From Halomonas sp. YLGW01 (lineage in GTDB: Bacteria > Pseudomonadota > Gammaproteobacteria > Pseudomonadales > Halomonadaceae), in NCBI RefSeq assembly GCF_014840935.1, contig NZ_CP062005.1:744001-808000 (forward strand): 64,000 nucleotides of DNA. Reading direction: 5' to 3'. The position numbers and the translations under genes were made by a program. Numbering within the stretch: the first letter of the stretch is position 1; each line of letters starts with the position of its first letter. This document shows, in pieces, positions 1 to 64,000 of this stretch. The notes beneath the pieces are model-generated. The model ran no database searches. It had not been told where the DNA came from and saw nothing but the letters and a program-made list of their open reading frames with translations.

Positions 1-134
1 TCAGCCGTGTAAGAAACCCGCAACACTATCCAGCACTAGGTAACCCCCGGGCGGGTCGTAGATGGGGTAGCGTGTCATCAGCCGCGAGTGAATCGGCTCA
101 CGACAATCAATAACAATGGATGGAGACACGCCCC

Positions 135-1406
135 ATGCGCTCACTGCTGCGTTTCCCGCTCAGAAAGTCCCTGCTCGGCCTCGCCGTTGGCGGCGCCCTG
201 GCCTCGGCCCCGGTGCAGGCTGGTGAAGTCGAGGTGCTGCACTGGTGGACCTCCGGCGGCGAGGCCCGCGCCGCCAATGTATTGAAGGACCTGATGGAGG
301 CCGAAGGCCACGCCTGGAAGGACTTCGCCGTGGCCGGTGGGGGCGGCGAGACCGCCATGACGGTGCTCAAGTCCCGCGCCATGTCCGGCAATCCGCCCTC
401 GGCAGCCCAGATCAAGGGCCCGGAGATCCAGGAGTGGGGCGAACTTGGCCTGCTCGGCAACCTCGACGACGTGGCCAAGGCCGAGGACTGGGAGGGCCTG
501 CTGCCCGAGGTGGTCGCCGACATCATGCGTCACGATGGTCAATACGTGGCGGTGCCGGTCAACGTGCACCGGGTCAACTGGCTGTGGGCCAATCCCGAGG
601 TGCTCAGTGAGGCCGGTGTCGAGGTGCCGACCAGCCTCGATGAGATGTTTGCGATCGCCGACGAGCTGCGCGCCGCGGGCGTCATTCCGCTGGCGCACGG
701 CGGTCAGCCCTGGCAGGACGCCACGGTGTTCGAGACCGTGGTGCTGGCCGAGGCCGGTACCGACTTCTATCGCCGCGCGCTGGTCGAGCTCGATCCCGAG
801 GCGCTCAACAGCGAGACCATGGTCGATGCCCTGACCACCTTCAAGCGCATGCGCACGCTGATGGACGACGGCATGTCGGGGCGCGACTGGAACATCGCCA
901 CCTCGATGGTGATCGGCGGCCAGGCCGCCATGCAGCTGATGGGCGACTGGGCCAAGGGCGAGTTCACCGCCGCCGGCCTGACGCCGGGCGAGGACTACGT
1001 CTGTGTGCCGGCCCCGGGCACCGAATCGGCCTTCACCTTCAACATCGACAGCCTGGCGATGTTCAAGGCAAGCGACGACGAGGCGCAGGTGGCGCAGGAT
1101 GACCTGGCCAGGCTGGTGTTGGAGCCGACCTTCCAGGAGGCCTTCAATCTGGCCAAGGGCTCGATTCCGGCGCGCGCCGATCTCGACATGAGCGACTTCG
1201 ACAGCTGCGCCCAGCGCTCCATGGCCGACTTCCAGGCGACCTCGGAGAGCGGTGGCCTGGTACCCAGCATGGCGCACGGCATGGCGGTGCGCGCCTCGGT
1301 GCAGGGCGCCATCTTCGATGTGGTCACCAACTTCTTCAACGACCCGAACATGAGTCCCGAGGCGGCCGCCGAGCGGCTGGCGAACGCCGGCAGCTCGCTG
1401 CTCTAG
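135..1406 (+). CDS. gtsA: Glucose-type ABC transporter substrate-binding protein GtsA
   Basis: Periplasmic sugar-binding lipid-independent receptor of a CUT1 ABC importer. The ATG at 135 is preferred over the in-frame ATG at 120 because GGAGA at 122-126 is well placed and the protein then opens with a normal signal peptide (basic n-region, [12 protein letters not shown] core, cleavage after VQA). The mature start [12 protein letters not shown], then [15 protein letters not shown] and [12 protein letters not shown], closely match Pseudomonas GtsA glucose receptors as I recall them. About 423 residues, normal for the family. It is the first gene of gtsABCD, so glucose (possibly mannose) import is inferred from family and gene order. 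Confidence 0.92.
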
Positions 1407-1420
1407 GCCTGTCGCCGCAC

Positions 1421-1443
1421 GTCCCGGGCCAGGCGCCCGGGGC
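1421..1443 (+). other. Intercistronic stem-loop after gtsA
   Basis: GTCCCGGGC at 1421-1429 pairs with GCCCGGGGC at 1435-1443 across a 5-nt loop, with one G-U pair. It lies 15 nt after the gtsA stop with no T-tract, so it is more likely an mRNA-stabilising or partial-termination hairpin than a terminator. Such hairpins often raise the binding protein above its permeases; that role is inferred here. Confidence 0.55.
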
Positions 1444-1494
1444 GTGCTCCTCCCGTCTTTCGGTTGACGAGGCCATCGCCTCGAGGACGTACTC

Positions 1495-2424
1495 ATGTCG
1501 ACTTCTCTTTCCCCGGAGCGCGCCGCGCGCGTGCCCGTAAAGCGCTCTGCGCTGGCCTTCCTGACCGACTGGATTCCGCGCCTGGTGCTGGCGCCCTCGG
1601 TCGCCGTGTCGCTGTTCTTCGTCTACGGCTTCATGATCTGGACCTTCGTGCTGTCGCTGACCAACTCGCGCATGCTGCCAAGCTATGACTTCGTCGGCTT
1701 CGCGCAGTACGCGCAATTGATGGCCAACGATCGCTGGTGGGTCGCCGCCACCAACCTGGTGGTGTTCGGCGGCCTCTTCGTCGGTATCTGCCTGGTGTTG
1801 GGCGCACTGCTGGCGATCCTGCTCGACCAGCGCATTCGTCAGGAAGGCAGCCTGCGCACGGTCTACCTCTACCCCATGGCGCTATCATTCATCGTCACCG
1901 GCGTGGTCTGGAAGTGGCTGCTCAACCCGAGCCTCGGCCTGCAGGCCATGGTGCGTGGCTGGGGCTTCGAGGACTTCACCTTCGACTGGCTGGTGGACCC
2001 GGACATGGCGGTCTACACCCTGGTGATCGCCGCCGTCTGGCAGGCCTCGGGCTTCGTCATGGCGCTGTTCCTGGCCGGGCTGCGCGGCATCGACGACAGC
2101 ATCATCAAGGCCGCCCAGCTCGACGGCGCCAGCCTGCCGCGCATCTATGCCCGGGTGGTGATGCCCTGCCTGCGCCCGGTGGTGTTCAGTGCGGTGATGA
2201 TCCTCTCGCACATCGCCATCAAGAGTTTCGACCTGGTGGTGGCGCTGACCGGCGGCGGCCCCGGCTATGCCTCGGACCTGCCCGCCACCTTCATGTACAC
2301 CCATGCCTTCACCCGTGCCCAGATCGGGCTCGGCTCGGCCAGCGCCATGCTGATGCTGGGCGGGGTGCTGGCGATCCTGATTCCCTACCTGTATTCCGAA
2401 CTGCGGAGCCGCCGTCATGGATAA
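1495..2424 (+). CDS. gtsB: Glucose ABC transporter permease GtsB
   Basis: Inner-membrane permease subunit of the sugar importer, 309 residues, MalF/UgpA type. Six hydrophobic segments are visible, the first at about residues 36-60. The EAA-loop region reads AAQLDGASLPRIYARVVMPCLRP (about residues 202-224), which contacts the ATPase. The ATG at 1495 has GAGGA about 10 nt upstream. It follows gtsA by 88 nt and overlaps gtsC by 8 nt, so translation of the two permeases is probably coupled. Confidence 0.92.
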   Translation: MSTSLSPERAARVPVKRSALAFLTDWIPRLVLAPSVAVSLFFVYGFMIWTFVLSLTNSRMLPSYDFVGFAQYAQLMANDRWWVAATNLVVFGGLFVGICLVLGALLAILLDQRIRQEGSLRTVYLYPMALSFIVTGVVWKWLLNPSLGLQAMVRGWGFEDFTFDWLVDPDMAVYTLVIAAVWQASGFVMALFLAGLRGIDDSIIKAAQLDGASLPRIYARVVMPCLRPVVFSAVMILSHIAIKSFDLVVALTGGGPGYASDLPATFMYTHAFTRAQIGLGSASAMLMLGGVLAILIPYLYSELRSRRHG

Positions 2425-3295
2425 CGTGATTCGCAGGCGCACCCCGGGCGCGCGGCTGGCCCGGGCGGCGCTCTACGCCGTGCTGATCGTCGCGGCGCTG
2501 TTCTACCTGCTGCCGCTTTTGATCATGCTGCTGACCTCGATCAAGCCGCTCGACGAGATCGGCGCCGGCACCCTGCTGGCCCTGCCCGAGAACCCGACCC
2601 TTGAGCCCTGGATCAATGCCTGGGGCGAGGCCTGCACCGGCATGCGTTGCGAGGGGGTGGGGGGCTACTTCTGGAACTCCTTCGCCATCGTCATCCCGGC
2701 GGTGGCCATCTCCACCGTGGTCGGCGCGCTGAACGGCTATGCGCTCACCAAGTGGCGCTTTCGCGGCTCGGAGCTCCTCTTCGCGCTGATGCTGTTCGGC
2801 TGCTTCATTCCCTTCCAGGTGGTGCTGCTGCCGATGGCACAGACGCTGGGTTGGCTGGGGCTGTCGAGCTCCCGGGCGGGCCTGGTGCTGGTGCATGTGG
2901 TGTTCGGCATCGCCTTCACCACGCTGTTCTTCCGCAACTTCTACGTGGCGGTGCCCAGCGAGCTGGTGTCGGCGGCCAAGCTCGACGGCGCCGGCTTCTT
3001 CCGGATCTTCTGGCGGATCCTCTTGCCGGTCTCGGCGCCGATCATCGTGGTCTCGGTGATCTGGCAGTTCACCCAGATCTGGAACGACTTCCTGTTCGGC
3101 GTGGCCTTCTCGGCCCACGACACCCAGCCGGTCACGGTGGCACTGAACAACCTGGTCAACACCTCCACCGGGGTGAAGGAATACAACGTCGACATGGCCG
3201 CGGCGATGATTGCCGCGCTGCCGACCCTGGTGGTCTATGTGCTGGCCGGCAAGTATTTCGTACGCGGGCTTACCGCGGGCTCGGTCAAGGGCTGA
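2417..3295 (+). CDS. gtsC: Glucose ABC transporter permease GtsC
   Basis: Second inner-membrane permease, 292 residues, MalG type. The N-terminal membrane segment is at about residues 17-38. The EAA loop reads AAKLDGAGFFRIFWRILLPVSAP (about residues 187-209) and the C-terminus is AGKYFVRGLTAGSVKG, the usual MalG-family ending. The start codon lies inside the 3' end of gtsB (8-nt overlap). It pairs with GtsB to form the channel. A structured 187-nt gap with a dyad repeat separates it from the ATPase gene. Confidence 0.92.
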   Translation: MDNVIRRRTPGARLARAALYAVLIVAALFYLLPLLIMLLTSIKPLDEIGAGTLLALPENPTLEPWINAWGEACTGMRCEGVGGYFWNSFAIVIPAVAISTVVGALNGYALTKWRFRGSELLFALMLFGCFIPFQVVLLPMAQTLGWLGLSSSRAGLVLVHVVFGIAFTTLFFRNFYVAVPSELVSAAKLDGAGFFRIFWRILLPVSAPIIVVSVIWQFTQIWNDFLFGVAFSAHDTQPVTVALNNLVNTSTGVKEYNVDMAAAMIAALPTLVVYVLAGKYFVRGLTAGSVKG

Positions 3296-3334
3296 TGGCC
3301 TACGAAAACTGGCTGCGCTCGGCCATACGGCGTT

Positions 3335-3410
3335 AGGCATTGGCTCGTGCGCGAGCACGGTCAAACGGCTCATTTACGACATGTAAACTCCGCGCATTTC
3401 GCCAATGCCT
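3335..3410. repeat. Composite inverted repeat between gtsC and gtsD
   Basis: The outer arms AGGCATTGGC (3335-3344) and GCCAATGCCT (3401-3410) are perfect complements. Inside them sit two smaller dyads: GCTCG-TGCG-CGAGC (3343-3356, sharing two bases with the left arm) and TTTAC-GACAT-GTAAA (3373-3387). The flanks (about 3309-3330 and 3415-3440) are also partly complementary. There is no T-tract. The layout suggests a dispersed intergenic repeat of the REP/MITE kind; I recall similar modules in Pseudomonas and Halomonas spacers, but only one copy occurs in this window. Confidence 0.5.
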
Positions 3411-3482
3411 TGCCTTGTCTGGCCTTCGCTCGCTGCCTTTTCGTCTGACCATTAACTGTCGAACAATAATGAGGTAACCATC

Positions 3483-4604
3483 ATGTCAGCTTTGGAAATT
3501 CGTGAGGTCCGCAAGGACTTCGGCAGTACCCGGGTGCTCAAGGACGTCAGCCTGGCCATCGACTCCGGCGAGTTCCTGATCCTGGTCGGGCCCTCGGGCT
3601 GCGGCAAGTCGACCCTGATGAACGCCATCGCCGGCCTCGAGCCGGTCACCGATGGCCAGATCCTGATCGGCGGCGACGACATCACCTGGCGCACCCCGGC
3701 GGAGCGCGACATCGCCATGGTCTTCCAGTCCTATGCGCTTTACCCGAGCATGACGGTGCGCCAGAACATCGCCTTCGGCCTGGAGATGCGCAAGGTGCCC
3801 AAGGCCGAGCGCGAGGAGGCCGTGGAGCGGGTCGCGGACCTTCTGCAGATCACCCACCTGCTCGAGCGCAAGCCGGCTCAGCTGTCCGGCGGTCAGCGCC
3901 AGCGGGTGGCGATGGGCCGGGCGCTGGCCCGGGAGCCGCAGATCTACCTGTTCGACGAGCCGCTCTCCAACCTCGATGCCAAGCTGCGGGTCGAGATGCG
4001 TACCGAGATCAAGAAGCTGCATCAGCGCCTGGGCACCACCATCGTCTACGTCACCCACGATCAGATCGAGGCCATGACGCTGGCCGACAGCATCGCGGTG
4101 ATGCGCGACGGTCACATCCTGCAGCTCGGCTCGCCGGACGAGGTCTACAACGATCCCGTCGACATGTTCGTTGCGGGCTTCATGGGCTCGCCGTCGATGA
4201 ACTTCATCGCCGCGACCCTCGAGGGTCAGGTCGGCGACTACCGGCTGCGCATCGCTACCCCCGAGGAGGACGACCTGGTGCTGCCCTGGCCGGCCGACCG
4301 GATCACCGACGCGCTGGCCGACCGGATCAATCAGCCGGTGGTGCTGGGGCTGCGCCCGGAGCACTTCAGCGAGCAGGACGCACGCCTCGAGGGCCAGCAG
4401 GAGGGCACGCTGCTCGAGGCGCGGGTGACGGTCGCCGAGCCCACCGGCGCGGATATTCTGTTGCGCCTGCCGCTGGGCCAGGGCGAGGTGACGGCGCGAG
4501 TCGGACCCAAGTGCCCGGTGGCGGCCGGCGAGCGTCTGGCACTGCGGGTCGACATGAGTCGCGCGGTGCTCTTCGACCCGGAGAGTGAAGGCCGGCTGGC
4601 CTGA
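3483..4604 (+). CDS. gtsD: Sugar ABC transporter ATPase (MalK/UgpC family)
   Basis: Cytoplasmic ATPase that powers the GtsBC permease, 373 residues. Walker A is GPSGCGKST (residues 36-44), the Q-loop is VFQSYALYPSMTV, the signature is LSGGQRQRV, Walker B is IYLFDEP, and the H-loop is VTHDQ. The C-terminal third carries the TOBE regulatory domain typical of MalK-type subunits. ATG at 3483 follows a GAGGT site. It is the last gene of the gts operon and a strong hairpin terminator follows. The 187-nt spacer before it could hold its own promoter. Confidence 0.93.
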   Translation: MSALEIREVRKDFGSTRVLKDVSLAIDSGEFLILVGPSGCGKSTLMNAIAGLEPVTDGQILIGGDDITWRTPAERDIAMVFQSYALYPSMTVRQNIAFGLEMRKVPKAEREEAVERVADLLQITHLLERKPAQLSGGQRQRVAMGRALAREPQIYLFDEPLSNLDAKLRVEMRTEIKKLHQRLGTTIVYVTHDQIEAMTLADSIAVMRDGHILQLGSPDEVYNDPVDMFVAGFMGSPSMNFIAATLEGQVGDYRLRIATPEEDDLVLPWPADRITDALADRINQPVVLGLRPEHFSEQDARLEGQQEGTLLEARVTVAEPTGADILLRLPLGQGEVTARVGPKCPVAAGERLALRVDMSRAVLFDPESEGRLA

Positions 4605-4645
4605 GCACACGGCTCCACCTGATCCCCGAGCGACTTCAGACGACA

Positions 4646-4671
4646 CGGCCCCCGCCTCATGGCGGGGGCCG
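4646..4671 (+). terminator. Terminator of the gts operon
   Basis: CGGCCCCCGCC (4646-4656) and GGCGGGGGCCG (4661-4671) form a perfect 11-bp stem with a TCAT loop, 41 nt after gtsD. The downstream T-tract is weak. It also lies between convergent genes, so it may serve the minus-strand usp gene. Confidence 0.75.
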
Positions 4672-4721
4672 TTGCGCATTAGGCGGGATGAATCGCCGGT
4701 CTCGTCAGAACGTCGTCAGGA

Positions 4722-5162
4722 CTAGTGGACGGTGATGACGGTGCACTCGGCGGCGTGGCTGACCTTGTGGGAGACGCCGCCGATCACCAGGCTCGAGAAG
4801 TCACCGAGCCCCCGGCTGCCCATCACAATGGCCCCGACGCCGAGCCGCTTGGCCTGCTCGAGGATGGTGCGACTGGGCTCGCCCTGGGCCAGGGTGGTGT
4901 CGACGCGCCTGGCTCCCAGCGCCGTGGCCTCCCGGGCGGCGCGATCGATCAGCTCGCGACCGTTCTTCTCGAGCACGTCCTTAGGCGCTTCCAGCGGCAC
5001 CGCGCCGATTCCCCAGATCAGCGTGGTCTCGTGGGCCAGTACCTCGGGGATATGCAGGATATGCAGGGTAGCATCGCTGTCCTTGATCAGCCGACAGGCC
5101 ACTTCGAGGGCCTTGCGGGCGTGTTCGGAGCCGTCGACGGGCACCATGATCGACTTGAACAT
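4722..5162 (-). CDS. Universal stress protein, UspA family
   Basis: Cytoplasmic single-domain Usp of 146 residues. It starts FKSIMVPVDGSEHARKAL, with the family's early aspartate that contacts ATP. The C-terminal nucleotide loop reads GSRGLGDFSSLVIGGVSHKV. That is the G-2x-G-9x-G pattern of ATP-binding members, but the residue after the last glycine is Gly rather than Ser/Thr. It stands alone between the gts terminator and ycjF. Its ribosome site is unusually perfect, suggesting high expression. The specific stress role cannot be read from sequence. Confidence 0.9.
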   Translation of the reverse strand: MFKSIMVPVDGSEHARKALEVACRLIKDSDATLHILHIPEVLAHETTLIWGIGAVPLEAPKDVLEKNGRELIDRAAREATALGARRVDTTLAQGEPSRTILEQAKRLGVGAIVMGSRGLGDFSSLVIGGVSHKVSHAAECTVITVH

Positions 5163-5165
5163 GGC

Positions 5166-5176
5166 ATCACCTCCTT
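5166..5176 (-). promoter_or_regulatory. Perfect Shine-Dalgarno of the usp gene
   Basis: On the minus strand the bases read AAGGAGGTGAT, the full complement of the 16S rRNA 3' end, just upstream of the usp ATG. It fixes this start and predicts strong translation. Confidence 0.8.
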
Positions 5177-5250
5177 GATGGATATCCCTTCATCCTAGCC
5201 AAGGCGTGATTCGTCGACTTGATCCCGGTCAAGGCCCTCGGTCTTGGCCT

Positions 5251-6321
5251 TCAGGCGCCGTCGCTGGGCTTCCCCGCCTTTCCTGTCTTTCCCGCCTTCT
5301 CGGCGACGGTATCGAGCCGCGAGAGGCGCTGCCAGAGCTCGCGGCGCAGCTCGACGAGCCGCGGCGCCTCGCCGGCCTCGAAGGGCAGCGGCCGGGCCAG
5401 TCCCAGCGCCTTGAGCCCGAGGCGCGCGCTCATCAGGCCGACGCCGAGCCCCTGGGCGGCGCGGGTCGAGAGCCGCCCGGCGAGATCCATCGACAGCCAT
5501 TCCATGCCGATGTCGCCGGCAAGCTCGCTGGTGCCGGCGAAGGCGACATTGTAGAGCACCTGACGAAACAGCTTTAGACGACTGGCGTAGCCGAGCTCCA
5601 GCCCGTAGAGCCGGGCGAGGCGATCGATCATGGCAAGGTTGCGCCAGGCCACCAGCGCCATGTCGAGAAGCCCCAAGGGGCTCGCCGCGACCAGCACGGC
5701 GGTGTCGCCTGACATCCGTGCGATCAGTCGTCGCGCCTCGCGGTCTCGCGGCGCGAGCAGGTGATGGGCGAGCAGCACGCGCTGCTCGGCGCCGCCGTGA
5801 TAATCGTCCCGGGCGGCGAGATAGCCCTGCCAGTGGGGGTGGTCGGCCTCGAGGCCAAGCCGCGCTTTGAGCGTCTCGGCGAGCCGGGCCGCTTGCCGGG
5901 GATCGGCCTCGCTGAGCTCCTCGAGACGCTCGCGCAGGGCGCCATGACGTCGCAACCGGGCAAGGCGCAGGAGCTCCCTGCCAAGCGCCCGGCCCGCGAG
6001 GCCGAGCCCCGCGAGCAGCAGGAGGCTCCAGGCGCCGGCCAGCCAGTCGCCGGCGAGGGCCGCGGTGAGGGTGGAGTGTGCGGCCTCCACGGCGCCCAGC
6101 ACCAAACCGGCGCCGATCAGGCTCATCAGCCCCCAGCGGCGTCGCCGAGGCCTGGCCAGGCTCGCGGCCAGGTCGGCCTCGGCCCCTGTCGCCTCTTCTT
6201 CCAGGGGGCGGCTTGCCTGTGTGTCGGGGAAGGCCATGGCAGGACGCGGATCGGTGGACCCAGGGGAAGACCCGGCGGCCGGCGTGGGGTCGAAGTGTTG
6301 GGCGGGGCGGGGATCGCTCAT
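5251..6321 (-). CDS. ycjF: YcjF family membrane protein (DUF697)
   Basis: Inner-membrane protein of 356 residues matching the YcjF/TIGR01620 family. A proline- and acid-rich N-terminus (about 1-60) is followed by two membrane segments near residues 66-83 and 92-110. A soluble region with ARDDYHGGAEQRVLLAHHLLAPRDREARRLI comes next, then the family's AASPLGLLDMALVAWRNLAMIDRLARLYGLELGY stretch spanning about 205-240. It overlaps ycjX by 4 nt (ATGA). In enterobacteria ycjXF belong to the phage-shock regulon, but no psp genes are nearby here. The molecular function is unknown. Confidence 0.9.
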   Translation of the reverse strand: MSDPRPAQHFDPTPAAGSSPGSTDPRPAMAFPDTQASRPLEEEATGAEADLAASLARPRRRRWGLMSLIGAGLVLGAVEAAHSTLTAALAGDWLAGAWSLLLLAGLGLAGRALGRELLRLARLRRHGALRERLEELSEADPRQAARLAETLKARLGLEADHPHWQGYLAARDDYHGGAEQRVLLAHHLLAPRDREARRLIARMSGDTAVLVAASPLGLLDMALVAWRNLAMIDRLARLYGLELGYASRLKLFRQVLYNVAFAGTSELAGDIGMEWLSMDLAGRLSTRAAQGLGVGLMSARLGLKALGLARPLPFEAGEAPRLVELRRELWQRLSRLDTVAEKAGKTGKAGKPSDGA

Positions 6322-7709
6322 TGCAGCTTGTCTCCGAGCAGCCAGTCGAGGATGGCATCGAGGCGGATATGCGGCAGCGCCGCCTGGCCCCGCGGTGCGG
6401 GGCGAAAGGCACGGAAGTCGAAGCCCTGGCGGGCCCAGAAGTCGGCATCGGGCAGCCGGGGCGGTACCTCGCCGGGAAAGACCAGCACCGGCTCGTTGTT
6501 AAGGGTGGTGCCACGCAGCGCGGGCGTGGTGCGGCCCTGGTGCTCGACGCGGTGAGCGCTGGTGGTGCGGATCGACGCCAGCGAGAAGGCCTTGACCGGC
6601 ACGTCGGCGAAGCGCAGATCCTTGAGCGGTTCGGCTAACAGGGCTTCGAGCAGGCTCACCAGATGGGGATGCTGCTCGGGGGTGACGTGATCGGCCTTGG
6701 TGGCGGCGATGGCCAGTCGGTCGATGCGCGGCGTGAACAGCCGCGACAAGAGGCTGCGGCGGCCATAGGCGAAGCTCTGCATCAGGGTGCCGAGTGCCCG
6801 GGACAGGTCGGCGAAGCGATCCGGCCCGGCATTCAGGGCGCCGAGCACGTCGACCAGCACGATCTGGCGATCGAAGCGCCGGAAGTGCTCCTGATAGAAG
6901 GGCCTGACGACGTGGCGCTGGTAGTGGGCGAAACGCCGGGCCAGGGTCTGATAGACGCTGTCCGCCGGCAGGGCCTTGAGCCGGTCGCGGTCGTCCTCGC
7001 CAAGCCCGGGCAGCGGGAAGAACTGCAGCACCGGGGCGCCGTCGAGCTCTCCCGGGAGCAGGAAGCGTCCGGGCTGCAGGTCGGCAAAGCCCGCTTCCCG
7101 GGCGGCGCGCAGGCCGGATGCATAGGTCTCGGCGATCTCGGCGAGGCGCGCCTCGTCGGCGGTGGCCGCCGGGTCGAGAGTGGCGAGCTTCGCCCGCCAG
7201 TCGGCGAACAGGGCGGCATATTCCCCATTGTCGGGCTGGGGGCGGGAGGCGCTCCAGCTCAGGTAGTCGTGATCCATGAGCGGCAGGTCGAGCAGCCATT
7301 CGCCGGGGTAGTCGATCAGATCCAGGGTCAGGGTCGCGGCGTCCCGGGCCAGGAGCCCGCGGCGCTTGGGGCGATAGCGGATCGCCAGGCGCAGCTCGCT
7401 GATGCCGCGGGTCGGCTCGGGCCAGCGCGGCGGCTCGGCGTCCAGCGCCGCCATGGCCGGGTCATAGGGGAAGCGCGGCACCCCAAGGTCCTGCTGGGCG
7501 ACCCGCTGGGCTCCGAGCAGGCGGCCCTCCCGGGCGGCGGGCAGCAGGTCGAGGCGCGCCTCGAGCCCCGCGTGGCGCAGCTGATGGACCAGCGAGGTCA
7601 GAAAGGCCGTCTTGCCGGCGCGGGATAGGCCGGTGACCGCCAGGCGCAGCTGGCGGTCGCGGCCGCGCTCGAGGAGATCATGAAGTTCGCGAGCCAGGGG
7701 CTGGCGCAT
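6318..7709 (-). CDS. ycjX: YcjX family P-loop GTPase (DUF463)
   Basis: Predicted cytoplasmic or membrane-associated nucleotidase of 463 residues, the usual family length. Walker A GLSRAGKT occupies residues 27-34 and the family motif LDLIDYPGEWLLDLPLM follows at about 127-143, acting as the G3/switch II region. A later IAATKADHVTP stretch resembles a G4 TKAD motif. It sits 27 nt after an MFS transporter gene and overlaps ycjF by 4 nt, so the three probably share a transcript. YcjX proteins are tied to envelope stress in E. coli; a role here is inferred from family only. Confidence 0.9.
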   Translation of the reverse strand: MRQPLARELHDLLERGRDRQLRLAVTGLSRAGKTAFLTSLVHQLRHAGLEARLDLLPAAREGRLLGAQRVAQQDLGVPRFPYDPAMAALDAEPPRWPEPTRGISELRLAIRYRPKRRGLLARDAATLTLDLIDYPGEWLLDLPLMDHDYLSWSASRPQPDNGEYAALFADWRAKLATLDPAATADEARLAEIAETYASGLRAAREAGFADLQPGRFLLPGELDGAPVLQFFPLPGLGEDDRDRLKALPADSVYQTLARRFAHYQRHVVRPFYQEHFRRFDRQIVLVDVLGALNAGPDRFADLSRALGTLMQSFAYGRRSLLSRLFTPRIDRLAIAATKADHVTPEQHPHLVSLLEALLAEPLKDLRFADVPVKAFSLASIRTTSAHRVEHQGRTTPALRGTTLNNEPVLVFPGEVPPRLPDADFWARQGFDFRAFRPAPRGQAALPHIRLDAILDWLLGDKLQ

Positions 7710-7736
7710 GGGGCAGGCTTCCGTTCACCAGAGAGT

Positions 7737-8915
7737 TCAGCTTTCAATGTGCGGGTGTGGCGCGCGGCTGGCAAGTCGCTGCCAGGTAAGCGCCGCGACC
7801 GGCACCAGCGACAGTGGGATCAGCACGGCATTCAGGCCGGACCAGCCAAGGCTCGCGACCAGGGGGCCGGCGGCGAGGGCGGTGAGGGCCACGGTGGAGA
7901 AGACCAGGAACTCGTTGGCGGCTTGGGTGCGAGCCTTTTCGGCCGGTCGATAGCTTTCGGTGAGCAGCCCCGTGGCGGGCAGGAAGGTGAAGTTCCAGCC
8001 AAGGCCGAGCAGCACAAGGCCAGTGTAGAAGCCGCCCACGCTCGATGAGATCTGAGCCACCAGGCCGCTGGCCGCCAGCAGCAGGCACCCGAGCACGATC
8101 ATCCGGTGTGCGCCGAAGCGCTGGCTAAGATGGCCGGTGATGAAGGAGGGCAGGAACATCGCCAGCACGTGCCATTGAATGGTGCTGGCGACATGGCCGA
8201 AACCATGGCCGGCGCCGGCCATGGCCAGCGGGGTGGCGGTCATGGCGAGGTTCATGACGCCGTAGCCCACCAGCCCCGCCAGCGCGGCGGTGAGGAAGGA
8301 CGGTTGGCGCAGCACCTCGCCGAGCGGGCGCCCCGGGCCGGCCGTGTGGGTGGCCTCGGGCGGGGGTAGGCGGATCAGGCTAAGCACCAGCAGGGCCACG
8401 ATATAGAGGACACCGAGCCCAATGAAACTGGCCAGGAAGGGGGGCTCACCGATCTCGCGGCTGGTGCGGGCCAGCCAGGGGCCGGCGAAGGCCGCCAGCA
8501 CCCCGCCACCCATCACCAGGCCGATGGCGCGATCACGCAGCGCCGAGGGCGCGGCCTCGACGGCGGCGAAGCGGTAGAGCTGGCCGAAGCCGATGCCGAT
8601 GCCGATCAGCCAGGTGGCGAGCATGAACAGCCCGAACGCCTCGCCGCGCAGCGCCTGGCAGGCGACCGCGACACCGCAAAGCCCGACCAGGTTGCCGAGC
8701 AGGAAGCCCCGGCGGCGGCCGAGACGGGCCATGATCAGCGAGGCGGGCACGGTGGCGCACATCAGCCCCAGCCATTGGGTGGCCACCGGGGCGGTGGACC
8801 AGGTAGGGCTCGGCGCCAGACTCGCCCCGATCAGGGGCGAGACGGCGATCAAGAGGATATTGCCGCTGATCAGCAAGGCCTGGCACAGCGAGAGCAGGGT
8901 GACACTGAGGGGCAT
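7737..8915 (-). CDS. Major facilitator superfamily transporter
   Basis: Integral membrane transporter of about 392 residues with 12 hydrophobic segments. After segment 2 comes the loop ARLGRRRGFLLG, an MFS motif A variant. ATG at 8915 is chosen over the upstream TTG because AAGGAG at 8923-8928 is 7 nt before it. Residues 10-30 (CQALLISGNILLIAVSPLIG) form the first helix. The N-terminal half resembles sugar or drug-efflux MFS proteins, but no substrate can be assigned. It is the first gene of the likely MFS-ycjX-ycjF unit. Confidence 0.88.
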   Translation of the reverse strand: MPLSVTLLSLCQALLISGNILLIAVSPLIGASLAPSPTWSTAPVATQWLGLMCATVPASLIMARLGRRRGFLLGNLVGLCGVAVACQALRGEAFGLFMLATWLIGIGIGFGQLYRFAAVEAAPSALRDRAIGLVMGGGVLAAFAGPWLARTSREIGEPPFLASFIGLGVLYIVALLVLSLIRLPPPEATHTAGPGRPLGEVLRQPSFLTAALAGLVGYGVMNLAMTATPLAMAGAGHGFGHVASTIQWHVLAMFLPSFITGHLSQRFGAHRMIVLGCLLLAASGLVAQISSSVGGFYTGLVLLGLGWNFTFLPATGLLTESYRPAEKARTQAANEFLVFSTVALTALAAGPLVASLGWSGLNAVLIPLSLVPVAALTWQRLASRAPHPHIES

Positions 8916-8999
8916 GATCACACTCCTTGGCAAGGCGCCTCAGTGTGCCCCGCAGGCCTCGACGCGGCAACGACCGAAGGGGCGTGGCCAGAAACGACG

Positions 9000-9023
9000 A
9001 TGCCCTGCGCGAGGGCAGGGCAT
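9000..9023 (-). terminator. Hairpin terminator of the symporter gene
   Basis: ATGCCCTGC (9000-9008) pairs with GCAGGGCAT (9015-9023) around a 6-nt loop, 25 nt past the symporter stop. On the minus strand it is followed by CGTCGTTTC, a weak T-rich tail. Confidence 0.55.
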
Positions 9024-9048
9024 CGAGAGACGAGCGGGCTGTTCGTGG

Positions 9049-10644
9049 TCAGCCGGCGAAGGCGGCGTAGATGGCGATCACCAGGATCACCAGCACGATG
9101 CCGGCGGGCACGGCGCCCTTCCAGGGCGTCAGGTCGACGGCGCCGCTGTCTTCCTGGACCCAGTCGGTGGAACGCGGGCGCAGCTTGCCGATGATCAGCA
9201 TCACGACCACCAGCAGCACGAAGACCGCGGCCACGAAGTGGAACTCATGCATGATGGTCGGCAGCTTGTTGAACGGCGGCACGAAGTAGCCGGCGAAGAT
9301 CAGCAGGCAGCCACCCACCAGCGCCACCTTGGCGGCCAGCGGCGGCACGCGCTTGGTCATCAGGCCGACGATCACCACGGCGAGGATGGGGATGAAGTAG
9401 ATGGCATTCATCTTCTGCAGGTAGCCGAACAGGCTCTCCTGACCGGCCAGCAGCGGGGCGATGGTCATCGACAGGATGGCCATGATCCAGCCGAACACCT
9501 TGCCCGAGTTGACCACCTGCTCCTCGGTGGCGTCCTTCTTGAACACCCCCTTGTAGATGCCCAGGCTGAAGATGGTGGTGGTGCTGTTCAGCGCCGAGTT
9601 GAAGGACGACAGGATGGCGCCGACCATCACCGCGGCGAAGAAGCCGGTGAGGTAGGGTGGCAGCACGTCGAACACCAGGTGACCGTAGGCCTCGTCGGCG
9701 GCCACGCCCTGATCGGCGTAGAGGTGGTAGGCGATGATGCCCGGCAGCACCAGGTACAGCGGTCCCAGGAGCTTGAAGAAGCCGGTCAGCAGCACGCCCT
9801 TCTGGCCCTCGGCGAGGCTCTTGGCGGCAAAGGTGCGCTGGATGATCTGCTGGTTGGTGGTCCAGTAGAAGAGGTGCAGCAGCAGCACGCCGGTGAAGAC
9901 GGTGGAGAAGGGCACCTGCTGCTCGGGACCGCCGATCGAGTCGAGCTTGTCCGGGTTGCTCTGCTTGAGGATCTCCCAGCCGGCGAACACGCCGCCGTCA
10001 TCGCTGACCGCCTGCAGGCCGAAGTAGACGATCACGAAGCCGCCGATGAGAAGGCCGATGCCGTTGAGGGTATCGGACACGGCGACGGTGCGCAGGCCGC
10101 CGAACAGGGCATAGATCGAGCCGATCAGGCCGACCCCCCATACCGTCAGCCACAGCAGGGTGGTATCGGAGCCGATGCCGGTCAGGCCGGGCAGGTCGAG
10201 CATGCCCTGCAGGCCCATGGCCCCGGAGTAGAGGATGATCGGCAGCAGGATCACCGCGTAGGCAATCAGGAAGATCACGTTGGTGATCAGCTGGGTGCCG
10301 GCATCGAAGCGGATCGACAAGAGCTGGGGCAGGGTGGCGATGCCGCTCTTGAGAAAGCGCGGCAGGAAGAACAGCGCCAGGGCCACCAGGGCGATGACGG
10401 CGATCACCTCCCAGGCCATGACCGATAGGCCATCGCTAAAGGCCGCCCCGTTGAGGCCCACCATCTGCTCGGTGGACAGGTTGGTCATCAGCAGCGAGCC
10501 GGCGATCAGCGGGAAGGTCAGGGAGCGGCCGGCCAGGAAGTAGCCTTGGGAGCTTTGATGGTCATCGCGTCGGGTGATCCGCCAGGTGATGAAGGCGACC
10601 AGGCCGGTAAAGAACACGAACGACGCCAGGGTCAGGGCATGCAC
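9049..10644 (-). CDS. Sodium:solute symporter (SSS family, SglT/YidK-like)
   Basis: Inner-membrane Na+-coupled importer, 531 residues, with about 14 predicted helices. Family features include [18 protein letters not shown] near residue 35, [16 protein letters not shown] just after it, and [19 protein letters not shown] in the middle. [25 protein letters not shown] is the helix-8 Na+-site region with conserved Ser/Asn. These resemble sugar-type SSS members more than proline or acetate carriers. The start is GTG, set by AAGGA at 10653-10657. It stands alone, with a conspicuous dyad about 95 nt upstream. The substrate is probably a sugar or other small solute; it is not proven. Confidence 0.9.
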
Positions 10645-10738
10645 GGGAATGATCCTTGAACAGCGGACAGCAGCGACGCTAGCGACGCCAAGGCTGCCTG
10701 AGAATGGAAAAACGATTAAGAAGGGGCGATGCTAGGGA

Positions 10739-10776
10739 GCCTTAGACCAAAGGACTATCCGCCTTTCGTCTAAGGC
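10739..10776. promoter_or_regulatory. 38-bp dyad upstream of the symporter gene
   Basis: GCCTTAGAC (10739-10747) and GTCTAAGGC (10768-10776) are perfect complements. Inside them AAAGG (10749-10753) and CCTTT (10762-10766) also pair, leaving an 8-nt loop. It ends 26 bp before the small minus-strand gene's stop and lies about 95 bp upstream of the symporter start. No T-tract follows on either strand, so an operator or RNA hairpin fits better than a terminator. Confidence 0.5.
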
Positions 10777-10801
10777 CGAGAATGGGCCTCAGTTCGGCAG
10801 C

Positions 10802-11020
10802 TTAATTAGGCACGAGCGGTGTGGCCGGCGGTGGGGGAATCAGGCCGGTCAGCTGGCCCAGCATCGGGCTGGCCGCGATCAGGAAACCCAGCCCGGCCAG
10901 CACCTGACCGAGACGCTTGCGCCGGGGATGCCGGGCCATCGTCAGGCCCACCAGGCAGATGACGAGGCCGAGGGTATGCAGCATCAGCGTCAGGGCGGGC
11001 AGGAGATCATGCAGTGGCAT
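10802..11020 (-). CDS. Small two-helix membrane protein, unknown
   Basis: 72-residue frame with two hydrophobic segments (about 5-28 and 38-62), a basic loop RHPRRKR between them, and a proline-rich tail IPPPPATPLVPN. On the minus strand GAGGAAG lies about 5 nt before the ATG. I do not recognise the family. It is called a gene from its ribosome site, membrane topology and lack of any overlapping gene. It lies upstream of the symporter but is separated from it by 157 nt with a dyad. Confidence 0.55.
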   Translation of the reverse strand: MPLHDLLPALTLMLHTLGLVICLVGLTMARHPRRKRLGQVLAGLGFLIAASPMLGQLTGLIPPPPATPLVPN

Positions 11021-11161
11021 CGAGCTTCCTCTCGGGAGATGCTTGGGGATGGGCGCAGAGTCGTCTAGGCTGGGATGAGGATTCCCATCATATCAAGGCG
11101 TTCCGGCGGTCGACATGGCTGCCGTCGGCGGTGGTCCTGATGCGCAGCCAAGGAGAAGAGC

Positions 11162-11713
11162 ATGACGGTCGACGTCGGGCCCGAGGCGGTCCTCGACTTC
11201 TGGTTCGAGGAGTTGACGCCCAGGCAGTGGTTCGCCAAGGATGCGGCGTTGGACGCGCGTATTGCGGAGCGCTTCGTGACCCTGTGGTCCGCGGCCCGCG
11301 AGGCCGAGCTGTGGGGCTGGCGGATGACACCCGAGGGGCGTCTGGCCGAGATCCTGGTGCTGGATCAGTTCTCGCGCAACATGCATCGCGACCACCCTTT
11401 GGCCTTTGCCCAGGATGCATTGGCGCTGGTGCTGGCTCAGGAGGCGGTGGCCCAGAAAGCCGACCGGGCGCTCGCGACTCGCCAGTTGCCTTTCCTCTAT
11501 ATGCCGTACATGCACAGCGAGTCGCTGCGCGTTCAGGACGAGGCGGTGGTGCTGTTCGACCGGCCCGGGCTTGAGGACAACCTGCGCTTCGCCCACCGGC
11601 ATCGCGATATCATCCGTCGCTTCGGCCGCTACCCGCACCGCAATGCCATCCTGGGCCGTGAGTCGACCTCGGAGGAGGACGCCTTTCTGGCACAGCCCGG
11701 CTCGCGTTTCTGA
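11162..11713 (+). CDS. DUF924 family protein
   Basis: 183-residue cytoplasmic protein matching DUF924. Seen: VLDFWFEELTPRQWFAKDAALDARI near the N-terminus, LDQFSRNMHRDHPLAFAQD (about 74-92), and FLYMPYMHSESLRVQDEAV (about 116-134). These blocks are diagnostic of the family, which folds as an all-alpha, TPR-like protein of unknown function. ATG at 11162 follows AAGGAG with good spacing. It stands alone, 92 nt before the small GlsB-like gene. Confidence 0.9.
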   Translation: MTVDVGPEAVLDFWFEELTPRQWFAKDAALDARIAERFVTLWSAAREAELWGWRMTPEGRLAEILVLDQFSRNMHRDHPLAFAQDALALVLAQEAVAQKADRALATRQLPFLYMPYMHSESLRVQDEAVVLFDRPGLEDNLRFAHRHRDIIRRFGRYPHRNAILGRESTSEEDAFLAQPGSRF

Positions 11714-11805
11714 ACGGGACCTGACAAGGTGACCGGGGCATCGGTCGAGCGCCGATGTCACGATGGGAGAGCAGTGATTTCATTCACGGCAAAGGAGAGC
11801 GCCTC

Positions 11806-12048
11806 ATGGGCATCATCGCGTGGTTGATTATCGGCGGGCTGGCCGGCTGGATTGCCGGCAACATCATGCGCGGCGGCGGGTTCGGCGTGCTGGGCAATAT
11901 CGGCGTCGGCGTGGTCGGCGCGCTGGTAGGCGGCTTCATGTTCAGCCTGCTGGGGCTGTCCGCCGGTGGCTTCATCGGCTCGCTGGTCACGGCGACGGTG
12001 GGCGCCGTGGTGCTGCTATGGATCATTTCCAAGGTCAAGAGCGGCTGA
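11806..12048 (+). CDS. GlsB/YeaQ/YmgE family membrane protein
   Basis: 80-residue, glycine-rich inner-membrane protein with three hydrophobic segments. It begins MGIIAWLIIGGLAGWIAG and contains GGGFGVLGNIGVGVVGALVGG, the transglycosylase-associated (Transgly_assoc) signature. AAGGAG 9 nt before ATG 11806 sets this start; an in-frame upstream codon at 11755 lacks a ribosome site. Family members are stress-induced in several bacteria; the role is unknown. A strong bidirectional terminator follows. Confidence 0.9.
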   Translation: MGIIAWLIIGGLAGWIAGNIMRGGGFGVLGNIGVGVVGALVGGFMFSLLGLSAGGFIGSLVTATVGAVVLLWIISKVKSG

Positions 12049-12095
12049 CGCCCTTTCCCTCTGGCACAGACAGCATCAAGCACACACAGCATCGA

Positions 12096-12135
12096 AAACG
12101 ACACCGCCCGGCCATTTGGCCGGGCGGTGTCGTTT
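12096..12135. terminator. Bidirectional terminator, GlsB-like gene / gabT
   Basis: A 16-bp stem (12098-12113 with 12118-12133) with an ATTT loop is flanked by A's on the left and T's on the right. It lies between convergent genes and can end transcription from both sides. Confidence 0.88.
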
Positions 12136-12171
12136 CAGGGGCGGGCTTGCCGCATCGTCAGCTCATGACGA

Positions 12172-13470
12172 TCAGGCGGTCGCGGCGCTCTTGCTGCCGA
12201 CCAACTCCTTGAGGGACTCCTCGATGATGGCCAGGCCTTCCTCGAGGATCTCGTCCTCGATGGTGACCGGCATCAGGAAACGGATGGTGTTGCCGAACAG
12301 GCCGCAGGACAAGAGGATCAGCCCCTTCTCGCGAGCCTTCTTGCACAGGGCGCCGGCCAGGTCGGCATCCGGGGTGTGGTTGGCCTTGTCGGAGACCAGG
12401 TCGATGGCGGCCATGGCGCCCATGTTGCGGCCGTTGTCGACGCAGTCGAAGTCCTGTTGCCACTTGGCGAAACGCTTGGCCAGCTTGTCACCCAGCGCCT
12501 GGCTCTTGCCGAGGATGTCCTCTTCCTCGAAGGCTTCCAGTACCGCCAGGGTCGCCGCGCAGGAGACCGGGCTGCCGGTGTAGGTGCCGCCCAGGGAGTT
12601 GGGGCCGGAGGCATCCATGTGCTTGTCGGTGCCGACGATGGCGGAGATCGGCATGCCGTCGGCCATGCTCTTGGCCATGGTGATGATGTCCGGCTCGACG
12701 CCGCTGTGCTCGATGGCAAACAGCTTGCCGGTACGACCGAAGCCGGACTGCACTTCGTCGATGATCATCAGCATGCCGTGCTCGTCGCAAATCTCGCGGA
12801 TCGCCTTGAGGAAGCTCGCCGGTGCCGGGTAGAAGCCACCCTCACCGAGCACCGGCTCCAGTACGATGGCGGCGGTGTCCTTCGGATTGGCATCGGTCTT
12901 GAGCGTCATCTTCAGGCCGCGCAGGGCCTCTTCCTCGCTGACGCCGTGATACGGCACCGGATAGGGAGCCCGGAAGACGTTGCCCGGCATGCTGCCGAAG
13001 TCGGTGGAGTAGGGGGCGACCTTGCCGTTCATGGCCATGGTCATGAAGGTACGGCCATGATAGCCGCCGTCGAAGCAGATGACGTTGTTCTTGCCGGTGG
13101 CCGCGCGGGCGATCTTGACCGCGTTCTCCAGCGCCTCGGCACCGGAGTTGGCCAGCATCACCTTGCCATGGCCGCGCACCGGCGTGACCTGGCTGAGCTT
13201 CTCGGCGACCTTCACATAGCCTTCATAGGGCATGACGGTCTGGCAGGTGTGCATGACCTTATCGAGCTGGTCCTTGACCGCCTGGACCACCTTGGGGTGA
13301 CGATGACCGATGTTCAGCACGCCGATACCGCCGGCGAAGTCGATGATGCGGTTGCCGTCGGCATCCCAGATCAGGGCATTCTCGGCACGGTCGGCGAACT
13401 GGGTGGCCGGGCTGGCGGCCCCATTGGCCACGTAGCGCTGCTTGAGTTCGTTGAGTTGGGCGTTATTCAT
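12172..13470 (-). CDS. gabT: 4-aminobutyrate aminotransferase GabT
   Basis: PLP-dependent transaminase, 432 residues, converting GABA plus 2-oxoglutarate to succinate semialdehyde plus glutamate in the cytoplasm. Seen: ANSGAEALENAVKIAR (phosphate-binding region), DGGYHGRT, IIDEVQSGFGRTGKLFA with the cofactor Asp, and TMAKSMADG with the Schiff-base lysine at residue 267, close to K268 of E. coli GabT. ATG follows AGGAGAG. It is 29 nt downstream of gabD on the same strand, so gabDT form an operon for GABA use. Confidence 0.94.
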   Translation of the reverse strand: MNNAQLNELKQRYVANGAASPATQFADRAENALIWDADGNRIIDFAGGIGVLNIGHRHPKVVQAVKDQLDKVMHTCQTVMPYEGYVKVAEKLSQVTPVRGHGKVMLANSGAEALENAVKIARAATGKNNVICFDGGYHGRTFMTMAMNGKVAPYSTDFGSMPGNVFRAPYPVPYHGVSEEEALRGLKMTLKTDANPKDTAAIVLEPVLGEGGFYPAPASFLKAIREICDEHGMLMIIDEVQSGFGRTGKLFAIEHSGVEPDIITMAKSMADGMPISAIVGTDKHMDASGPNSLGGTYTGSPVSCAATLAVLEAFEEEDILGKSQALGDKLAKRFAKWQQDFDCVDNGRNMGAMAAIDLVSDKANHTPDADLAGALCKKAREKGLILLSCGLFGNTIRFLMPVTIEDEILEEGLAIIEESLKELVGSKSAATA

Positions 13471-13499
13471 GAATCTCTCCTGTCAGAGTCACCTGGCGC

Positions 13500-14939
13500 T
13501 CAGAGGCCGCCAATACAGACGTACTTCAGTTCAGTGTAGTCGTCCAGTCCGTGACGCGATCCTTCACGGCCCAGCCCGGATTCCTTGATGCCGCCGAAGG
13601 GCGCCAGCTCGGTCGAGAGAATCCCTTCGTTGACCCCCACCATGCCATACTCGAGGGCCTCCATCACATGCCAGATGCGGGCATAGTCACGGGCATAGAA
13701 GTAGGCCGCCAGGCCGAACTCGGTGGCATTGGCCATGGCGATGGCCTCGGCGTCATCGGTGAAGCGGAACACCGGGGCCAGCGGGCCGAAGGTCTCTTCC
13801 CGGGCGACCCGCATTTCGGGCGTCACGTCGGCGATCACCGTGGGCTGATAGAAGGTGCCGCCCAGCTGGTGGGGCTCGCCCCCACAGATCAGGCGGCCAC
13901 CCTTTTCCAGGGCGTCGCGCACATGGCTCTGCACCTTGTCCACGGCCGCCGCGTTGATCAGCGGCCCCTGCACGACACCCGCTTCGAGGCCATTGCCGAC
14001 GCGAAGTTCGCTGACCCGCGCCGCGAGCTTCTCGACGAAGGCGTCATAGACGCCGTCCTGCACCAGCAGGCGATTGGTGCAGACGCAGGTCTGGCCGGAG
14101 TTGCGGAACTTGGAGGCGATGGCGCCTTCCACCGCGGCATCCAGGTCGGCGTCGTCGAAGACGATGAAGGGCGCGTTGCCGCCTAGCTCCATCGAGGCCT
14201 TCTTGACCGTGCCGGCGCACTGGGCGAGCAATTTCTTGCCCACCGGGGTGGATCCGGTGAAGGAGACCTTGCGGACTCGCGGGTCGGTGGTCAGCACCTC
14301 GCCAATCTCCGCCGGTTGGCTTGCGGTAACCACGTTGAGCACCCCGGCGGGCAGGCCGGCGTCCTCGGCCAGTTTAGCCAGCGCCAGGGCGGTCAGCGGG
14401 GTCGCCTCGGCGGGCTTGATGACCACCGTGCAGCCGGCGGCCAGGGCGGGGCCGACCTTGCGGGTGATCATGGCCAGCGGGAAGTTCCAGGGCGTGATGG
14501 CCGCCACCACGCCAATGGGTTCACGCACCACCAGCAGGCGCTTGTCGGCGCTGTGGGTGGGCAGGGTCTCGCCGGCCATGCGCTTGGCTTCCTCGGCGTA
14601 GTACTCGAGGAAGTTGGCGCCATAGGCCACTTCGCCCATCGACTCGGCCAGCGGCTTGCCCTGCTCCTGGGTCATCAGGCGCGCCAACGGTTCCTGGTGG
14701 GCCATGATGGTGTCGAACCAGCGACGCAGCAGCGCCGAGCGCTCCTTGGCCGAGCGCTTGCGCCAGGCCGGCAGGGCGGCATCGGCGGCGGCCACGGCGT
14801 CCCGGGCCGCGGCGCCATCGAGATCGGCCACCTCGGCGAGGGTCTCGCCGGTGGCGGGGTTGGTCACGGCAAAGCGCGTCGGCGCCTCGCACCATTGGCC
14901 GTTGATATAGGCCTGGGACTTCAGCAGTTCGGACGACAT
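13500..14939 (-). CDS. gabD: NAD(P)-dependent succinate-semialdehyde dehydrogenase GabD
   Basis: Cytoplasmic aldehyde dehydrogenase of 479 residues, oxidising succinate semialdehyde to succinate. Start ATG 14939 (SSELLKSQAYING) has GGAGG at 14950-14954; the frame extends upstream but that stretch lacks family similarity. Seen: ITPWNFPLAMITRK (cofactor loop), FTGSTPVGKK, catalytic Glu in MELGGNAPFIVF, and catalytic Cys in NSGQTCVCTNR. A second Cys two residues after the catalytic one may allow redox control, as in other GabD. It is the first gene of gabDT. The 280-nt upstream spacer has an AT-rich patch near 14972-15005 where the promoter should lie. Confidence 0.94.
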   Translation of the reverse strand: MSSELLKSQAYINGQWCEAPTRFAVTNPATGETLAEVADLDGAAARDAVAAADAALPAWRKRSAKERSALLRRWFDTIMAHQEPLARLMTQEQGKPLAESMGEVAYGANFLEYYAEEAKRMAGETLPTHSADKRLLVVREPIGVVAAITPWNFPLAMITRKVGPALAAGCTVVIKPAEATPLTALALAKLAEDAGLPAGVLNVVTASQPAEIGEVLTTDPRVRKVSFTGSTPVGKKLLAQCAGTVKKASMELGGNAPFIVFDDADLDAAVEGAIASKFRNSGQTCVCTNRLLVQDGVYDAFVEKLAARVSELRVGNGLEAGVVQGPLINAAAVDKVQSHVRDALEKGGRLICGGEPHQLGGTFYQPTVIADVTPEMRVAREETFGPLAPVFRFTDDAEAIAMANATEFGLAAYFYARDYARIWHVMEALEYGMVGVNEGILSTELAPFGGIKESGLGREGSRHGLDDYTELKYVCIGGL

Positions 14940-15218
14940 CGTCGGGAGACCTCCAGGGGGTGGTGTTGTTATCATATTCAACGAGTGTGCATTATTTAAA
15001 ACAATCCGCCAAGCCTCGGTCGAGGGCGACGTTAGTCGTTCCGTGTCACCGGCGCTCGGGGGTGGCCACTCGGCGCAGGGCGTGGTGATGGCCACGGGCC
15101 GGTCGCTTGCGTTTACCGACCTGTCAGGCATCGGCGAATCGTCCCGTTTCCGCTAAACTGGAGCGCCAAAAATTCCTATGGTTGTCATGACGACAAGCTG
15201 TGCGTGGTGAGGTGAGTC

Positions 15219-17696
15219 TTGGTCGATCCCCTGAGTGCCTGGTGGGCGCAACAACTGGTGCTGTGCGACTGGGCCTTTTCGCCCGATCCGACGGCCGTGG
15301 AGCCGGCGCTGGCGGTCCAGCGTCTGGCCGACATGGAGGTGGCGGATCGCTGCGAGCTGGGCTGGCGGCTGATCGAGGCCTTTTCCCCGGGCTCCGTGAA
15401 TCCGGTCGGTCATCTGGAAAGCCTGGAGCTGCTCGCCCTGGCGGTGGCTGCCGGCTGGCTGCCGGCCGAGCAGGCGCGTGCCTGGGTGGCGCGCATCGCC
15501 GCCGATATCTGTGCCCATTGCAACAGTCTCGAGGACTGGTTGACCGTGCTGCGCCAGGCGCGCAGTGCCTTGGGGTGGGAGCGGGGCGAGGACGGCTTCC
15601 TCGCCGCCTGCGAGGCTCTGGCGGCGCTGGAGCGTGAGGGCGCCGGCATCACCTGGGACCTGCTCGCCGAGACGGTGCGCCGACTGCCCCAGGCCCCGCT
15701 GTGGCCGTCGGCCCCCGAGGCTCAGGCCTGGCGGCTGCGCGCCGCTTTCGCGCCCGCGCTGGTGAGCGGTGCCGAGGAGGCGCTGGATGCGCCCCAGTCA
15801 CGCGCCTTCCTCGCCGAGGAGTGGCAGGTGCACGATCGCGACGGGCTGGTGCGCCAGCTGCTGTGGCTGGCGGGACAGGGCGATCGCTATGCCTGGGATC
15901 TGGATGCGGTCCGCGTGCTCGAGGCCGCAGGCGATGCGCGTGAGGCCTGGCTCGCCGGGCAGAAGGGCGAGACGCTGGCTACCGCCAAGGTGCTGCTCGG
16001 CTTCGTCGAGCGGGGAGAAACCCTGGAGTGGGCCGCCTGGGACTGGCTGCGGCTGGTGGACCTGGCCTATGCCGGCCTGGCGTTGGGCTGGCTCGAGGCC
16101 GACGAGGCCGAGGCCTTCGCGCACCATGCACTGGACCTGATCACTCGCCGCTACAGCGACTGGGTCGCCGTGGCGACGGCCTACCAGCGCGGGCGCAGCC
16201 TCTTCGAGGGGCGCGATCGCATGGGCGAGCTCCATCGGGACTGGGCCCTGCTGCTGCAGTCGCCGGCGAGCCCCTGGCGGTTGCCGCTCAACGCCCTGCA
16301 AGATGAGGCCAGTCGCGAGGCATCGCGCCGGGCGATGCGTGGCTGGCGCGCCGACCCGCGCCACTGGGTGCTGGCCCTGGCCTCGGTGCGCGAACCCGAG
16401 CTGCTGCTGCGCCAGGGGCCCGTGCCGACCCTGTCGGAAGCCGTGCGCCAAGAGGCCCGCCACTATCTGCAGGAGGTGCTCGGCCTCTATCCCGATGACG
16501 GCGTGGACGGGCTCGCCCGCTATTGGCTGCCGGCCCAGGCCCATCATCTCAATCAGCTGGCCGCCGACGCGGATCATGGCGCCCTGCCGAGTCTGGTGAC
16601 CCCCTTCGGGCAGCCCGGCGCCGAGGGGCTCGCCCAGCGTGACGCCCTGCGCGGTTGCAGCCGTTTCTCTGCCACCGTGCACATGGCTGAGAAGTATGCG
16701 TTCTATCTGCAGATGGCCGGGGATAGCGAGGACTTCGTTGCCGAGGGGTTGGCACGCCTGGCCGAATCGCTGCGCGGCGTGCTGTGCCACTTCTATCCGG
16801 ACGCGCGGCGCCTGCTCAATGCCTGGGCCTGCTGGGAGGCCGCGCTGCCCGAGCCGCCCCTCGAGCAGAGCACGCCGGTCTCGCTGGCGCACGAGATTCG
16901 CTGGCACCGGGACGACCCGGGCAGTCCCTTCCATTGGCTCGACTGGCAGATCAGCGCCGGCTGGCAGGAGCCCGGCCCGCGACTCAGCCTGCCTCGCTTC
17001 ACCGCCCTGGCCCTGGTCGGGCCCCTCAATGGTGGCGCCTGGAGCGAACCGCTGCCGGAGAGTGATCGCGAGGTGGCTGCCATCCGGGAGTGGATCGATG
17101 GCCATTACGGCCTCCAGGAAGCCGAGGGCCTGCGGGAGTTTCTCGATTTCCTGCTGTCCGCCGGCGATCGGCAGGAATATCAGATCAACTACGCGCCCTA
17201 TACCCTCAATGCTGCGCGCCTCGCCTCGGAGATCGCGACGCTGGAGAGCGACGACTGCAGCGAGGAGGAGCGCAACCACCTGCTGCGCCTGAAACGGGTG
17301 CGGGACAACGATGCCAGCTGCAATGCCTTCGACATGGCGGCCTGGGATATCGCCCAGGCCGTGGACCTGGCCATCGCCGGGCGCCAGCTTCAATGGCTGA
17401 GCGAGGCTCAGTTCACCGCGGCCCTCGACCGGGCCGCGGCGCTGGCCGCCAGCCACTACTCGAGCTGGCAAGCCTACGCCCGGGGGCTCTATGCGGGCTT
17501 CTCGTTCTTCATGGGCGAGACCGAGGAGCGGGGGGCCTTTTTGAAGAGCTTCCGCGAGGCGATGGTGAGCTGGCTGACCGGGGCGCCGCCGCTGGCCGGC
17601 CCCTGGGCGAGCTTGGATTTCCCCGGTGCACGCCCGCGCCATTGGGCGCCGATGCATATCGATACCCTGCCGGGGGATGCGCGCACCCTGCACTAG
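15219..17696 (+). CDS. Large protein with repeated DUF1266-like domains
   Basis: 825-residue soluble protein of unknown function, with no signal peptide or clear membrane segment. A full DUF1266-like domain spans about 625-770, ending in AAWDIAQAVDLAIAGRQLQW and a SSWQAYARGLYAGFSFF block. A second copy spans about 195-332 with AAWDWLRLVDLAYAGLALGW and SDWVAVATAYQRGRSLF. A worn third copy lies at about 40-120. E. coli relatives (YbeQ/YbeR/YbeU) have one domain, so three is unusual. The start is TTG, with GAGG 6 nt before it. It stands alone. Confidence 0.82.
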   Translation: MVDPLSAWWAQQLVLCDWAFSPDPTAVEPALAVQRLADMEVADRCELGWRLIEAFSPGSVNPVGHLESLELLALAVAAGWLPAEQARAWVARIAADICAHCNSLEDWLTVLRQARSALGWERGEDGFLAACEALAALEREGAGITWDLLAETVRRLPQAPLWPSAPEAQAWRLRAAFAPALVSGAEEALDAPQSRAFLAEEWQVHDRDGLVRQLLWLAGQGDRYAWDLDAVRVLEAAGDAREAWLAGQKGETLATAKVLLGFVERGETLEWAAWDWLRLVDLAYAGLALGWLEADEAEAFAHHALDLITRRYSDWVAVATAYQRGRSLFEGRDRMGELHRDWALLLQSPASPWRLPLNALQDEASREASRRAMRGWRADPRHWVLALASVREPELLLRQGPVPTLSEAVRQEARHYLQEVLGLYPDDGVDGLARYWLPAQAHHLNQLAADADHGALPSLVTPFGQPGAEGLAQRDALRGCSRFSATVHMAEKYAFYLQMAGDSEDFVAEGLARLAESLRGVLCHFYPDARRLLNAWACWEAALPEPPLEQSTPVSLAHEIRWHRDDPGSPFHWLDWQISAGWQEPGPRLSLPRFTALALVGPLNGGAWSEPLPESDREVAAIREWIDGHYGLQEAEGLREFLDFLLSAGDRQEYQINYAPYTLNAARLASEIATLESDDCSEEERNHLLRLKRVRDNDASCNAFDMAAWDIAQAVDLAIAGRQLQWLSEAQFTAALDRAAALAASHYSSWQAYARGLYAGFSFFMGETEERGAFLKSFREAMVSWLTGAPPLAGPWASLDFPGARPRHWAPMHIDTLPGDARTLH

Positions 17697-17880
17697 TATG
17701 GCGTCGCCATGAGTGAGTGCTTGCTCGTCATGAGAGTGGTACATAAAGGCTCGTCATGCCCATCATCAGTCGCTATCATGCATGACTTATATGGTCTCCA
17801 GCTGCAGTAGGTTGGGGACCTTGGCCGGTTATCTTGGAATCGCTCGGGCGCGATCCGGACCACAGGGAGGAGGTCAGACG

Positions 17881-18492
17881 ATGTCACGGATTGCCGTTAC
17901 CCTGTTACTCCTGGGGCTACAGGCCGGCCTCGTGGGCTGCGCGACCTCGCCGTCACCCGACGCGCCCGAGGTGCCGCCGGACTATTTCGCCATGCAGCTG
18001 CCGAGCCTTGCGAGCGGCCCCATGTCCCCGGTGGATAACCCGCTGCGCGATCACCAGGGCCTGCGCCAGCCGAGTCGGGAGGTGATCCGGGGGGTGCTGC
18101 TGGCCGAGCACGAGCGCTGGCTGGGCACGCCCTATCGGCTCGGCGGCGAAAGCCGCCGGGGCATCGACTGCTCGGCGCTGATCCAGGCTATCTTCCGCGA
18201 GCGCTTCGACACCGAGCTGCCCCGCACCACCTCCCAGCAGGTGCGGGAGGGGCGGCGAGTCGAGCGCGGCGCGCTCAAGCCCGGCGACCTGGTGTTCTTC
18301 CGCCCGCCCGGTACCTACCGCCACGCCGGCATCTATGTCGGGGACGGCTTTTTCCTGCATGCCTCCTCGTCCCGAGGGGTCGCCCTGTCACGCCTCGATA
18401 ACGGCTACTGGCGGCGCCACTACTGGCAGGCGCGTCGTCCGTTGGCGCCGACGCAGCTCGCCCAGCGGGCGCTCCTGGCCACCAGCGGCTGA
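17881..18492 (+). CDS. NlpC/P60 family lipoprotein peptidase
   Basis: Cell-wall endopeptidase of 203 residues, Spr/MepS-like. The N-terminus has a lipoprotein signal with lipobox LVGC (Cys 20), predicting outer-membrane anchoring in the periplasm. The NlpC/P60 domain runs from about residue 72. Catalytic Cys is in RGIDCSALIQ and the catalytic His in YRHAGIYVGDG, with a third polar residue likely the His of FLHASS. ATG 17881 is preceded by GGAGGAGGT. It should cleave peptidoglycan cross-links; the exact bond is inferred from family. It is 48 nt before an MFS gene. Confidence 0.9.
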   Translation: MSRIAVTLLLLGLQAGLVGCATSPSPDAPEVPPDYFAMQLPSLASGPMSPVDNPLRDHQGLRQPSREVIRGVLLAEHERWLGTPYRLGGESRRGIDCSALIQAIFRERFDTELPRTTSQQVREGRRVERGALKPGDLVFFRPPGTYRHAGIYVGDGFFLHASSSRGVALSRLDNGYWRRHYWQARRPLAPTQLAQRALLATSG

Positions 18493-18540
18493 CCCCCAAT
18501 CCCTGCCCCTCACTCGCGAACGCCCCATGATGGACGCCCC

Positions 18541-19722
18541 ATGATACAGGCCCATAGCCGCGACTGGTGGCGAGCCACCCTGGCGCTTTGCCTGGGCTCC
18601 TTCATCGTCTTCATCAACCTATACGCCCCTCAGCCGCTGCTGCCAGAGCTGCGCGCCACCTTCGGTGTCTCGACGCTGATGGCAAGCCTGGTGATGTCCT
18701 GCGCGACCCTGGCGCTGGCGGCCTCGCTGCTGGTGTATGGCACCCTCTCGGACGCCGTGGGGCGTGGCGCCATCATGCGCGTCAGCCTGCTGTTGACGGC
18801 GCTGTGCTCGCTGGCGATTGCCCTGGTGCCGAGCTTCTGGGGGTTGCTCGCCCTGCGCCTGCTCCAGGGGCTGGTGCTCGCCGGCCTGCCGGCGGTGGCG
18901 GTGGCCTGGATGAGCGACGAGTTCGAGCCTCGCGCGCTGATGCTGGCGGTGGGGCTCTACATCAGCGCCAACAGTCTGGGCGGCATCGGTGGACGGGTGA
19001 TGGGCGGCTGGGCCGGCGAGGCCGGCGGCTGGTCCCTGAGCTTCCTGGTGGTGGGCGCTCTCAGCCTGGTGGGGGTGGCGGTGTTCTGGCGGCTGCTGCC
19101 GCCGGCAAGGCACTTCACGCCGTCGCGCTTTCGCCTTAGAGAGGCGCTTTCCAGCATTCGGGGGCATCTGACGACGCCGGTGCTGCTGGTGGCCTGCCTG
19201 ATCGGTGGCCTGAACTTCATGGTCTTCATCAACCAGTACAGCTATGTCACCTTCCGGCTCAGCGAGGCACCCTACGGGCTCGGCGCCCAGTGGCTCGGCA
19301 TGCTGTTCCTGACCTATCTGGGCGGTACCTTGGGCTCGGCCTGGTCGGGGCGGCTGGCCCAGCGTATTGCCTCGCCGCTGTGCATGATGGCGGGCATCGG
19401 TATCTTCATGCTGGGCAGTCTGGTCACCCTGGCCGAGGGGCTCGGCACGATCGTGGCCGGTCTGACTCTCAATGCCTTCGGCTTCTTCCTCTGCCATGCC
19501 ACGGCCTCGGGCTGGGTCGGCCGCCATGCCCTGCGCGCCAGGGGCACCGCCACGGCGCTCTACCTGGTGTTCTACTACCTGGGCGCGAGTCTTGGAGGTT
19601 TCTACCTGGAACCGTTCTGGCGATTCGGCGGCTGGGCGGGGGTGACTCTCGCCGCCGAACTGGTGCTGATGGCGACCCTCGGGCTCAGTGTCTGGCTGTG
19701 GCGACGGGCTGAGCCACGATGA
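18541..19722 (+). CDS. MFS transporter, YnfM-like exporter
   Basis: Inner-membrane transporter, 393 residues, 12 helices. Seen: FINLYAPQPLLPELRATFGVS at the end of helix 1, motif A-like GTLSDAVGRGAIMR, RLLQGLVLAGLPAVAVAWMSDEF, and the helix-5 ISANSLGGIGGRVMGGW. These are typical of the YnfM/arabinose-exporter-like MFS group. No Shine-Dalgarno is visible. A 12-bp repeat (ACGCCCCATGAT at 18520-18531 and 18534-18545) carries two candidate starts. The first opens a 5-codon frame whose TGA overlaps this ATG. It converges on msrA with only 4 nt between stops. Substrate unknown. Confidence 0.88.
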   Translation: MIQAHSRDWWRATLALCLGSFIVFINLYAPQPLLPELRATFGVSTLMASLVMSCATLALAASLLVYGTLSDAVGRGAIMRVSLLLTALCSLAIALVPSFWGLLALRLLQGLVLAGLPAVAVAWMSDEFEPRALMLAVGLYISANSLGGIGGRVMGGWAGEAGGWSLSFLVVGALSLVGVAVFWRLLPPARHFTPSRFRLREALSSIRGHLTTPVLLVACLIGGLNFMVFINQYSYVTFRLSEAPYGLGAQWLGMLFLTYLGGTLGSAWSGRLAQRIASPLCMMAGIGIFMLGSLVTLAEGLGTIVAGLTLNAFGFFLCHATASGWVGRHALRARGTATALYLVFYYLGASLGGFYLEPFWRFGGWAGVTLAAELVLMATLGLSVWLWRRAEPR

Positions 19723-19726
19723 TGCC

Positions 19727-20386
19727 TCAACCCTTGCCCAGGGCGCCCTGTGTGCCGGCCTCGTCGCCCCAGACCTCCTCTAGGCGCTCGACCCGTCCGC
19801 AGGCGGACTTGTAGAAGTTGTAGCGCAGGCTGTTGGTCTTGTAATAGTTCTGGTGGTAGTCCTCGGCGGGGTAGAAGGCCTCGAAGGGCTCGATCCGGGT
19901 GGCGATGTCCTGATCGAAGCGCTCCAGCATCTCGTCGAGGCTGGCCTTCGCCAGGGTCTCCTGTTGGTCGTCCACCGGGAAGATTGCGCTGCGATAGGAG
20001 CTGCCGGCATCGCAGAACTGGCGATCGGCGGCGAAGGGATCGATGTTGCGCCAGAAGACGTCGAGCAGTTCCTCATAGCTGACCTCGTCGGGATCGTAGG
20101 CCACCTGCACCACCTCGGCATGCGCGGTGCGCCCGGCGGATACTTGCGGGTAGGTTGCGGTAGTAGCATCGCCTCCGCTGTAGCCCGAGACCGTCTCGAG
20201 CACACCCGGCACCTTGTCGAAGGCCTCCTCCATGCACCAGAAGCAGCCGCCGGCGAAAACGGCTTCTTCGGGCTCGGCGGCAAGGGTCGGGGTCGAGACG
20301 CCGATAAACGCAAGCGACAGGGCCGCGAGCCAGTGGGAGGAAGCCGAGTAAGCGGCGCATCTGGCCAGGGGCGTAAGCTGTGTCAT
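19727..20386 (-). CDS. msrA: Peptide methionine sulfoxide reductase MsrA, exported form
   Basis: Reduces S-methionine sulfoxide in proteins, about 219 residues. Active-site motif GGCFWCMEEAF holds the nucleophilic Cys, and DYHQNYYKTN is the conserved C-terminal block. The first ~39 residues form a signal peptide ending TPTLAAE, so this enzyme should act in the periplasm; most MsrA are cytoplasmic. ATG 20386 has GGGAA at a proper distance; an ATG two codons earlier is also possible. The periplasmic electron donor is not visible here. Monocistronic. Confidence 0.93.
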   Translation of the reverse strand: MTQLTPLARCAAYSASSHWLAALSLAFIGVSTPTLAAEPEEAVFAGGCFWCMEEAFDKVPGVLETVSGYSGGDATTATYPQVSAGRTAHAEVVQVAYDPDEVSYEELLDVFWRNIDPFAADRQFCDAGSSYRSAIFPVDDQQETLAKASLDEMLERFDQDIATRIEPFEAFYPAEDYHQNYYKTNSLRYNFYKSACGRVERLEEVWGDEAGTQGALGKG

Positions 20387-20657
20387 GATCATTCCCGTCG
20401 AGGTGTCCGATCCCCATTGGATGGGAACTTTGGCCTAGGGTTCCCTGCCCATGTCCTGTCCGCCGTCCGGTGGAAGGCCCGCCTGCGGTTGGATGAAGGC
20501 TTTATTAGCAGAAAACCGTTGCTGCCCTGTAAGGAAGCCGGCGGGCCGACGACACAAGGGGCATGCAGCGTGTCGGTTCCCGATCGCCGACCCAGGCTGC
20601 AGACTCATGCTGTTTCTCATCCATGTCGCTAACCCTGTCAGTCAAGGAGTAGACCCG

Positions 20658-22892
20658 TTGAACCGACAACGTCTCGTGATTCTTGCCCTCATCGCCCTCG
20701 CGGTGGCCGCCTTCTTCGCAAGCGGCGCCCATGAATTCCTGACCCTCGAGTCCCTCAAGGCGGAGCAGGCGCGCTTCCAGACCTGGCTGGCCGAGGATCC
20801 GCTGACGGTGATCGGCGGCTTCTTCGTCATCTATGTGGCGATGGCGGCCTTCTCGCTGCCGGGGGCGACGCTGCTGACCCTGCTCGGCGGCGCTTTGTTC
20901 GGTCTCGGGCTCGGACTGGTGATCATCTCCTTCGCCAGCACCCTCGGTGCGACCCTGGCCTTCCTGATCGCCCGCACCCTGGCGCGATCGCCCCTGGAGC
21001 GTCGCTTCTCGCGCCAGCTCGAGAGCATCAACCGCGGTATCGACCGGGAAGGCGCCTTCTATCTCTTCACCCTGCGCCTGATTCCGCTCTTCCCGTTCTT
21101 CGTCATCAACCTGGTGATGGGCCTCACGCGCATGCGTGCCCGCACCTTCTACTGGGTCAGCCAGCTGGGCATGCTGCCGGGCACCGCGGTCTACGTGAAC
21201 GCCGGCCGTGAGCTGGGCAGTCTCGAATCGCTGGGCGGCATCCTGTCGCCGGGGCTGTTGGCGTCTTTCGCCTTGATCGGCGTCTTTCCTTGGCTGGCCC
21301 GTTTCGGCGTGGAGTTTGCCAAGCGTCGCCGCATCGCCCGGGAGCACGACAAGCCCCAGCACTTCGACTATGACATCGTGGTGATTGGCGGCGGGTCGGC
21401 TGGCCTGGTGGCGAGCTATATCGGGGCGGCGGTCAAGGCCAAGGTGGCGCTGGTCGAGCGCGACAAGATGGGCGGTGATTGCCTGAATACCGGCTGCGTG
21501 CCCTCCAAGGCGCTGGTCCGCTCGGCACGGCTGGCCCAGGAGATGCGCGACGCCAAGCGTTTCGGGCTCTCGGTGTCGGAACCGGAGATCGATTTCCCGG
21601 CGGTGATGGGGCATGTTCATCGCGCTATCGAGGAGGTCGAACCTCACGACAGCCCCGAGCGCTACCGCGGTCTGGGGGTCGAGGTGATCCAGGGGGATGC
21701 CTGGCTGCAGACGCCCTGGGAGGTGCGGGTCGGCGAGCGGGTGCTGACCACGCGGCACGTGATCGTGGCCACCGGCGCCCGGCCGCGAGTGCCCGAGCTG
21801 CCAGGGATGGAGGAAGGCGATGTGCTGACCTCCGACAACCTCTGGCAACTCGAGACACTGCCCAAGCGGCTGGTGGTGCTCGGCGGGGGGCCGATCGGCT
21901 GCGAGCTGGGCCAGAGCTTCGCGAGGCTCGGTAGCCGAGTGACCCTGGTGGAGATGGGGCCGCAACTGCTGCCGCGGGAGGATCGCGACATCGCCCGCGC
22001 GGTCGAGCAGCGGCTCGACGGCGAAGGCGTACGCCTGGCGCTGGGCGCGCGGGCGGTGGCGGTCGAGCCGGGCCCGAGCCATGGTGATTCGGGCCGGGTG
22101 CTGGTCATCGAGCGCGATGGCGAGAACGGGGTGGAGACCGAGCGGCTGGTCTTCGATCGACTGTTGGTGGCGGTGGGCCGGGTGGCCAACGTCAGCGGCT
22201 TCGGCCTTGAGGCGCTCGGCGTGCTGCCCAGGGCCAACGGTACCCTTGACGTCGACGGTACCCTGCGCAGCCTGCACCCCAATATCTGGGCCTGTGGCGA
22301 CGTGGCCGGCCCCTTCCAGCTGACCCATGCCAGCGCCCACCAGGCCTGGCATGCCACGGTCAATGCCCTGTTCGGCGAGTTCAAGCGCTTCACCGTCGAC
22401 TATCGCAATCTGCCGGCGGTGACCTTCTGTGACCCGGAGGTGGCTCGGGTAGGGCTCAACGAGCGGGAAGCCGAGGCGCAGGGCATCGAGGTCGAGGTGA
22501 CCCGCTATCCCTTCGCCGAGCTCGACCGGGCAATCGCCGACCAGCACACCGAGGGCTTCATCAAAGTGCTGACGGTGCCGGGCAAGGATCGCATCCTCGG
22601 TGCCAGTATCGTCGGGCACGGCGCCGGTGAGCTGCTCGCCGAGTACACCCTGGCGATGACCCACGGCATCGGCCTCAACAAGCTGCTGGGCACGATTCAT
22701 CCCTATCCGACCTTCTCGGAGGCCGCCAAGGCCAGTGCCGGCATCTGGAAGAATGCCCACAAGCCCGAGCGGCTGCTGGGCTGGCTTCAGCGCTACTTCG
22801 CCTGGCGCCGTCGCAGTGCTCACTCGTCGGCCAGCGCGAAAACGTCGACCACCGCGACCGCTTCTACCAAAGGGAGCGACACCCATGCTTGA
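20658..22892 (+). CDS. TVP38/TMEM64 membrane domain fused to FAD-dependent pyridine nucleotide-disulfide oxidoreductase
   Basis: 744-residue inner-membrane flavoenzyme. Residues 1-235 are a TVP38/DedA-like (VTT) domain with FSLPGATLLTLLGGALFG and FLYLF-type helices. From about 245 a mercuric-reductase-like enzyme begins: FAD motif IVVIGGGSAGLV, redox disulfide GGDCLNTGCVPSK, NAD motif LVVLGGGPIGCELG, and C-terminal dimer motif HPYPTFSEA with the catalytic His. The MerA-specific C-terminal vicinal cysteines are missing, so it is not a mercuric reductase. The TTG start is set by AAGGAG at 20645-20649. It overlaps the next gene by 8 nt. Substrate unknown; a lipid-soluble disulfide or quinone is a guess. 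Confidence 0.9.
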   Translation: MNRQRLVILALIALAVAAFFASGAHEFLTLESLKAEQARFQTWLAEDPLTVIGGFFVIYVAMAAFSLPGATLLTLLGGALFGLGLGLVIISFASTLGATLAFLIARTLARSPLERRFSRQLESINRGIDREGAFYLFTLRLIPLFPFFVINLVMGLTRMRARTFYWVSQLGMLPGTAVYVNAGRELGSLESLGGILSPGLLASFALIGVFPWLARFGVEFAKRRRIAREHDKPQHFDYDIVVIGGGSAGLVASYIGAAVKAKVALVERDKMGGDCLNTGCVPSKALVRSARLAQEMRDAKRFGLSVSEPEIDFPAVMGHVHRAIEEVEPHDSPERYRGLGVEVIQGDAWLQTPWEVRVGERVLTTRHVIVATGARPRVPELPGMEEGDVLTSDNLWQLETLPKRLVVLGGGPIGCELGQSFARLGSRVTLVEMGPQLLPREDRDIARAVEQRLDGEGVRLALGARAVAVEPGPSHGDSGRVLVIERDGENGVETERLVFDRLLVAVGRVANVSGFGLEALGVLPRANGTLDVDGTLRSLHPNIWACGDVAGPFQLTHASAHQAWHATVNALFGEFKRFTVDYRNLPAVTFCDPEVARVGLNEREAEAQGIEVEVTRYPFAELDRAIADQHTEGFIKVLTVPGKDRILGASIVGHGAGELLAEYTLAMTHGIGLNKLLGTIHPYPTFSEAAKASAGIWKNAHKPERLLGWLQRYFAWRRRSAHSSASAKTSTTATASTKGSDTHA

Positions 22893-23511
22893 TCGCTGGA
22901 CCAACGCCTGGATCAAGCCGCCGCTGGCGCGCCTCGCCAAGGGATTGGCCGAGCGTGACGTGACGCCCAACCAGGTGACGGTGGCCAGCTTCCTGGTGGG
23001 CATGCTGGCCCTGCCGCTGCTGGCGCAGCAGGCCTATGGCCTGGCGCTGGCGGTGATCCTCGTCAACCGGCTGGGAGACGGCCTGGATGGTGCCCTGGCC
23101 CGGTATACCGGGCAGGCCAGCGACGCCGGCGGCTTCTTGGATATCGGCCTCGATTTCCTGTTCTATGCCGCCGTGGTGCTGGGCTTCGCCCTGGCGGATC
23201 CGGCCGCCAATGCGCTGGCGGCGGCCTTCCTGCTGTTCGCCTTCGTGGGCACCGGCAGCTCGTTTCTGGCCTTCGCCATCATGGCCACCAAGCATGAGCT
23301 TGCCCGACCCCGGTTCGAGAACAAGGCGTTCTACTACCTGCACGGCCTCACCGAGGGCACCGAGACCATCCTGGCCTTCGTGATCTTCTGTCTGTGGCCC
23401 GCGCAGTTTGCCCTGCTGGCGACGGTCTTCGCCGCCGCCTGCCTGCTCACCACCGGCACTCGTCTTTGGGGCGGATTTCATACCGTCAGGCTTCAGGAGG
23501 AGAAGGCATGA
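22885..23511 (+). CDS. CDP-alcohol phosphatidyltransferase family protein
   Basis: Integral membrane enzyme of 208 residues that transfers a phosphoalcohol between CDP-linked donor and acceptor in lipid synthesis. The catalytic motif DG-x2-AR-x8-G-x3-D-x3-D is complete in GDGLDGALARYTGQASDAGG followed by FLDIGLD, about residues 60-85. Flanking helices follow. ATG 22885 lies within the end of the oxidoreductase gene (8-nt overlap), with AGGGAG upstream. It is not PgsA or PssA by context; acceptor and lipid product are unknown. Confidence 0.9.
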   Translation: MLDRWTNAWIKPPLARLAKGLAERDVTPNQVTVASFLVGMLALPLLAQQAYGLALAVILVNRLGDGLDGALARYTGQASDAGGFLDIGLDFLFYAAVVLGFALADPAANALAAAFLLFAFVGTGSSFLAFAIMATKHELARPRFENKAFYYLHGLTEGTETILAFVIFCLWPAQFALLATVFAAACLLTTGTRLWGGFHTVRLQEEKA

Positions 23512-24197
23512 ACGACGTGACACCGATGCGCGCCGGGGGCCTTGGCCTGCTGCTGGCGAGCCTCGCCCTGACGCTGGTGTCGTCGCCGTTGGCGGCGGCC
23601 GAGACCGCCTTCAGCCCGGAGGAGATGGCGGCTTGGCCGACCCGCTCCTTCGAGGGCGAGACCGACTACCGGCTGGTGGAGCTGGACGGGGAGCGGGTGC
23701 TAAAGGCCCGTGCCCGCGGCCAGGCCTCCGCCAAGTACCTGGAGCAGGAGGTCGATCTGTCCCGCACGCCCTATCTGCACTGGTGCTGGCGCGTCTCGTC
23801 GACCTATGAGGGACTGGATGAGACGACCAAGGCCGGCGACGACTATCCGGCGCGGGTCTATGTCGCGCGCAAGACCGGCTGGTTGCCGTTCCAGGTCCAG
23901 TCGGTGAACTACGTCTGGTCATCGAGCCAGGCGGCGGATAGCGCCTGGCCGAATGCCTTCACCGACCGTGCCCAGCTGCTGGCGCTGCAGGGCGAGGATG
24001 CCCCGGTGGGGCAGTGGGTAGCCGAGGTGCGCGATGTGCGCGAGGACTTCGCCCGCCTGTTCGGCGAGCGCCCCGAGCGCCTGAACGGCGTCGCGCTGAT
24101 GAGCGATGGCGACAATGCGGGAGGCGATGCGACGGCCTGGTTTGCGCGGCTTAAGTTTTCCGATTCGCCCACGCCCCCGAGGTGCCCGGGGCAGTAG
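23508..24197 (+). CDS. DUF3047 secreted protein
   Basis: 229-residue exported protein. Signal peptide about 1-31 (GGLGLLLASLALTLVSSPLAAAE). The mature part carries DUF3047 blocks: LKARARGQASAKYLEQEVDL, YLHWCWRVSSTYEGLDETTKAGDDYPARVYV, NYVWSS and GVALMSDGDNAGGDATAWFARL. Its ATG overlaps the stop of the CDP-alcohol gene by 4 nt and has GGAGGAG upstream, so it is the third gene of a tight operon. Periplasmic location inferred; biochemical role unknown. Confidence 0.88.
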   Translation: MNDVTPMRAGGLGLLLASLALTLVSSPLAAAETAFSPEEMAAWPTRSFEGETDYRLVELDGERVLKARARGQASAKYLEQEVDLSRTPYLHWCWRVSSTYEGLDETTKAGDDYPARVYVARKTGWLPFQVQSVNYVWSSSQAADSAWPNAFTDRAQLLALQGEDAPVGQWVAEVRDVREDFARLFGERPERLNGVALMSDGDNAGGDATAWFARLKFSDSPTPPRCPGQ

Positions 24198-24266
24198 ACG
24201 CGCCGCCGAGGTGTGCGGTGGCGAGCCGTTCAGTCTGACCCGCAGACAAGATGAGATGAACCAAAA

Positions 24267-24292
24267 AAGGGGCAGCCCGTAGGCTGCCCCTT
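24267..24292. terminator. Bidirectional terminator, DUF3047 / FKBP genes
   Basis: AAGGGGCAGCC (24267-24277) pairs perfectly with GGCTGCCCCTT (24282-24292), CGTA loop, with A6 on the left for the minus strand. It sits between convergent genes. Confidence 0.85.
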
Positions 24293-24328
24293 CTTCGACT
24301 CGGCGTCAGCCGAGTGGTGCGAGTGAGC

Positions 24329-24811
24329 TTAGTGCTCCACGCCACCTTCGCCGTGCACGTGGCCGTGCTCGACTTCTTCTTCGCTCGCTTCACGCACTTC
24401 GGCGATCTCGACGTCGAAGTTCAGGTTCTGACCGGCCAGCGGGTGGTTGCCGTCGACAGTGACGGTATCGCCTTCGACCTGAGTCACGGTGACCATCAGC
24501 GGGCCGCCCTGGGTCTGCGCCTGGAACTGCATGCCCGGCTGCACGTCTTCGACGCCCTGGAAGGCATCACGCGGCACTTCCTGTACCAGGCCTTCCTGGA
24601 GCTCGCCGTAACCCTCTTCCGGCGCCACGGCCACCTGCAGCTTGTCGCCGCTCGCCTTACCTTCCAGCTCTTTTTCCAGGCCCGGAATGATGTTGCCGGA
24701 ACCGTGCAGGTAGGTAAGCGGATCGCGACCTTCGGAGCTGTCCAGCACCTCACCAGAATCGTTCTTCAGGGTATAGTGGAACGCGACTACGGAGTTCTGC
24801 GCAATTTGCAT
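24329..24811 (-). CDS. FKBP-type peptidyl-prolyl isomerase, SlyD-like
   Basis: Cytoplasmic chaperone-isomerase of 160 residues. FKBP half-domain: VVAFHYTLKNDSGEVLDSSE, then PLTYLHGSGNIIPGLEKELEG. The inserted IF domain follows, with VAPEEGYGELQEGLVQEVPRDAF at about 60-85. GNHPLAGQNLNFDVEI returns to the FKBP fold. The tail EHGHVHGEGGVEH is His-rich like the metal-binding SlyD tail but short. ATG 24811 has AAAGG upstream and matches the usual family start; an ATG 9 codons earlier is possible. Monocistronic. Confidence 0.92.
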   Translation of the reverse strand: MQIAQNSVVAFHYTLKNDSGEVLDSSEGRDPLTYLHGSGNIIPGLEKELEGKASGDKLQVAVAPEEGYGELQEGLVQEVPRDAFQGVEDVQPGMQFQAQTQGGPLMVTVTQVEGDTVTVDGNHPLAGQNLNFDVEIAEVREASEEEVEHGHVHGEGGVEH

Positions 24812-25028
24812 TGATGGACCTTTCGGTGAGTGCATGTCGCGACAATGGTAACGCGATGGCCCAAGGGCTGTCAGGGGCGGCTGGGATTTTTTCAGCTTGT
24901 CCCGGGCGATCATGACGTTGATTCAAGCCTGTGCGCGGCAGTTGCGTGTCACCCGAGGCGGGGATACCCTGAATTCGATCCTCGACCTACCTTTCATCCG
25001 AATACGAATGCCGCTGGAGCGAATGTCC

Positions 25029-25313
25029 ATGACCGTGACGCTGATCTGGCTGATCGCCTTTGCCGTGATCCTGTTGTTGACCGTTAAGAGCTGGACCGGG
25101 GCCTTGGGAACCTTCTTCGAGCGCAAGATGCCGTCGCTGCTGGTCAGCGGTGGCGACGACCGCTGGGTCTGGTGCCCGGCGATCGCCGTGCTGGGAGCCA
25201 CCACCGTGGTGCGCCCGGTCGACATGGTGTTTACCGTGCTGTTGCTGGCGGTGCTCGTGTGGCTGGGCAAGAGCCTGCTCTGCTGGGCCATGGATCGGGT
25301 CAAGCTGCACTGA
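25029..25313 (+). CDS. Small membrane protein, unknown
   Basis: 94-residue frame with hydrophobic segments at about 3-19, 47-60 and 65-85. I do not recognise the family. ATG 25029 is chosen because GGAG at 25016-25019 is 9 nt away; ATG 25023 (two codons earlier) is too close. Codon use looks like the neighbouring genes, and a strong terminator lies 120 nt downstream. Function unknown. Confidence 0.55.
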   Translation: MTVTLIWLIAFAVILLLTVKSWTGALGTFFERKMPSLLVSGGDDRWVWCPAIAVLGATTVVRPVDMVFTVLLLAVLVWLGKSLLCWAMDRVKLH

Positions 25314-25434
25314 TCCCGAGCGTGGCTGTCTGCCGGGTGGAGTCGCGCGATGTGACATCACCGTGAGGGCGTAGCGCGACCCTGCCATCCTTCGCCCAGG
25401 CGGCAGCCAAGCGCAGACGACAAGACGTAAACGA

Positions 25435-25464
25435 CAAGGCCCGCGAGCATGCTCGCGGGCCTTG
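25435..25464. terminator. Palindromic bidirectional terminator
   Basis: CAAGGCCCGCGAGC (25435-25448) and GCTCGCGGGCCTTG (25451-25464) are perfect complements. It lies between a plus-strand small membrane gene and the minus-strand lipoprotein gene. Confidence 0.75.
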
Positions 25465-25502
25465 TGCATCTTGGGCCAGAGATCAGGCGTCGAGCCGTGG
25501 GC

Positions 25503-25985
25503 TCAGTAGGGCGCCACGCTGAGGCTGGCGCCGCTGCCGATCAGGCGCACCCGCTGGCCGACCTGGAAGGCGCGATCGGCCTTCTGCACCACGATCACGC
25601 TCTGGCCGGTGTCGCGGCGAATCTCCATCTCCCAGGCGGCGGTACGGTTGGCGGAATCCTCGATCTTCTTGCCGGCCACGCTGCCGCCGATCGCACCGGC
25701 CGCGGTGGCCAGGGTGCGACCCGAGCCGCCACCGATCTGATTGCCCAAGAGGCCGCCGATCACGGCGCCGCCGATGCCGCCGAGCGCACCGCTGTTCTGA
25801 TCTTCGGCCTGGATCTGCACCTGGCGCAGGGCGGTGATGGTGCCGTAGCTGACCGTCTGGGCGGTCTGTGCCTGGCTGCCCCGGTAGACATCCCCGGAAT
25901 AGGGGCTGGTGTTGGCACAGCCGGCCAGGGTCAACAGGCCGGCGGTTAGCACCGGAAGCAGGGCGTGTGATGTGAGGCTGCGCAT
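25503..25985 (-). CDS. Glycine zipper 2TM outer-membrane lipoprotein (SlyB/17-kDa antigen family)
   Basis: 160-residue lipoprotein. Signal peptide ends with lipobox LAGC (Cys 23). After a short linker the glycine-zipper block GALGGIGGAVIGGLLGNQIG and GAIGGSVAGKK spans about 66-103. A C-terminal beta-rich domain (EIRRDTGQSVIVVQKADRAFQVGQRVRLIGSG) completes the SlyB/PcpY architecture. ATG 25985 has AAGGAGG. These proteins sit in the outer membrane and affect envelope integrity. Monocistronic. Confidence 0.92.
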   Translation of the reverse strand: MRSLTSHALLPVLTAGLLTLAGCANTSPYSGDVYRGSQAQTAQTVSYGTITALRQVQIQAEDQNSGALGGIGGAVIGGLLGNQIGGGSGRTLATAAGAIGGSVAGKKIEDSANRTAAWEMEIRRDTGQSVIVVQKADRAFQVGQRVRLIGSGASLSVAPY

Positions 25986-26200
25986 GGAAGATCCTCCTTC
26001 GCTGGCGCGAGATGAAAAGGGCGGGCGCATCGTGATTAGGAAACGGTGTTCTCTAACTAGTCTAACGCCATTGTCGATGCCGGACCAGTAAAGCTTTGAC
26101 CGACAAGTTCCGCCGGAGTGCCGGCGGCATGGCCCCATGGCTGGATCGCCAAAGGGGGCGCCCTTGCTGCTGTTATCGCACGCTCGCCCGCGACATGAAA

Positions 26201-26229
26201 AGGCCCACCCCGCGGGGCGGGATGGGCCT
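26201..26229 (-). terminator. Terminator of the 72-residue gene
   Basis: AGGCCCA (26201-26207) pairs with TGGGCCT (26223-26229), enclosing further GC pairs. On the minus strand TTTTC follows directly. Confidence 0.75.
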
Positions 26230-26261
26230 GGTGCGACATGGCGTGTCGCCCGGAGGGCGAG

Positions 26262-26480
26262 TCATTCCTCTTCGAGAGTGGGCGCATCGCCGGTGAGGAC
26301 CTCGTCCCAGGCGTCGTCCAGCGAGTAGCCCGCGCGGCAGTCCACGGTGTCGATCACTTCGACGGCGTGTTGCAGGGATTCCCGCTGCCCCTTCAGGGCC
26401 AGTACCAGCTTGGCGAGTTCCTGCTTGCTGAAGGTGCTGGCGAGAAGCTCGGCCTGGTGGCTCAGTTCGTTGCAGTTCAT
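26262..26480 (-). CDS. Small acidic protein, unknown
   Basis: 72-residue soluble protein with no membrane segment. It is predicted helical with an acidic tail ending DAPTLEEE; Cys at 3 and about 50. GAGG 8 nt before ATG 26480 and a terminator just downstream support a real gene. I do not recognise the family. An RccR-like dyad lies 273 bp upstream, at about the same distance as the one ahead of aceA, so shared control is possible but unproven. Confidence 0.6.
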   Translation of the reverse strand: MNCNELSHQAELLASTFSKQELAKLVLALKGQRESLQHAVEVIDTVDCRAGYSLDDAWDEVLTGDAPTLEEE

Positions 26481-26839
26481 GTGTAACACCTCGTGCAGTG
26501 GCCATCGGCGATGGCGTTTGGGGACGTTTGCTACTCATGCCGGGCCGGGTAAGCGCCCGTTGCTGCAGTTGCGACGTGGTCACCAGCGTGTAACGACCGC
26601 CGCCCAAGGCGCCTGGGTCATCGATGCGAGCGCCTTACTTGTAGCTCGGTGCAGGGCTCGGGGGCGGGATAACGACCCTCTGACCTGCTCCGTGTCTTGA
26701 CTATGGTGCAGTACAGCAGAAGCGACCATGCCTCCTTGGCCGCAGCTCGCGTTGTAACCCGACTACAAGAGGCGGTGAACCTCGGCGATCCTGTCGGTAT
26801 CCTTCATCGGGCCCTGGATTCGTCGACCCTGCGCGCACG
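26481..26839. other. Gene-free spacer between the 72-residue gene and aceA
   Basis: No frame here has a convincing ribosome site. It holds a TGTAAC-CCG-ACTACA dyad at 26753-26767 and a TGTAG half-site at 26640-26645. It is the presumed promoter region of the 72-residue gene. A small RNA cannot be excluded. Confidence 0.4.
26753..26767. promoter_or_regulatory. Second RccR-like dyad, imperfect
   Basis: TGTAAC-CCG-ACTACA. The 20-bp stretch 26750-26769 matches 28747-28766 at 16 of 20 positions, in the same orientation. It lies 273 bp upstream of the 72-residue gene's start on the minus strand and 120 bp past the aceA stop. Confidence 0.4.
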
Positions 26840-26864
26840 AAAAAGGGGAGGCCAAGGCCTCCCC
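26840..26864 (-). terminator. Terminator of aceA
   Basis: GGGGAGGCC (26845-26853) pairs with GGCCTCCCC (26856-26864). On the minus strand the stem is followed by TTTTT (26840-26844). It ends 27 nt past the aceA stop. Confidence 0.88.
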
Positions 26865-26890
26865 GGAGGCGGTCAAGTGCCGCTCGCCGC

Positions 26891-28489
26891 TCAGGCGAAC
26901 TGGTTCATGGTGTTGTCCTTGCCGCCGGCCTTCAGGGCGCCCTCGCCGGAGAAGTATTCCTTGTGATCGTCACCGAGGTTGGAGCCGGCCATGTCCTGGT
27001 GCTTGACGCAGGCCAGGCCCTTGCGGATCTCCTGGCGCTGCACGCCCGCCACGTAGGCCAGCATGCCCTCCTCGCCGAAGTAGCCCCGGGCCAGGTCATC
27101 GGTGGACAGGGCCGCGGTGTGATAGGTCGGCAGGGTGATCAGGTGGTGGAAGATGCCGGCCTCGCGAGCAGCGTCGCGCTGGAAGTCGCGGGTCCAGTCG
27201 TCGGCGACCTTGGCCAGTTCGCTCTCATCGTAGGCCGCCTTCATCAGTTCGGCGCGGTCGTAGGCGCTGACATCGCGTCCCTCCTGCTCCCAGGCGTCGA
27301 AGACCTGCTGGCGGAAGTTGAGCGTCCAGTTGAAGGAGGGCGAGTTGTTGTAGACCAGCTTGGCATCCGGGCACACCTCGCGGATGCGGTTGACCATGCC
27401 GGCGATCTGTCCGACATGGGGCTTCTCGGTCTCGATCCACAGAAGATCCGCCCCGTGCTGCAGCGAGGTGATGCAATCCAGCACCACCCGATCCTCGCCG
27501 CTGCCTGGCTTGAACTGGTAGAGGCCGTTGGCCAGGCGCACCGGCTTTCTCAGTTCGCCGTCGAGCTTGATCAGGGTGTCGCCCTCGGCGACGTCGTCCG
27601 CCGATTCGACCGGGGTCGTCTCGAGGAAGCGGTTGTACTGGCTGGCCAGGTCGCCGGGCTCCCGGGAGACCGGGATCTTCTGGGTCAGGCCGGCGCCCAG
27701 GGAATCGGTGCGGGCGACGATCACGCCGTCGTCGACGCCGAGTTCCAGGAAGGCGTAGCGCACGGCATTGATCTTTGAGAGGAAGTCCTCGTGGGGCACG
27801 GTGACCTTGCCGGCCTGATGGCCGCACTGTTTGGCATCCGAGACCTGGTTCTCGATCTGGATGCAGCAGGCGCCGGCCTCGATCATCTTTTTGGCCAGCA
27901 GGTAGGTGGCCTCCTCGTTGCCGAAACCGGCATCGATATCGGCGATGATCGGCACCACATGAGTCTCGAAGTGATCGATCTTGTCCTGCACGCCTCGCGC
28001 CTTGACCTCATCGTTCTCGGCGCGGGCCTCGTCCAGCGCCTTGAACAGGTGGCCCAGCTCCCGGGCATCGGCCTGGCGCAGGAAGGTGTAGAGCTCCTCG
28101 ATCAGCGCCGGCACGCTGGTCTTCTCGTGCATCGACTGATCCGGCAGCGGGCCGAACTCGGAGCGCAGCGCCGCCACCATCCAGCCCGACAGGTAGAGGT
28201 AGCGCTTGGCAGTGGTGCCGTGGTGGCGCTTCACCGCCAGCATCTTCTGCTGCCCGATGAAACCGTGCCAGCAGCCCAGCGACTGGGTGTACTGGCTGGT
28301 ATCGGCGTCGTAGGCGGCCATGTCGCGGCGCATGATGCCGGCGGTGTAGCGGGCGATCTCCAGCCCGGTACGAAAGCGGTTCTGGGTCTTCATGCGCGCC
28401 GCATACTCGGGGTTGATGGTGTCCCACTTGCCGCCTTGGGCCTCGCGCAGGGCGGTCAGGGTCTGGAGTGCATCTTGGTATGCTGACAT
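26891..28489 (-). CDS. aceA: Isocitrate lyase AceA
   Basis: Cleaves isocitrate to glyoxylate and succinate, the first step of the glyoxylate shunt. 532 residues, the length of the Pseudomonas-type enzyme rather than the 434-residue E. coli one. The catalytic motif is KQCGHQAGK (Cys 222), with Gln in place of the second Lys of the E. coli KKCGH. PIIADIDAGFGNEEATYLLAKK carries the Mg-binding Asp and SPSFNW is the substrate loop. ATG 28489 has GAGG upstream; a longer frame upstream lacks family similarity. No aceB/glcB is in the window. The 339-nt spacer upstream holds an RccR-like dyad. Confidence 0.95.
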   Translation of the reverse strand: MSAYQDALQTLTALREAQGGKWDTINPEYAARMKTQNRFRTGLEIARYTAGIMRRDMAAYDADTSQYTQSLGCWHGFIGQQKMLAVKRHHGTTAKRYLYLSGWMVAALRSEFGPLPDQSMHEKTSVPALIEELYTFLRQADARELGHLFKALDEARAENDEVKARGVQDKIDHFETHVVPIIADIDAGFGNEEATYLLAKKMIEAGACCIQIENQVSDAKQCGHQAGKVTVPHEDFLSKINAVRYAFLELGVDDGVIVARTDSLGAGLTQKIPVSREPGDLASQYNRFLETTPVESADDVAEGDTLIKLDGELRKPVRLANGLYQFKPGSGEDRVVLDCITSLQHGADLLWIETEKPHVGQIAGMVNRIREVCPDAKLVYNNSPSFNWTLNFRQQVFDAWEQEGRDVSAYDRAELMKAAYDESELAKVADDWTRDFQRDAAREAGIFHHLITLPTYHTAALSTDDLARGYFGEEGMLAYVAGVQRQEIRKGLACVKHQDMAGSNLGDDHKEYFSGEGALKAGGKDNTMNQFA

Positions 28490-28662
28490 GGGGCCATCCT
28501 CATCGGTCGGTGATGCCTGGTGGCAGCAAGACTCGTCAGTCGAGGGATGCTGCACTGCAGGATACTTCAAGCGTTGGTCAGGCAGTCGGTCTTGTCTGTG
28601 CTGCCTTGGTCGAAGGGACTGGGCATCAAACCTGTTGCAATCGGCGGGCATGTGCCGGGATG

Positions 28663-28678
28663 TAAAACGATTGTTTTA
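28663..28678. promoter_or_regulatory. AT-rich dyad upstream of aceA
   Basis: TAAAAC-GATT-GTTTTA is a perfect 6-bp dyad about 180 bp before the aceA start, AT-rich against a GC-rich background. It may be a regulator site or part of the promoter. No known consensus is claimed. Confidence 0.3.
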
Positions 28679-28749
28679 ATGCCGTCCTGATAAGGACTAT
28701 GGCCCATAATGACGCGGCTCAGCCATTGTTACTTAGCGGTAAAGGGCGT

Positions 28750-28764
28750 TGTAGTAAGACTACA
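28750..28764. promoter_or_regulatory. aceA: Candidate RccR-type operator of aceA
   Basis: TGTAGT-AAG-ACTACA is a perfect 6-bp dyad, 261 bp upstream of the aceA start codon. I recall TGTAGT/ACTACA half-sites for RccR, an RpiR-family regulator of aceA and pyruvate metabolism in Pseudomonas. The identity is therefore inferred and the spacing of the published motif is not checked. Confidence 0.5.
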
Positions 28765-28798
28765 AGCCCGGGCTTTTTCGGCCACGGGCTGTAGTCTT
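28756..28798. other. Long inverted repeat overlapping the aceA dyad
   Basis: AAGACTACAAGCCC (28756-28769) pairs with GGGCTGTAGTCTT (28786-28798) with one bulged A and a 16-nt loop rich in T. It lies 31-73 nt past the GNAT stop, so it may act as the GNAT-roxA terminator. It also presents a second TGTAGT half-site. Confidence 0.5.
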
Positions 28799-28828
28799 CT
28801 GTCGGGGAAGGCGGGAAGGGCTTTTGAA

Positions 28829-29269
28829 TCAGTCGCCTAGTTCCAGGCGCATATTGCGGTGCGGTATACCGGCGTCGAGAAAGTCGTCATCGAAGGCGAC
28901 GAACCCCAGGCGCTCGTAGAAGGCAAGCGCCTGAAGCTGGGCGGCGAGCTCCACCCGAGCGTGGCCACGTTGCCGAGCGGCCTCGATGGTGGCCTGCATC
29001 AGTGCCACGCCGATGCCGAGGCCACGGGCCTCGGCCAGCACCGCGACGCGTCCGATATGGCCGTCGGGCAGGAGGCGCGCGGTGCCCAGCGCGGTTGTGC
29101 CGCGCCAGGCCAGGACATGCAGGCAGTCGGGATCGCGGCCGTCCCATTCCTCGTGCTGAGGCACGGCCTGTTCCACGATGAACACCACCCGGCGGATCTC
29201 GCCGGCGATGTCACCCAGCTCGTCCCAGCTGCCCTGCTGGAGGACCAGGTCGTCGGCGGGTGTGCTCAT
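28829..29269 (-). CDS. GNAT family N-acetyltransferase (ElaA-like)
   Basis: 146-residue acetyltransferase. The acetyl-CoA motif A reads GRVAVLAEARGLGIGVALM (about 74-92), followed by ALAFYERLGFVAFDDDFLDAGIPHRNMRLEL, the usual GNAT ending with the conserved FYERLGF. EIRRVVFIVEQAVPQHEEWDGRD near the N-terminus is typical of ElaA/YjcF-type members. Its ATG overlaps the stop of roxA by 4 nt, so the two are translated together. Substrate unknown. Confidence 0.88.
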   Translation of the reverse strand: MSTPADDLVLQQGSWDELGDIAGEIRRVVFIVEQAVPQHEEWDGRDPDCLHVLAWRGTTALGTARLLPDGHIGRVAVLAEARGLGIGVALMQATIEAARQRGHARVELAAQLQALAFYERLGFVAFDDDFLDAGIPHRNMRLELGD

Positions 29270-30483
29270 GCCTCGTCCTCAACATCGTCCTCGTCGAGCT
29301 CGTCATCGCCGGGCCAGCTCAGGCTGCCGCGATCGAGCAGGCCGGCGATGAGCGCCGCGGCGCCGGGATGCGCGAGCAGCGCGGCGTCGATGGTCGCGTT
29401 CGAGGCCAGTGCGCGCGCCAGGCCCGGCGAACAGGGCAGGCCGTCGCCGTCGACGAACAGGGTCGCATGCGTCTCGTCCAGCGCGCGCCAGGCGAAGCGC
29501 GAGCCCAGGGTACGCTCCAGCTGGCCGCCGGCCTCGAGGTCGGCGATGAGCGCCTCCGCCGGGGTCGGTTCTTCCAGTGGCACCAACTGATCGACGTACT
29601 TGGGCTGAGTCATCACCCGGCCGAACCACTGGGCCAGCTGGGCGGGATCGTCGAGGGTCTCGAGGATCAGTGCCCGCATGCGTTCAAGCGCCTCGTCGTT
29701 CAGTTCGCCGGCATCGGCGGGCGGGGCCATGCCTGCATCGCTGTAGCGCTTGGAGGCCGGCAGGGTCTCGCCCACATAGTCGGCGAAGGAGGTCACGGCC
29801 TCGTCGGCGGACAATGCCCGAAAGCCCACCGAGACCGTCATGCAGTCCTCGGACTGGCTGACGCCGTGGTGAGCGTGGCCCGGCGGCAGGTAGAGCATGT
29901 CGCCGGGCTCCAGTACCCAGTCCTTACCCGGGGTCACCTCGAAGTGCTCGAGAATGCGCAGATCGATGCCCTCGATGATCGGTGCATCCTCGGGCACGGC
30001 ACCGCCCAGCTGCCAGCGGCGCTGGCCACTGGCCTGGAGCAGGAAGACGTCGTACTGATCGACGTGGGGGCCGACGCTGCCCCCCGGCGGGGCGTAGCTG
30101 ATCATGATGTCGTCGAGCCGCCAGCGGGGCAGGAAGCTGAAGGCCTCCAGCAGCTCGGCGACCTCGGGCACGTAGTGATCCACGGCCTGGACCAGCAGGC
30201 TCCAGTCCCGCTCGGGCAGCCGCGCGAAGGTGGCCTCGTCGAAGGGACCGTGGCTGACCTGCCAGGGCTGAGGGTTGCCCTGGCCGTCGCGGCCGTGTTC
30301 CTCGACCAGGCGCGCCTCGATGCGCTCCTCGCAGGCAAGGCCGGCGAGCTCGTCCGGCGATAGCGGGCTCTCGATCTCCGGGAAGGCGCCGCGGATCAGC
30401 AGCGGCTTGCGCTGCCAGTACTGGCCGAGGAAGTCGGCGGCGCTGAGGCCGCCCAGCATGGGCAGGGGCGTGTCGGCAGGCAT
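29266..30483 (-). CDS. roxA: Ribosomal protein uL16 arginine hydroxylase RoxA (YcfD), JmjC cupin
   Basis: 2-oxoglutarate/Fe(II) oxygenase of 405 residues, hydroxylating an arginine of ribosomal protein uL16 in E. coli. The iron triad is visible: HVD in GGSVGPHVDQYDVFLLQ and a distal His in YLPPGHAHHGVS. FWQRKPLL-type start (YWQRKPLLIRGAF) is diagnostic. The C-terminal winged-helix region follows, then an acidic tail DDELDEDDVEDEA. It overlaps the GNAT gene downstream and follows the purB terminator. Confidence 0.92.
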   Translation of the reverse strand: MPADTPLPMLGGLSAADFLGQYWQRKPLLIRGAFPEIESPLSPDELAGLACEERIEARLVEEHGRDGQGNPQPWQVSHGPFDEATFARLPERDWSLLVQAVDHYVPEVAELLEAFSFLPRWRLDDIMISYAPPGGSVGPHVDQYDVFLLQASGQRRWQLGGAVPEDAPIIEGIDLRILEHFEVTPGKDWVLEPGDMLYLPPGHAHHGVSQSEDCMTVSVGFRALSADEAVTSFADYVGETLPASKRYSDAGMAPPADAGELNDEALERMRALILETLDDPAQLAQWFGRVMTQPKYVDQLVPLEEPTPAEALIADLEAGGQLERTLGSRFAWRALDETHATLFVDGDGLPCSPGLARALASNATIDAALLAHPGAAALIAGLLDRGSLSWPGDDELDEDDVEDEA

Positions 30484-30508
30484 GGTGTGGTGTCCTCAGA
30501 TAAATACA

Positions 30509-30538
30509 AACAGGCGCTGGCGCGAGCCAGCGCCTGTT
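30509..30538 (-). terminator. Terminator of purB
   Basis: A 13-bp perfect stem (30509-30521 with 30526-30538), GCGA loop. On the minus strand the tail is TTTGTATTTA. It lies 44 nt past the purB stop. Confidence 0.85.
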
Positions 30539-30581
30539 CAGTGACGCAATGGGTGGGTGACCGGGCGAGAGTCTTACCGGC

Positions 30582-32018
<1,437 letters not shown>

Positions 32019-32031
32019 TCAGGAACCAGGG

Positions 32032-32667
32032 CTAGCCGAACTCGTCGAGGGCGCGCCGCATGGCGCCGCGCTGGAAGATCAGCTTCCAGCGCCGGCCGCC
32101 CTGCTGATGCCACAGCAGGGCGAAGCGCACGCCGGCCAGCAGGGCGGCCCGCACTCGCTCCGGCATCATGCGCTGCTGCAGAAGGCTCGGTTCGCCCTGG
32201 ACCACGATGCGGTAACGGAAGGTCGAGATGGTGTCCTGGTAGATCTCGCCAAGGCTCGCCACCACGTTCTCGTGGGTGTCGCCGAAGTGTCCCGCCTGGC
32301 TCTGAACACGGGTCAGGCGGGTGCCGAGGGTGTCCATCATCTGCGGGTTCTTGCGCAGCTTCTGGGACAGCAGCAGCAGGGAGAAACCGTAGCGCAACAC
32401 CACCGGATTGGCCTGGCGCTTGCCGACCACGGCGCTCAGGGTATCGAGACCCTGGCGCAGGTGATTGGGATGGCCGCCGTAGATGGCCTCGAAGCTTTCC
32501 GGGTCGGTGTCGACGGTGGCGCGGATCAGCGTCTGCCAGGCCCGTTCGTCGACCTGGCCGGTGCGGGCCAGTTCGTCGACCACCACGGCGGCCTGGAAGA
32601 CGCCGGCCAAGGCCAGCACCTGGCGGCTGATCGGGGAGTCTGGAGCGCGATGAATCGGGGTGGTCAT
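32032..32667 (-). CDS. hflD: High frequency lysogenization protein HflD homologue
   Basis: 211-residue peripheral membrane protein, normal family length. Seen: [22 protein letters not shown] at about 16-37, [26 protein letters not shown], and [32 protein letters not shown]. coli HflD binds lambda CII, but its native role is unclear. It overlaps mnmA by 4 nt and precedes purB, an order widely conserved in gammaproteobacteria. Confidence 0.93.
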
Positions 32668-33818
32668 GAGCGACGCTCCTTGTCCTGCCAGGTCTCGCGA
32701 ATCACCCCGCCGCCGAGACAGATCTCGCCGTCGTAGAGCACCAGAGACTGGCCGGGAGTCACGGCGCGCTGGGGCTCGTCGAAGATGACCTCGACGCCGC
32801 CGTCCTCGCGGGTGCGCATGCTGCAGGCGACATCCTCCTGGCGATAGCGGGTCTTGGCCGTGAAGCGCCCCTCGGCGAGGGGCGCCTCGCCGGCCACCCA
32901 GTCCATCGGCTCGGTGGCCAGGATATTGCTGTAGAGCAGGTCATGGTGCTTGCCCTGCACGGCGATCAGCACGTTGCGTGCGAGATCCTTGTGCGCCACG
33001 TACCAGGGGGCGTCCGGGTGATTGGGCAGGCCGCCGATGCCGAGCCCCTGGCGCTGACCCAGGGTGTAGTACATCAGGCCGATGTGCTCGCCGATCACCT
33101 CGCCCTCGGGGGTCTCGATGACGCCGGGCTGGGCGGGCAGGTACTGGCGCAGGAAGTCGGAGAAGCGCCGCTCGCCGATGAAGCAGATGCCGGTGGAATC
33201 CTTCTTGCGGGCGGTCACCAGGTCGTGGCGCTCGGCGATGGCGCGCACCTCGGGCTTCTCCAGCTCGCCCACCGGGAACAGGGTGCGGGCGATGGCGGCT
33301 TCCGGCACGGCATGCAGGAAGTAGCTCTGGTCCTTGTTGGTGTCGAGGCCCTTGAGCAGGCGCGGTCGGCCGCCCCGCACGCCCCCGCGGACATAGTGGC
33401 CGGTGGCGATCTTCTCGGCGCCGAGCATTTCGGCGTACTCGAGGAACACCTTGAACTTGATTTCGCGGTTACACAGGATGTCGGGGTTCGGCGTGCGCCC
33501 GGCCTGGTACTCGGCAAGGAAATGCTCGAAGACGTTATCCCAGTACTCGGCGGCGAAGTTGGCGGTGTGCAGCTTGATGCCGAGCTTGTCGCAGACCGCC
33601 TGCGCATCCGCCAGATCTTCCTTGGCGGTGCAGTATTCGGTGCCGTCGTCCTCGTCCCAGTTCTTCATGAACAGGCCTTCGACCTGGTAGCCCTGCTCCA
33701 TGAGCAGGAGGGCGGACACGGAGGAATCGACACCGCCGGACATGCCGACGATGACCTTGCCCGCCGCCGGGGCGTGCGCGGCGGATGATCCGGCAGCAAC
33801 TGACGCAGCAACTGACAT
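32664..33818 (-). CDS. mnmA: tRNA-specific 2-thiouridylase MnmA
   Basis: Thiolates U34 of Lys, Glu and Gln tRNAs using ATP and sulfur relayed by TusE/IscS. About 384 residues. ATP pyrophosphatase loop SGGVDSSV, catalytic Cys in [11 protein letters not shown], and the persulfide Cys in [15 protein letters not shown] 33818 has GAGAG at short spacing; ATG 33836 upstream has no ribosome site but cannot be excluded. An Ala/Ser-rich stretch of about 18 residues precedes the conserved start. It overlaps hflD. Confidence 0.94.
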
Positions 33819-33968
33819 AGGCGCTCTCGACGTCATGAGGGGAATGGGGTGGCGTTAAATGGGCGGGGATTATACACGATAGTGGCAGGCCGCTTCGACC
33901 TCCCTTGCGCCAGCCCAGGAGCCGCGTGGGGGTGGCGCCAGCGGTGCCCCTTTCGGCCTGCCCCTGGA

Positions 33969-34418
33969 TCAGCGTTCCTGGATCACGTCCAGCGGAAAGC
34001 TGCGGCCACGCGTCACATCACGGATGCGCCGCATCACCAGCGGGCTTTTCAGGCGCCCGGCCTGTTCCAGGATTTCCAGCTCCTCGAGAGTCAGCCAGTG
34101 GGTCGCCAGGATGTCTGGGTCCAGATCATTGCCGAGGTGCGCCAGCGCCATGCCGGCAAAGCCGTGACTGTGAAAGGTCAGGCCATCCGGCGCCTGATAG
34201 ACATAGAGGCCCAGGTAGTCGGTGATGCCCACGTGCCAGGCAGTCTCCTCACGGACCTCGCGCTCGGCGGCGGCGCGTATCCCTTCGCCGGGCTCCAGGT
34301 GGCCGGCGGGCTGATTGAAGAGCGTCTGGGGGCCGCCGCGGGCCTCCTCGACCATCAGGAAGCGGCCGGCGCGCTCGACCACGGTGGCCACCGTGACCCG
34401 CGGCGCCCAGCGACTCAT
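33969..34418 (-). CDS. nudJ: Nudix hydrolase NudJ (thiamine pyrophosphate phosphatase family)
   Basis: 149-residue Nudix enzyme. Nudix box [23 protein letters not shown] (23 residues split as G-x5-E then REVREETAW) retains REXXEE, but the glycine after EET is Ala. ATG 34418 has GGAGG 8 nt before. It overlaps rluE by 4 nt and lies before mnmA, the same order as E. coli rluE-nudJ-mnmA, which supports the NudJ call. Substrate (TPP/HMP-PP) inferred from E. coli. Confidence 0.88.
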
Positions 34419-35095
34419 CGTGACCTCCGCGGAGGCTTGCCGTGTCGGGCCTGGCGGTTCGGGCCCCTGGCGCCTTTCTCCTTTTCTCCCTTGCTTGCCC
34501 CCTTGCTTCTTTCGCCAGCGCGCCGCGGCTTGGCGGGCGCATGCAGCGTTTCCTGGCGCCATTCGCCGGGGGCCAGGTCGTCCAGGCGCCAGGGGCCGAT
34601 CGCCGCGCGAATCAGGCGCAGGGTGGGGTGGCCGACCTCGGCGGTCATGCGTCGCACCTGGCGATTGCGGCCCTCGCTGATGGTCAGCTCCAGCCAGCGG
34701 GTAGGTATTTGGCGCCGCTCTCGCACCGGCGGCTGGCGCGGGCCGACCGGCGGAGATTCGAGGCGGCGCACCTTGGCCGGCCGGGTCGGGCCGTCGTTGA
34801 GCACCACGCCCTGGCGCAAGGCCGCGAGGGCCGCTTCATCGGGTTCACCTTCTACCTGCACCCAGTAGGTCTTGGGCTGCTTGTGCTTGGGGTGGGCGAT
34901 GCGATGGATCAGCTCACCATCGTCGGTGAGCAGCAGCAGGCCTTCGGAGTCGTAGTCGAGGCGTCCGGCCGGGTAGATGCCCGGCACGTCGATCACGTCG
35001 GCCAGGGTCGCCCGGCGTTCGCCGCCATCTGCCTCGCCGTCGGTGAACTGGGAGAGCATGCGGTAGGGCTTGTGGAGGAGGTAGAGAGTGCTCAT
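34415..35095 (-). CDS. rluE: 23S rRNA pseudouridine synthase RluE family
   Basis: 226-residue RsuA-family synthase, converting U2457 of 23S rRNA in E. coli. Catalytic Asp lies in [14 protein letters not shown] (about 44-57), and [13 protein letters not shown] near residue 140 is the conserved motif. No S4 domain, as in RluE. The last ~40 residues are a basic Lys/Arg/Gly tail (from [11 protein letters not shown]), a likely RNA-binding addition. First gene of the minus-strand block and divergent from the idh gene. Confidence 0.92.
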
Positions 35096-35170
35096 GCGGC
35101 AAGCTTACCGGCAAGCGGGGCGGGATGGCAGGGCCTTACCCTTATTGTTTATGCGCCGAGCCGGGTGCGC

Positions 35171-35179
35171 TGATATAAT
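35171..35179 (+). promoter_or_regulatory. Extended -10 promoter of idh
   Basis: TG-A-TATAAT (35171-35179) is a consensus extended -10 element. No good -35 lies at 16-18 nt, which extended -10 promoters do not need. It predicts a leader of about 190 nt before the idh ATG. Confidence 0.6.
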
Positions 35180-35225
35180 GCGGCCGCTCACCGGGAGTGC
35201 CCTCGATTCTGTCGGGGCCTGCTGA

Positions 35226-37610
<2,385 letters not shown>

Positions 37611-37644
37611 GCGCCCTCGGTCGCTTTCGGCACCCAGGTGCCAT

Positions 37645-37677
37645 GGCCCCTGCCCGGCTGACGGGCAGGGGCCTTTT
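37645..37677 (+). terminator. Terminator of idh
   Basis: GGCCCCTGCCCG (37645-37656) pairs perfectly with CGGGCAGGGGCC (37662-37673), followed by TTTT. Confidence 0.9.
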
Positions 37678-37805
37678 GCGTCTGGTGCTTGCATGCGTGC
37701 CCGACAGGCCGCATCTTGATAAATGAACCCGCTTGCCGGTCGGGCGTCCAAGCAGAGTTGAGACGCCGGATGCCGGTTGGCTTGTAGAAATGGGTAGTAC
37801 TTCAT

Positions 37806-38168
37806 ATGTTCAAGCTAGAAGAGCCTGGGAAGGGTGCCATCGCCGGCATGGATCGACCCGAAGAGGAGGGAGATGGTGACCTGGCGGTGCAGAGCGCCGA
37901 GCCGGATCTGGCGCCGCCGCCCATGTACAAGGTGGTCCTGCACAACGACGACTTCACGCCGATGGAGTTCGTGGTCGAGGTCCTGCAGACCTTCTTCGGC
38001 ATGGATAGCGAGAAGGCGGTGCAGGTGATGCTGGCGGTTCATACCCAGGGCAAGGCCACCTGTGGCATCTTTACCCGTGACATCGCGGAAACCAAATGTC
38101 ACCAAGTCAATCAATATGCAAAGGAGTGCCAGCACCCGCTGCTGTGCGACATCGACAAGGCCGACTGA
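37806..38168 (+). CDS. clpS: ATP-dependent Clp protease adaptor ClpS
   Basis: N-recognin that delivers proteins with Leu, Phe, Tyr or Trp N-termini to ClpAP. 120 residues. The degron pocket region is visible in [20 protein letters not shown] (about 37-56), with the conserved NDD and M, and [20 protein letters not shown] follows. The unstructured N-terminal extension (~35 residues, acidic) engages ClpA. Ribosome site is weak (GGGTAG). It is 156 nt before clpA on the same strand. Confidence 0.95.
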
Positions 38169-38324
38169 CGACTGGCAAGCTGATTGTCAGGCAAGCGGAC
38201 CACAGCCATTGCAGGATCGGCGTGACCGGCTCGACTCACGAGCCTGTGAATCCCGAGAATGTACCCGATGGTGAAATTGCCGGCGACTGCCGGCCGACGC
38301 CCGAGGTGGCGAAAGGGGACTGCC

Positions 38325-40607
38325 ATGCTGAGCAAAGAACTCGAACTCACGCTGAATACGGCCTTTACCGTGGCGCGCTCCAAGCGTCACGAATTCATGA
38401 CCGTCGAACACTTGCTGCTGGCGCTGTTGGACAATGCCTCCGCGGCCGATGTGCTGCGCGCCTGCGGTGCCAACCTGGACAAGCTGCGCTCGGATCTGCA
38501 GGACTTCATCAATTCCACGACACCGCTGATTCCCGAGGATCAGAGCGATCGGGAAACCCAGCCGACCCTGGGGTTCCAGCGCGTACTGCAGCGGGCGGTC
38601 TTCCATGTCCAGTCCTCCGGCAAGAGCGAGGTCACCGGCGCCAACGTGCTGGTGGCGATCTTCTCCGAGCAGGAAAGCCAGGCGGTCTACTTCCTCAAGC
38701 AGCAGAACGTGGCGCGAGTGGACGCCGTCAACTATATCGCCCACGGGATCTCCAAGGTCTCCGGGCACGGTCCGTCGCCCTCCTCCTCGCCGTCTCATGA
38801 TGCCGAGGACGCCGAAGAGGGTGTCAGTGACGGCAATGCCCATCCGCTGACCGGCTATGCCACCAATCTCAACGAGCAGGCACGCCTTGGCAAGATCGAC
38901 CCGCTGATCGGCCGCGATCATGAGCTCGAGCGCGTGGTGCAGATCCTCGCGCGCCGGCGCAAGAACAACCCGCTGCTGGTGGGCGAGGCCGGTGTGGGCA
39001 AGACCGCCATCGCTGAGGGGCTCGCCAAGCGGATCGTCGAGGAAGACGTGCCCGAGGTGATCGCCGATGCGGTGGTCTACTCGCTGGACATGGGCGCCCT
39101 GCTGGCCGGTACCAAGTACCGCGGCGACTTCGAGAAACGCCTGAAGAGCCTGCTGGCCGAACTCAAGAAGCAGCCCAACTCCATCCTCTTCATCGACGAG
39201 ATCCATACCGTGATCGGCGCCGGCGCCGCCTCCGGCGGGGTGATGGACGCGTCCAACCTGCTCAAGCCGTTGCTCTCCTCGGGGGAGTTGCGCTGCATCG
39301 GCTCGACCACCTTCCAGGAGTTCCGCGGCATCTTCGAGAAGGACCGGGCGCTGGCACGGCGTTTCCAGAAGGTCGATGTCCTGGCTCCCTCGGTCGAGGA
39401 CACCATTCGCATCCTCAAGGGGCTGCGCGGCCGCTTCGAGGAGCATCACAAGCTCAAGTACACCGATGGAGCGCTGGAGAGCGCCTCGCGGCTGGCCGAC
39501 CGGTACATCAATGATCGTCACCTGCCGGACAAGGCCATCGACGTGATCGATGAGGCCGGCGCCCACCAGCGGCTGCTGCCGCCGGAGGTGCGTGTCGATA
39601 CCATCGACGTCGATCAGGTCGAGGCGGTGGTGGCCTCTATCGCCCGGATCCCGCCGAAGAGCGTCTCGAACTCCGATCGCAAGCTGCTCGAGAACCTCGA
39701 GCGGGACCTGAAGATGCTGGTGTTCGGTCAGGACGAGGCGATCACCGGGCTGTCGGCGGCCATCAAGCTGTCTCGCGCCGGTCTCAAGTCGCCCGACAAG
39801 CCGGTGGGCAGCTTCCTGTTCAGCGGTCCCACCGGGGTCGGCAAGACCGAGGTGGCCCGCCAGCTGGCTGCTCTGATGGGCGTCGAGCTGGTGCGCTTCG
39901 ACATGTCCGAGTACATGGAGCGTCACACCGTATCGCGCTTGATCGGTGCGCCGCCGGGCTATGTCGGCTACGATCAGGGCGGCCTTTTGACCGAGGCGAT
40001 CACCAAGCAGCCACACTGCGTGCTGCTGCTCGACGAGATCGAGAAGGCGCACCCGGATGTCTTCAACCTACTGCTGCAGGTCATGGATCACGGCCGCCTG
40101 ACCGACAACAACGGCCGCGAGGCGGACTTCCGTCACGTGGTGCTGATCATGACCTCGAACGCCGGGGCCGAGCAGATCTCGCGCCGTTCCATCGGCTTCA
40201 ATCCCCAGGATCATTCGACCGATGGCATGGAGGTCATCCGCAAGACCTTCTCGCCGGAGTTCCGCAACCGCCTGGATGGCATCATCCCGTTCAGCGCGTT
40301 GCCCGCCGCGGTGGTGCGCAACGTGGTCGACAAGTTCCTGGTCGAGCTGCAGGCGCAGCTGGACGAGAAGCGCGTCCAGCTGGATGTGGCCGATGACGCC
40401 CGCGCCTGGCTGGCCGAGCGGGGCTATGACCCGGAGATGGGGGCCCGTCCGATGGCGCGCCTGATTCAGGAGAAGCTGAAGAAGCCACTGGCGGAGATGA
40501 TCCTGTTCGGCAACCTGGCCGAGCACGGCGGGGTGGTGCATGTGACCGTGGAGGAGGACAGCGACGAGTTGCATCTCGCCACCGAGGAGGAACTGGCAGA
40601 ACCCTGA
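38325..40607 (+). CDS. clpA: ATP-dependent Clp protease ATPase ClpA
   Basis: AAA+ unfoldase of ClpAP, 760 residues (E. coli 758). N-domain about 1-140, D1 with Walker A GEAGVGKT at 220-227, and D2 with GPTGVGKT at 501-508. [12 protein letters not shown] is the D1 Walker B. The ClpP-binding loop is expected near 610-625, at IGFNP, similar to the E. coli IGL. ATG 38325 is preceded by AAGGGG. Together with ClpS, Bpt and Aat it completes an N-degron route; clpP itself is not in this window. Confidence 0.95.
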
Positions 40608-40632
40608 GTCCTGAAGAGAGTCCGGGAAAGGC

Positions 40633-40701
40633 GGGTGGTGCCGGGTATATAACCGGCTACCACCGACCGGCGCCCTGTCTGATGACGGGGCGTCTTTTTT
40701 T
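40633..40701 (+). terminator. Tandem hairpins ending clpA
   Basis: A first hairpin (about 40633-40664, GGTGGT...ACCACC with one bulge) is followed by a second: CGCCCTGTC (40671-40679) with GACGGGGCG (40684-40692), one G-U pair, TGAT loop and a T7 tract at 40695-40701. The second is a textbook terminator. Confidence 0.88.
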
Positions 40702-40773
40702 GGCCGGTCGGTTGGCGAAAGCAGCGCGGGGCATGGCCTCGCGGGTCAGGCAGGGAGCCTGGCGAGGAAGCGC

Positions 40774-40992
40774 TTAACGGGAACGGTAGACGATGCGGCC
40801 CTTGGACAGGTCGTAGGGGGTCAGCTCGACCTTGACCTTGTCGCCGGTGAGGATACGGATGTAGTTCTTGCGCATCTTGCCCGAGATGTGGGCGGTAACG
40901 ACGTGACCGTTTTCCAGTTCGACGCGGAACATGGTGTTGGGCAGCGTATCGACGATGACGCCTTCCATTTCGATATGGTCTTCACGAGCCAT
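40774..40992 (-). CDS. infA: Translation initiation factor IF-1
   Basis: 72-residue OB-fold protein binding the 30S A-site. The whole sequence is typical: [38 protein letters not shown] and [18 protein letters not shown]. It lies between convergent clpA and the upstream bpt on its own strand, 190 nt after bpt. This clpA-infA-bpt-aat order is shared with Pseudomonas. Confidence 0.97.
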
Positions 40993-41182
40993 ATAGGCAT
41001 TTCCTCATGATGGTTTTAGCAAAGCGATGTGTCGACGGTGACCGTGCCGGTGGCATCGCGGCCGGAACGGCCGGAATTGGGACGGCAATGGCTGGCACCG
41101 ATCATCAATATAGCGCGGTATTGTGCCGTATGCCGGACGTCAAGGCAAAACATGCCGTGCTCAGAAGATCAGAGGTGGGGCG

Positions 41183-41923
41183 TCATGGGGTCGGGATCGT
41201 CCTCCGCCAGACCCGACCATCGAGATATTCCAGCGGCTGGAAGTGGCGCTTGTAGTCCATCTTGCGGCATTCGCGAATCCAGTAGCCCAGATAGACATGG
41301 GGCAGGTCCTCGGTGGCGGCCCGCTCGATCAGGCTCAGAATCGCGAAGGTGCCCAGCGAACGGCGGGCGAGGGCCGGCGAGGGATCGAAAAAGGTATAGA
41401 TGGCGGAGAGGCCATGACCCAGTCGGTCGATGGCGGTGACGGCCACCAGTCGGCCGCCGAGGCGGAACTCCAGCAGACGGGCGTAGGCATGATCCAGCGT
41501 CAGGAAGGTGCGGTACTGCTCATGGCTCGGGGGGAACATGTCGCCGTCGGCATGGCGTTCCCGAACGTAGCGAGCATAGAGCGCATAGTGCTCGGGGTCG
41601 TAACGGGCATCGCGCTCGGTAAGGGTTAGGTCGGCATTGCGATGCATGAGCCGGCGCTGGCTTCGGCCGGGGGCGAAGTCCTCAACCGGAATGCGCACCG
41701 AGACGCAGGCGCGACAGCCCTCACAATGGGGCCGGTAGAGATGACGACCGCTGCGGCGGAAACCCAGCAGGGCCAGGGTGTCGTAGATCCCTTGCCCGGG
41801 GGCTTCCTGAGGATCCAGGAAGAGTGTGGTCGCCTCCTGGCCCGCCAGGTAGCTGCAGGCATGGGGGACCGTGAGGAAGAATCGCAGATCCCGAACCGGT
41901 TGTTGCGGAGCGCGACTGCTCAC
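41183..41923 (-). CDS. bpt: Aspartate/glutamate leucyltransferase Bpt
   Basis: Transfers Leu from Leu-tRNA to proteins with N-terminal Asp or Glu, creating N-degrons for ClpS. About 246 residues. Seen: the N-terminal ATE half with CSYLAGQEATTLFLDP, the zinc-like/Cys motif RPHCEGCRACVSVR, and the ATE C-terminal domain ending YLGYWIRECRKMDYKRHFQPLEYL. GTG 41923 has GGGGG 7 nt before it; the in-frame TTG at 41929 overlaps the aat stop and is an alternative. The two transferases are translationally coupled. Confidence 0.93.
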   Translation of the reverse strand: MSSRAPQQPVRDLRFFLTVPHACSYLAGQEATTLFLDPQEAPGQGIYDTLALLGFRRSGRHLYRPHCEGCRACVSVRIPVEDFAPGRSQRRLMHRNADLTLTERDARYDPEHYALYARYVRERHADGDMFPPSHEQYRTFLTLDHAYARLLEFRLGGRLVAVTAIDRLGHGLSAIYTFFDPSPALARRSLGTFAILSLIERAATEDLPHVYLGYWIRECRKMDYKRHFQPLEYLDGRVWRRTIPTP

Positions 41924-41925
41924 GT

Positions 41926-42651
41926 TCAACGGCCCCCTTCGTCAATGGTGCCACCGACGGAAACCTCCGGGGGCATCTGCGGTGCAATGCCCTCTTCCCC
42001 TCGGATGTATTGATCAAGATAGTCGATGAACTCCTGGCGAGCGATCTCCCGCGCGCCCATGCTGGCCAGGTGCGGGGTATGCATCTGGCAGTCGATCAGG
42101 CCACCGCCAAGCGCCTGGAGGTGGCGTGCCAGTTGCACCAGGGCGGTCTTGGAGGCATCCGGCTCCCGGCTGAACATCGATTCGCCGAAGAACATCCGCC
42201 CCATGCCGACGCCGTACAGGCCGCCGACCAGCCGGTCGTTGCGCCAGACCTCTATCGAGTGGGCATAGCCCAGGGCATGCAGCTCACCATAGGCCTCGCG
42301 CATCGCATCGCCGATCCAGGTGCCCTCATCGGCGGCGCGGGGCGCGGCGCAGGCCGCGATGACCGCCGGGAAGTCGTGGTTCCAGGTCACGGTGAAGCCT
42401 GCGTTGCGCAGCCGTTTGGACAGACTGCGGCGAATGCGGATCTCGTCGGGAAACAGCACCATGCGCGGGCTGGGGCTCCACCACAGGATCGGCTGATCGT
42501 CGCTGAACCAGGGAAAGATGCCGCGCCGGTACGCCTCGATCAGCCAGTCGGAGGTGAGGGCGCCGCCCGCCGCGAGCAGGCCGTCCGGTTCATCGAGCGC
42601 CTGGGCGAGCGAAGGGAAGTGTACGGGAGCGGTGGGCAACCAGGGCAGCAT
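41926..42651 (-). CDS. aat: Leucyl/phenylalanyl-tRNA-protein transferase Aat
   Basis: Adds Leu or Phe to N-terminal Lys/Arg, making primary N-degrons. 241 residues. Conserved blocks: LLAAGGALTSDWLIEAYRRGIFPWF (25 residues split by the family), WWSPSPRMVLFP, GTWIGDAMREAYGELHALGYAHSIEVW, and FGESMFSREPDASKTAL with GLIDCQMHTPHLASMGA. Its stop is at or next to the bpt start. Divergent from ftsK across 218 nt with no trxB gene. Confidence 0.95.
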   Translation of the reverse strand: MLPWLPTAPVHFPSLAQALDEPDGLLAAGGALTSDWLIEAYRRGIFPWFSDDQPILWWSPSPRMVLFPDEIRIRRSLSKRLRNAGFTVTWNHDFPAVIAACAAPRAADEGTWIGDAMREAYGELHALGYAHSIEVWRNDRLVGGLYGVGMGRMFFGESMFSREPDASKTALVQLARHLQALGGGLIDCQMHTPHLASMGAREIARQEFIDYLDQYIRGEEGIAPQMPPEVSVGGTIDEGGR

Positions 42652-42869
42652 GGCGAAGGCGTGTTCGTCGGTCGAAGGGAAAGATTCATGTCAGTGTGAC
42701 GGGGTTCGTGACCCGCCTCAAGCCTTGCATGGCCTCGCCTGACCGAGGTGTCGGCCTGGTGGGCGGGAAGAGTGGTCTGGCCCCTGTGCCCTGACCCCAA
42801 GGCTCGGTATCATGCCTGTCGATGTAGGACACACGAAGACGCCATAGATGGCGCAAGGGGAAAGGCGAC

Positions 42870-46208
<3,339 letters not shown>

Positions 46209-46214
46209 CGCTGT

Positions 46215-46317
46215 CCCTCCGTTGCGGAGGGCCTGGCCAGAACACCAAACCGCAGAGCCTTCAGCGAAACATGCAGCAAACAAGGAAGGCACGGCGCCGG
46301 GGCAACCCGGTGCCGTG
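46215..46317 (+). other. Two hairpins between ftsK and lolA
   Basis: CCCTCCG-TTG-CGGAGGG (46215-46231) is followed by a 12-bp stem at 46290-46301 / 46306-46317 with a GCAA tetraloop and one G-U pair. No T-tract follows either. They may protect mRNA ends or partly end ftsK transcription ahead of lolA. Confidence 0.5.
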
Positions 46318-46400
46318 ACGCCGGTCTTAGTGGTGCGTCCTTGCAGGATGCACGCGCAGACGGAACATATTCGCCGGCCACGGCCGGTCAAGGAGACGCC

Positions 46401-47030
46401 ATGACACCGACACGCCTTGCTACCTTCGGCTTCGCCCTGATGATGCCGCTCTCGGCGCTGGCCGATGAAGGCGCCGAGCGCCTGACGCAGCTGCTCGAGC
46501 CGATCAACACCTATGCCGCCGATTTCGAGCAGCAGATCCTCGACGGTAGCGGTCAGCGCCTGCAGCAGGCCAGCGGTCGCATGTGGCTGTCGCGTCCGGG
46601 GCGCTTCCGCTGGGAGGTCGAGTCCCCCTACCGTCAGGTGGTGGTGTCCGACGGTGACGACGTCTATCTGCATGACCCCGACCTGGAGCAGGTCACCGTG
46701 CAGCCGCTGGATACCCGGGTCACCCATACCCCGGCGCTGCTGCTCTCGGGCAGCGCCGATGAGCTCACCGCGAACTATGACGTCGAGCGCCGTCAGCAGG
46801 GCACCGCGGAGACCTTCATTCTCGAGCCCCACAGCCCGGATACCCTCTTCGAGGAGCTCTCGCTGACCTTCTATGCCGAGGAGCTCGGCATGCTGCAGAT
46901 GACCGACAGCACCGGCCAGCGCACGGCCATCGCCTTCGATGACGTGGCGCAGAACGGTGCCATCGATGACGCACGTTTCGCCTTCGAGATTCCCGAGGGT
47001 GCCGACGTGATCCGCGAGACCGCCCGCTAG
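46401..47030 (+). CDS. lolA: Outer-membrane lipoprotein carrier LolA
   Basis: Periplasmic chaperone taking lipoproteins from LolCDE to LolB. 209 residues with a signal peptide (about 1-22, LSALADEG). Family blocks: ADFEQQILDGSGQRLQQASGRMWLSRPGRFRW (32 residues in all) and SPYRQVVVSDGDDVYLHDPDLEQV, matching LolA's hydrophobic cavity strands. ATG 46401 has AAGGAGA. Its position after ftsK and before convergent rarA is conserved in Pseudomonas and E. coli. Confidence 0.94.
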   Translation: MTPTRLATFGFALMMPLSALADEGAERLTQLLEPINTYAADFEQQILDGSGQRLQQASGRMWLSRPGRFRWEVESPYRQVVVSDGDDVYLHDPDLEQVTVQPLDTRVTHTPALLLSGSADELTANYDVERRQQGTAETFILEPHSPDTLFEELSLTFYAEELGMLQMTDSTGQRTAIAFDDVAQNGAIDDARFAFEIPEGADVIRETAR

Positions 47031-47113
47031 GGCGAGGTCCAGCGGTGGTCGAGGGGCAGGCTGCTCGACCACCGAGCGTCCCGCTTGCAAGGCCTGCCGA
47101 TGTCAAGACACAC

Positions 47114-47148
47114 CAACAGCCCCTGCGCCTGACGGCCAGGGGCTGTTG
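47114..47148. terminator. Bidirectional terminator, lolA / rarA
   Basis: CAACAGCCCCTG (47114-47125) pairs perfectly with CAGGGGCTGTTG (47137-47148); the loop can add three more pairs. The T-tails are short. Confidence 0.7.
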
Positions 47149-47154
47149 CATGAA

Positions 47155-48492
47155 TCAGTCCTGCTGGTCGGCTTGGGCGTCGCGGGCGGCACGCCAGTCG
47201 AGAATCTGCTTGAAGCGCTTCTCCTGGCCATACTCGGTGGGAGTATAGAGGTGGGCGCGTGGCGCGCCCTCCGGCCAGCAGTCGTGGGATGACCCGGCCG
47301 GGTAGCCCTCCGGCTCATGATGGGCGTAGCGATAGCCCTGGCCGTGGCCGAGGGATTCCATCAGCTTGGTGGGGGCATTGCGCAGGTAGCTCGGCACTTC
47401 GAGGGTCGGGTGCGCGGCAGCCAAGGCCTTGGCCTGCTTCCAGGCCTGGTCGATGGCGTTGCTCTTGGGCGCCGCGGCCAGATGAATGGCCGCCTGGGCA
47501 ATGGCCCGCTGTCCCTCGTAGTCCCCCAGGCGCAGGTAGGCATCCCAGGCGGCCATCACCAACGGCAGCGCCCGCGGGTCGGCATTGCCGACATCTTCCG
47601 AGGCGATCGCCGCCAGGCGCCGGATCACGTCCAGCGGGTCGCCGCCGCCCTGGGTGAATTGGGCAATATAGAGCAGCGCCGCATCGACCCGTGAGGAGCG
47701 GATCGACTTGTGGATGGCCGAGAGCAGGTCATAGAAGTGATCGCCCTGCTTATCGAAGGCGCTGGCCTGGTGACCGAGCACCTCGGCGAGGCCCTCCTTC
47801 TCGAGCCGCTCGCCGTCGCCGTCGGGAAGGGTGAAGTCGCAGGCTGTCTCGAGGAGGCCCAGCGCCCGGCGGGCATCGCCGCCGGCGGCATGGGCCAGCA
47901 GCCTGAGCACCTCATCCTCGGCGTGGATGCGCCGCGCCCCCAGGCCGCGCTCGCGATCCTCGAGGGCCTGGCGCAGCACATCGAGCAGTTCCGCCTCATC
48001 CAGCGCCTTGAGCACATAGACCCGGGCCCGGGAGAGCAGCGCCGAGTTGACCTCGAAGGAGGGGTTCTCGGTGGTGGCGCCGATCAGCGTCAAGAGCCCC
48101 GATTCCACATGGGGCAGCAGGGCATCCTGCTGGCTCTTGTTGAGGCGGTGGATCTCGTCGAGGAACAGTAGCGTGCCGCGATTCTGGCCCTGAGCCACGC
48201 CGGCCCGCTCCACGGATGCACGGATATCCTTGACCCCCGCCATCACCGCCGACAGGTGCTCGAGCTCGGCACCGGATTCGTGAGCCAGGATCTCGGCCAG
48301 GGTGGTCTTGCCGACGCCCGGAGGGCCCCACAGGATCATCGAGCGCACCGTGGCGGTTTCGACCATGCGTCGCAGCGGCTTGCCGGGGCCGACCAGGGCC
48401 TGCTGGCCGATGTAGTCGCTCAGCTGGCGCGGGCGCATCCGGTAGGCCAGGGGGGCATGCTCCTTGGCGTGCTGCTGGCTGAAGAGATCCAT
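47155..48492 (-). CDS. rarA: Replication-associated recombination protein RarA (MgsA)
   Basis: AAA+ ATPase of the RarA/Mgs1/WRNIP1 family, acting at stalled replication forks. 445 residues. Walker [10 protein letters not shown] at about 57-65, Walker [17 protein letters not shown], sensor 1 [12 protein letters not shown], and the C-terminal tetramer domain with [16 protein letters not shown] and MASDVGN-type [11 protein letters not shown]. Ribosome site AGGA before ATG. An AT-rich patch near 48540-48560 probably holds the promoter. Confidence 0.94.
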
Positions 48493-48883
48493 GATGGGCA
48501 GGTCCTGTGACGAGAGGATTCGGCGTCGCCTTTCAGCACTAATAAATATAAATATATAGCTGATGGCGCTAGGCAGACTGACAGTGGAGGCACTAGGGTT
48601 AGATATTCTAGGCTGACTGCAGGCCGGTCACCAACGTCGTGCCTGATAGAGAAGCATGCACAGAGGCGTCTGGAACCTCCAACTGGAGTATCAGAGAGGC
48701 GGCCGAGATCCTCGCCGCCCATTCGTCTGCGTCACCTGAGCCGGCTTGTATGATGTTCCCCATGGATGAGAAAGACACGGACGGTCAGCGATGCCCACGC
48801 CGCTTGATCATCGAACCCGGAGACGCTCGGAGAATCCAATGACAATACAGACGTTCGCCCCGGACAGCACAGGAGGTCCCGTC
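48493..48883. other. Divergent spacer, rarA / hemerythrin gene
   Basis: 391 bp with no convincing gene. An AT-only-like stretch near 48540-48561 (TAAATATAAATATATAG) stands out in the GC-rich setting and suits a rarA promoter or UP element. In-frame codons at 48791 and 48839 could extend the hemerythrin gene, but a better ribosome site supports 48884. Confidence 0.4.
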
Positions 48884-49435
48884 ATGCCGATGCTGAATCA
48901 ATTGCGCCTGGACCACGCCAACATGGCGCGTCTGCTGCATGTACTGCAGCTCAAACACAAGACGCTGGCGGAGGGGGAGCGGCCTGATTTCCAGCTGGTG
49001 CGCGAGGTGGTGGATTACATCCTCGATTACATGGACGGCTTCACCGTGCCCCTGGAAAGGGTCTTCGGTCAGGAGTTGATGGACAAGGCGCCCGAAGCCC
49101 AGGGGCTCAGCGAGCGACTGGCCGATAATTACCATGCCCTGCACGAGCGCCTGATGCGCCTCTCGCAGGACCTGGACATGGTGCTGATGGACGTGGCGAT
49201 TCCCATGGATCGCTTCGCCGATGATCTGGGGGCCTATCTCGAGGCGCACCGCGCCTACCTGCGGGACGAGCGCGAGGAGCTCTTTCCGCTGATTCGTGAA
49301 CACTTCGATGACGAGGCTCTGAAGAAACTCGCAGAGTCCCTTCCCGAAGGGGCGACGGCCAAGCTCGAGAGCCTGCAGGAGGCCTACCCGGATCTCTATG
49401 CCGAGCTCTGCGCGGCGCCGGATCCGATGGTCTGA
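48884..49435 (+). CDS. Hemerythrin HHE domain protein
   Basis: 183-residue four-helix-bundle protein likely binding a non-haem di-iron centre. Candidate ligands: His in RLDHANMARLLHVL, Glu in VPLERVFGQE, His in YHALHERL, and HRAYLRDEREELFPLI in the last helix. This resembles Pseudomonas hemerythrin-like HHE proteins that start MPMLNQLRLDH. AGGAGGT 6 nt before ATG 48884 decides the start. An O2, NO or iron role is inferred from family. Confidence 0.85.
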   Translation: MPMLNQLRLDHANMARLLHVLQLKHKTLAEGERPDFQLVREVVDYILDYMDGFTVPLERVFGQELMDKAPEAQGLSERLADNYHALHERLMRLSQDLDMVLMDVAIPMDRFADDLGAYLEAHRAYLRDEREELFPLIREHFDDEALKKLAESLPEGATAKLESLQEAYPDLYAELCAAPDPMV

Positions 49436-49536
49436 TCGGTGGCGTAGGCGGCGATACCTCGCTGTCGGTCGGTGGCGCCGGCTTCTTCCGAGCCCTTCAG
49501 CGACGGCTGTGACAATAGACCCGCAAGCGGTTGCGT

Positions 49537-49569
49537 CCGCCCGGCCATCTGGCCGGGCGGCGGTCTTTT
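49537..49569 (+). terminator. Terminator of the hemerythrin gene
   Basis: CCGCCCGGCC (49537-49546) pairs perfectly with GGCCGGGCGG (49551-49560), ATCT loop, then CGGTCTTTTT. Confidence 0.9.
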
Positions 49570-49835
49570 TGCGGGCGCAAGGCCTGTCAGGGGCTCGGCC
49601 CTAGACCTGCGGCTGGGGTAGAATGCCCCTCCGATGGAGCCAGCCCCGAGTCGTCGTGCCCAAGTGGTCGTCGACCCGCATGCTGACTCGGGCTCGAGCG
49701 CCGCAGCTCGGTCGCCGGAGCCCTTTGCAACCCGTCAACACAGGTCACCATGAACGGCCGTCGAGAGCGCTCAGCCGGCGTGTCCTGCGGTGCCCAGGAG
49801 TCCCAGTCCATGCAGCCGATCAAGGGCCGTCGCGC
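49570..49835 (+). other. murI: Spacer and probable leader ahead of murI
   Basis: With 49436-49536 this is a 400-nt stretch without a gene. TAGAAT at 49618-49623 is a possible -10. A 9-codon frame starts at ATG 49810 and its TGA overlaps the murI ATG. The open frame from 49623 into murI lacks any recognisable protein. Confidence 0.35.
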
Positions 49836-50630
49836 ATGAGCGGTCCGATACTGATCTTCGATTCCGGTGTCGGTGGCCTGTCGGTGGTCGCCGCCATTCG
49901 CCGCCGCCTGCCCGAGGTGGCGCTTGGCTATGCCTGCGACAATGCCATGCTGCCCTACGGCACCAAGCCCGATGACTGGCTGGTGGCCCGCATTCTGGAT
50001 GTCTGCCAGGCGGCGGTGGCGGCAAGCCACGCCAGCGCCCTGGTGGTGGCCTGCAATACCGCCAGCACCCTGGCCCTCGAGGCCCTGCGCGCCTGCCTGA
50101 CGATTCCGGTCATCGGCACCGTGCCGGCCATCAAGCCGGCGGCCGCGGCCAGTGCCAGTGGTCATCTGGCGCTGCTGGCCACCTCGGCGACGGTGCATCG
50201 CCCTTATACGCGGCGCCTGATCGAGGACTTCGCCGGTGACTGCGAGGTGATGCGGGTGGCCGCCGATCCCCTGGTCGCCCAGGCCGAGCAACGGCTGGCC
50301 GGCGAGCCGGTGGACGCCGGGGTGGTCGCCGACTGCCTGGCGCCGCTGTGGACGGACCCAGCACTGGATACCGTGGTGCTGGGTTGCACGCATTTTCCGC
50401 TGCTGGCGGCTGAGCTCGCCTCGGCGGCGCCGCGCCCGATCCACTGGATCGACTCGGGGGACGCCATCGCTCGCCGCGTCGCGCAGGTAGTCGCGCCGCT
50501 GCCTCGCGGCGAAGGCGCCGGGGCGGCCTGGGTGACCGCGCCGAGCGAGGCCCTGGCCGCGGCGCTAGCAGGCTATGGCTTCGCCACCCCGCAAGGGCTC
50601 GTCCCGGCGACGACCGCCTTCGAGGCCTGA
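49836..50630 (+). CDS. murI: Glutamate racemase MurI
   Basis: Makes D-glutamate for peptidoglycan by cofactor-free racemisation, 264 residues. N-terminal IFDSGVGGLSV carries the catalytic-site Asp-Ser; catalytic Cys residues are in VVACNTAS (about 73) and VLGCTHFP (about 185). ATG 49836 is chosen because conserved sequence starts there; AAGGG lies ~10 nt before. Followed by trmA after 73 nt. Confidence 0.93.
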   Translation: MSGPILIFDSGVGGLSVVAAIRRRLPEVALGYACDNAMLPYGTKPDDWLVARILDVCQAAVAASHASALVVACNTASTLALEALRACLTIPVIGTVPAIKPAAAASASGHLALLATSATVHRPYTRRLIEDFAGDCEVMRVAADPLVAQAEQRLAGEPVDAGVVADCLAPLWTDPALDTVVLGCTHFPLLAAELASAAPRPIHWIDSGDAIARRVAQVVAPLPRGEGAGAAWVTAPSEALAAALAGYGFATPQGLVPATTAFEA

Positions 50631-50703
50631 GCCGATCACGGCATCCCGATGTTGCCCCCGTTAGCCATTCGATAGACCCATTTTCGACTCACAAGGAGAC
50701 TCC

Positions 50704-51810
50704 GTGGCCGTACCCGTTGTCGACCCCGCTCGCTACGGCGAGCAACTCGAGGCCAAGCGCCAGCGCATCATCACCCAGTTCGCGCACCTGGCGACGCCTG
50801 AGCTCGAGGTCTTCGCCTCGCCGGCGAGCCATTACCGGATGCGCTGCGAGTTCCGCATCTGGCGCGAGGGCGACGAGCTCTTTTATGCCATGTTCGAACC
50901 CGACCCCGAGCGCCCCGACCGCAAGCGCCCGGTGCGGGTCGACCAGTTCCCGGTGGCCAGCGAGCGGATCAATGCCCTGATGCCGGCGCTGCTCGATGCG
51001 GTGCGCGCGGATCCAGTGCTGGGCCGCAAGCTGTTCCAGGTCGATTTTCTCACCACCTTGTCCGGTGAGGCGCTGATCACGCTGATCTATCACCGCCCCC
51101 TGGGCGAGGACTGGGAAGCCGCGGCGCGGGCCCTGGAGCAGAGGCTCGGGGTGATGATCATCGGCCGCTCGCGCAAGCAGCGCCTGGTGCTTAGCCGGAA
51201 TCATGTCTGGGAACGGCTCACCGTCGAGGGCCGCGAGCTTGCCTACCAGCAGGTCGAGAACAGCTTCACCCAGCCCAATGCCGCCATCTGCCAGTCGATG
51301 CTGACCTGGGCGCGGAACGTGACGCGGGAAAGCCAGGACGGCGACCTGGTCGAGCTGTACTGTGGCAATGGCAACTTCACGGTGGCGCTGGCCGAGAACT
51401 TTCGCCGCGTGCTGGCCACCGAGATCTCGCGGACGTCGGTGGCCTCGGCCAAGGCCAATCTCGCGGCCAACGCCGTCGATAACGTGCATGTGGCGCGGAT
51501 GTCCGCCGAGGAATTCGCCCTGGCCCTGAAGGGCGAGAAGGGCGGTCGTCGGGTGGCCGAGATGGGCCTTGACGACTACGATTTCTCTACCGTACTGGTG
51601 GACCCGCCCCGCGCGGGCCTCGATGACGAGAGCTGCGATCAGGTCAGTGGCTACGACCGCATCGTCTATATTTCCTGCAATCCGGATACCCTTTTGGATA
51701 ACCTGGCGCGCCTGACCCGGACCCATGACATCACGCGCTTCGCCCTGTTCGATCAGTTCCCCTGGACCCACCACTGCGAGTGTGGGGTGCTGCTCGAGCG
51801 CCGGGCATGA
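50704..51810 (+). CDS. trmA: tRNA (uracil-5-)-methyltransferase TrmA
   Basis: SAM-dependent enzyme making m5U54 in tRNA, 368 residues (E. coli 366). The SAM site reads LVELYCGNGNFTVALA, the catalytic Cys is in VYISCNPDTLLDNL, and the general base Glu is in the HHCECGVLLERR tail. No TRAM or Fe-S domain, as in TrmA. GTG start with AAGGAG 6 nt before. Confidence 0.94.
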   Translation: MAVPVVDPARYGEQLEAKRQRIITQFAHLATPELEVFASPASHYRMRCEFRIWREGDELFYAMFEPDPERPDRKRPVRVDQFPVASERINALMPALLDAVRADPVLGRKLFQVDFLTTLSGEALITLIYHRPLGEDWEAAARALEQRLGVMIIGRSRKQRLVLSRNHVWERLTVEGRELAYQQVENSFTQPNAAICQSMLTWARNVTRESQDGDLVELYCGNGNFTVALAENFRRVLATEISRTSVASAKANLAANAVDNVHVARMSAEEFALALKGEKGGRRVAEMGLDDYDFSTVLVDPPRAGLDDESCDQVSGYDRIVYISCNPDTLLDNLARLTRTHDITRFALFDQFPWTHHCECGVLLERRA

Positions 51811-51970
51811 AGTCAAGGACCGATGCGTAACTGACATGCTCCATGACAAAGGGTTAATACAGTGGGGGCGCCTTCCGCACTCACGTATCCTGAAGGTCTC
51901 CATGACCGTCATGGCCGAGTCTACGACTATCCCGCCGACCCTGGAGGGTCGGTGTCAGCCGAGGTGATTG

Positions 51971-54900
51971 ATGCAACACGTCGCGATCGATGACAAGCAG
52001 GAACTGCTGGCCCAGCTTCAGGCACAGCTGGCGCACCGCCTGGATGAGGACAAGGTGAAGGCCATCGCCACCTTCGCCGAGGTGTTCTTCTCCAACGCCC
52101 CCTATGCCGATCTGGCGGAGCGCCGCCTCGACGACCTCTACGGGGCGGTGCTCTCCGCCTGGCATCTCATGCAGCAACAGGATCCGGACGAGCCCGTTGT
52201 GCGGGTCTTCAACCCCGATTTCGAGGGGCATGGATGGCAGTCGACCCACACCCAGATCGAGGTGCTGGGGCGCGACATGCCGTTCCTGGTCGATTCGGTG
52301 CGCATCGAGCTCAATCGCCGTGGCATCACCGTGCACTCCATCTACAACGCGGTGCTGGCGACCCAGCGCGATGCCCAGCATCGGCTCAAGGCCATGACCG
52401 GTACCCATGCCAAGGATGCACCGCAAGGGCGCGAGTCGCTGATCGTCATCGAGATCGATCGCCACTCCGACCCCGAGCTGCTGGCCGAGATCGAGGCCAG
52501 CCTGCACGAGATTCTCGCCGACGTGCGTACGGCCGTGGCCGATTTCGAGCCGATGCGCGAGCAGGTCAAGGCCTCGCTTGCCGAGCTCAAGGCACTCAAG
52601 CCCGCCCAGGTCGCCGCCAAGGATCACAAGGAAGCCATCGCCTTCCTCGAATGGCTGCTCGACGGCAACTTCACCTTCCTGGGCTATGACGACTACGACG
52701 TCGTCCAGGCCAAGGGCCAGGATCAGCTCAGGAAGCGCAAGGGCAGCGAACTCGGGGTCTTTACCCTGGACGCGCCTCGCTACCAGGAGCGGATCCGCAG
52801 CGACCAGGGCATCGACGGCGATCACTATGTGTTGGTGCCGGAACTGCTGTCCTTCGCCAAGAGCGCCTATCACGCCCGGGTGCATCGTCCGACCTACCCG
52901 GACTACATCTCCATCGATCGCTACGACGATCAGGGCAACGTGATCGGCGAGCGCCGCTTCCTGGGCCTGTTCGCCGCGACCGTCTACAACGACTCGCCGC
53001 GCCACATTCCGGTGCTGCGCCGCAAGATCGAGGCGGTCATGGAGGCGGCCGAGGTCGACCCCCAGGGCCACGACGGCCACCAGCTGCGCCAGATCCTCAA
53101 CGTCTATCCCCGCGATGACCTGTTCCAGATCAGCAATGAGGAGCTGACCCGCACCGCGGTGGGCATCCTCAACATCCGCGAGCGTCGCCGGGTGCGACTG
53201 TTCGTTCGCGAGGATCGCTTCGGCAAGTTCTATTCCTGCCTGGTGTTCGTGCCCCGGGATGTCTTCTCCACCGACCTGCGCGTGCGCATCCAGAACCTGC
53301 TCTGCGAGGAGCTCGATGCTACCTTCGGTGACTTCAACACCTACCTCTCGGAGTCGGTACTGGCGCGCATTCAGCTGATCCTGCGCTTCAACGACGATGG
53401 CCAGGTGGACTACGACCTGGAGCGGCTGGAGCACAAGGTCAGCGCCCTGGCGAGCAGCTGGCGGGATGACCTGCACAGCGCCATGGTGGAAGGCTTCGGC
53501 GAGGAGCAGGCCAACCGGCTGCTGGATGTCTACCGGGATGCCTTCCCGGCCGGCTACCGGGAGGACTTCAGTGCCCGCTCCGCGGTCTACGACATTCATC
53601 ACTGTGCCGAGGTGGAGCAGGGCGCGCCGCTGTCCCTGTCGCTGTATCGCCTGGTCGAGGAAGACGTCGACGGTGTCAACCTGAAGCTCTTCCACAAGTC
53701 GCATCCGATCCCGCTGTCCGACGTGCTGCCGGTGATGGAAAATCTCGGCCTGCGCGTGATCGGCGAGCGTCCCTATGAGATCGCCACGCCCACCGGCAGC
53801 TACTGGATCCACGACTTCAACCTCGAGCATCACGGCAGCGATATCGTCAACCTGCAGGAGATGCGCGAACCCTTCACCGATGCCTTCCAGCGCATCTGGC
53901 GCGGCCAGGCCGAGAACGATCCCTTCAACCGTCTGGTGATCGGCGCCAACCTGAGCTGGCGCGAGGTCGCCATGCTCCGGGCCTACGGCCGCTACCTGAA
54001 GCAGATCCGCTTCGGGCTGTCCCAGCTCTATATCGCGACCACGCTCGCCAGCCATCCGCAGATCACCCGCGAGCTGGTGACCCTGTTCGAGCTGCGCTTC
54101 GATCCGGAGCAGGAAGGCGATCGCGACGCCGAGGCCGAGGCCTGCCAGGCACGCCTGCTGGCCCTGCTGGACGACGTGGCGAGTCTCAACGACGACCTGC
54201 TGCTGCGTCGCTACATCGAGCTGATTCAGGCCACCCTGCGCACCAACTACTATCAGCCGGGCGCGGATGGTGAGCTCAAGGACTACTTCTCCTTCAAGCT
54301 CGACCCGTCGCGGATCACCGGCATGCCCAAGCCGCGGCCGATGTTCGAGATCTTTGTCTACTCGCCCCAGGTCGAGGGCGTCCACCTGCGCGGCGGCAAG
54401 GTGGCCCGCGGGGGCCTGCGCTGGTCGGATCGTCGCGAGGACTTCCGCACCGAGGTGCTGGGCCTCGTCAAGGCGCAGCAGGTCAAGAACGCGGTGATCG
54501 TGCCGGTGGGCGCCAAGGGCGGCTTCGTCTGCAAGCGGCTGCCGGAGGGCGGCGATCGCGATGCCATCCAGCAGGAGGGCATCGCCTGCTACAAGACCTT
54601 CATCCGTGCCCTGCTCGACGTCACCGACAACCTGGATGCCGGTGCGGTGGTCCCGCCGGCCCAGGTGGTGCGCCACGATGCCGATGACCCCTACCTGGTG
54701 GTCGCGGCCGACAAGGGTACCGCCACCTTCTCCGATATCGCCAACGAGATCTCGGTCGAATACGGTCACTGGCTGCGCGACGCCTTCGCCTCTGGCGGTG
54801 CCAACGGCTATGACCACAAGAAGATGGGCATCACCGCCAAGGGCGCCTGGGAGTCGGTCAAGCGCCACTTCCGTGAGCAGGGCGTGAACACTCAGGCCGA

Positions 54901-56812
54901 CGAGTTCAGCGTCGTCGGGATCGGCGACATGGCCGGCGATGTCTTCGGCAACGGCATGCTGCTGTCCGACAAGATCCGTCTGCTGGGCGCCTTCAACCAC
55001 CTGCACATTTTCGTCGACCCGACCCCGGACGTCGCGGCCTCCTTCGCCGAACGCCAGCGGCTCTTTGCGTTGCCGCGCTCGAGCTGGGAAGACTACGACG
55101 CCGCATTGATCTCCGAGGGCGGTGGCATCTTCAAGCGCAGCGCCAAGTCGATCGCCATCACGGCGCAGATGAAGCAGGCCTTCGGCATCAGTGAGGACAA
55201 GCTGTCGCCCAACGACCTGATCCGCGCCATGCTCAAGTCGCAAGTCGACCTGATCTGGAACGGCGGCATCGGCACCTACGTCAAGGCCGAGGCCGAGACC
55301 GATGCCGACGTGGGCGACAAGGCCAACGATGCCCTGCGCGTGAACGGCAACGAGCTCAACTGCCGGGTGGTCGGCGAGGGCGGTAATCTGGGGCTGACTC
55401 AGCGCGGTCGCATGGAAGCCGCCCATAAGGGCGTGCGGGTCAATACCGACTTCATCGACAACGCCGGCGGGGTCAACTGCTCCGACCACGAGGTCAACAT
55501 CAAGATCCTGCTCGACGATATCGTCAAGCGCGGCGACATGACCGACAAGCAGCGCAATCAGCTGCTGGCGAGCATGACCGACGAGGTCTCCGAACTGGTG
55601 ATCCGCGACAACTACCGCCAGACTCAGGCGCTGTCGCTGTCTGAGATTCTCTCCCACGAGGGCCTGGGGCCGTATCGCCGCTTCATCAACGAGCTGGAGG
55701 CGGCCGGGCAGCTCGACCGCGAGCTCGAGTTCCTGCCCAGCGACGAGGAGATGCTGGAGCGCGCCAACGCCAACCAGGGCATGACCCTGCCGGAGCTGTC
55801 GGTGCTGATCTCCTACGCCAAGAGCGCGCTCAAGGGCGACCTGATCGCCTCCGACGTGCCGGACGATCCCTACATCCAGCAGCACCTGGAGCGCGTCTTC
55901 CCGGGTGTGCTGGTGGAGCGCTTCCATGACGAGATGTATGAGCACCGCCTGAAGCGCGAGATTGTCGCCACCCAGATCGCCAACGACCTGGTCGATCATA
56001 TGGGCGTCGTCTTCGTGCGTCGCCTGATCGATACCACCGGCGCCGGCCGTGCCGAGATCGCCCGGGCCTACATCGTGGCGCGGGACAGCTTCAACCTCGA
56101 CGGCCTGTGGCAGCAGGTCGAGGCCCTGGACAACCAGGTGCCGAGCCAGGTGCAGTACCGCATGATGCTGGACCTGATGCGCCTGCTGCGTCGCGCCACT
56201 CGCTGGTTCCTGCGTCAGCGCACCGGCATGACCGCCAAGGACAGTATCGCCCACTTCGCGCCGCGGTTGACCCAGTTGCAGGAGAGCATCGGCAAGCGCC
56301 TGCGTGGTGACGAGCGCGAGGCCTGGGCCGCGCGTCGCGACGAGCTGACGGCGGCGGGCGTGCCGGATGGCCTGGCCAACGTCGTGGCGGCGACCGGCAG
56401 CCTGTACGCGGGCCTCGGCATCATCGAGGCCGCCAAGCAGACCAACGAGAAGATCCAGCGCGTCGCCGAGGTCTTCTATGAGGTCGGCCATCGCCTGGAA
56501 CTGCCGTGGATGACCGAGCAGATCAACAAGCTCGAGGTGCGCGACAGCTGGCAGGCTCAGGCGCGGGAGACCTTCCGCGATGACCTGGATCGCCAGCAGC
56601 TGGCCCTGACCGTGGGCGTGCTGCGCATGGAGACTGGGCCGCGTGAGGTCGAGCCGCGGGTCGAGCAGTGGTTCCAGAACCATGCCGCCATGTATCAGCG
56701 CTGGTGCAAGCTGCTGGTCGAGGTGCACTCCGGCTCTCACGGCGGCTTCCCGCTGTTCGCGGTCGCCATTCGCGAGCTTGTTGACCTGGCCGAAGGCAAC
56801 GCCGAAAGCTGA
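51971..56812 (+). CDS. gdhB: NAD-dependent glutamate dehydrogenase, large (GDH-180) class
   Basis: Cytoplasmic catabolic enzyme turning glutamate into 2-oxoglutarate and ammonium. 1613 residues, the size of P. aeruginosa GdhB. The N-terminal ~700 residues carry regulatory ACT-like segments (LVDSVRIELNRRGI, about 96-110). The catalytic core is at about 700-1250, with RGGLRWSDRREDFRTEVLGL and KGGFVCKRL around residue 845, and GIGDMAGDVFGNGMLLS. The C-terminal helical domain ends at 1613. ATG 51971 has GAGG 6 nt before. Stands alone. Confidence 0.95.
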   Translation: MQHVAIDDKQELLAQLQAQLAHRLDEDKVKAIATFAEVFFSNAPYADLAERRLDDLYGAVLSAWHLMQQQDPDEPVVRVFNPDFEGHGWQSTHTQIEVLGRDMPFLVDSVRIELNRRGITVHSIYNAVLATQRDAQHRLKAMTGTHAKDAPQGRESLIVIEIDRHSDPELLAEIEASLHEILADVRTAVADFEPMREQVKASLAELKALKPAQVAAKDHKEAIAFLEWLLDGNFTFLGYDDYDVVQAKGQDQLRKRKGSELGVFTLDAPRYQERIRSDQGIDGDHYVLVPELLSFAKSAYHARVHRPTYPDYISIDRYDDQGNVIGERRFLGLFAATVYNDSPRHIPVLRRKIEAVMEAAEVDPQGHDGHQLRQILNVYPRDDLFQISNEELTRTAVGILNIRERRRVRLFVREDRFGKFYSCLVFVPRDVFSTDLRVRIQNLLCEELDATFGDFNTYLSESVLARIQLILRFNDDGQVDYDLERLEHKVSALASSWRDDLHSAMVEGFGEEQANRLLDVYRDAFPAGYREDFSARSAVYDIHHCAEVEQGAPLSLSLYRLVEEDVDGVNLKLFHKSHPIPLSDVLPVMENLGLRVIGERPYEIATPTGSYWIHDFNLEHHGSDIVNLQEMREPFTDAFQRIWRGQAENDPFNRLVIGANLSWREVAMLRAYGRYLKQIRFGLSQLYIATTLASHPQITRELVTLFELRFDPEQEGDRDAEAEACQARLLALLDDVASLNDDLLLRRYIELIQATLRTNYYQPGADGELKDYFSFKLDPSRITGMPKPRPMFEIFVYSPQVEGVHLRGGKVARGGLRWSDRREDFRTEVLGLVKAQQVKNAVIVPVGAKGGFVCKRLPEGGDRDAIQQEGIACYKTFIRALLDVTDNLDAGAVVPPAQVVRHDADDPYLVVAADKGTATFSDIANEISVEYGHWLRDAFASGGANGYDHKKMGITAKGAWESVKRHFREQGVNTQADEFSVVGIGDMAGDVFGNGMLLSDKIRLLGAFNHLHIFVDPTPDVAASFAERQRLFALPRSSWEDYDAALISEGGGIFKRSAKSIAITAQMKQAFGISEDKLSPNDLIRAMLKSQVDLIWNGGIGTYVKAEAETDADVGDKANDALRVNGNELNCRVVGEGGNLGLTQRGRMEAAHKGVRVNTDFIDNAGGVNCSDHEVNIKILLDDIVKRGDMTDKQRNQLLASMTDEVSELVIRDNYRQTQALSLSEILSHEGLGPYRRFINELEAAGQLDRELEFLPSDEEMLERANANQGMTLPELSVLISYAKSALKGDLIASDVPDDPYIQQHLERVFPGVLVERFHDEMYEHRLKREIVATQIANDLVDHMGVVFVRRLIDTTGAGRAEIARAYIVARDSFNLDGLWQQVEALDNQVPSQVQYRMMLDLMRLLRRATRWFLRQRTGMTAKDSIAHFAPRLTQLQESIGKRLRGDEREAWAARRDELTAAGVPDGLANVVAATGSLYAGLGIIEAAKQTNEKIQRVAEVFYEVGHRLELPWMTEQINKLEVRDSWQAQARETFRDDLDRQQLALTVGVLRMETGPREVEPRVEQWFQNHAAMYQRWCKLLVEVHSGSHGGFPLFAVAIRELVDLAEGNAES

Positions 56813-56830
56813 TCCCCTTCCATGAGCCTC

Positions 56831-56867
56831 AACGCAACGACCCCGCCATCGGCGGGGTCGTTGCGTT
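56831..56867. terminator. Terminator between gdhB and mgtE
   Basis: A 17-bp perfect stem (56831-56847 with 56851-56867), ATC loop, lies between convergent genes. Confidence 0.88.
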
Positions 56868-56944
56868 TCAGGAAGGGCAGGGCGCGGCGCAGGGAACGGT
56901 GTCGTGTCTGCCTTTCTTCTGCGCCGTGTCCTGTGCCCCGAGCC

Positions 56945-58300
56945 TTACAGCAGGAACACCGTTGCCAGGCCCAGGAAGGCCATGAAGCCGATCACATCGG
57001 TCACCGTGGTCAGCACCACCGAGCCCGACAGCGCCGGGTCGATGCCCAGGCGCTTGAGCCCCAGGGGAATGGCGATGCCGGCGATGCCGGCGGCCAGCAT
57101 GTTGATGACCAGGGCGACGGCGATGATGCCGCCGATGCGCACGTCCTTGAACCACAGGGTGGCGATCGCGGCGACCACCAGTGCCCACAGCACGCCGTTG
57201 ATCAACGAGATGCCGATTTCCTTTCGCATCAACCAGTTGCTGTTGGTGCGACTGATCTGGCCGAGCGCCAGGCCGCGAATCGCCAGGGTCAGTGTCTGGC
57301 TGCCGGCGATGCCGCCCATGCTGGCGACGATGGGCATCAGAACCGCCAGGGCGACGATCTGGTCGAGGGCCGCCTCGAAGCGGCCGATCACCCAAGCCGC
57401 CAGGAAGGCGGTCATCAGGTTGATGCCGAGCCAGACGGCACGGCGCTTGGCGCTGGGGATCACCGGGGCGAACAGGTCCTCTTCCTCGTCGAGGCCCGCC
57501 ATGTTCATCAGCGCCTGATCCGAACCCTCGCGGATGACGTCGACGATATCGTCGATGACGATGCGCCCCAGCAGCAGGCCGCCCTCGTCGACCACCGGCG
57601 CCGACACCAGATCGTGAGTCTGGAAGAGGGTCGCCACATCCCAGGACTTCATGGTCACCGACACGCTGTCGATGTCGCTTTCCAGCACGTCGGCCACGGC
57701 GAGCTCGGCGGGCTGCGAGACCAGCCGTGCCAGGGGCAGCACCCCCACGAAGATGCCGTTGCGGTCGACCACCATCAGGGCATCGGTGTTGTCCGGGATC
57801 GACTGGTTCTTCCAGCGCAGGAAGCGCTGCACGGTCTCGAGGGTCACGTCGGCGCGCACGCTGACGGTGTCGGTGCGCATCAGGCGACCGGCCGAGTCCT
57901 CTTCGAAGGAAAGCGCCTCCTTAAGACGCTCGCGCTGTAGCTCGTCCATGGAGCGCAGCATGTCCTCGGCGACCTGCTGGGGCAGGTCCTCGAACAGCTC
58001 GGCCAGGTCGCTGGTGTCCATGTTCGAGGTGGCGGCGACGATCTCGTGATCGTCCATGTCCTCGATCAGGGTGCTGCGGACCTCGTCGTGGACCTGCAGC
58101 AGCACATCACCGTCGACGTCCTGTGGGACACGCTCCCAGAGCCGGGTACGGGCCGTCTGGGGAAGGGATTCAAGCAGCAGGGCGATCTCTGCCGGCTCGA
58201 GGTCGCCAAGCACCTCGTCGATCAGGGCATAGTCGTGCTCGACCAGGGCCTCATGAATGCGCGATAGCCGGCCTTCCAGGGTGTCGGTGGTCTCGGTCAT
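56945..58300 (-). CDS. mgtE: Magnesium transporter MgtE
   Basis: Homodimeric inner-membrane Mg2+ channel with Mg-sensing cytosolic domain, 451 residues. MgtE_N domain about 10-120 (LLESLPQTARTRLWERVP), paired CBS domains about 135-260 (LMVVDRNGIFVGVLPLARL), then five helices from about 290. Pore signature ASMGGIAGSQTLTLAIRGLALG includes the conserved GGNAGSQ-like region with I in place of N. ATG 58300 has GGGAG. Monocistronic. Confidence 0.94.
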   Translation of the reverse strand: MTETTDTLEGRLSRIHEALVEHDYALIDEVLGDLEPAEIALLLESLPQTARTRLWERVPQDVDGDVLLQVHDEVRSTLIEDMDDHEIVAATSNMDTSDLAELFEDLPQQVAEDMLRSMDELQRERLKEALSFEEDSAGRLMRTDTVSVRADVTLETVQRFLRWKNQSIPDNTDALMVVDRNGIFVGVLPLARLVSQPAELAVADVLESDIDSVSVTMKSWDVATLFQTHDLVSAPVVDEGGLLLGRIVIDDIVDVIREGSDQALMNMAGLDEEEDLFAPVIPSAKRRAVWLGINLMTAFLAAWVIGRFEAALDQIVALAVLMPIVASMGGIAGSQTLTLAIRGLALGQISRTNSNWLMRKEIGISLINGVLWALVVAAIATLWFKDVRIGGIIAVALVINMLAAGIAGIAIPLGLKRLGIDPALSGSVVLTTVTDVIGFMAFLGLATVFLL

Positions 58301-58411
58301 GGGATCTCCCTGTGATGAAGCGGGCGTGGCCGCGTTGACGGAGGAACGCTGACAGCGGCGCGGCCTTGGTCTGGGTTGGATACGCCCAGTAGACCACAAA
58401 TGGAGAAGCCC

Positions 58412-58712
58412 ATGGCAGGCAGCAGCGACAGCTATCACGAGCCGGTGGAGGAATTGAGCGCCGCCACCCGGGACTATCATCGGGCCATCGTCTCGCTGAT
58501 GGAGGAACCGGAGGCCGTCGACTGGTAAAACAGCGCGTCGATGCCTGCCAGGACCCGGAGCTACGCAAGATTCTGATTCATAACCGGGATGAGGAAAAGG
58601 AGCATGCGGCCATGGCTCTTGAATGGCTCTCGAATGGCTCCGTCGCCATGACAAGACAATGGATGCCCACCTGCCGGAATTCCTGTTCACCGAGGGCGAG
58701 ATCGCCCACTGA
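58412..58712 (+). pseudogene. Encapsulated ferritin-like (EncFtn) gene, frameshifted
   Basis: Frame 1 encodes 38 residues (58412-58525) ending EPEAVDW, then TAA exactly at the Tyr39 codon. Reading frame 3 continues from 58531 as QRVDACQDPELRKILIHNRD, then EEKEHAAMALEWL. After an 11-nt tandem duplication (58619-58629 / 58630-58640) a third frame gives RRHDKTMDAHLPEFLFTEGE to a TGA at 58710-58712. The mended product is about 96 residues, the EncFtn length. Its Glu31, Glu32, Glu34, Trp38, Glu62 and His65 match the metal-site residues I recall from Rhodospirillum rubrum EncFtn. No encapsulin shell gene is nearby. GGAGA precedes the ATG. Confidence 0.85.
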
Positions 58713-58790
58713 GGTGCAGGCGCCATCGCCTTGCCGCTCGGATGACGGCCCCGCCCCGCGCGGGGTTCGTCGTTCATGGGCCAGGTGCGC

Positions 58791-58796
58791 TATAAT
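58791..58796 (+). promoter_or_regulatory. pyrD: Probable -10 element of pyrD
   Basis: TATAAT 60 nt before the pyrD ATG. The -35 is poor (TTCGTC at 58766, 19-nt spacer). A GC-rich palindrome at 58754-58765 lies just upstream. Confidence 0.5.
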
Positions 58797-58855
58797 CCCG
58801 CCGATTTCGTCCCGCCGTTGTTTATCCGTTCGCGTTCACTAGTCCAGGGAGTGCC

Positions 58856-59878
58856 ATGTACGCCGCCGCTCGTTCGATCCTCTTTCGCCTCGATCCCGAG
58901 ACCGCTCACGGTGTGACCCTGACGGCGCTGGACCTGGCACACCGGCTGGGGATGTCCGGCAAGCTGGGTGGTGGCGCGCGGGTCGAGGACCCCGTCGAGC
59001 TGATGGGGCTCACCTTCCCCAACCGGGTGGGGCTCGCCGCCGGGCTGGACAAGAATGCCGACCACCTGGATGCCCTGGGTGCCCTGGGGTTCGGCTTCGT
59101 CGAGGTCGGCACGGTGACGCCGAAGCCTCAGCCGGGCAACCCCAGGCCGCGGCTGTTCCGCCTGCCCGAGGGCGGTGCGATCATCAACCGCATGGGCTTC
59201 AACAATTCAGGCGTCAACCATCTGGTCGAACGGGTCAAGAAGAGCCGCTATGACGGGGTGATCGGCATCAACATCGGCAAGAATCTGACCACCCCGGTGG
59301 AGCAGGCGGTCGACGACTACCTTTACTGCCTCAAGCGGGTGCATGCTCATGCCGACTACATCACGGTTAACATCTCCTCGCCCAATACCCCTGGGCTTCG
59401 CAACCTCCAGTTCGGCGAGCACCTCGACGGGCTGCTCGGCGCGCTGCGCGAGGAGAGCCTGCGGCTCGATCATGACAGCGGCCGGCGAGTGCCCCTGACG
59501 GTGAAGATCGCGCCGGACATGAGCGACGAGGAAGTCGGCCTGGTTGCTCAGGCACTGGTCGCCAACGGCATCGATGGGGTCATCGCGACCAATACCACGG
59601 TGGCGCGGGACGCCGTGGCAGGCATGGCGCATGCCGACGAGGCGGGCGGGCTCTCCGGTCGTCCGGTCTTCGAGTCATCCAACCGGGTGATTCGCGAACT
59701 GCGCCGCCGGTTGCCGGACATGCCGATCATCGGCGTCGGCGGCATCGACAGTGGCGAGGCGGCAGTGGCTAAGCGTCGGGCCGGGGCGGATCTGGTGCAG
59801 CTCTATTCGGGATTCATCTATCGTGGTCCGCCTCTGGTGGGCGAGTGCGCCCGGGCGCTCAAGCTGGCCGCCGACTGA
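58856..59878 (+). CDS. pyrD: Dihydroorotate dehydrogenase (quinone), class 2
   Basis: FMN enzyme on the inner membrane, oxidising dihydroorotate to orotate with quinone. 340 residues. The N-terminal amphipathic helices ([18 protein letters not shown]) are the class 2 membrane anchor. [26 protein letters not shown], catalytic Ser in [25 protein letters not shown], and the FMN-phosphate [25 protein letters not shown] with GGGAG upstream. Confidence 0.95.
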
Positions 59879-59978
59879 TGCGCCTCCCCGTTCAGGCAGT
59901 GGCAAGGGGTTGAGGAAACGGTAGCGACGTGGCGGGATGAGACGGGCGAGAGAAGCCGAAGATGCGACGACCAGACAC

Positions 59979-60003
59979 AAAAAGGCCCGTGATTACGGGC
60001 CTT
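59979..60003 (-). terminator. rmf: Terminator of rmf
   Basis: AAGGCCCGT (59982-59990) pairs with ACGGGCCTT (59995-60003), GATT loop. On the minus strand the tail is TTTTT. pyrD converges on it from the other side. Confidence 0.85.
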
Positions 60004-60023
60004 GGTGTTTCAAGGGTGGGGAG

Positions 60024-60230
60024 TTAAATGACCATGGGATTCTTGTGAATGCCGGACACGCCTGTCATGCCCGACCATTGATCCCCTCGACCTTCACGCC
60101 AACCGCTCATCCAGTATTCGCGAAGATTGACATCCTGACTGGGACATTCATCACGGGAACGGCCGCTGATGCCTGCCTTGTAACCGTGAACATAAGCGCG
60201 CTGGAAGCGATCACGTTTCTGTCGTTTCAT
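60024..60230 (-). CDS. rmf: Ribosome modulation factor RMF
   Basis: Small basic stationary-phase protein that dimerises 70S ribosomes into inactive 100S particles. 68 residues; the first ~55 match E. coli RMF: MKRQKRDRFQRAYVHGYKAG, GRSRDECPSQ, and WMSGWREGRGD. About 13 extra residues (GMTGVSGIHKNPMVI) extend the C-terminus past E. coli's 55. ATG 60230 has AGAGG 7 nt before. A promoter and a terminator flank it. Confidence 0.93.
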   Translation of the reverse strand: MKRQKRDRFQRAYVHGYKAGISGRSRDECPSQDVNLREYWMSGWREGRGDQWSGMTGVSGIHKNPMVI

Positions 60231-60257
60231 CGGATGGCCTCTTGATGAACCAGTTTT

Positions 60258-60285
60258 ATTATGCAAACCAGTGTAAATGGGGCAA
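60258..60285 (-). promoter_or_regulatory. rmf: Candidate promoter of rmf
   Basis: On the minus strand TTGCCC (60285-60280) and CATAAT (60263-60258) are 16 nt apart, giving a start near 60251 and a leader of about 20 nt. The area is AT-richer than its surroundings. Confidence 0.45.
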
Positions 60286-60508
60286 GGGCTGAAACGAGCA
60301 CAGATTGCACATGGCAAAACCGCAACCTCGAGGCTCAGCGCCTGGTGCCGATGCCGTCCATGGATCAGAGAACACATGTGTACCGCGTAGCTACCCCTCT
60401 ACAACTAGCGCACCCGCCGGGCTCGTGTCGACAGGCGATTTGGAATAAGCGCATTACCAAGACAGCATTTCAGGAATATGACGGCGCGTCGCGCCAGGTG
60501 GCTCTTTC

Positions 60509-62800
60509 ATGAAAGATCAGCAAGCTATTGAAACATTTACATTATTCGCCACCTGCCCGAAAGGCATGGAACTCCTGCTGGCCGAGGAGCTGGCTGGCCT
60601 CGGGATGGTGGTTTCCAAGACCACGGTGGCCGGGGTGCACGTCACCGGCCCCCTCGAGGCTGCCTATCGCGCCTGTCTGTGGTCTCGGCTGGCCAACCGC
60701 ATCATCCTCTGCCTGGCGCGGGAAGAAGGCATCGAGAGCCCGGCCCAGCTAAAGGCCTGTGCCGAGGCCATCGACTGGCGCGCTCACCTGGCGCCGGGCA
60801 AGACGCTGGCGGTGGACTTCCACGGCCAGTCCGAGGCCATCCGCCATACGCGCTTCGGCGCCCAGACGGTCAAGGATGGCGTCGTCGACGCCCTGCGCCG
60901 TGACGGTTGCGAGCGGCCTAGTGTCGACCCGCGCGACCCGGATCTGCGCCTCTATGCCCACCTGCATCGTGGGCGCCTTACCCTGGGCATCGATCTGTCC
61001 GGCGATAGCCTGCACCGTCGCGGTTACCGGCGTGAGCTGGGGCATGCGCCGCTCAAGGAAAACCTCGCCGCGGCGCTGCTGGTGCGCGCCGACTGGCCGG
61101 CCCGCGCCAAGGCCGGCGAAGCGCTGATCGATCCACTGTGCGGCTCGGGTACCCTGGTCATCGAGGGCGCGCTGATGGCCGCCGATGTGGCGCCCAACCT
61201 CTTGCGCGAACGCTTCGGTTTTCATGGCTGGGCCGGCCATGACGCGGCCCTGTGGCAAGAGCTCAAGCGCGAGGCCGAGGCTCGGGCGAGTCTCGGCCGC
61301 AAGCGCTGCAAGGCCAAACTCTATGGCCGTGACCAAAGCCCCCAGGCGATCTCGGCGGCGCGCGCCAATGCCATGCGTGCCGGGATTCCGGCGCTGATCG
61401 ATTTTCAGGGGGCCTCGGTCAAGCAGCTGACGCGTCCCGCCGATCTGCCCGCCGAGGCGTCGGGCCTCTTGATCACCAACCCGCCCTACGGCGAGCGTAT
61501 CGGCGAACTGCCGGAGCTGGTGCCGCTCTACGCCACCCTCGGTGCCCGCGCGCAGTCACAGTTTCCGGGCTGGCGCCTGGCGCTGTTGACCGGCAATCCG
61601 GAGCTCGGCCACCGCACCGGGCTAAGGGCCGGCAAGCAGTATGCCTTCAAGAACGGCCCGCTGGACTGCAAGCTGTTGCTGATCGAGCTTAACCAGGGGG
61701 AGGCGTCTGCCCCGAGTTCTGACCAGGCCGCGCCTGCCAAGCGCCGTGCGGTCGCCGGGCAGCCGTGCGGGGATGAGCAGACCGGCAACGCGTCCAATAA
61801 GGCGGCCACGAATGCCACCGAGCGCCCGGCGCGCTCGGAAGGGGCGCAGATGTTCGCCAATCGCCTGCAGAAGAACCGCAAGCGCCTCAAGTCCTGGCTC
61901 AAGCGCAGCGGGGAATCCTGCTACCGGCTGTATGACGCCGACATGCCCGAGTACGCCCTGGCCATCGACGTCTACGGCGACCGGGTGCATGTGCAGGAAT
62001 ACGCGCCGCCCAAGTCGGTGAATGCCCATCAGGCCCAGCGTCGCCTGCTCGACGCCCTGGGGGTGATTCCGGAGGTCCTCGAGGTCTCGCCGGAGCACGT
62101 CTACATCAAGCAGCGTGAGCGCCAGTCGGGCAAGGCGCAGTACCAGAAACACGCCGCCAGCGGCGAGCGCTTCCAGGTCCGCGAGGGCCGCGCACAGCTA
62201 TGGGTCAACCTGCGTGATTACCTGGATACCGGGCTCTTCCTCGACCACCGGCCAGTGCGCCGGATGCTCGCCGAGATGGCGCCGGGTACGCGGTTCCTGA
62301 ACCTGTTCTGCTATACCGCCACGGCCACCGTGCAGGCCGCACTGGGCACCCAGACCGAGGGCGGGGCCAGCGACAGCGTCAGCGTCGATCTCTCGAATAC
62401 TTATCTGGAGTGGGCGCGGGAGAACTTCGCCCTCAACCGGCTCGACCCCAGCCGCCATCGGGTGGTACGCGACGACTGCCTGCGCTGGCTGGAAACCGCC
62501 GGCAGCGAGTTCGACCTGATCTTCCTCGACCCGCCGACCTTCTCGAATTCGAAGAAGATGGAGGCGACCCTCGACATTCAGCGCGATCATGGCCGGTTGG
62601 TCGAGCTGGCCATGGCGCGCCTGGCGCCGGGCGGCACCCTAGTGTTCTCCAACAACCAGCGCCGCTTCGTGCTTGATGAGGCGCTCACCACGCGATTCGC
62701 GGTGGAGGACATCTCGGCGAAGACGTTTGACCCGGACTTCAACCGCCGGCCCGACCTTCACCACTGTTTCCTGATCCGTCATCGGGACGACACGGCATGA
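60509..62800 (+). CDS. rlmL: Bifunctional 23S rRNA methyltransferase RlmKL
   Basis: Makes m2G2445 (RlmL half) and m7G2069 (RlmK half) in 23S rRNA. 763 residues. THUMP domain about 50-160, first SAM domain with LIDPLCGSGTLVIEGALMA and NPPYGER (Asn about 324), a variable linker about 395-450, then the RlmK half with FLNLFCYTATATVQAALG and DPPTFSNSKKM (Asp about 674). The last ~17 codons are duplicated downstream. Divergent from rmf. Confidence 0.95.
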   Translation: MKDQQAIETFTLFATCPKGMELLLAEELAGLGMVVSKTTVAGVHVTGPLEAAYRACLWSRLANRIILCLAREEGIESPAQLKACAEAIDWRAHLAPGKTLAVDFHGQSEAIRHTRFGAQTVKDGVVDALRRDGCERPSVDPRDPDLRLYAHLHRGRLTLGIDLSGDSLHRRGYRRELGHAPLKENLAAALLVRADWPARAKAGEALIDPLCGSGTLVIEGALMAADVAPNLLRERFGFHGWAGHDAALWQELKREAEARASLGRKRCKAKLYGRDQSPQAISAARANAMRAGIPALIDFQGASVKQLTRPADLPAEASGLLITNPPYGERIGELPELVPLYATLGARAQSQFPGWRLALLTGNPELGHRTGLRAGKQYAFKNGPLDCKLLLIELNQGEASAPSSDQAAPAKRRAVAGQPCGDEQTGNASNKAATNATERPARSEGAQMFANRLQKNRKRLKSWLKRSGESCYRLYDADMPEYALAIDVYGDRVHVQEYAPPKSVNAHQAQRRLLDALGVIPEVLEVSPEHVYIKQRERQSGKAQYQKHAASGERFQVREGRAQLWVNLRDYLDTGLFLDHRPVRRMLAEMAPGTRFLNLFCYTATATVQAALGTQTEGGASDSVSVDLSNTYLEWARENFALNRLDPSRHRVVRDDCLRWLETAGSEFDLIFLDPPTFSNSKKMEATLDIQRDHGRLVELAMARLAPGGTLVFSNNQRRFVLDEALTTRFAVEDISAKTFDPDFNRRPDLHHCFLIRHRDDTA

Positions 62801-62887
62801 GACCTTCGATCCACTCCTGGTACGCCAAGCGACGCCGGGATCTTCACCACTGCTTCCTGATCCGTCATCGGGACGACGCGGCATGAG
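62753..62887 (+). repeat. 49-bp direct duplication of the rlmKL 3' end
   Basis: 62753-62801 and 62839-62887 match at 46 of 49 positions (differences at 62755/62841, 62767/62853 and 62792/62878), offset 86 bp. Each copy ends in GGCATGAG, so each has a stop overlapping an ATG. Confidence 0.9.
62797..62886 (+). other. 29-codon minigene formed by the duplication
   Basis: ATG 62797 overlaps the rlmKL stop; the frame ends at TGA 62884-62886, overlapping the next gene's ATG at 62883. The first 14 residues (MRPSIHSWYAKRRR) are new and the rest repeats the rlmKL tail DLHHCFLIRHRDD. No ribosome site; it may be translated only by coupling. Not clearly a functional gene. Confidence 0.35.
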
Positions 62888-63248
62888 CCTGACGCTCTAT
62901 ACCACTCTGGGCTGCCACCTCTGCGAGGAGCTGGAGGCCTGGTTCTCTCGGCTGGGTCCGCACGCGCCGGCGCTTCACCGAGTCGAGATCGCCGACGAGG
63001 CGGAGCTGCTCGCGCGCTACGGCGAGCGGATTCCAGTGCTTAGGGATGCGGCGGGAGACGAGCTGGAGCGGGGCTTCGAGCCCGCGCGACTGGCCGCCTG
63101 GCTCGAGGCTCGGGGGTGGCTCGACGAGGATGCCTGGCAGCGGGCGCAGCAGGGCGATGCTCCTGCCGAGCCTGAGGCCAAGGGGGCGGTGATGCGGGGC
63201 GGGCGGCGCTATCTCGGTGGCCTTGGCGGCTCGGGCGTCGGGGAGTAG
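62883..63248 (+). CDS. Glutaredoxin-like thiol-disulfide protein (DUF836)
   Basis: 121-residue cytoplasmic protein. N-terminal thioredoxin-fold half with CHLC in LYTTLGCHLCEELE (about 4-17) and the cis-Pro region RIPVLRDAAGDEL (about 48-60). A Gly/Ala-rich tail ends the protein. Its ATG overlaps the minigene stop, and only the duplicated segment precedes it, so initiation probably depends on re-initiation. Substrate unknown. Confidence 0.85.
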   Translation: MSLTLYTTLGCHLCEELEAWFSRLGPHAPALHRVEIADEAELLARYGERIPVLRDAAGDELERGFEPARLAAWLEARGWLDEDAWQRAQQGDAPAEPEAKGAVMRGGRRYLGGLGGSGVGE

Positions 63249-63283
63249 CGCCTGGAGGAGTGGCGCTGGTTGAGGCGTCGCGG

Positions 63284-63565
63284 CTAGAGGGCGTCGAGCA
63301 GCGAGAGCTGCTGCACGGCGTCGCGACCCTCGGGGGTGTCGTCCTGGGCCTCCAGCACCTTATGAAAGCCCCGGGAGGTCTGGATGGTGGCGACGTCCTC
63401 GAGCCATAGCATGGCCTGGGCGTAGTCGTCGGCCAGACGGTGCTGAAGGCCGCCGAACTGGGTGCCGATCTGCCCCCAGGCGCGGCTGAAGATCCAGTCG
63501 CCGAACATGTCCTGATGCACATGCACCAGCACATAGTCATGGTTACTTTCCCAGCGAACGATCAC
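63284..63565 (-). CDS. Stand-alone WGR-domain protein
   Basis: 93-residue protein. After an N-terminal strand the WGR motif reads HQDMFGDWIFSRAWGQIGT (about 17-35), a Gln variant of W-G-R. Downstream LADDYAQAMLWLEDVATIQ and GFHKV fit the helix and C-terminal strand of the domain. The GTG start is set by AGGAG 5-6 nt before; an ATG at 63583 lacks a site. WGR domains often bind DNA or nucleic acid; function unknown here. Confidence 0.72.
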   Translation of the reverse strand: MIVRWESNHDYVLVHVHQDMFGDWIFSRAWGQIGTQFGGLQHRLADDYAQAMLWLEDVATIQTSRGFHKVLEAQDDTPEGRDAVQQLSLLDAL

Positions 63566-63759
63566 GGCGGCTCCTGGCGGCATTGTGCGCAAAAACGAGG
63601 GCGCGGAAACGGGGGTGACAACGATGCAAGCCGCGTCCTTGTGGGCGTGGCTGGCATGCTATTGTAACGGCCTGACCGGCATGAACAACCCACCTCTTGG
63701 GCCTCGGACGTGCTAGGTCTCGACCCGAAAACCCGCTTCGCAAGCTGCAAGGAATCGCC

Positions 63760-64000
63760 ATGCGTCTGCTCATCGACTCCCACGTGCCCAAGGCGGAGGC
63801 CTGCTTCGCCGATCTTGGCTCGATCACCCGGTTGCCCGGCCGCGAGATCGATGCCCAGGCGGTAGGCGAGGCCGAGGTGCTGGTGGTGCGTTCGATCACC
63901 CGCGTCGATGAGGCGCTGCTCGAGGGATCGAAGCTGCGCTTCGTCGGCACCTGCACCATCGGCACCGATCACATCGACCAGGCGGCTCTCGAAGCGCGGG
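63760..64000 (+). CDS. pdxB: Erythronate-4-phosphate dehydrogenase PdxB, 5' part
   Basis: Oxidises 4-phosphoerythronate in the DXP-dependent pyridoxal phosphate pathway. Only the first 80 codons are inside the window, which cuts the gene. [40 protein letters not shown] and [15 protein letters not shown] match the D-2-hydroxyacid dehydrogenase N-domain of PdxB. AAGGAA before ATG 63760. A single minus-strand gene lies behind it. Confidence 0.93.

Follow-up and report, generated by a model that had tools for sequence, protein, structure and literature searches.

A very probable recent pseudogene of the short, shell-independent EncFtn class in Halomonas sp. YLGW01

Does the broken EncFtn-family gene of Halomonas sp. 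YLGW01 record a ferritin-like cargo that has been left without its encapsulin shell, or the loss of a protein that worked without one? The gene occupies positions 58412-58712 of the window, by which we mean the whole 64,000-nucleotide stretch that was analysed (contig NZ_CP062005.1, positions 744,001 to 808,000 of the forward strand), and it is split over three frames. The genome of the host, which is salt-loving, is a single contig of 3,453,067 bases and is rated 100% complete. As set out below, we conclude that the gene is very probably a pseudogene, recently formed from a short EncFtn that worked independently of a shell (the s-FLP class). The features of the locus are as follows.

51968..56812, plus strand: intact gdhB-like gene of 1614 aa, the left anchor of the locus, named from the reading in the first-pass annotation
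56945..58300, minus strand: intact mgtE-like gene, the divergent neighbour, named from the same reading without a family search
58395..58411, plus strand: leader with the ribosome-binding-site region; two bases differ from all 6 genus siblings in the alignment
58412..58528, plus strand: piece 1, codons 1-38 of the short EncFtn, ending ...SLMEEPEAVDW, then TAA where the siblings have Tyr39
58526..58529, plus strand: lesion 1, a one-base deletion in codon 39 relative to 8/8 homologues, creating TAA at 58526-58528
58529..58633, plus strand: piece 2, in the second frame, codons 40 to about 73, with the DEEKEH region and H57, E61, E62, E64 and H65
58612..58633, plus strand: lesion 2, an 11-nt tandem duplication with copies at 58612-58622 and 58623-58633 that differ by one mismatch
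58623..58712, plus strand: piece 3, in the third frame, the last 29 codons to TGA at 58710-58712, ending ...FLFTEGEIAH with no targeting tail
58856..59878, plus strand: intact pyrD-like gene, the downstream neighbour, named from the first-pass reading

The first-pass annotation, made from the DNA sequence, had read the locus as one EncFtn gene in three frames, and this reading held: each piece matches the EncFtn-like family PF22277 separately. The start codon is the ATG at 58412, within an enclosing open reading frame at 58376..58528. Judged against the curated PF22277 cut-off of 27 bits, piece 1 scores 40 bits (E 3.4e-10), piece 2 scores 62.5 bits (E 3.2e-17; 58525-58629) and piece 3, searched alone, scores 27.8 bits (E 2.1e-6), falling to 25.5 bits, below the cut-off, in the genome-wide search. 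An intact sibling scores 146.5 bits and matches the solved structures of Rhodospirillum rubrum EncFtn (5da5, E 8.2e-37) and of the 95-residue NE0167 (3k6c, E 3.2e-36 over query residues 5-96). The PF22277 search of the host genome finds the three pieces and no second EncFtn copy.

Comparison with intact homologues locates both lesions. The proposed loss of a base at codon 39, which turns Tyr39 into TAA, is a deletion relative to all eight aligned homologues. The 11-nt tandem duplication is likewise real and absent from all eight; it sits at roughly codons 69-74, a little before the position near codon 75 first given for it. The net shift of the two lesions is not a multiple of three, so they do not cancel, as had been noted from the outset. 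The metal ligands Glu31, Glu32, Glu34, Trp38, Glu62 and His65 are indeed still encoded in the pieces, and Tyr39 is lost to the stop. In the numbering of PMC5012862, E32, E62 and H65 with Y39 make up the di-iron site and E31 and E34 the entry site.

Scans of the sibling locus L007 (1200-2050) and of the window (58250-58900) gave no sigma-70-like site in either stretch; a terminator-like site turned up once, in L007 on its minus strand, and the window stretch had none. There is no tRNA within the window and no plasmid match to the region. In the 80 top-ranking named loci with close relatives of the gene, out of at least 577 stretches confirmed, no neighbour family occurs in more than 6 and thus no neighbour hints at function.

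Alignment of the orthologous loci, which had been proposed as a check, showed that the gene is intact elsewhere. Neither the one-base deletion nor the 11-nt duplication occurs in any of the 8 same-locus homologues in the DNA alignment, and all 8 have an open frame of 94-96 codons; six are from genomes of the same genus and two from another genus. The six genus copies are flanked by mgtE-like and pyrD-like genes, and one copy from the other genus (L009) lies between gdhB-like and pyrD-like genes. We found the gene in 7/7 genomes of the genus examined, intact in all 6 besides the host, and in 11 of the 151 genomes of the family sample, host included. The window copy also carries four replacements, missed by the first reading, at residues on which the six genus siblings agree: L33P, N40K, T69A and R85P. 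Position 33 is occupied by Leu, Phe, Met or Ile, never Pro, in 105 short and 20 tailed relatives, and Pro is absent at position 85 among the tabulated residues (two short rows lie outside the table).

Might the gene be intact in the organism, and the lesions be errors of sequencing or assembly? Lesion 1, which affects one base beside a short run of A, is of a kind that would fit this explanation. However, when the open reading frames (90 codons or longer) in 80 kb of one sibling's sequence were compared with the window, with a match defined as more than 60% identity, the EncFtn gene was the sole frame change among 49 matched frames, the other 48 being free of any; since only this gene is broken, sequencing error is unlikely. 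Five other frames were flagged in this comparison: three have stops near the match ends, outside the gene body, one is covered to 83% without a stop and one lies at the window end. Error would also have to account for two independent lesions in one 300-base gene, for duplication copies that have diverged and for the four replacements at sibling-agreed residues, L33P among them, in a genome that is a single contig rated 100% complete. We therefore regard this explanation as improbable.

The decay of the gene appears recent, as the first-pass annotation held. Set against its counterparts in the six genus siblings, the window copy of the EncFtn gene has a dN/dS of 0.04-0.08, close to the values for pyrD (0.055-0.072) and mgtE (0.037-0.081), which indicates that most of the divergence accrued while the gene was functional. 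Between siblings, dN/dS for the EncFtn gene is 0-0.057, so that the values involving the window are only slightly higher. At codons identical among the siblings, the window copy shows 2 replacement and 4 silent changes, the corresponding counts being 1 and 15 for pyrD, and 4 and 21 for mgtE; the excess of replacements on the window branch is suggestive only. The two-base change in the leader might affect the ribosome-binding region. That a product is still made, by programmed frameshifting or as functional fragments, might be proposed from the mostly conserved codons outside the lesions and from the metal ligands, all encoded but Tyr39, but this is highly unlikely, because each of the 8 homologues has one uninterrupted frame and neither lesion, two shifts would be required, one of them across a tandem duplication, and recent loss explains the low dN/dS equally well.

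Two other genomes from the Gammaproteobacteria show apparent losses. L201 (G152:C5) and L202 (G177:C28) retain the last third of a short EncFtn only, with stops upstream in that frame, and G513, a congener of G152, has a complete EncFtn gene. Loss of the short EncFtn gene thus seems to recur, apparently independently.

If the gene encoded a cargo, where is its shell? The absence of an encapsulin gene next to the EncFtn gene, noted at first sight, extends to the whole host genome, where no match to the encapsulin family PF04454 was found at E <= 1, and no match to the family-2 (SrpI-like) shell PF19307; the genome search suggested for a shell gene and for a second EncFtn copy thus yielded neither. 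In the control for the PF04454 search, 4 of 14 genomes gave matches, 3 of them above the cut-off. The search covered PF04454, with PF19307 in the host genome only, so that a very divergent compartment could escape it. The same search at E <= 1 gave no encapsulin in any of the ten other genomes of the family with an intact EncFtn, namely the six genus orthologues and four others of the same family. As no shell is found wherever the gene occurs across the genus, the missing shell is not part of the decay but what is normal for this type. The intact orthologues, moreover, have the full set of EncFtn metal-site residues and end at the core domain (...FLFTDGEIAH) without a targeting tail. The gene is thus of the short EncFtn type (s-FLP), with about 95 residues and neither a long C-terminal tail nor a targeting peptide, and the earlier proposal that a cargo lost its shell, or that the shell lies elsewhere, is not supported, on these two grounds.

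A wider sample bears on whether this holds for short EncFtns in general. Among 369 Gammaproteobacteria genomes, which as related genomes are not independent, 105 match PF22277; the match exceeds the cut-off in 101, and 97 have an EncFtn of full length. Neither the partial match in G237 (27.0 bits) nor any match below the cut-off, here or in the phylum sample described next, was taken as an EncFtn gene, and the full-length count excludes the host genome (G000), G152 and G177. Encapsulin was found in 19 of the 369 genomes; all 19 are among the 97, and each has an EncFtn adjoining the shell gene or fused to it. The other 78 of the 97 full-length carriers have no detectable encapsulin (9 of these 78 genomes are less than 90% complete). 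Tail-less copies away from a shell gene occur in 82 genomes, comprising these 78 and 4 that have a separate, shell-adjacent EncFtn. Among the class genes, the 20 that are tailed or fused separate completely from the other 82 (Fisher p 1.2e-21, the genomes not being independent).

In a phylum sample of 398 genomes, 3 of 18 further EncFtn genomes checked have encapsulins. One of the three has its own long-tailed EncFtn adjoining the shell; in the other two, the shell lies beside a gene with a GSLGIGSL tail, apart from a distant short EncFtn. This shell-adjacent tailed gene looks to us like a DyP peroxidase. In G638 (L237, L234) there are two encapsulin loci, one by a long-tailed EncFtn and one by a DyP-like gene, and both cargo tails contain the motif GSLGIGSL. 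Four loci of family f219 (L221-L224, in G576, G556, G622 and G771) form a very divergent EncFtn branch, scoring about 84 bits, with all metal ligands and a tail of 12 residues; two of these genomes also contain an encapsulin, unlinked and next to a DyP-like gene.

Tail and shell go together across all 130 full-length genes compared. The 109 genes away from a shell have tails of 0-11 aa (one of 28) and the targeting motif in none, and the 21 shell-adjacent genes comprise 20 with motif-bearing tails of 20-40 aa and 1 shell fusion. The motif pattern was composed after the tails had been inspected, and tail length is independent of it. One gene (L179, in G224:C20), grouped with the tail-less forms because it lacks the motif, has a lysine/proline-rich tail of 28-29 residues, and no encapsulin was found in its genome. 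The fusion (L141; G346:C227, 1453-2928, minus strand) is a 492-aa open reading frame in which an EncFtn domain (252-335) runs straight into the latter part of an encapsulin shell domain (profile 116-252); it may be a genuine fusion in a bacterium, or else reflect a deletion or a joint made in assembly.

The short forms keep their metal sites. In a residue table of 105 of the 109 short rows, with L141 left out and the four f219 rows, which keep the same ligands, set aside, E31, E32, E34, Y39, E62 and H65 are present in 105/105 and Trp38 in 103/105; the 20 tailed forms keep these residues likewise. A histidine stands within the last five residues in 97/105. A tree was built from a 93-column alignment without five of the rows, namely L141 (the fusion) and the four distant loci of f219. 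On it, 4 changes account for the tail label, compared with a shuffled mean of 18.8, and on a quick tree that includes all 130 rows 5 changes do. Grouping the tailed forms in one clade is rejected by a narrow margin (p-AU 0.0467, the bootstrap not settled). Because 93 columns are too few to resolve much and the rejection is marginal, we claim no direction for the gain or loss of the tail.

Together, these results weigh against the idea that the window gene encoded a cargo for an encapsulin that has been lost from the lineage or is encoded elsewhere in the genome. Family membership speaks for such a cargo, as does the name of NCBIfam TIGR04535, 'encapsulin-associated ferritin-like protein', which the sibling L007 (1480-1767) passes with 137.1 bits against a cut-off of 125, over profile positions 1-88 of 114. 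That this profile passes on a shell-less short EncFtn indicates that the public name can mislead, and it is a likely source of misnaming. Against such a cargo stand the lack of a PF04454 match in the host and in the ten family genomes, the tail-less orthologues, the predominance of shell-less genomes among tail-less carriers with a separate shell-adjacent copy in the rest, and the two phylum genomes in which the unlinked encapsulin has a tailed DyP-like partner of its own. We consider a lost or distant shell very improbable.

The genomes sampled argue that short EncFtns are not encapsulated, and this co-occurrence test bears on a question raised in a 2024 review. That review (PMC11202242) uses s-FLP for such short proteins, reports that they had at first been classed as non-encapsulated, citing Giessen and Silver 2017, and treats as unsettled whether some undefined sequence in their short tail could bind a shell. 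Against a shell-independent reading, reviews state that, for lack of a shell, proteins of the EncFtn type are unable to hold mineral (PMC7762939) and that they need encapsulin to keep the mineral soluble (PMC7762939 and PMC8346489). We found no report of such a co-occurrence test, nor of a Halomonas EncFtn, in literature that was mostly outside subscription journals.

We propose that the intact short protein would be a free, cytosolic, ring-shaped ferroxidase that oxidises Fe(II), with a decameric form suggested by sequence similarity to 3k6c only (E 3.2e-36). Such a ring might limit free Fe(II) or hand iron on while storing no mineral itself, and cage ferritins of the Bfr and Dps types would be its likely storage partners. 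The host genome keeps two intact-looking PF00210 genes, the only stop inside the second match being its last codon. From their sequences we take these two genes to be Bfr and Dps. In the host strain the EncFtn gene gained the one-base deletion, the 11-nt duplication and the replacements, including a proline between metal-site glutamates, and the retained Bfr-like and Dps-like genes plausibly made its loss tolerable.

The window therefore holds an ordinary pseudogene of a known, under-studied class. Its main value is as a natural loss where all six other genus genomes examined retain the gene; gene loss itself is ordinary, and the shell-less branch is the part worth studying. We think it likely that short EncFtns form a separate, shell-independent iron-oxidising system, commoner than the encapsulated form (82 versus 19 of 369 Gammaproteobacteria), in which the protein's own C-terminus, with its histidine in the last five residues (97/105), replaces the targeting peptide. 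If so, the label 'encapsulin-associated' is wrong for most carriers, and the window records a natural knockout of the system in a cell whose Bfr-like and Dps-like genes are retained. The shell-less majority predicts a ferroxidase ring that works without any cage.

Among known systems, the fusion-FLP of Pyrococcus furiosus (5n5e) resembles the window gene in the type of its core domain, by its description in PMC11202242, and differs in that no shell domain is fused to the window gene. The FLP-TP proteins (R. rubrum Rru_A0973, 5da5; Haliangium 5n5f) share the core domain and the ferroxidase-centre residues; theirs, however, is a C-terminal tail with a targeting peptide (PMC11202242), whereas here we found neither a tail nor an encapsulin gene. 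From the s-FLP of Nitrosomonas europaea (NE0167, 3k6c), whose structure PMC11202242 gives as unpublished, the window copy differs in being broken, though its genus orthologues are intact; with it, the gene agrees in length (94-96 versus 95 aa), in a near-full-length match, in the metal-site residues and in having no targeting tail.
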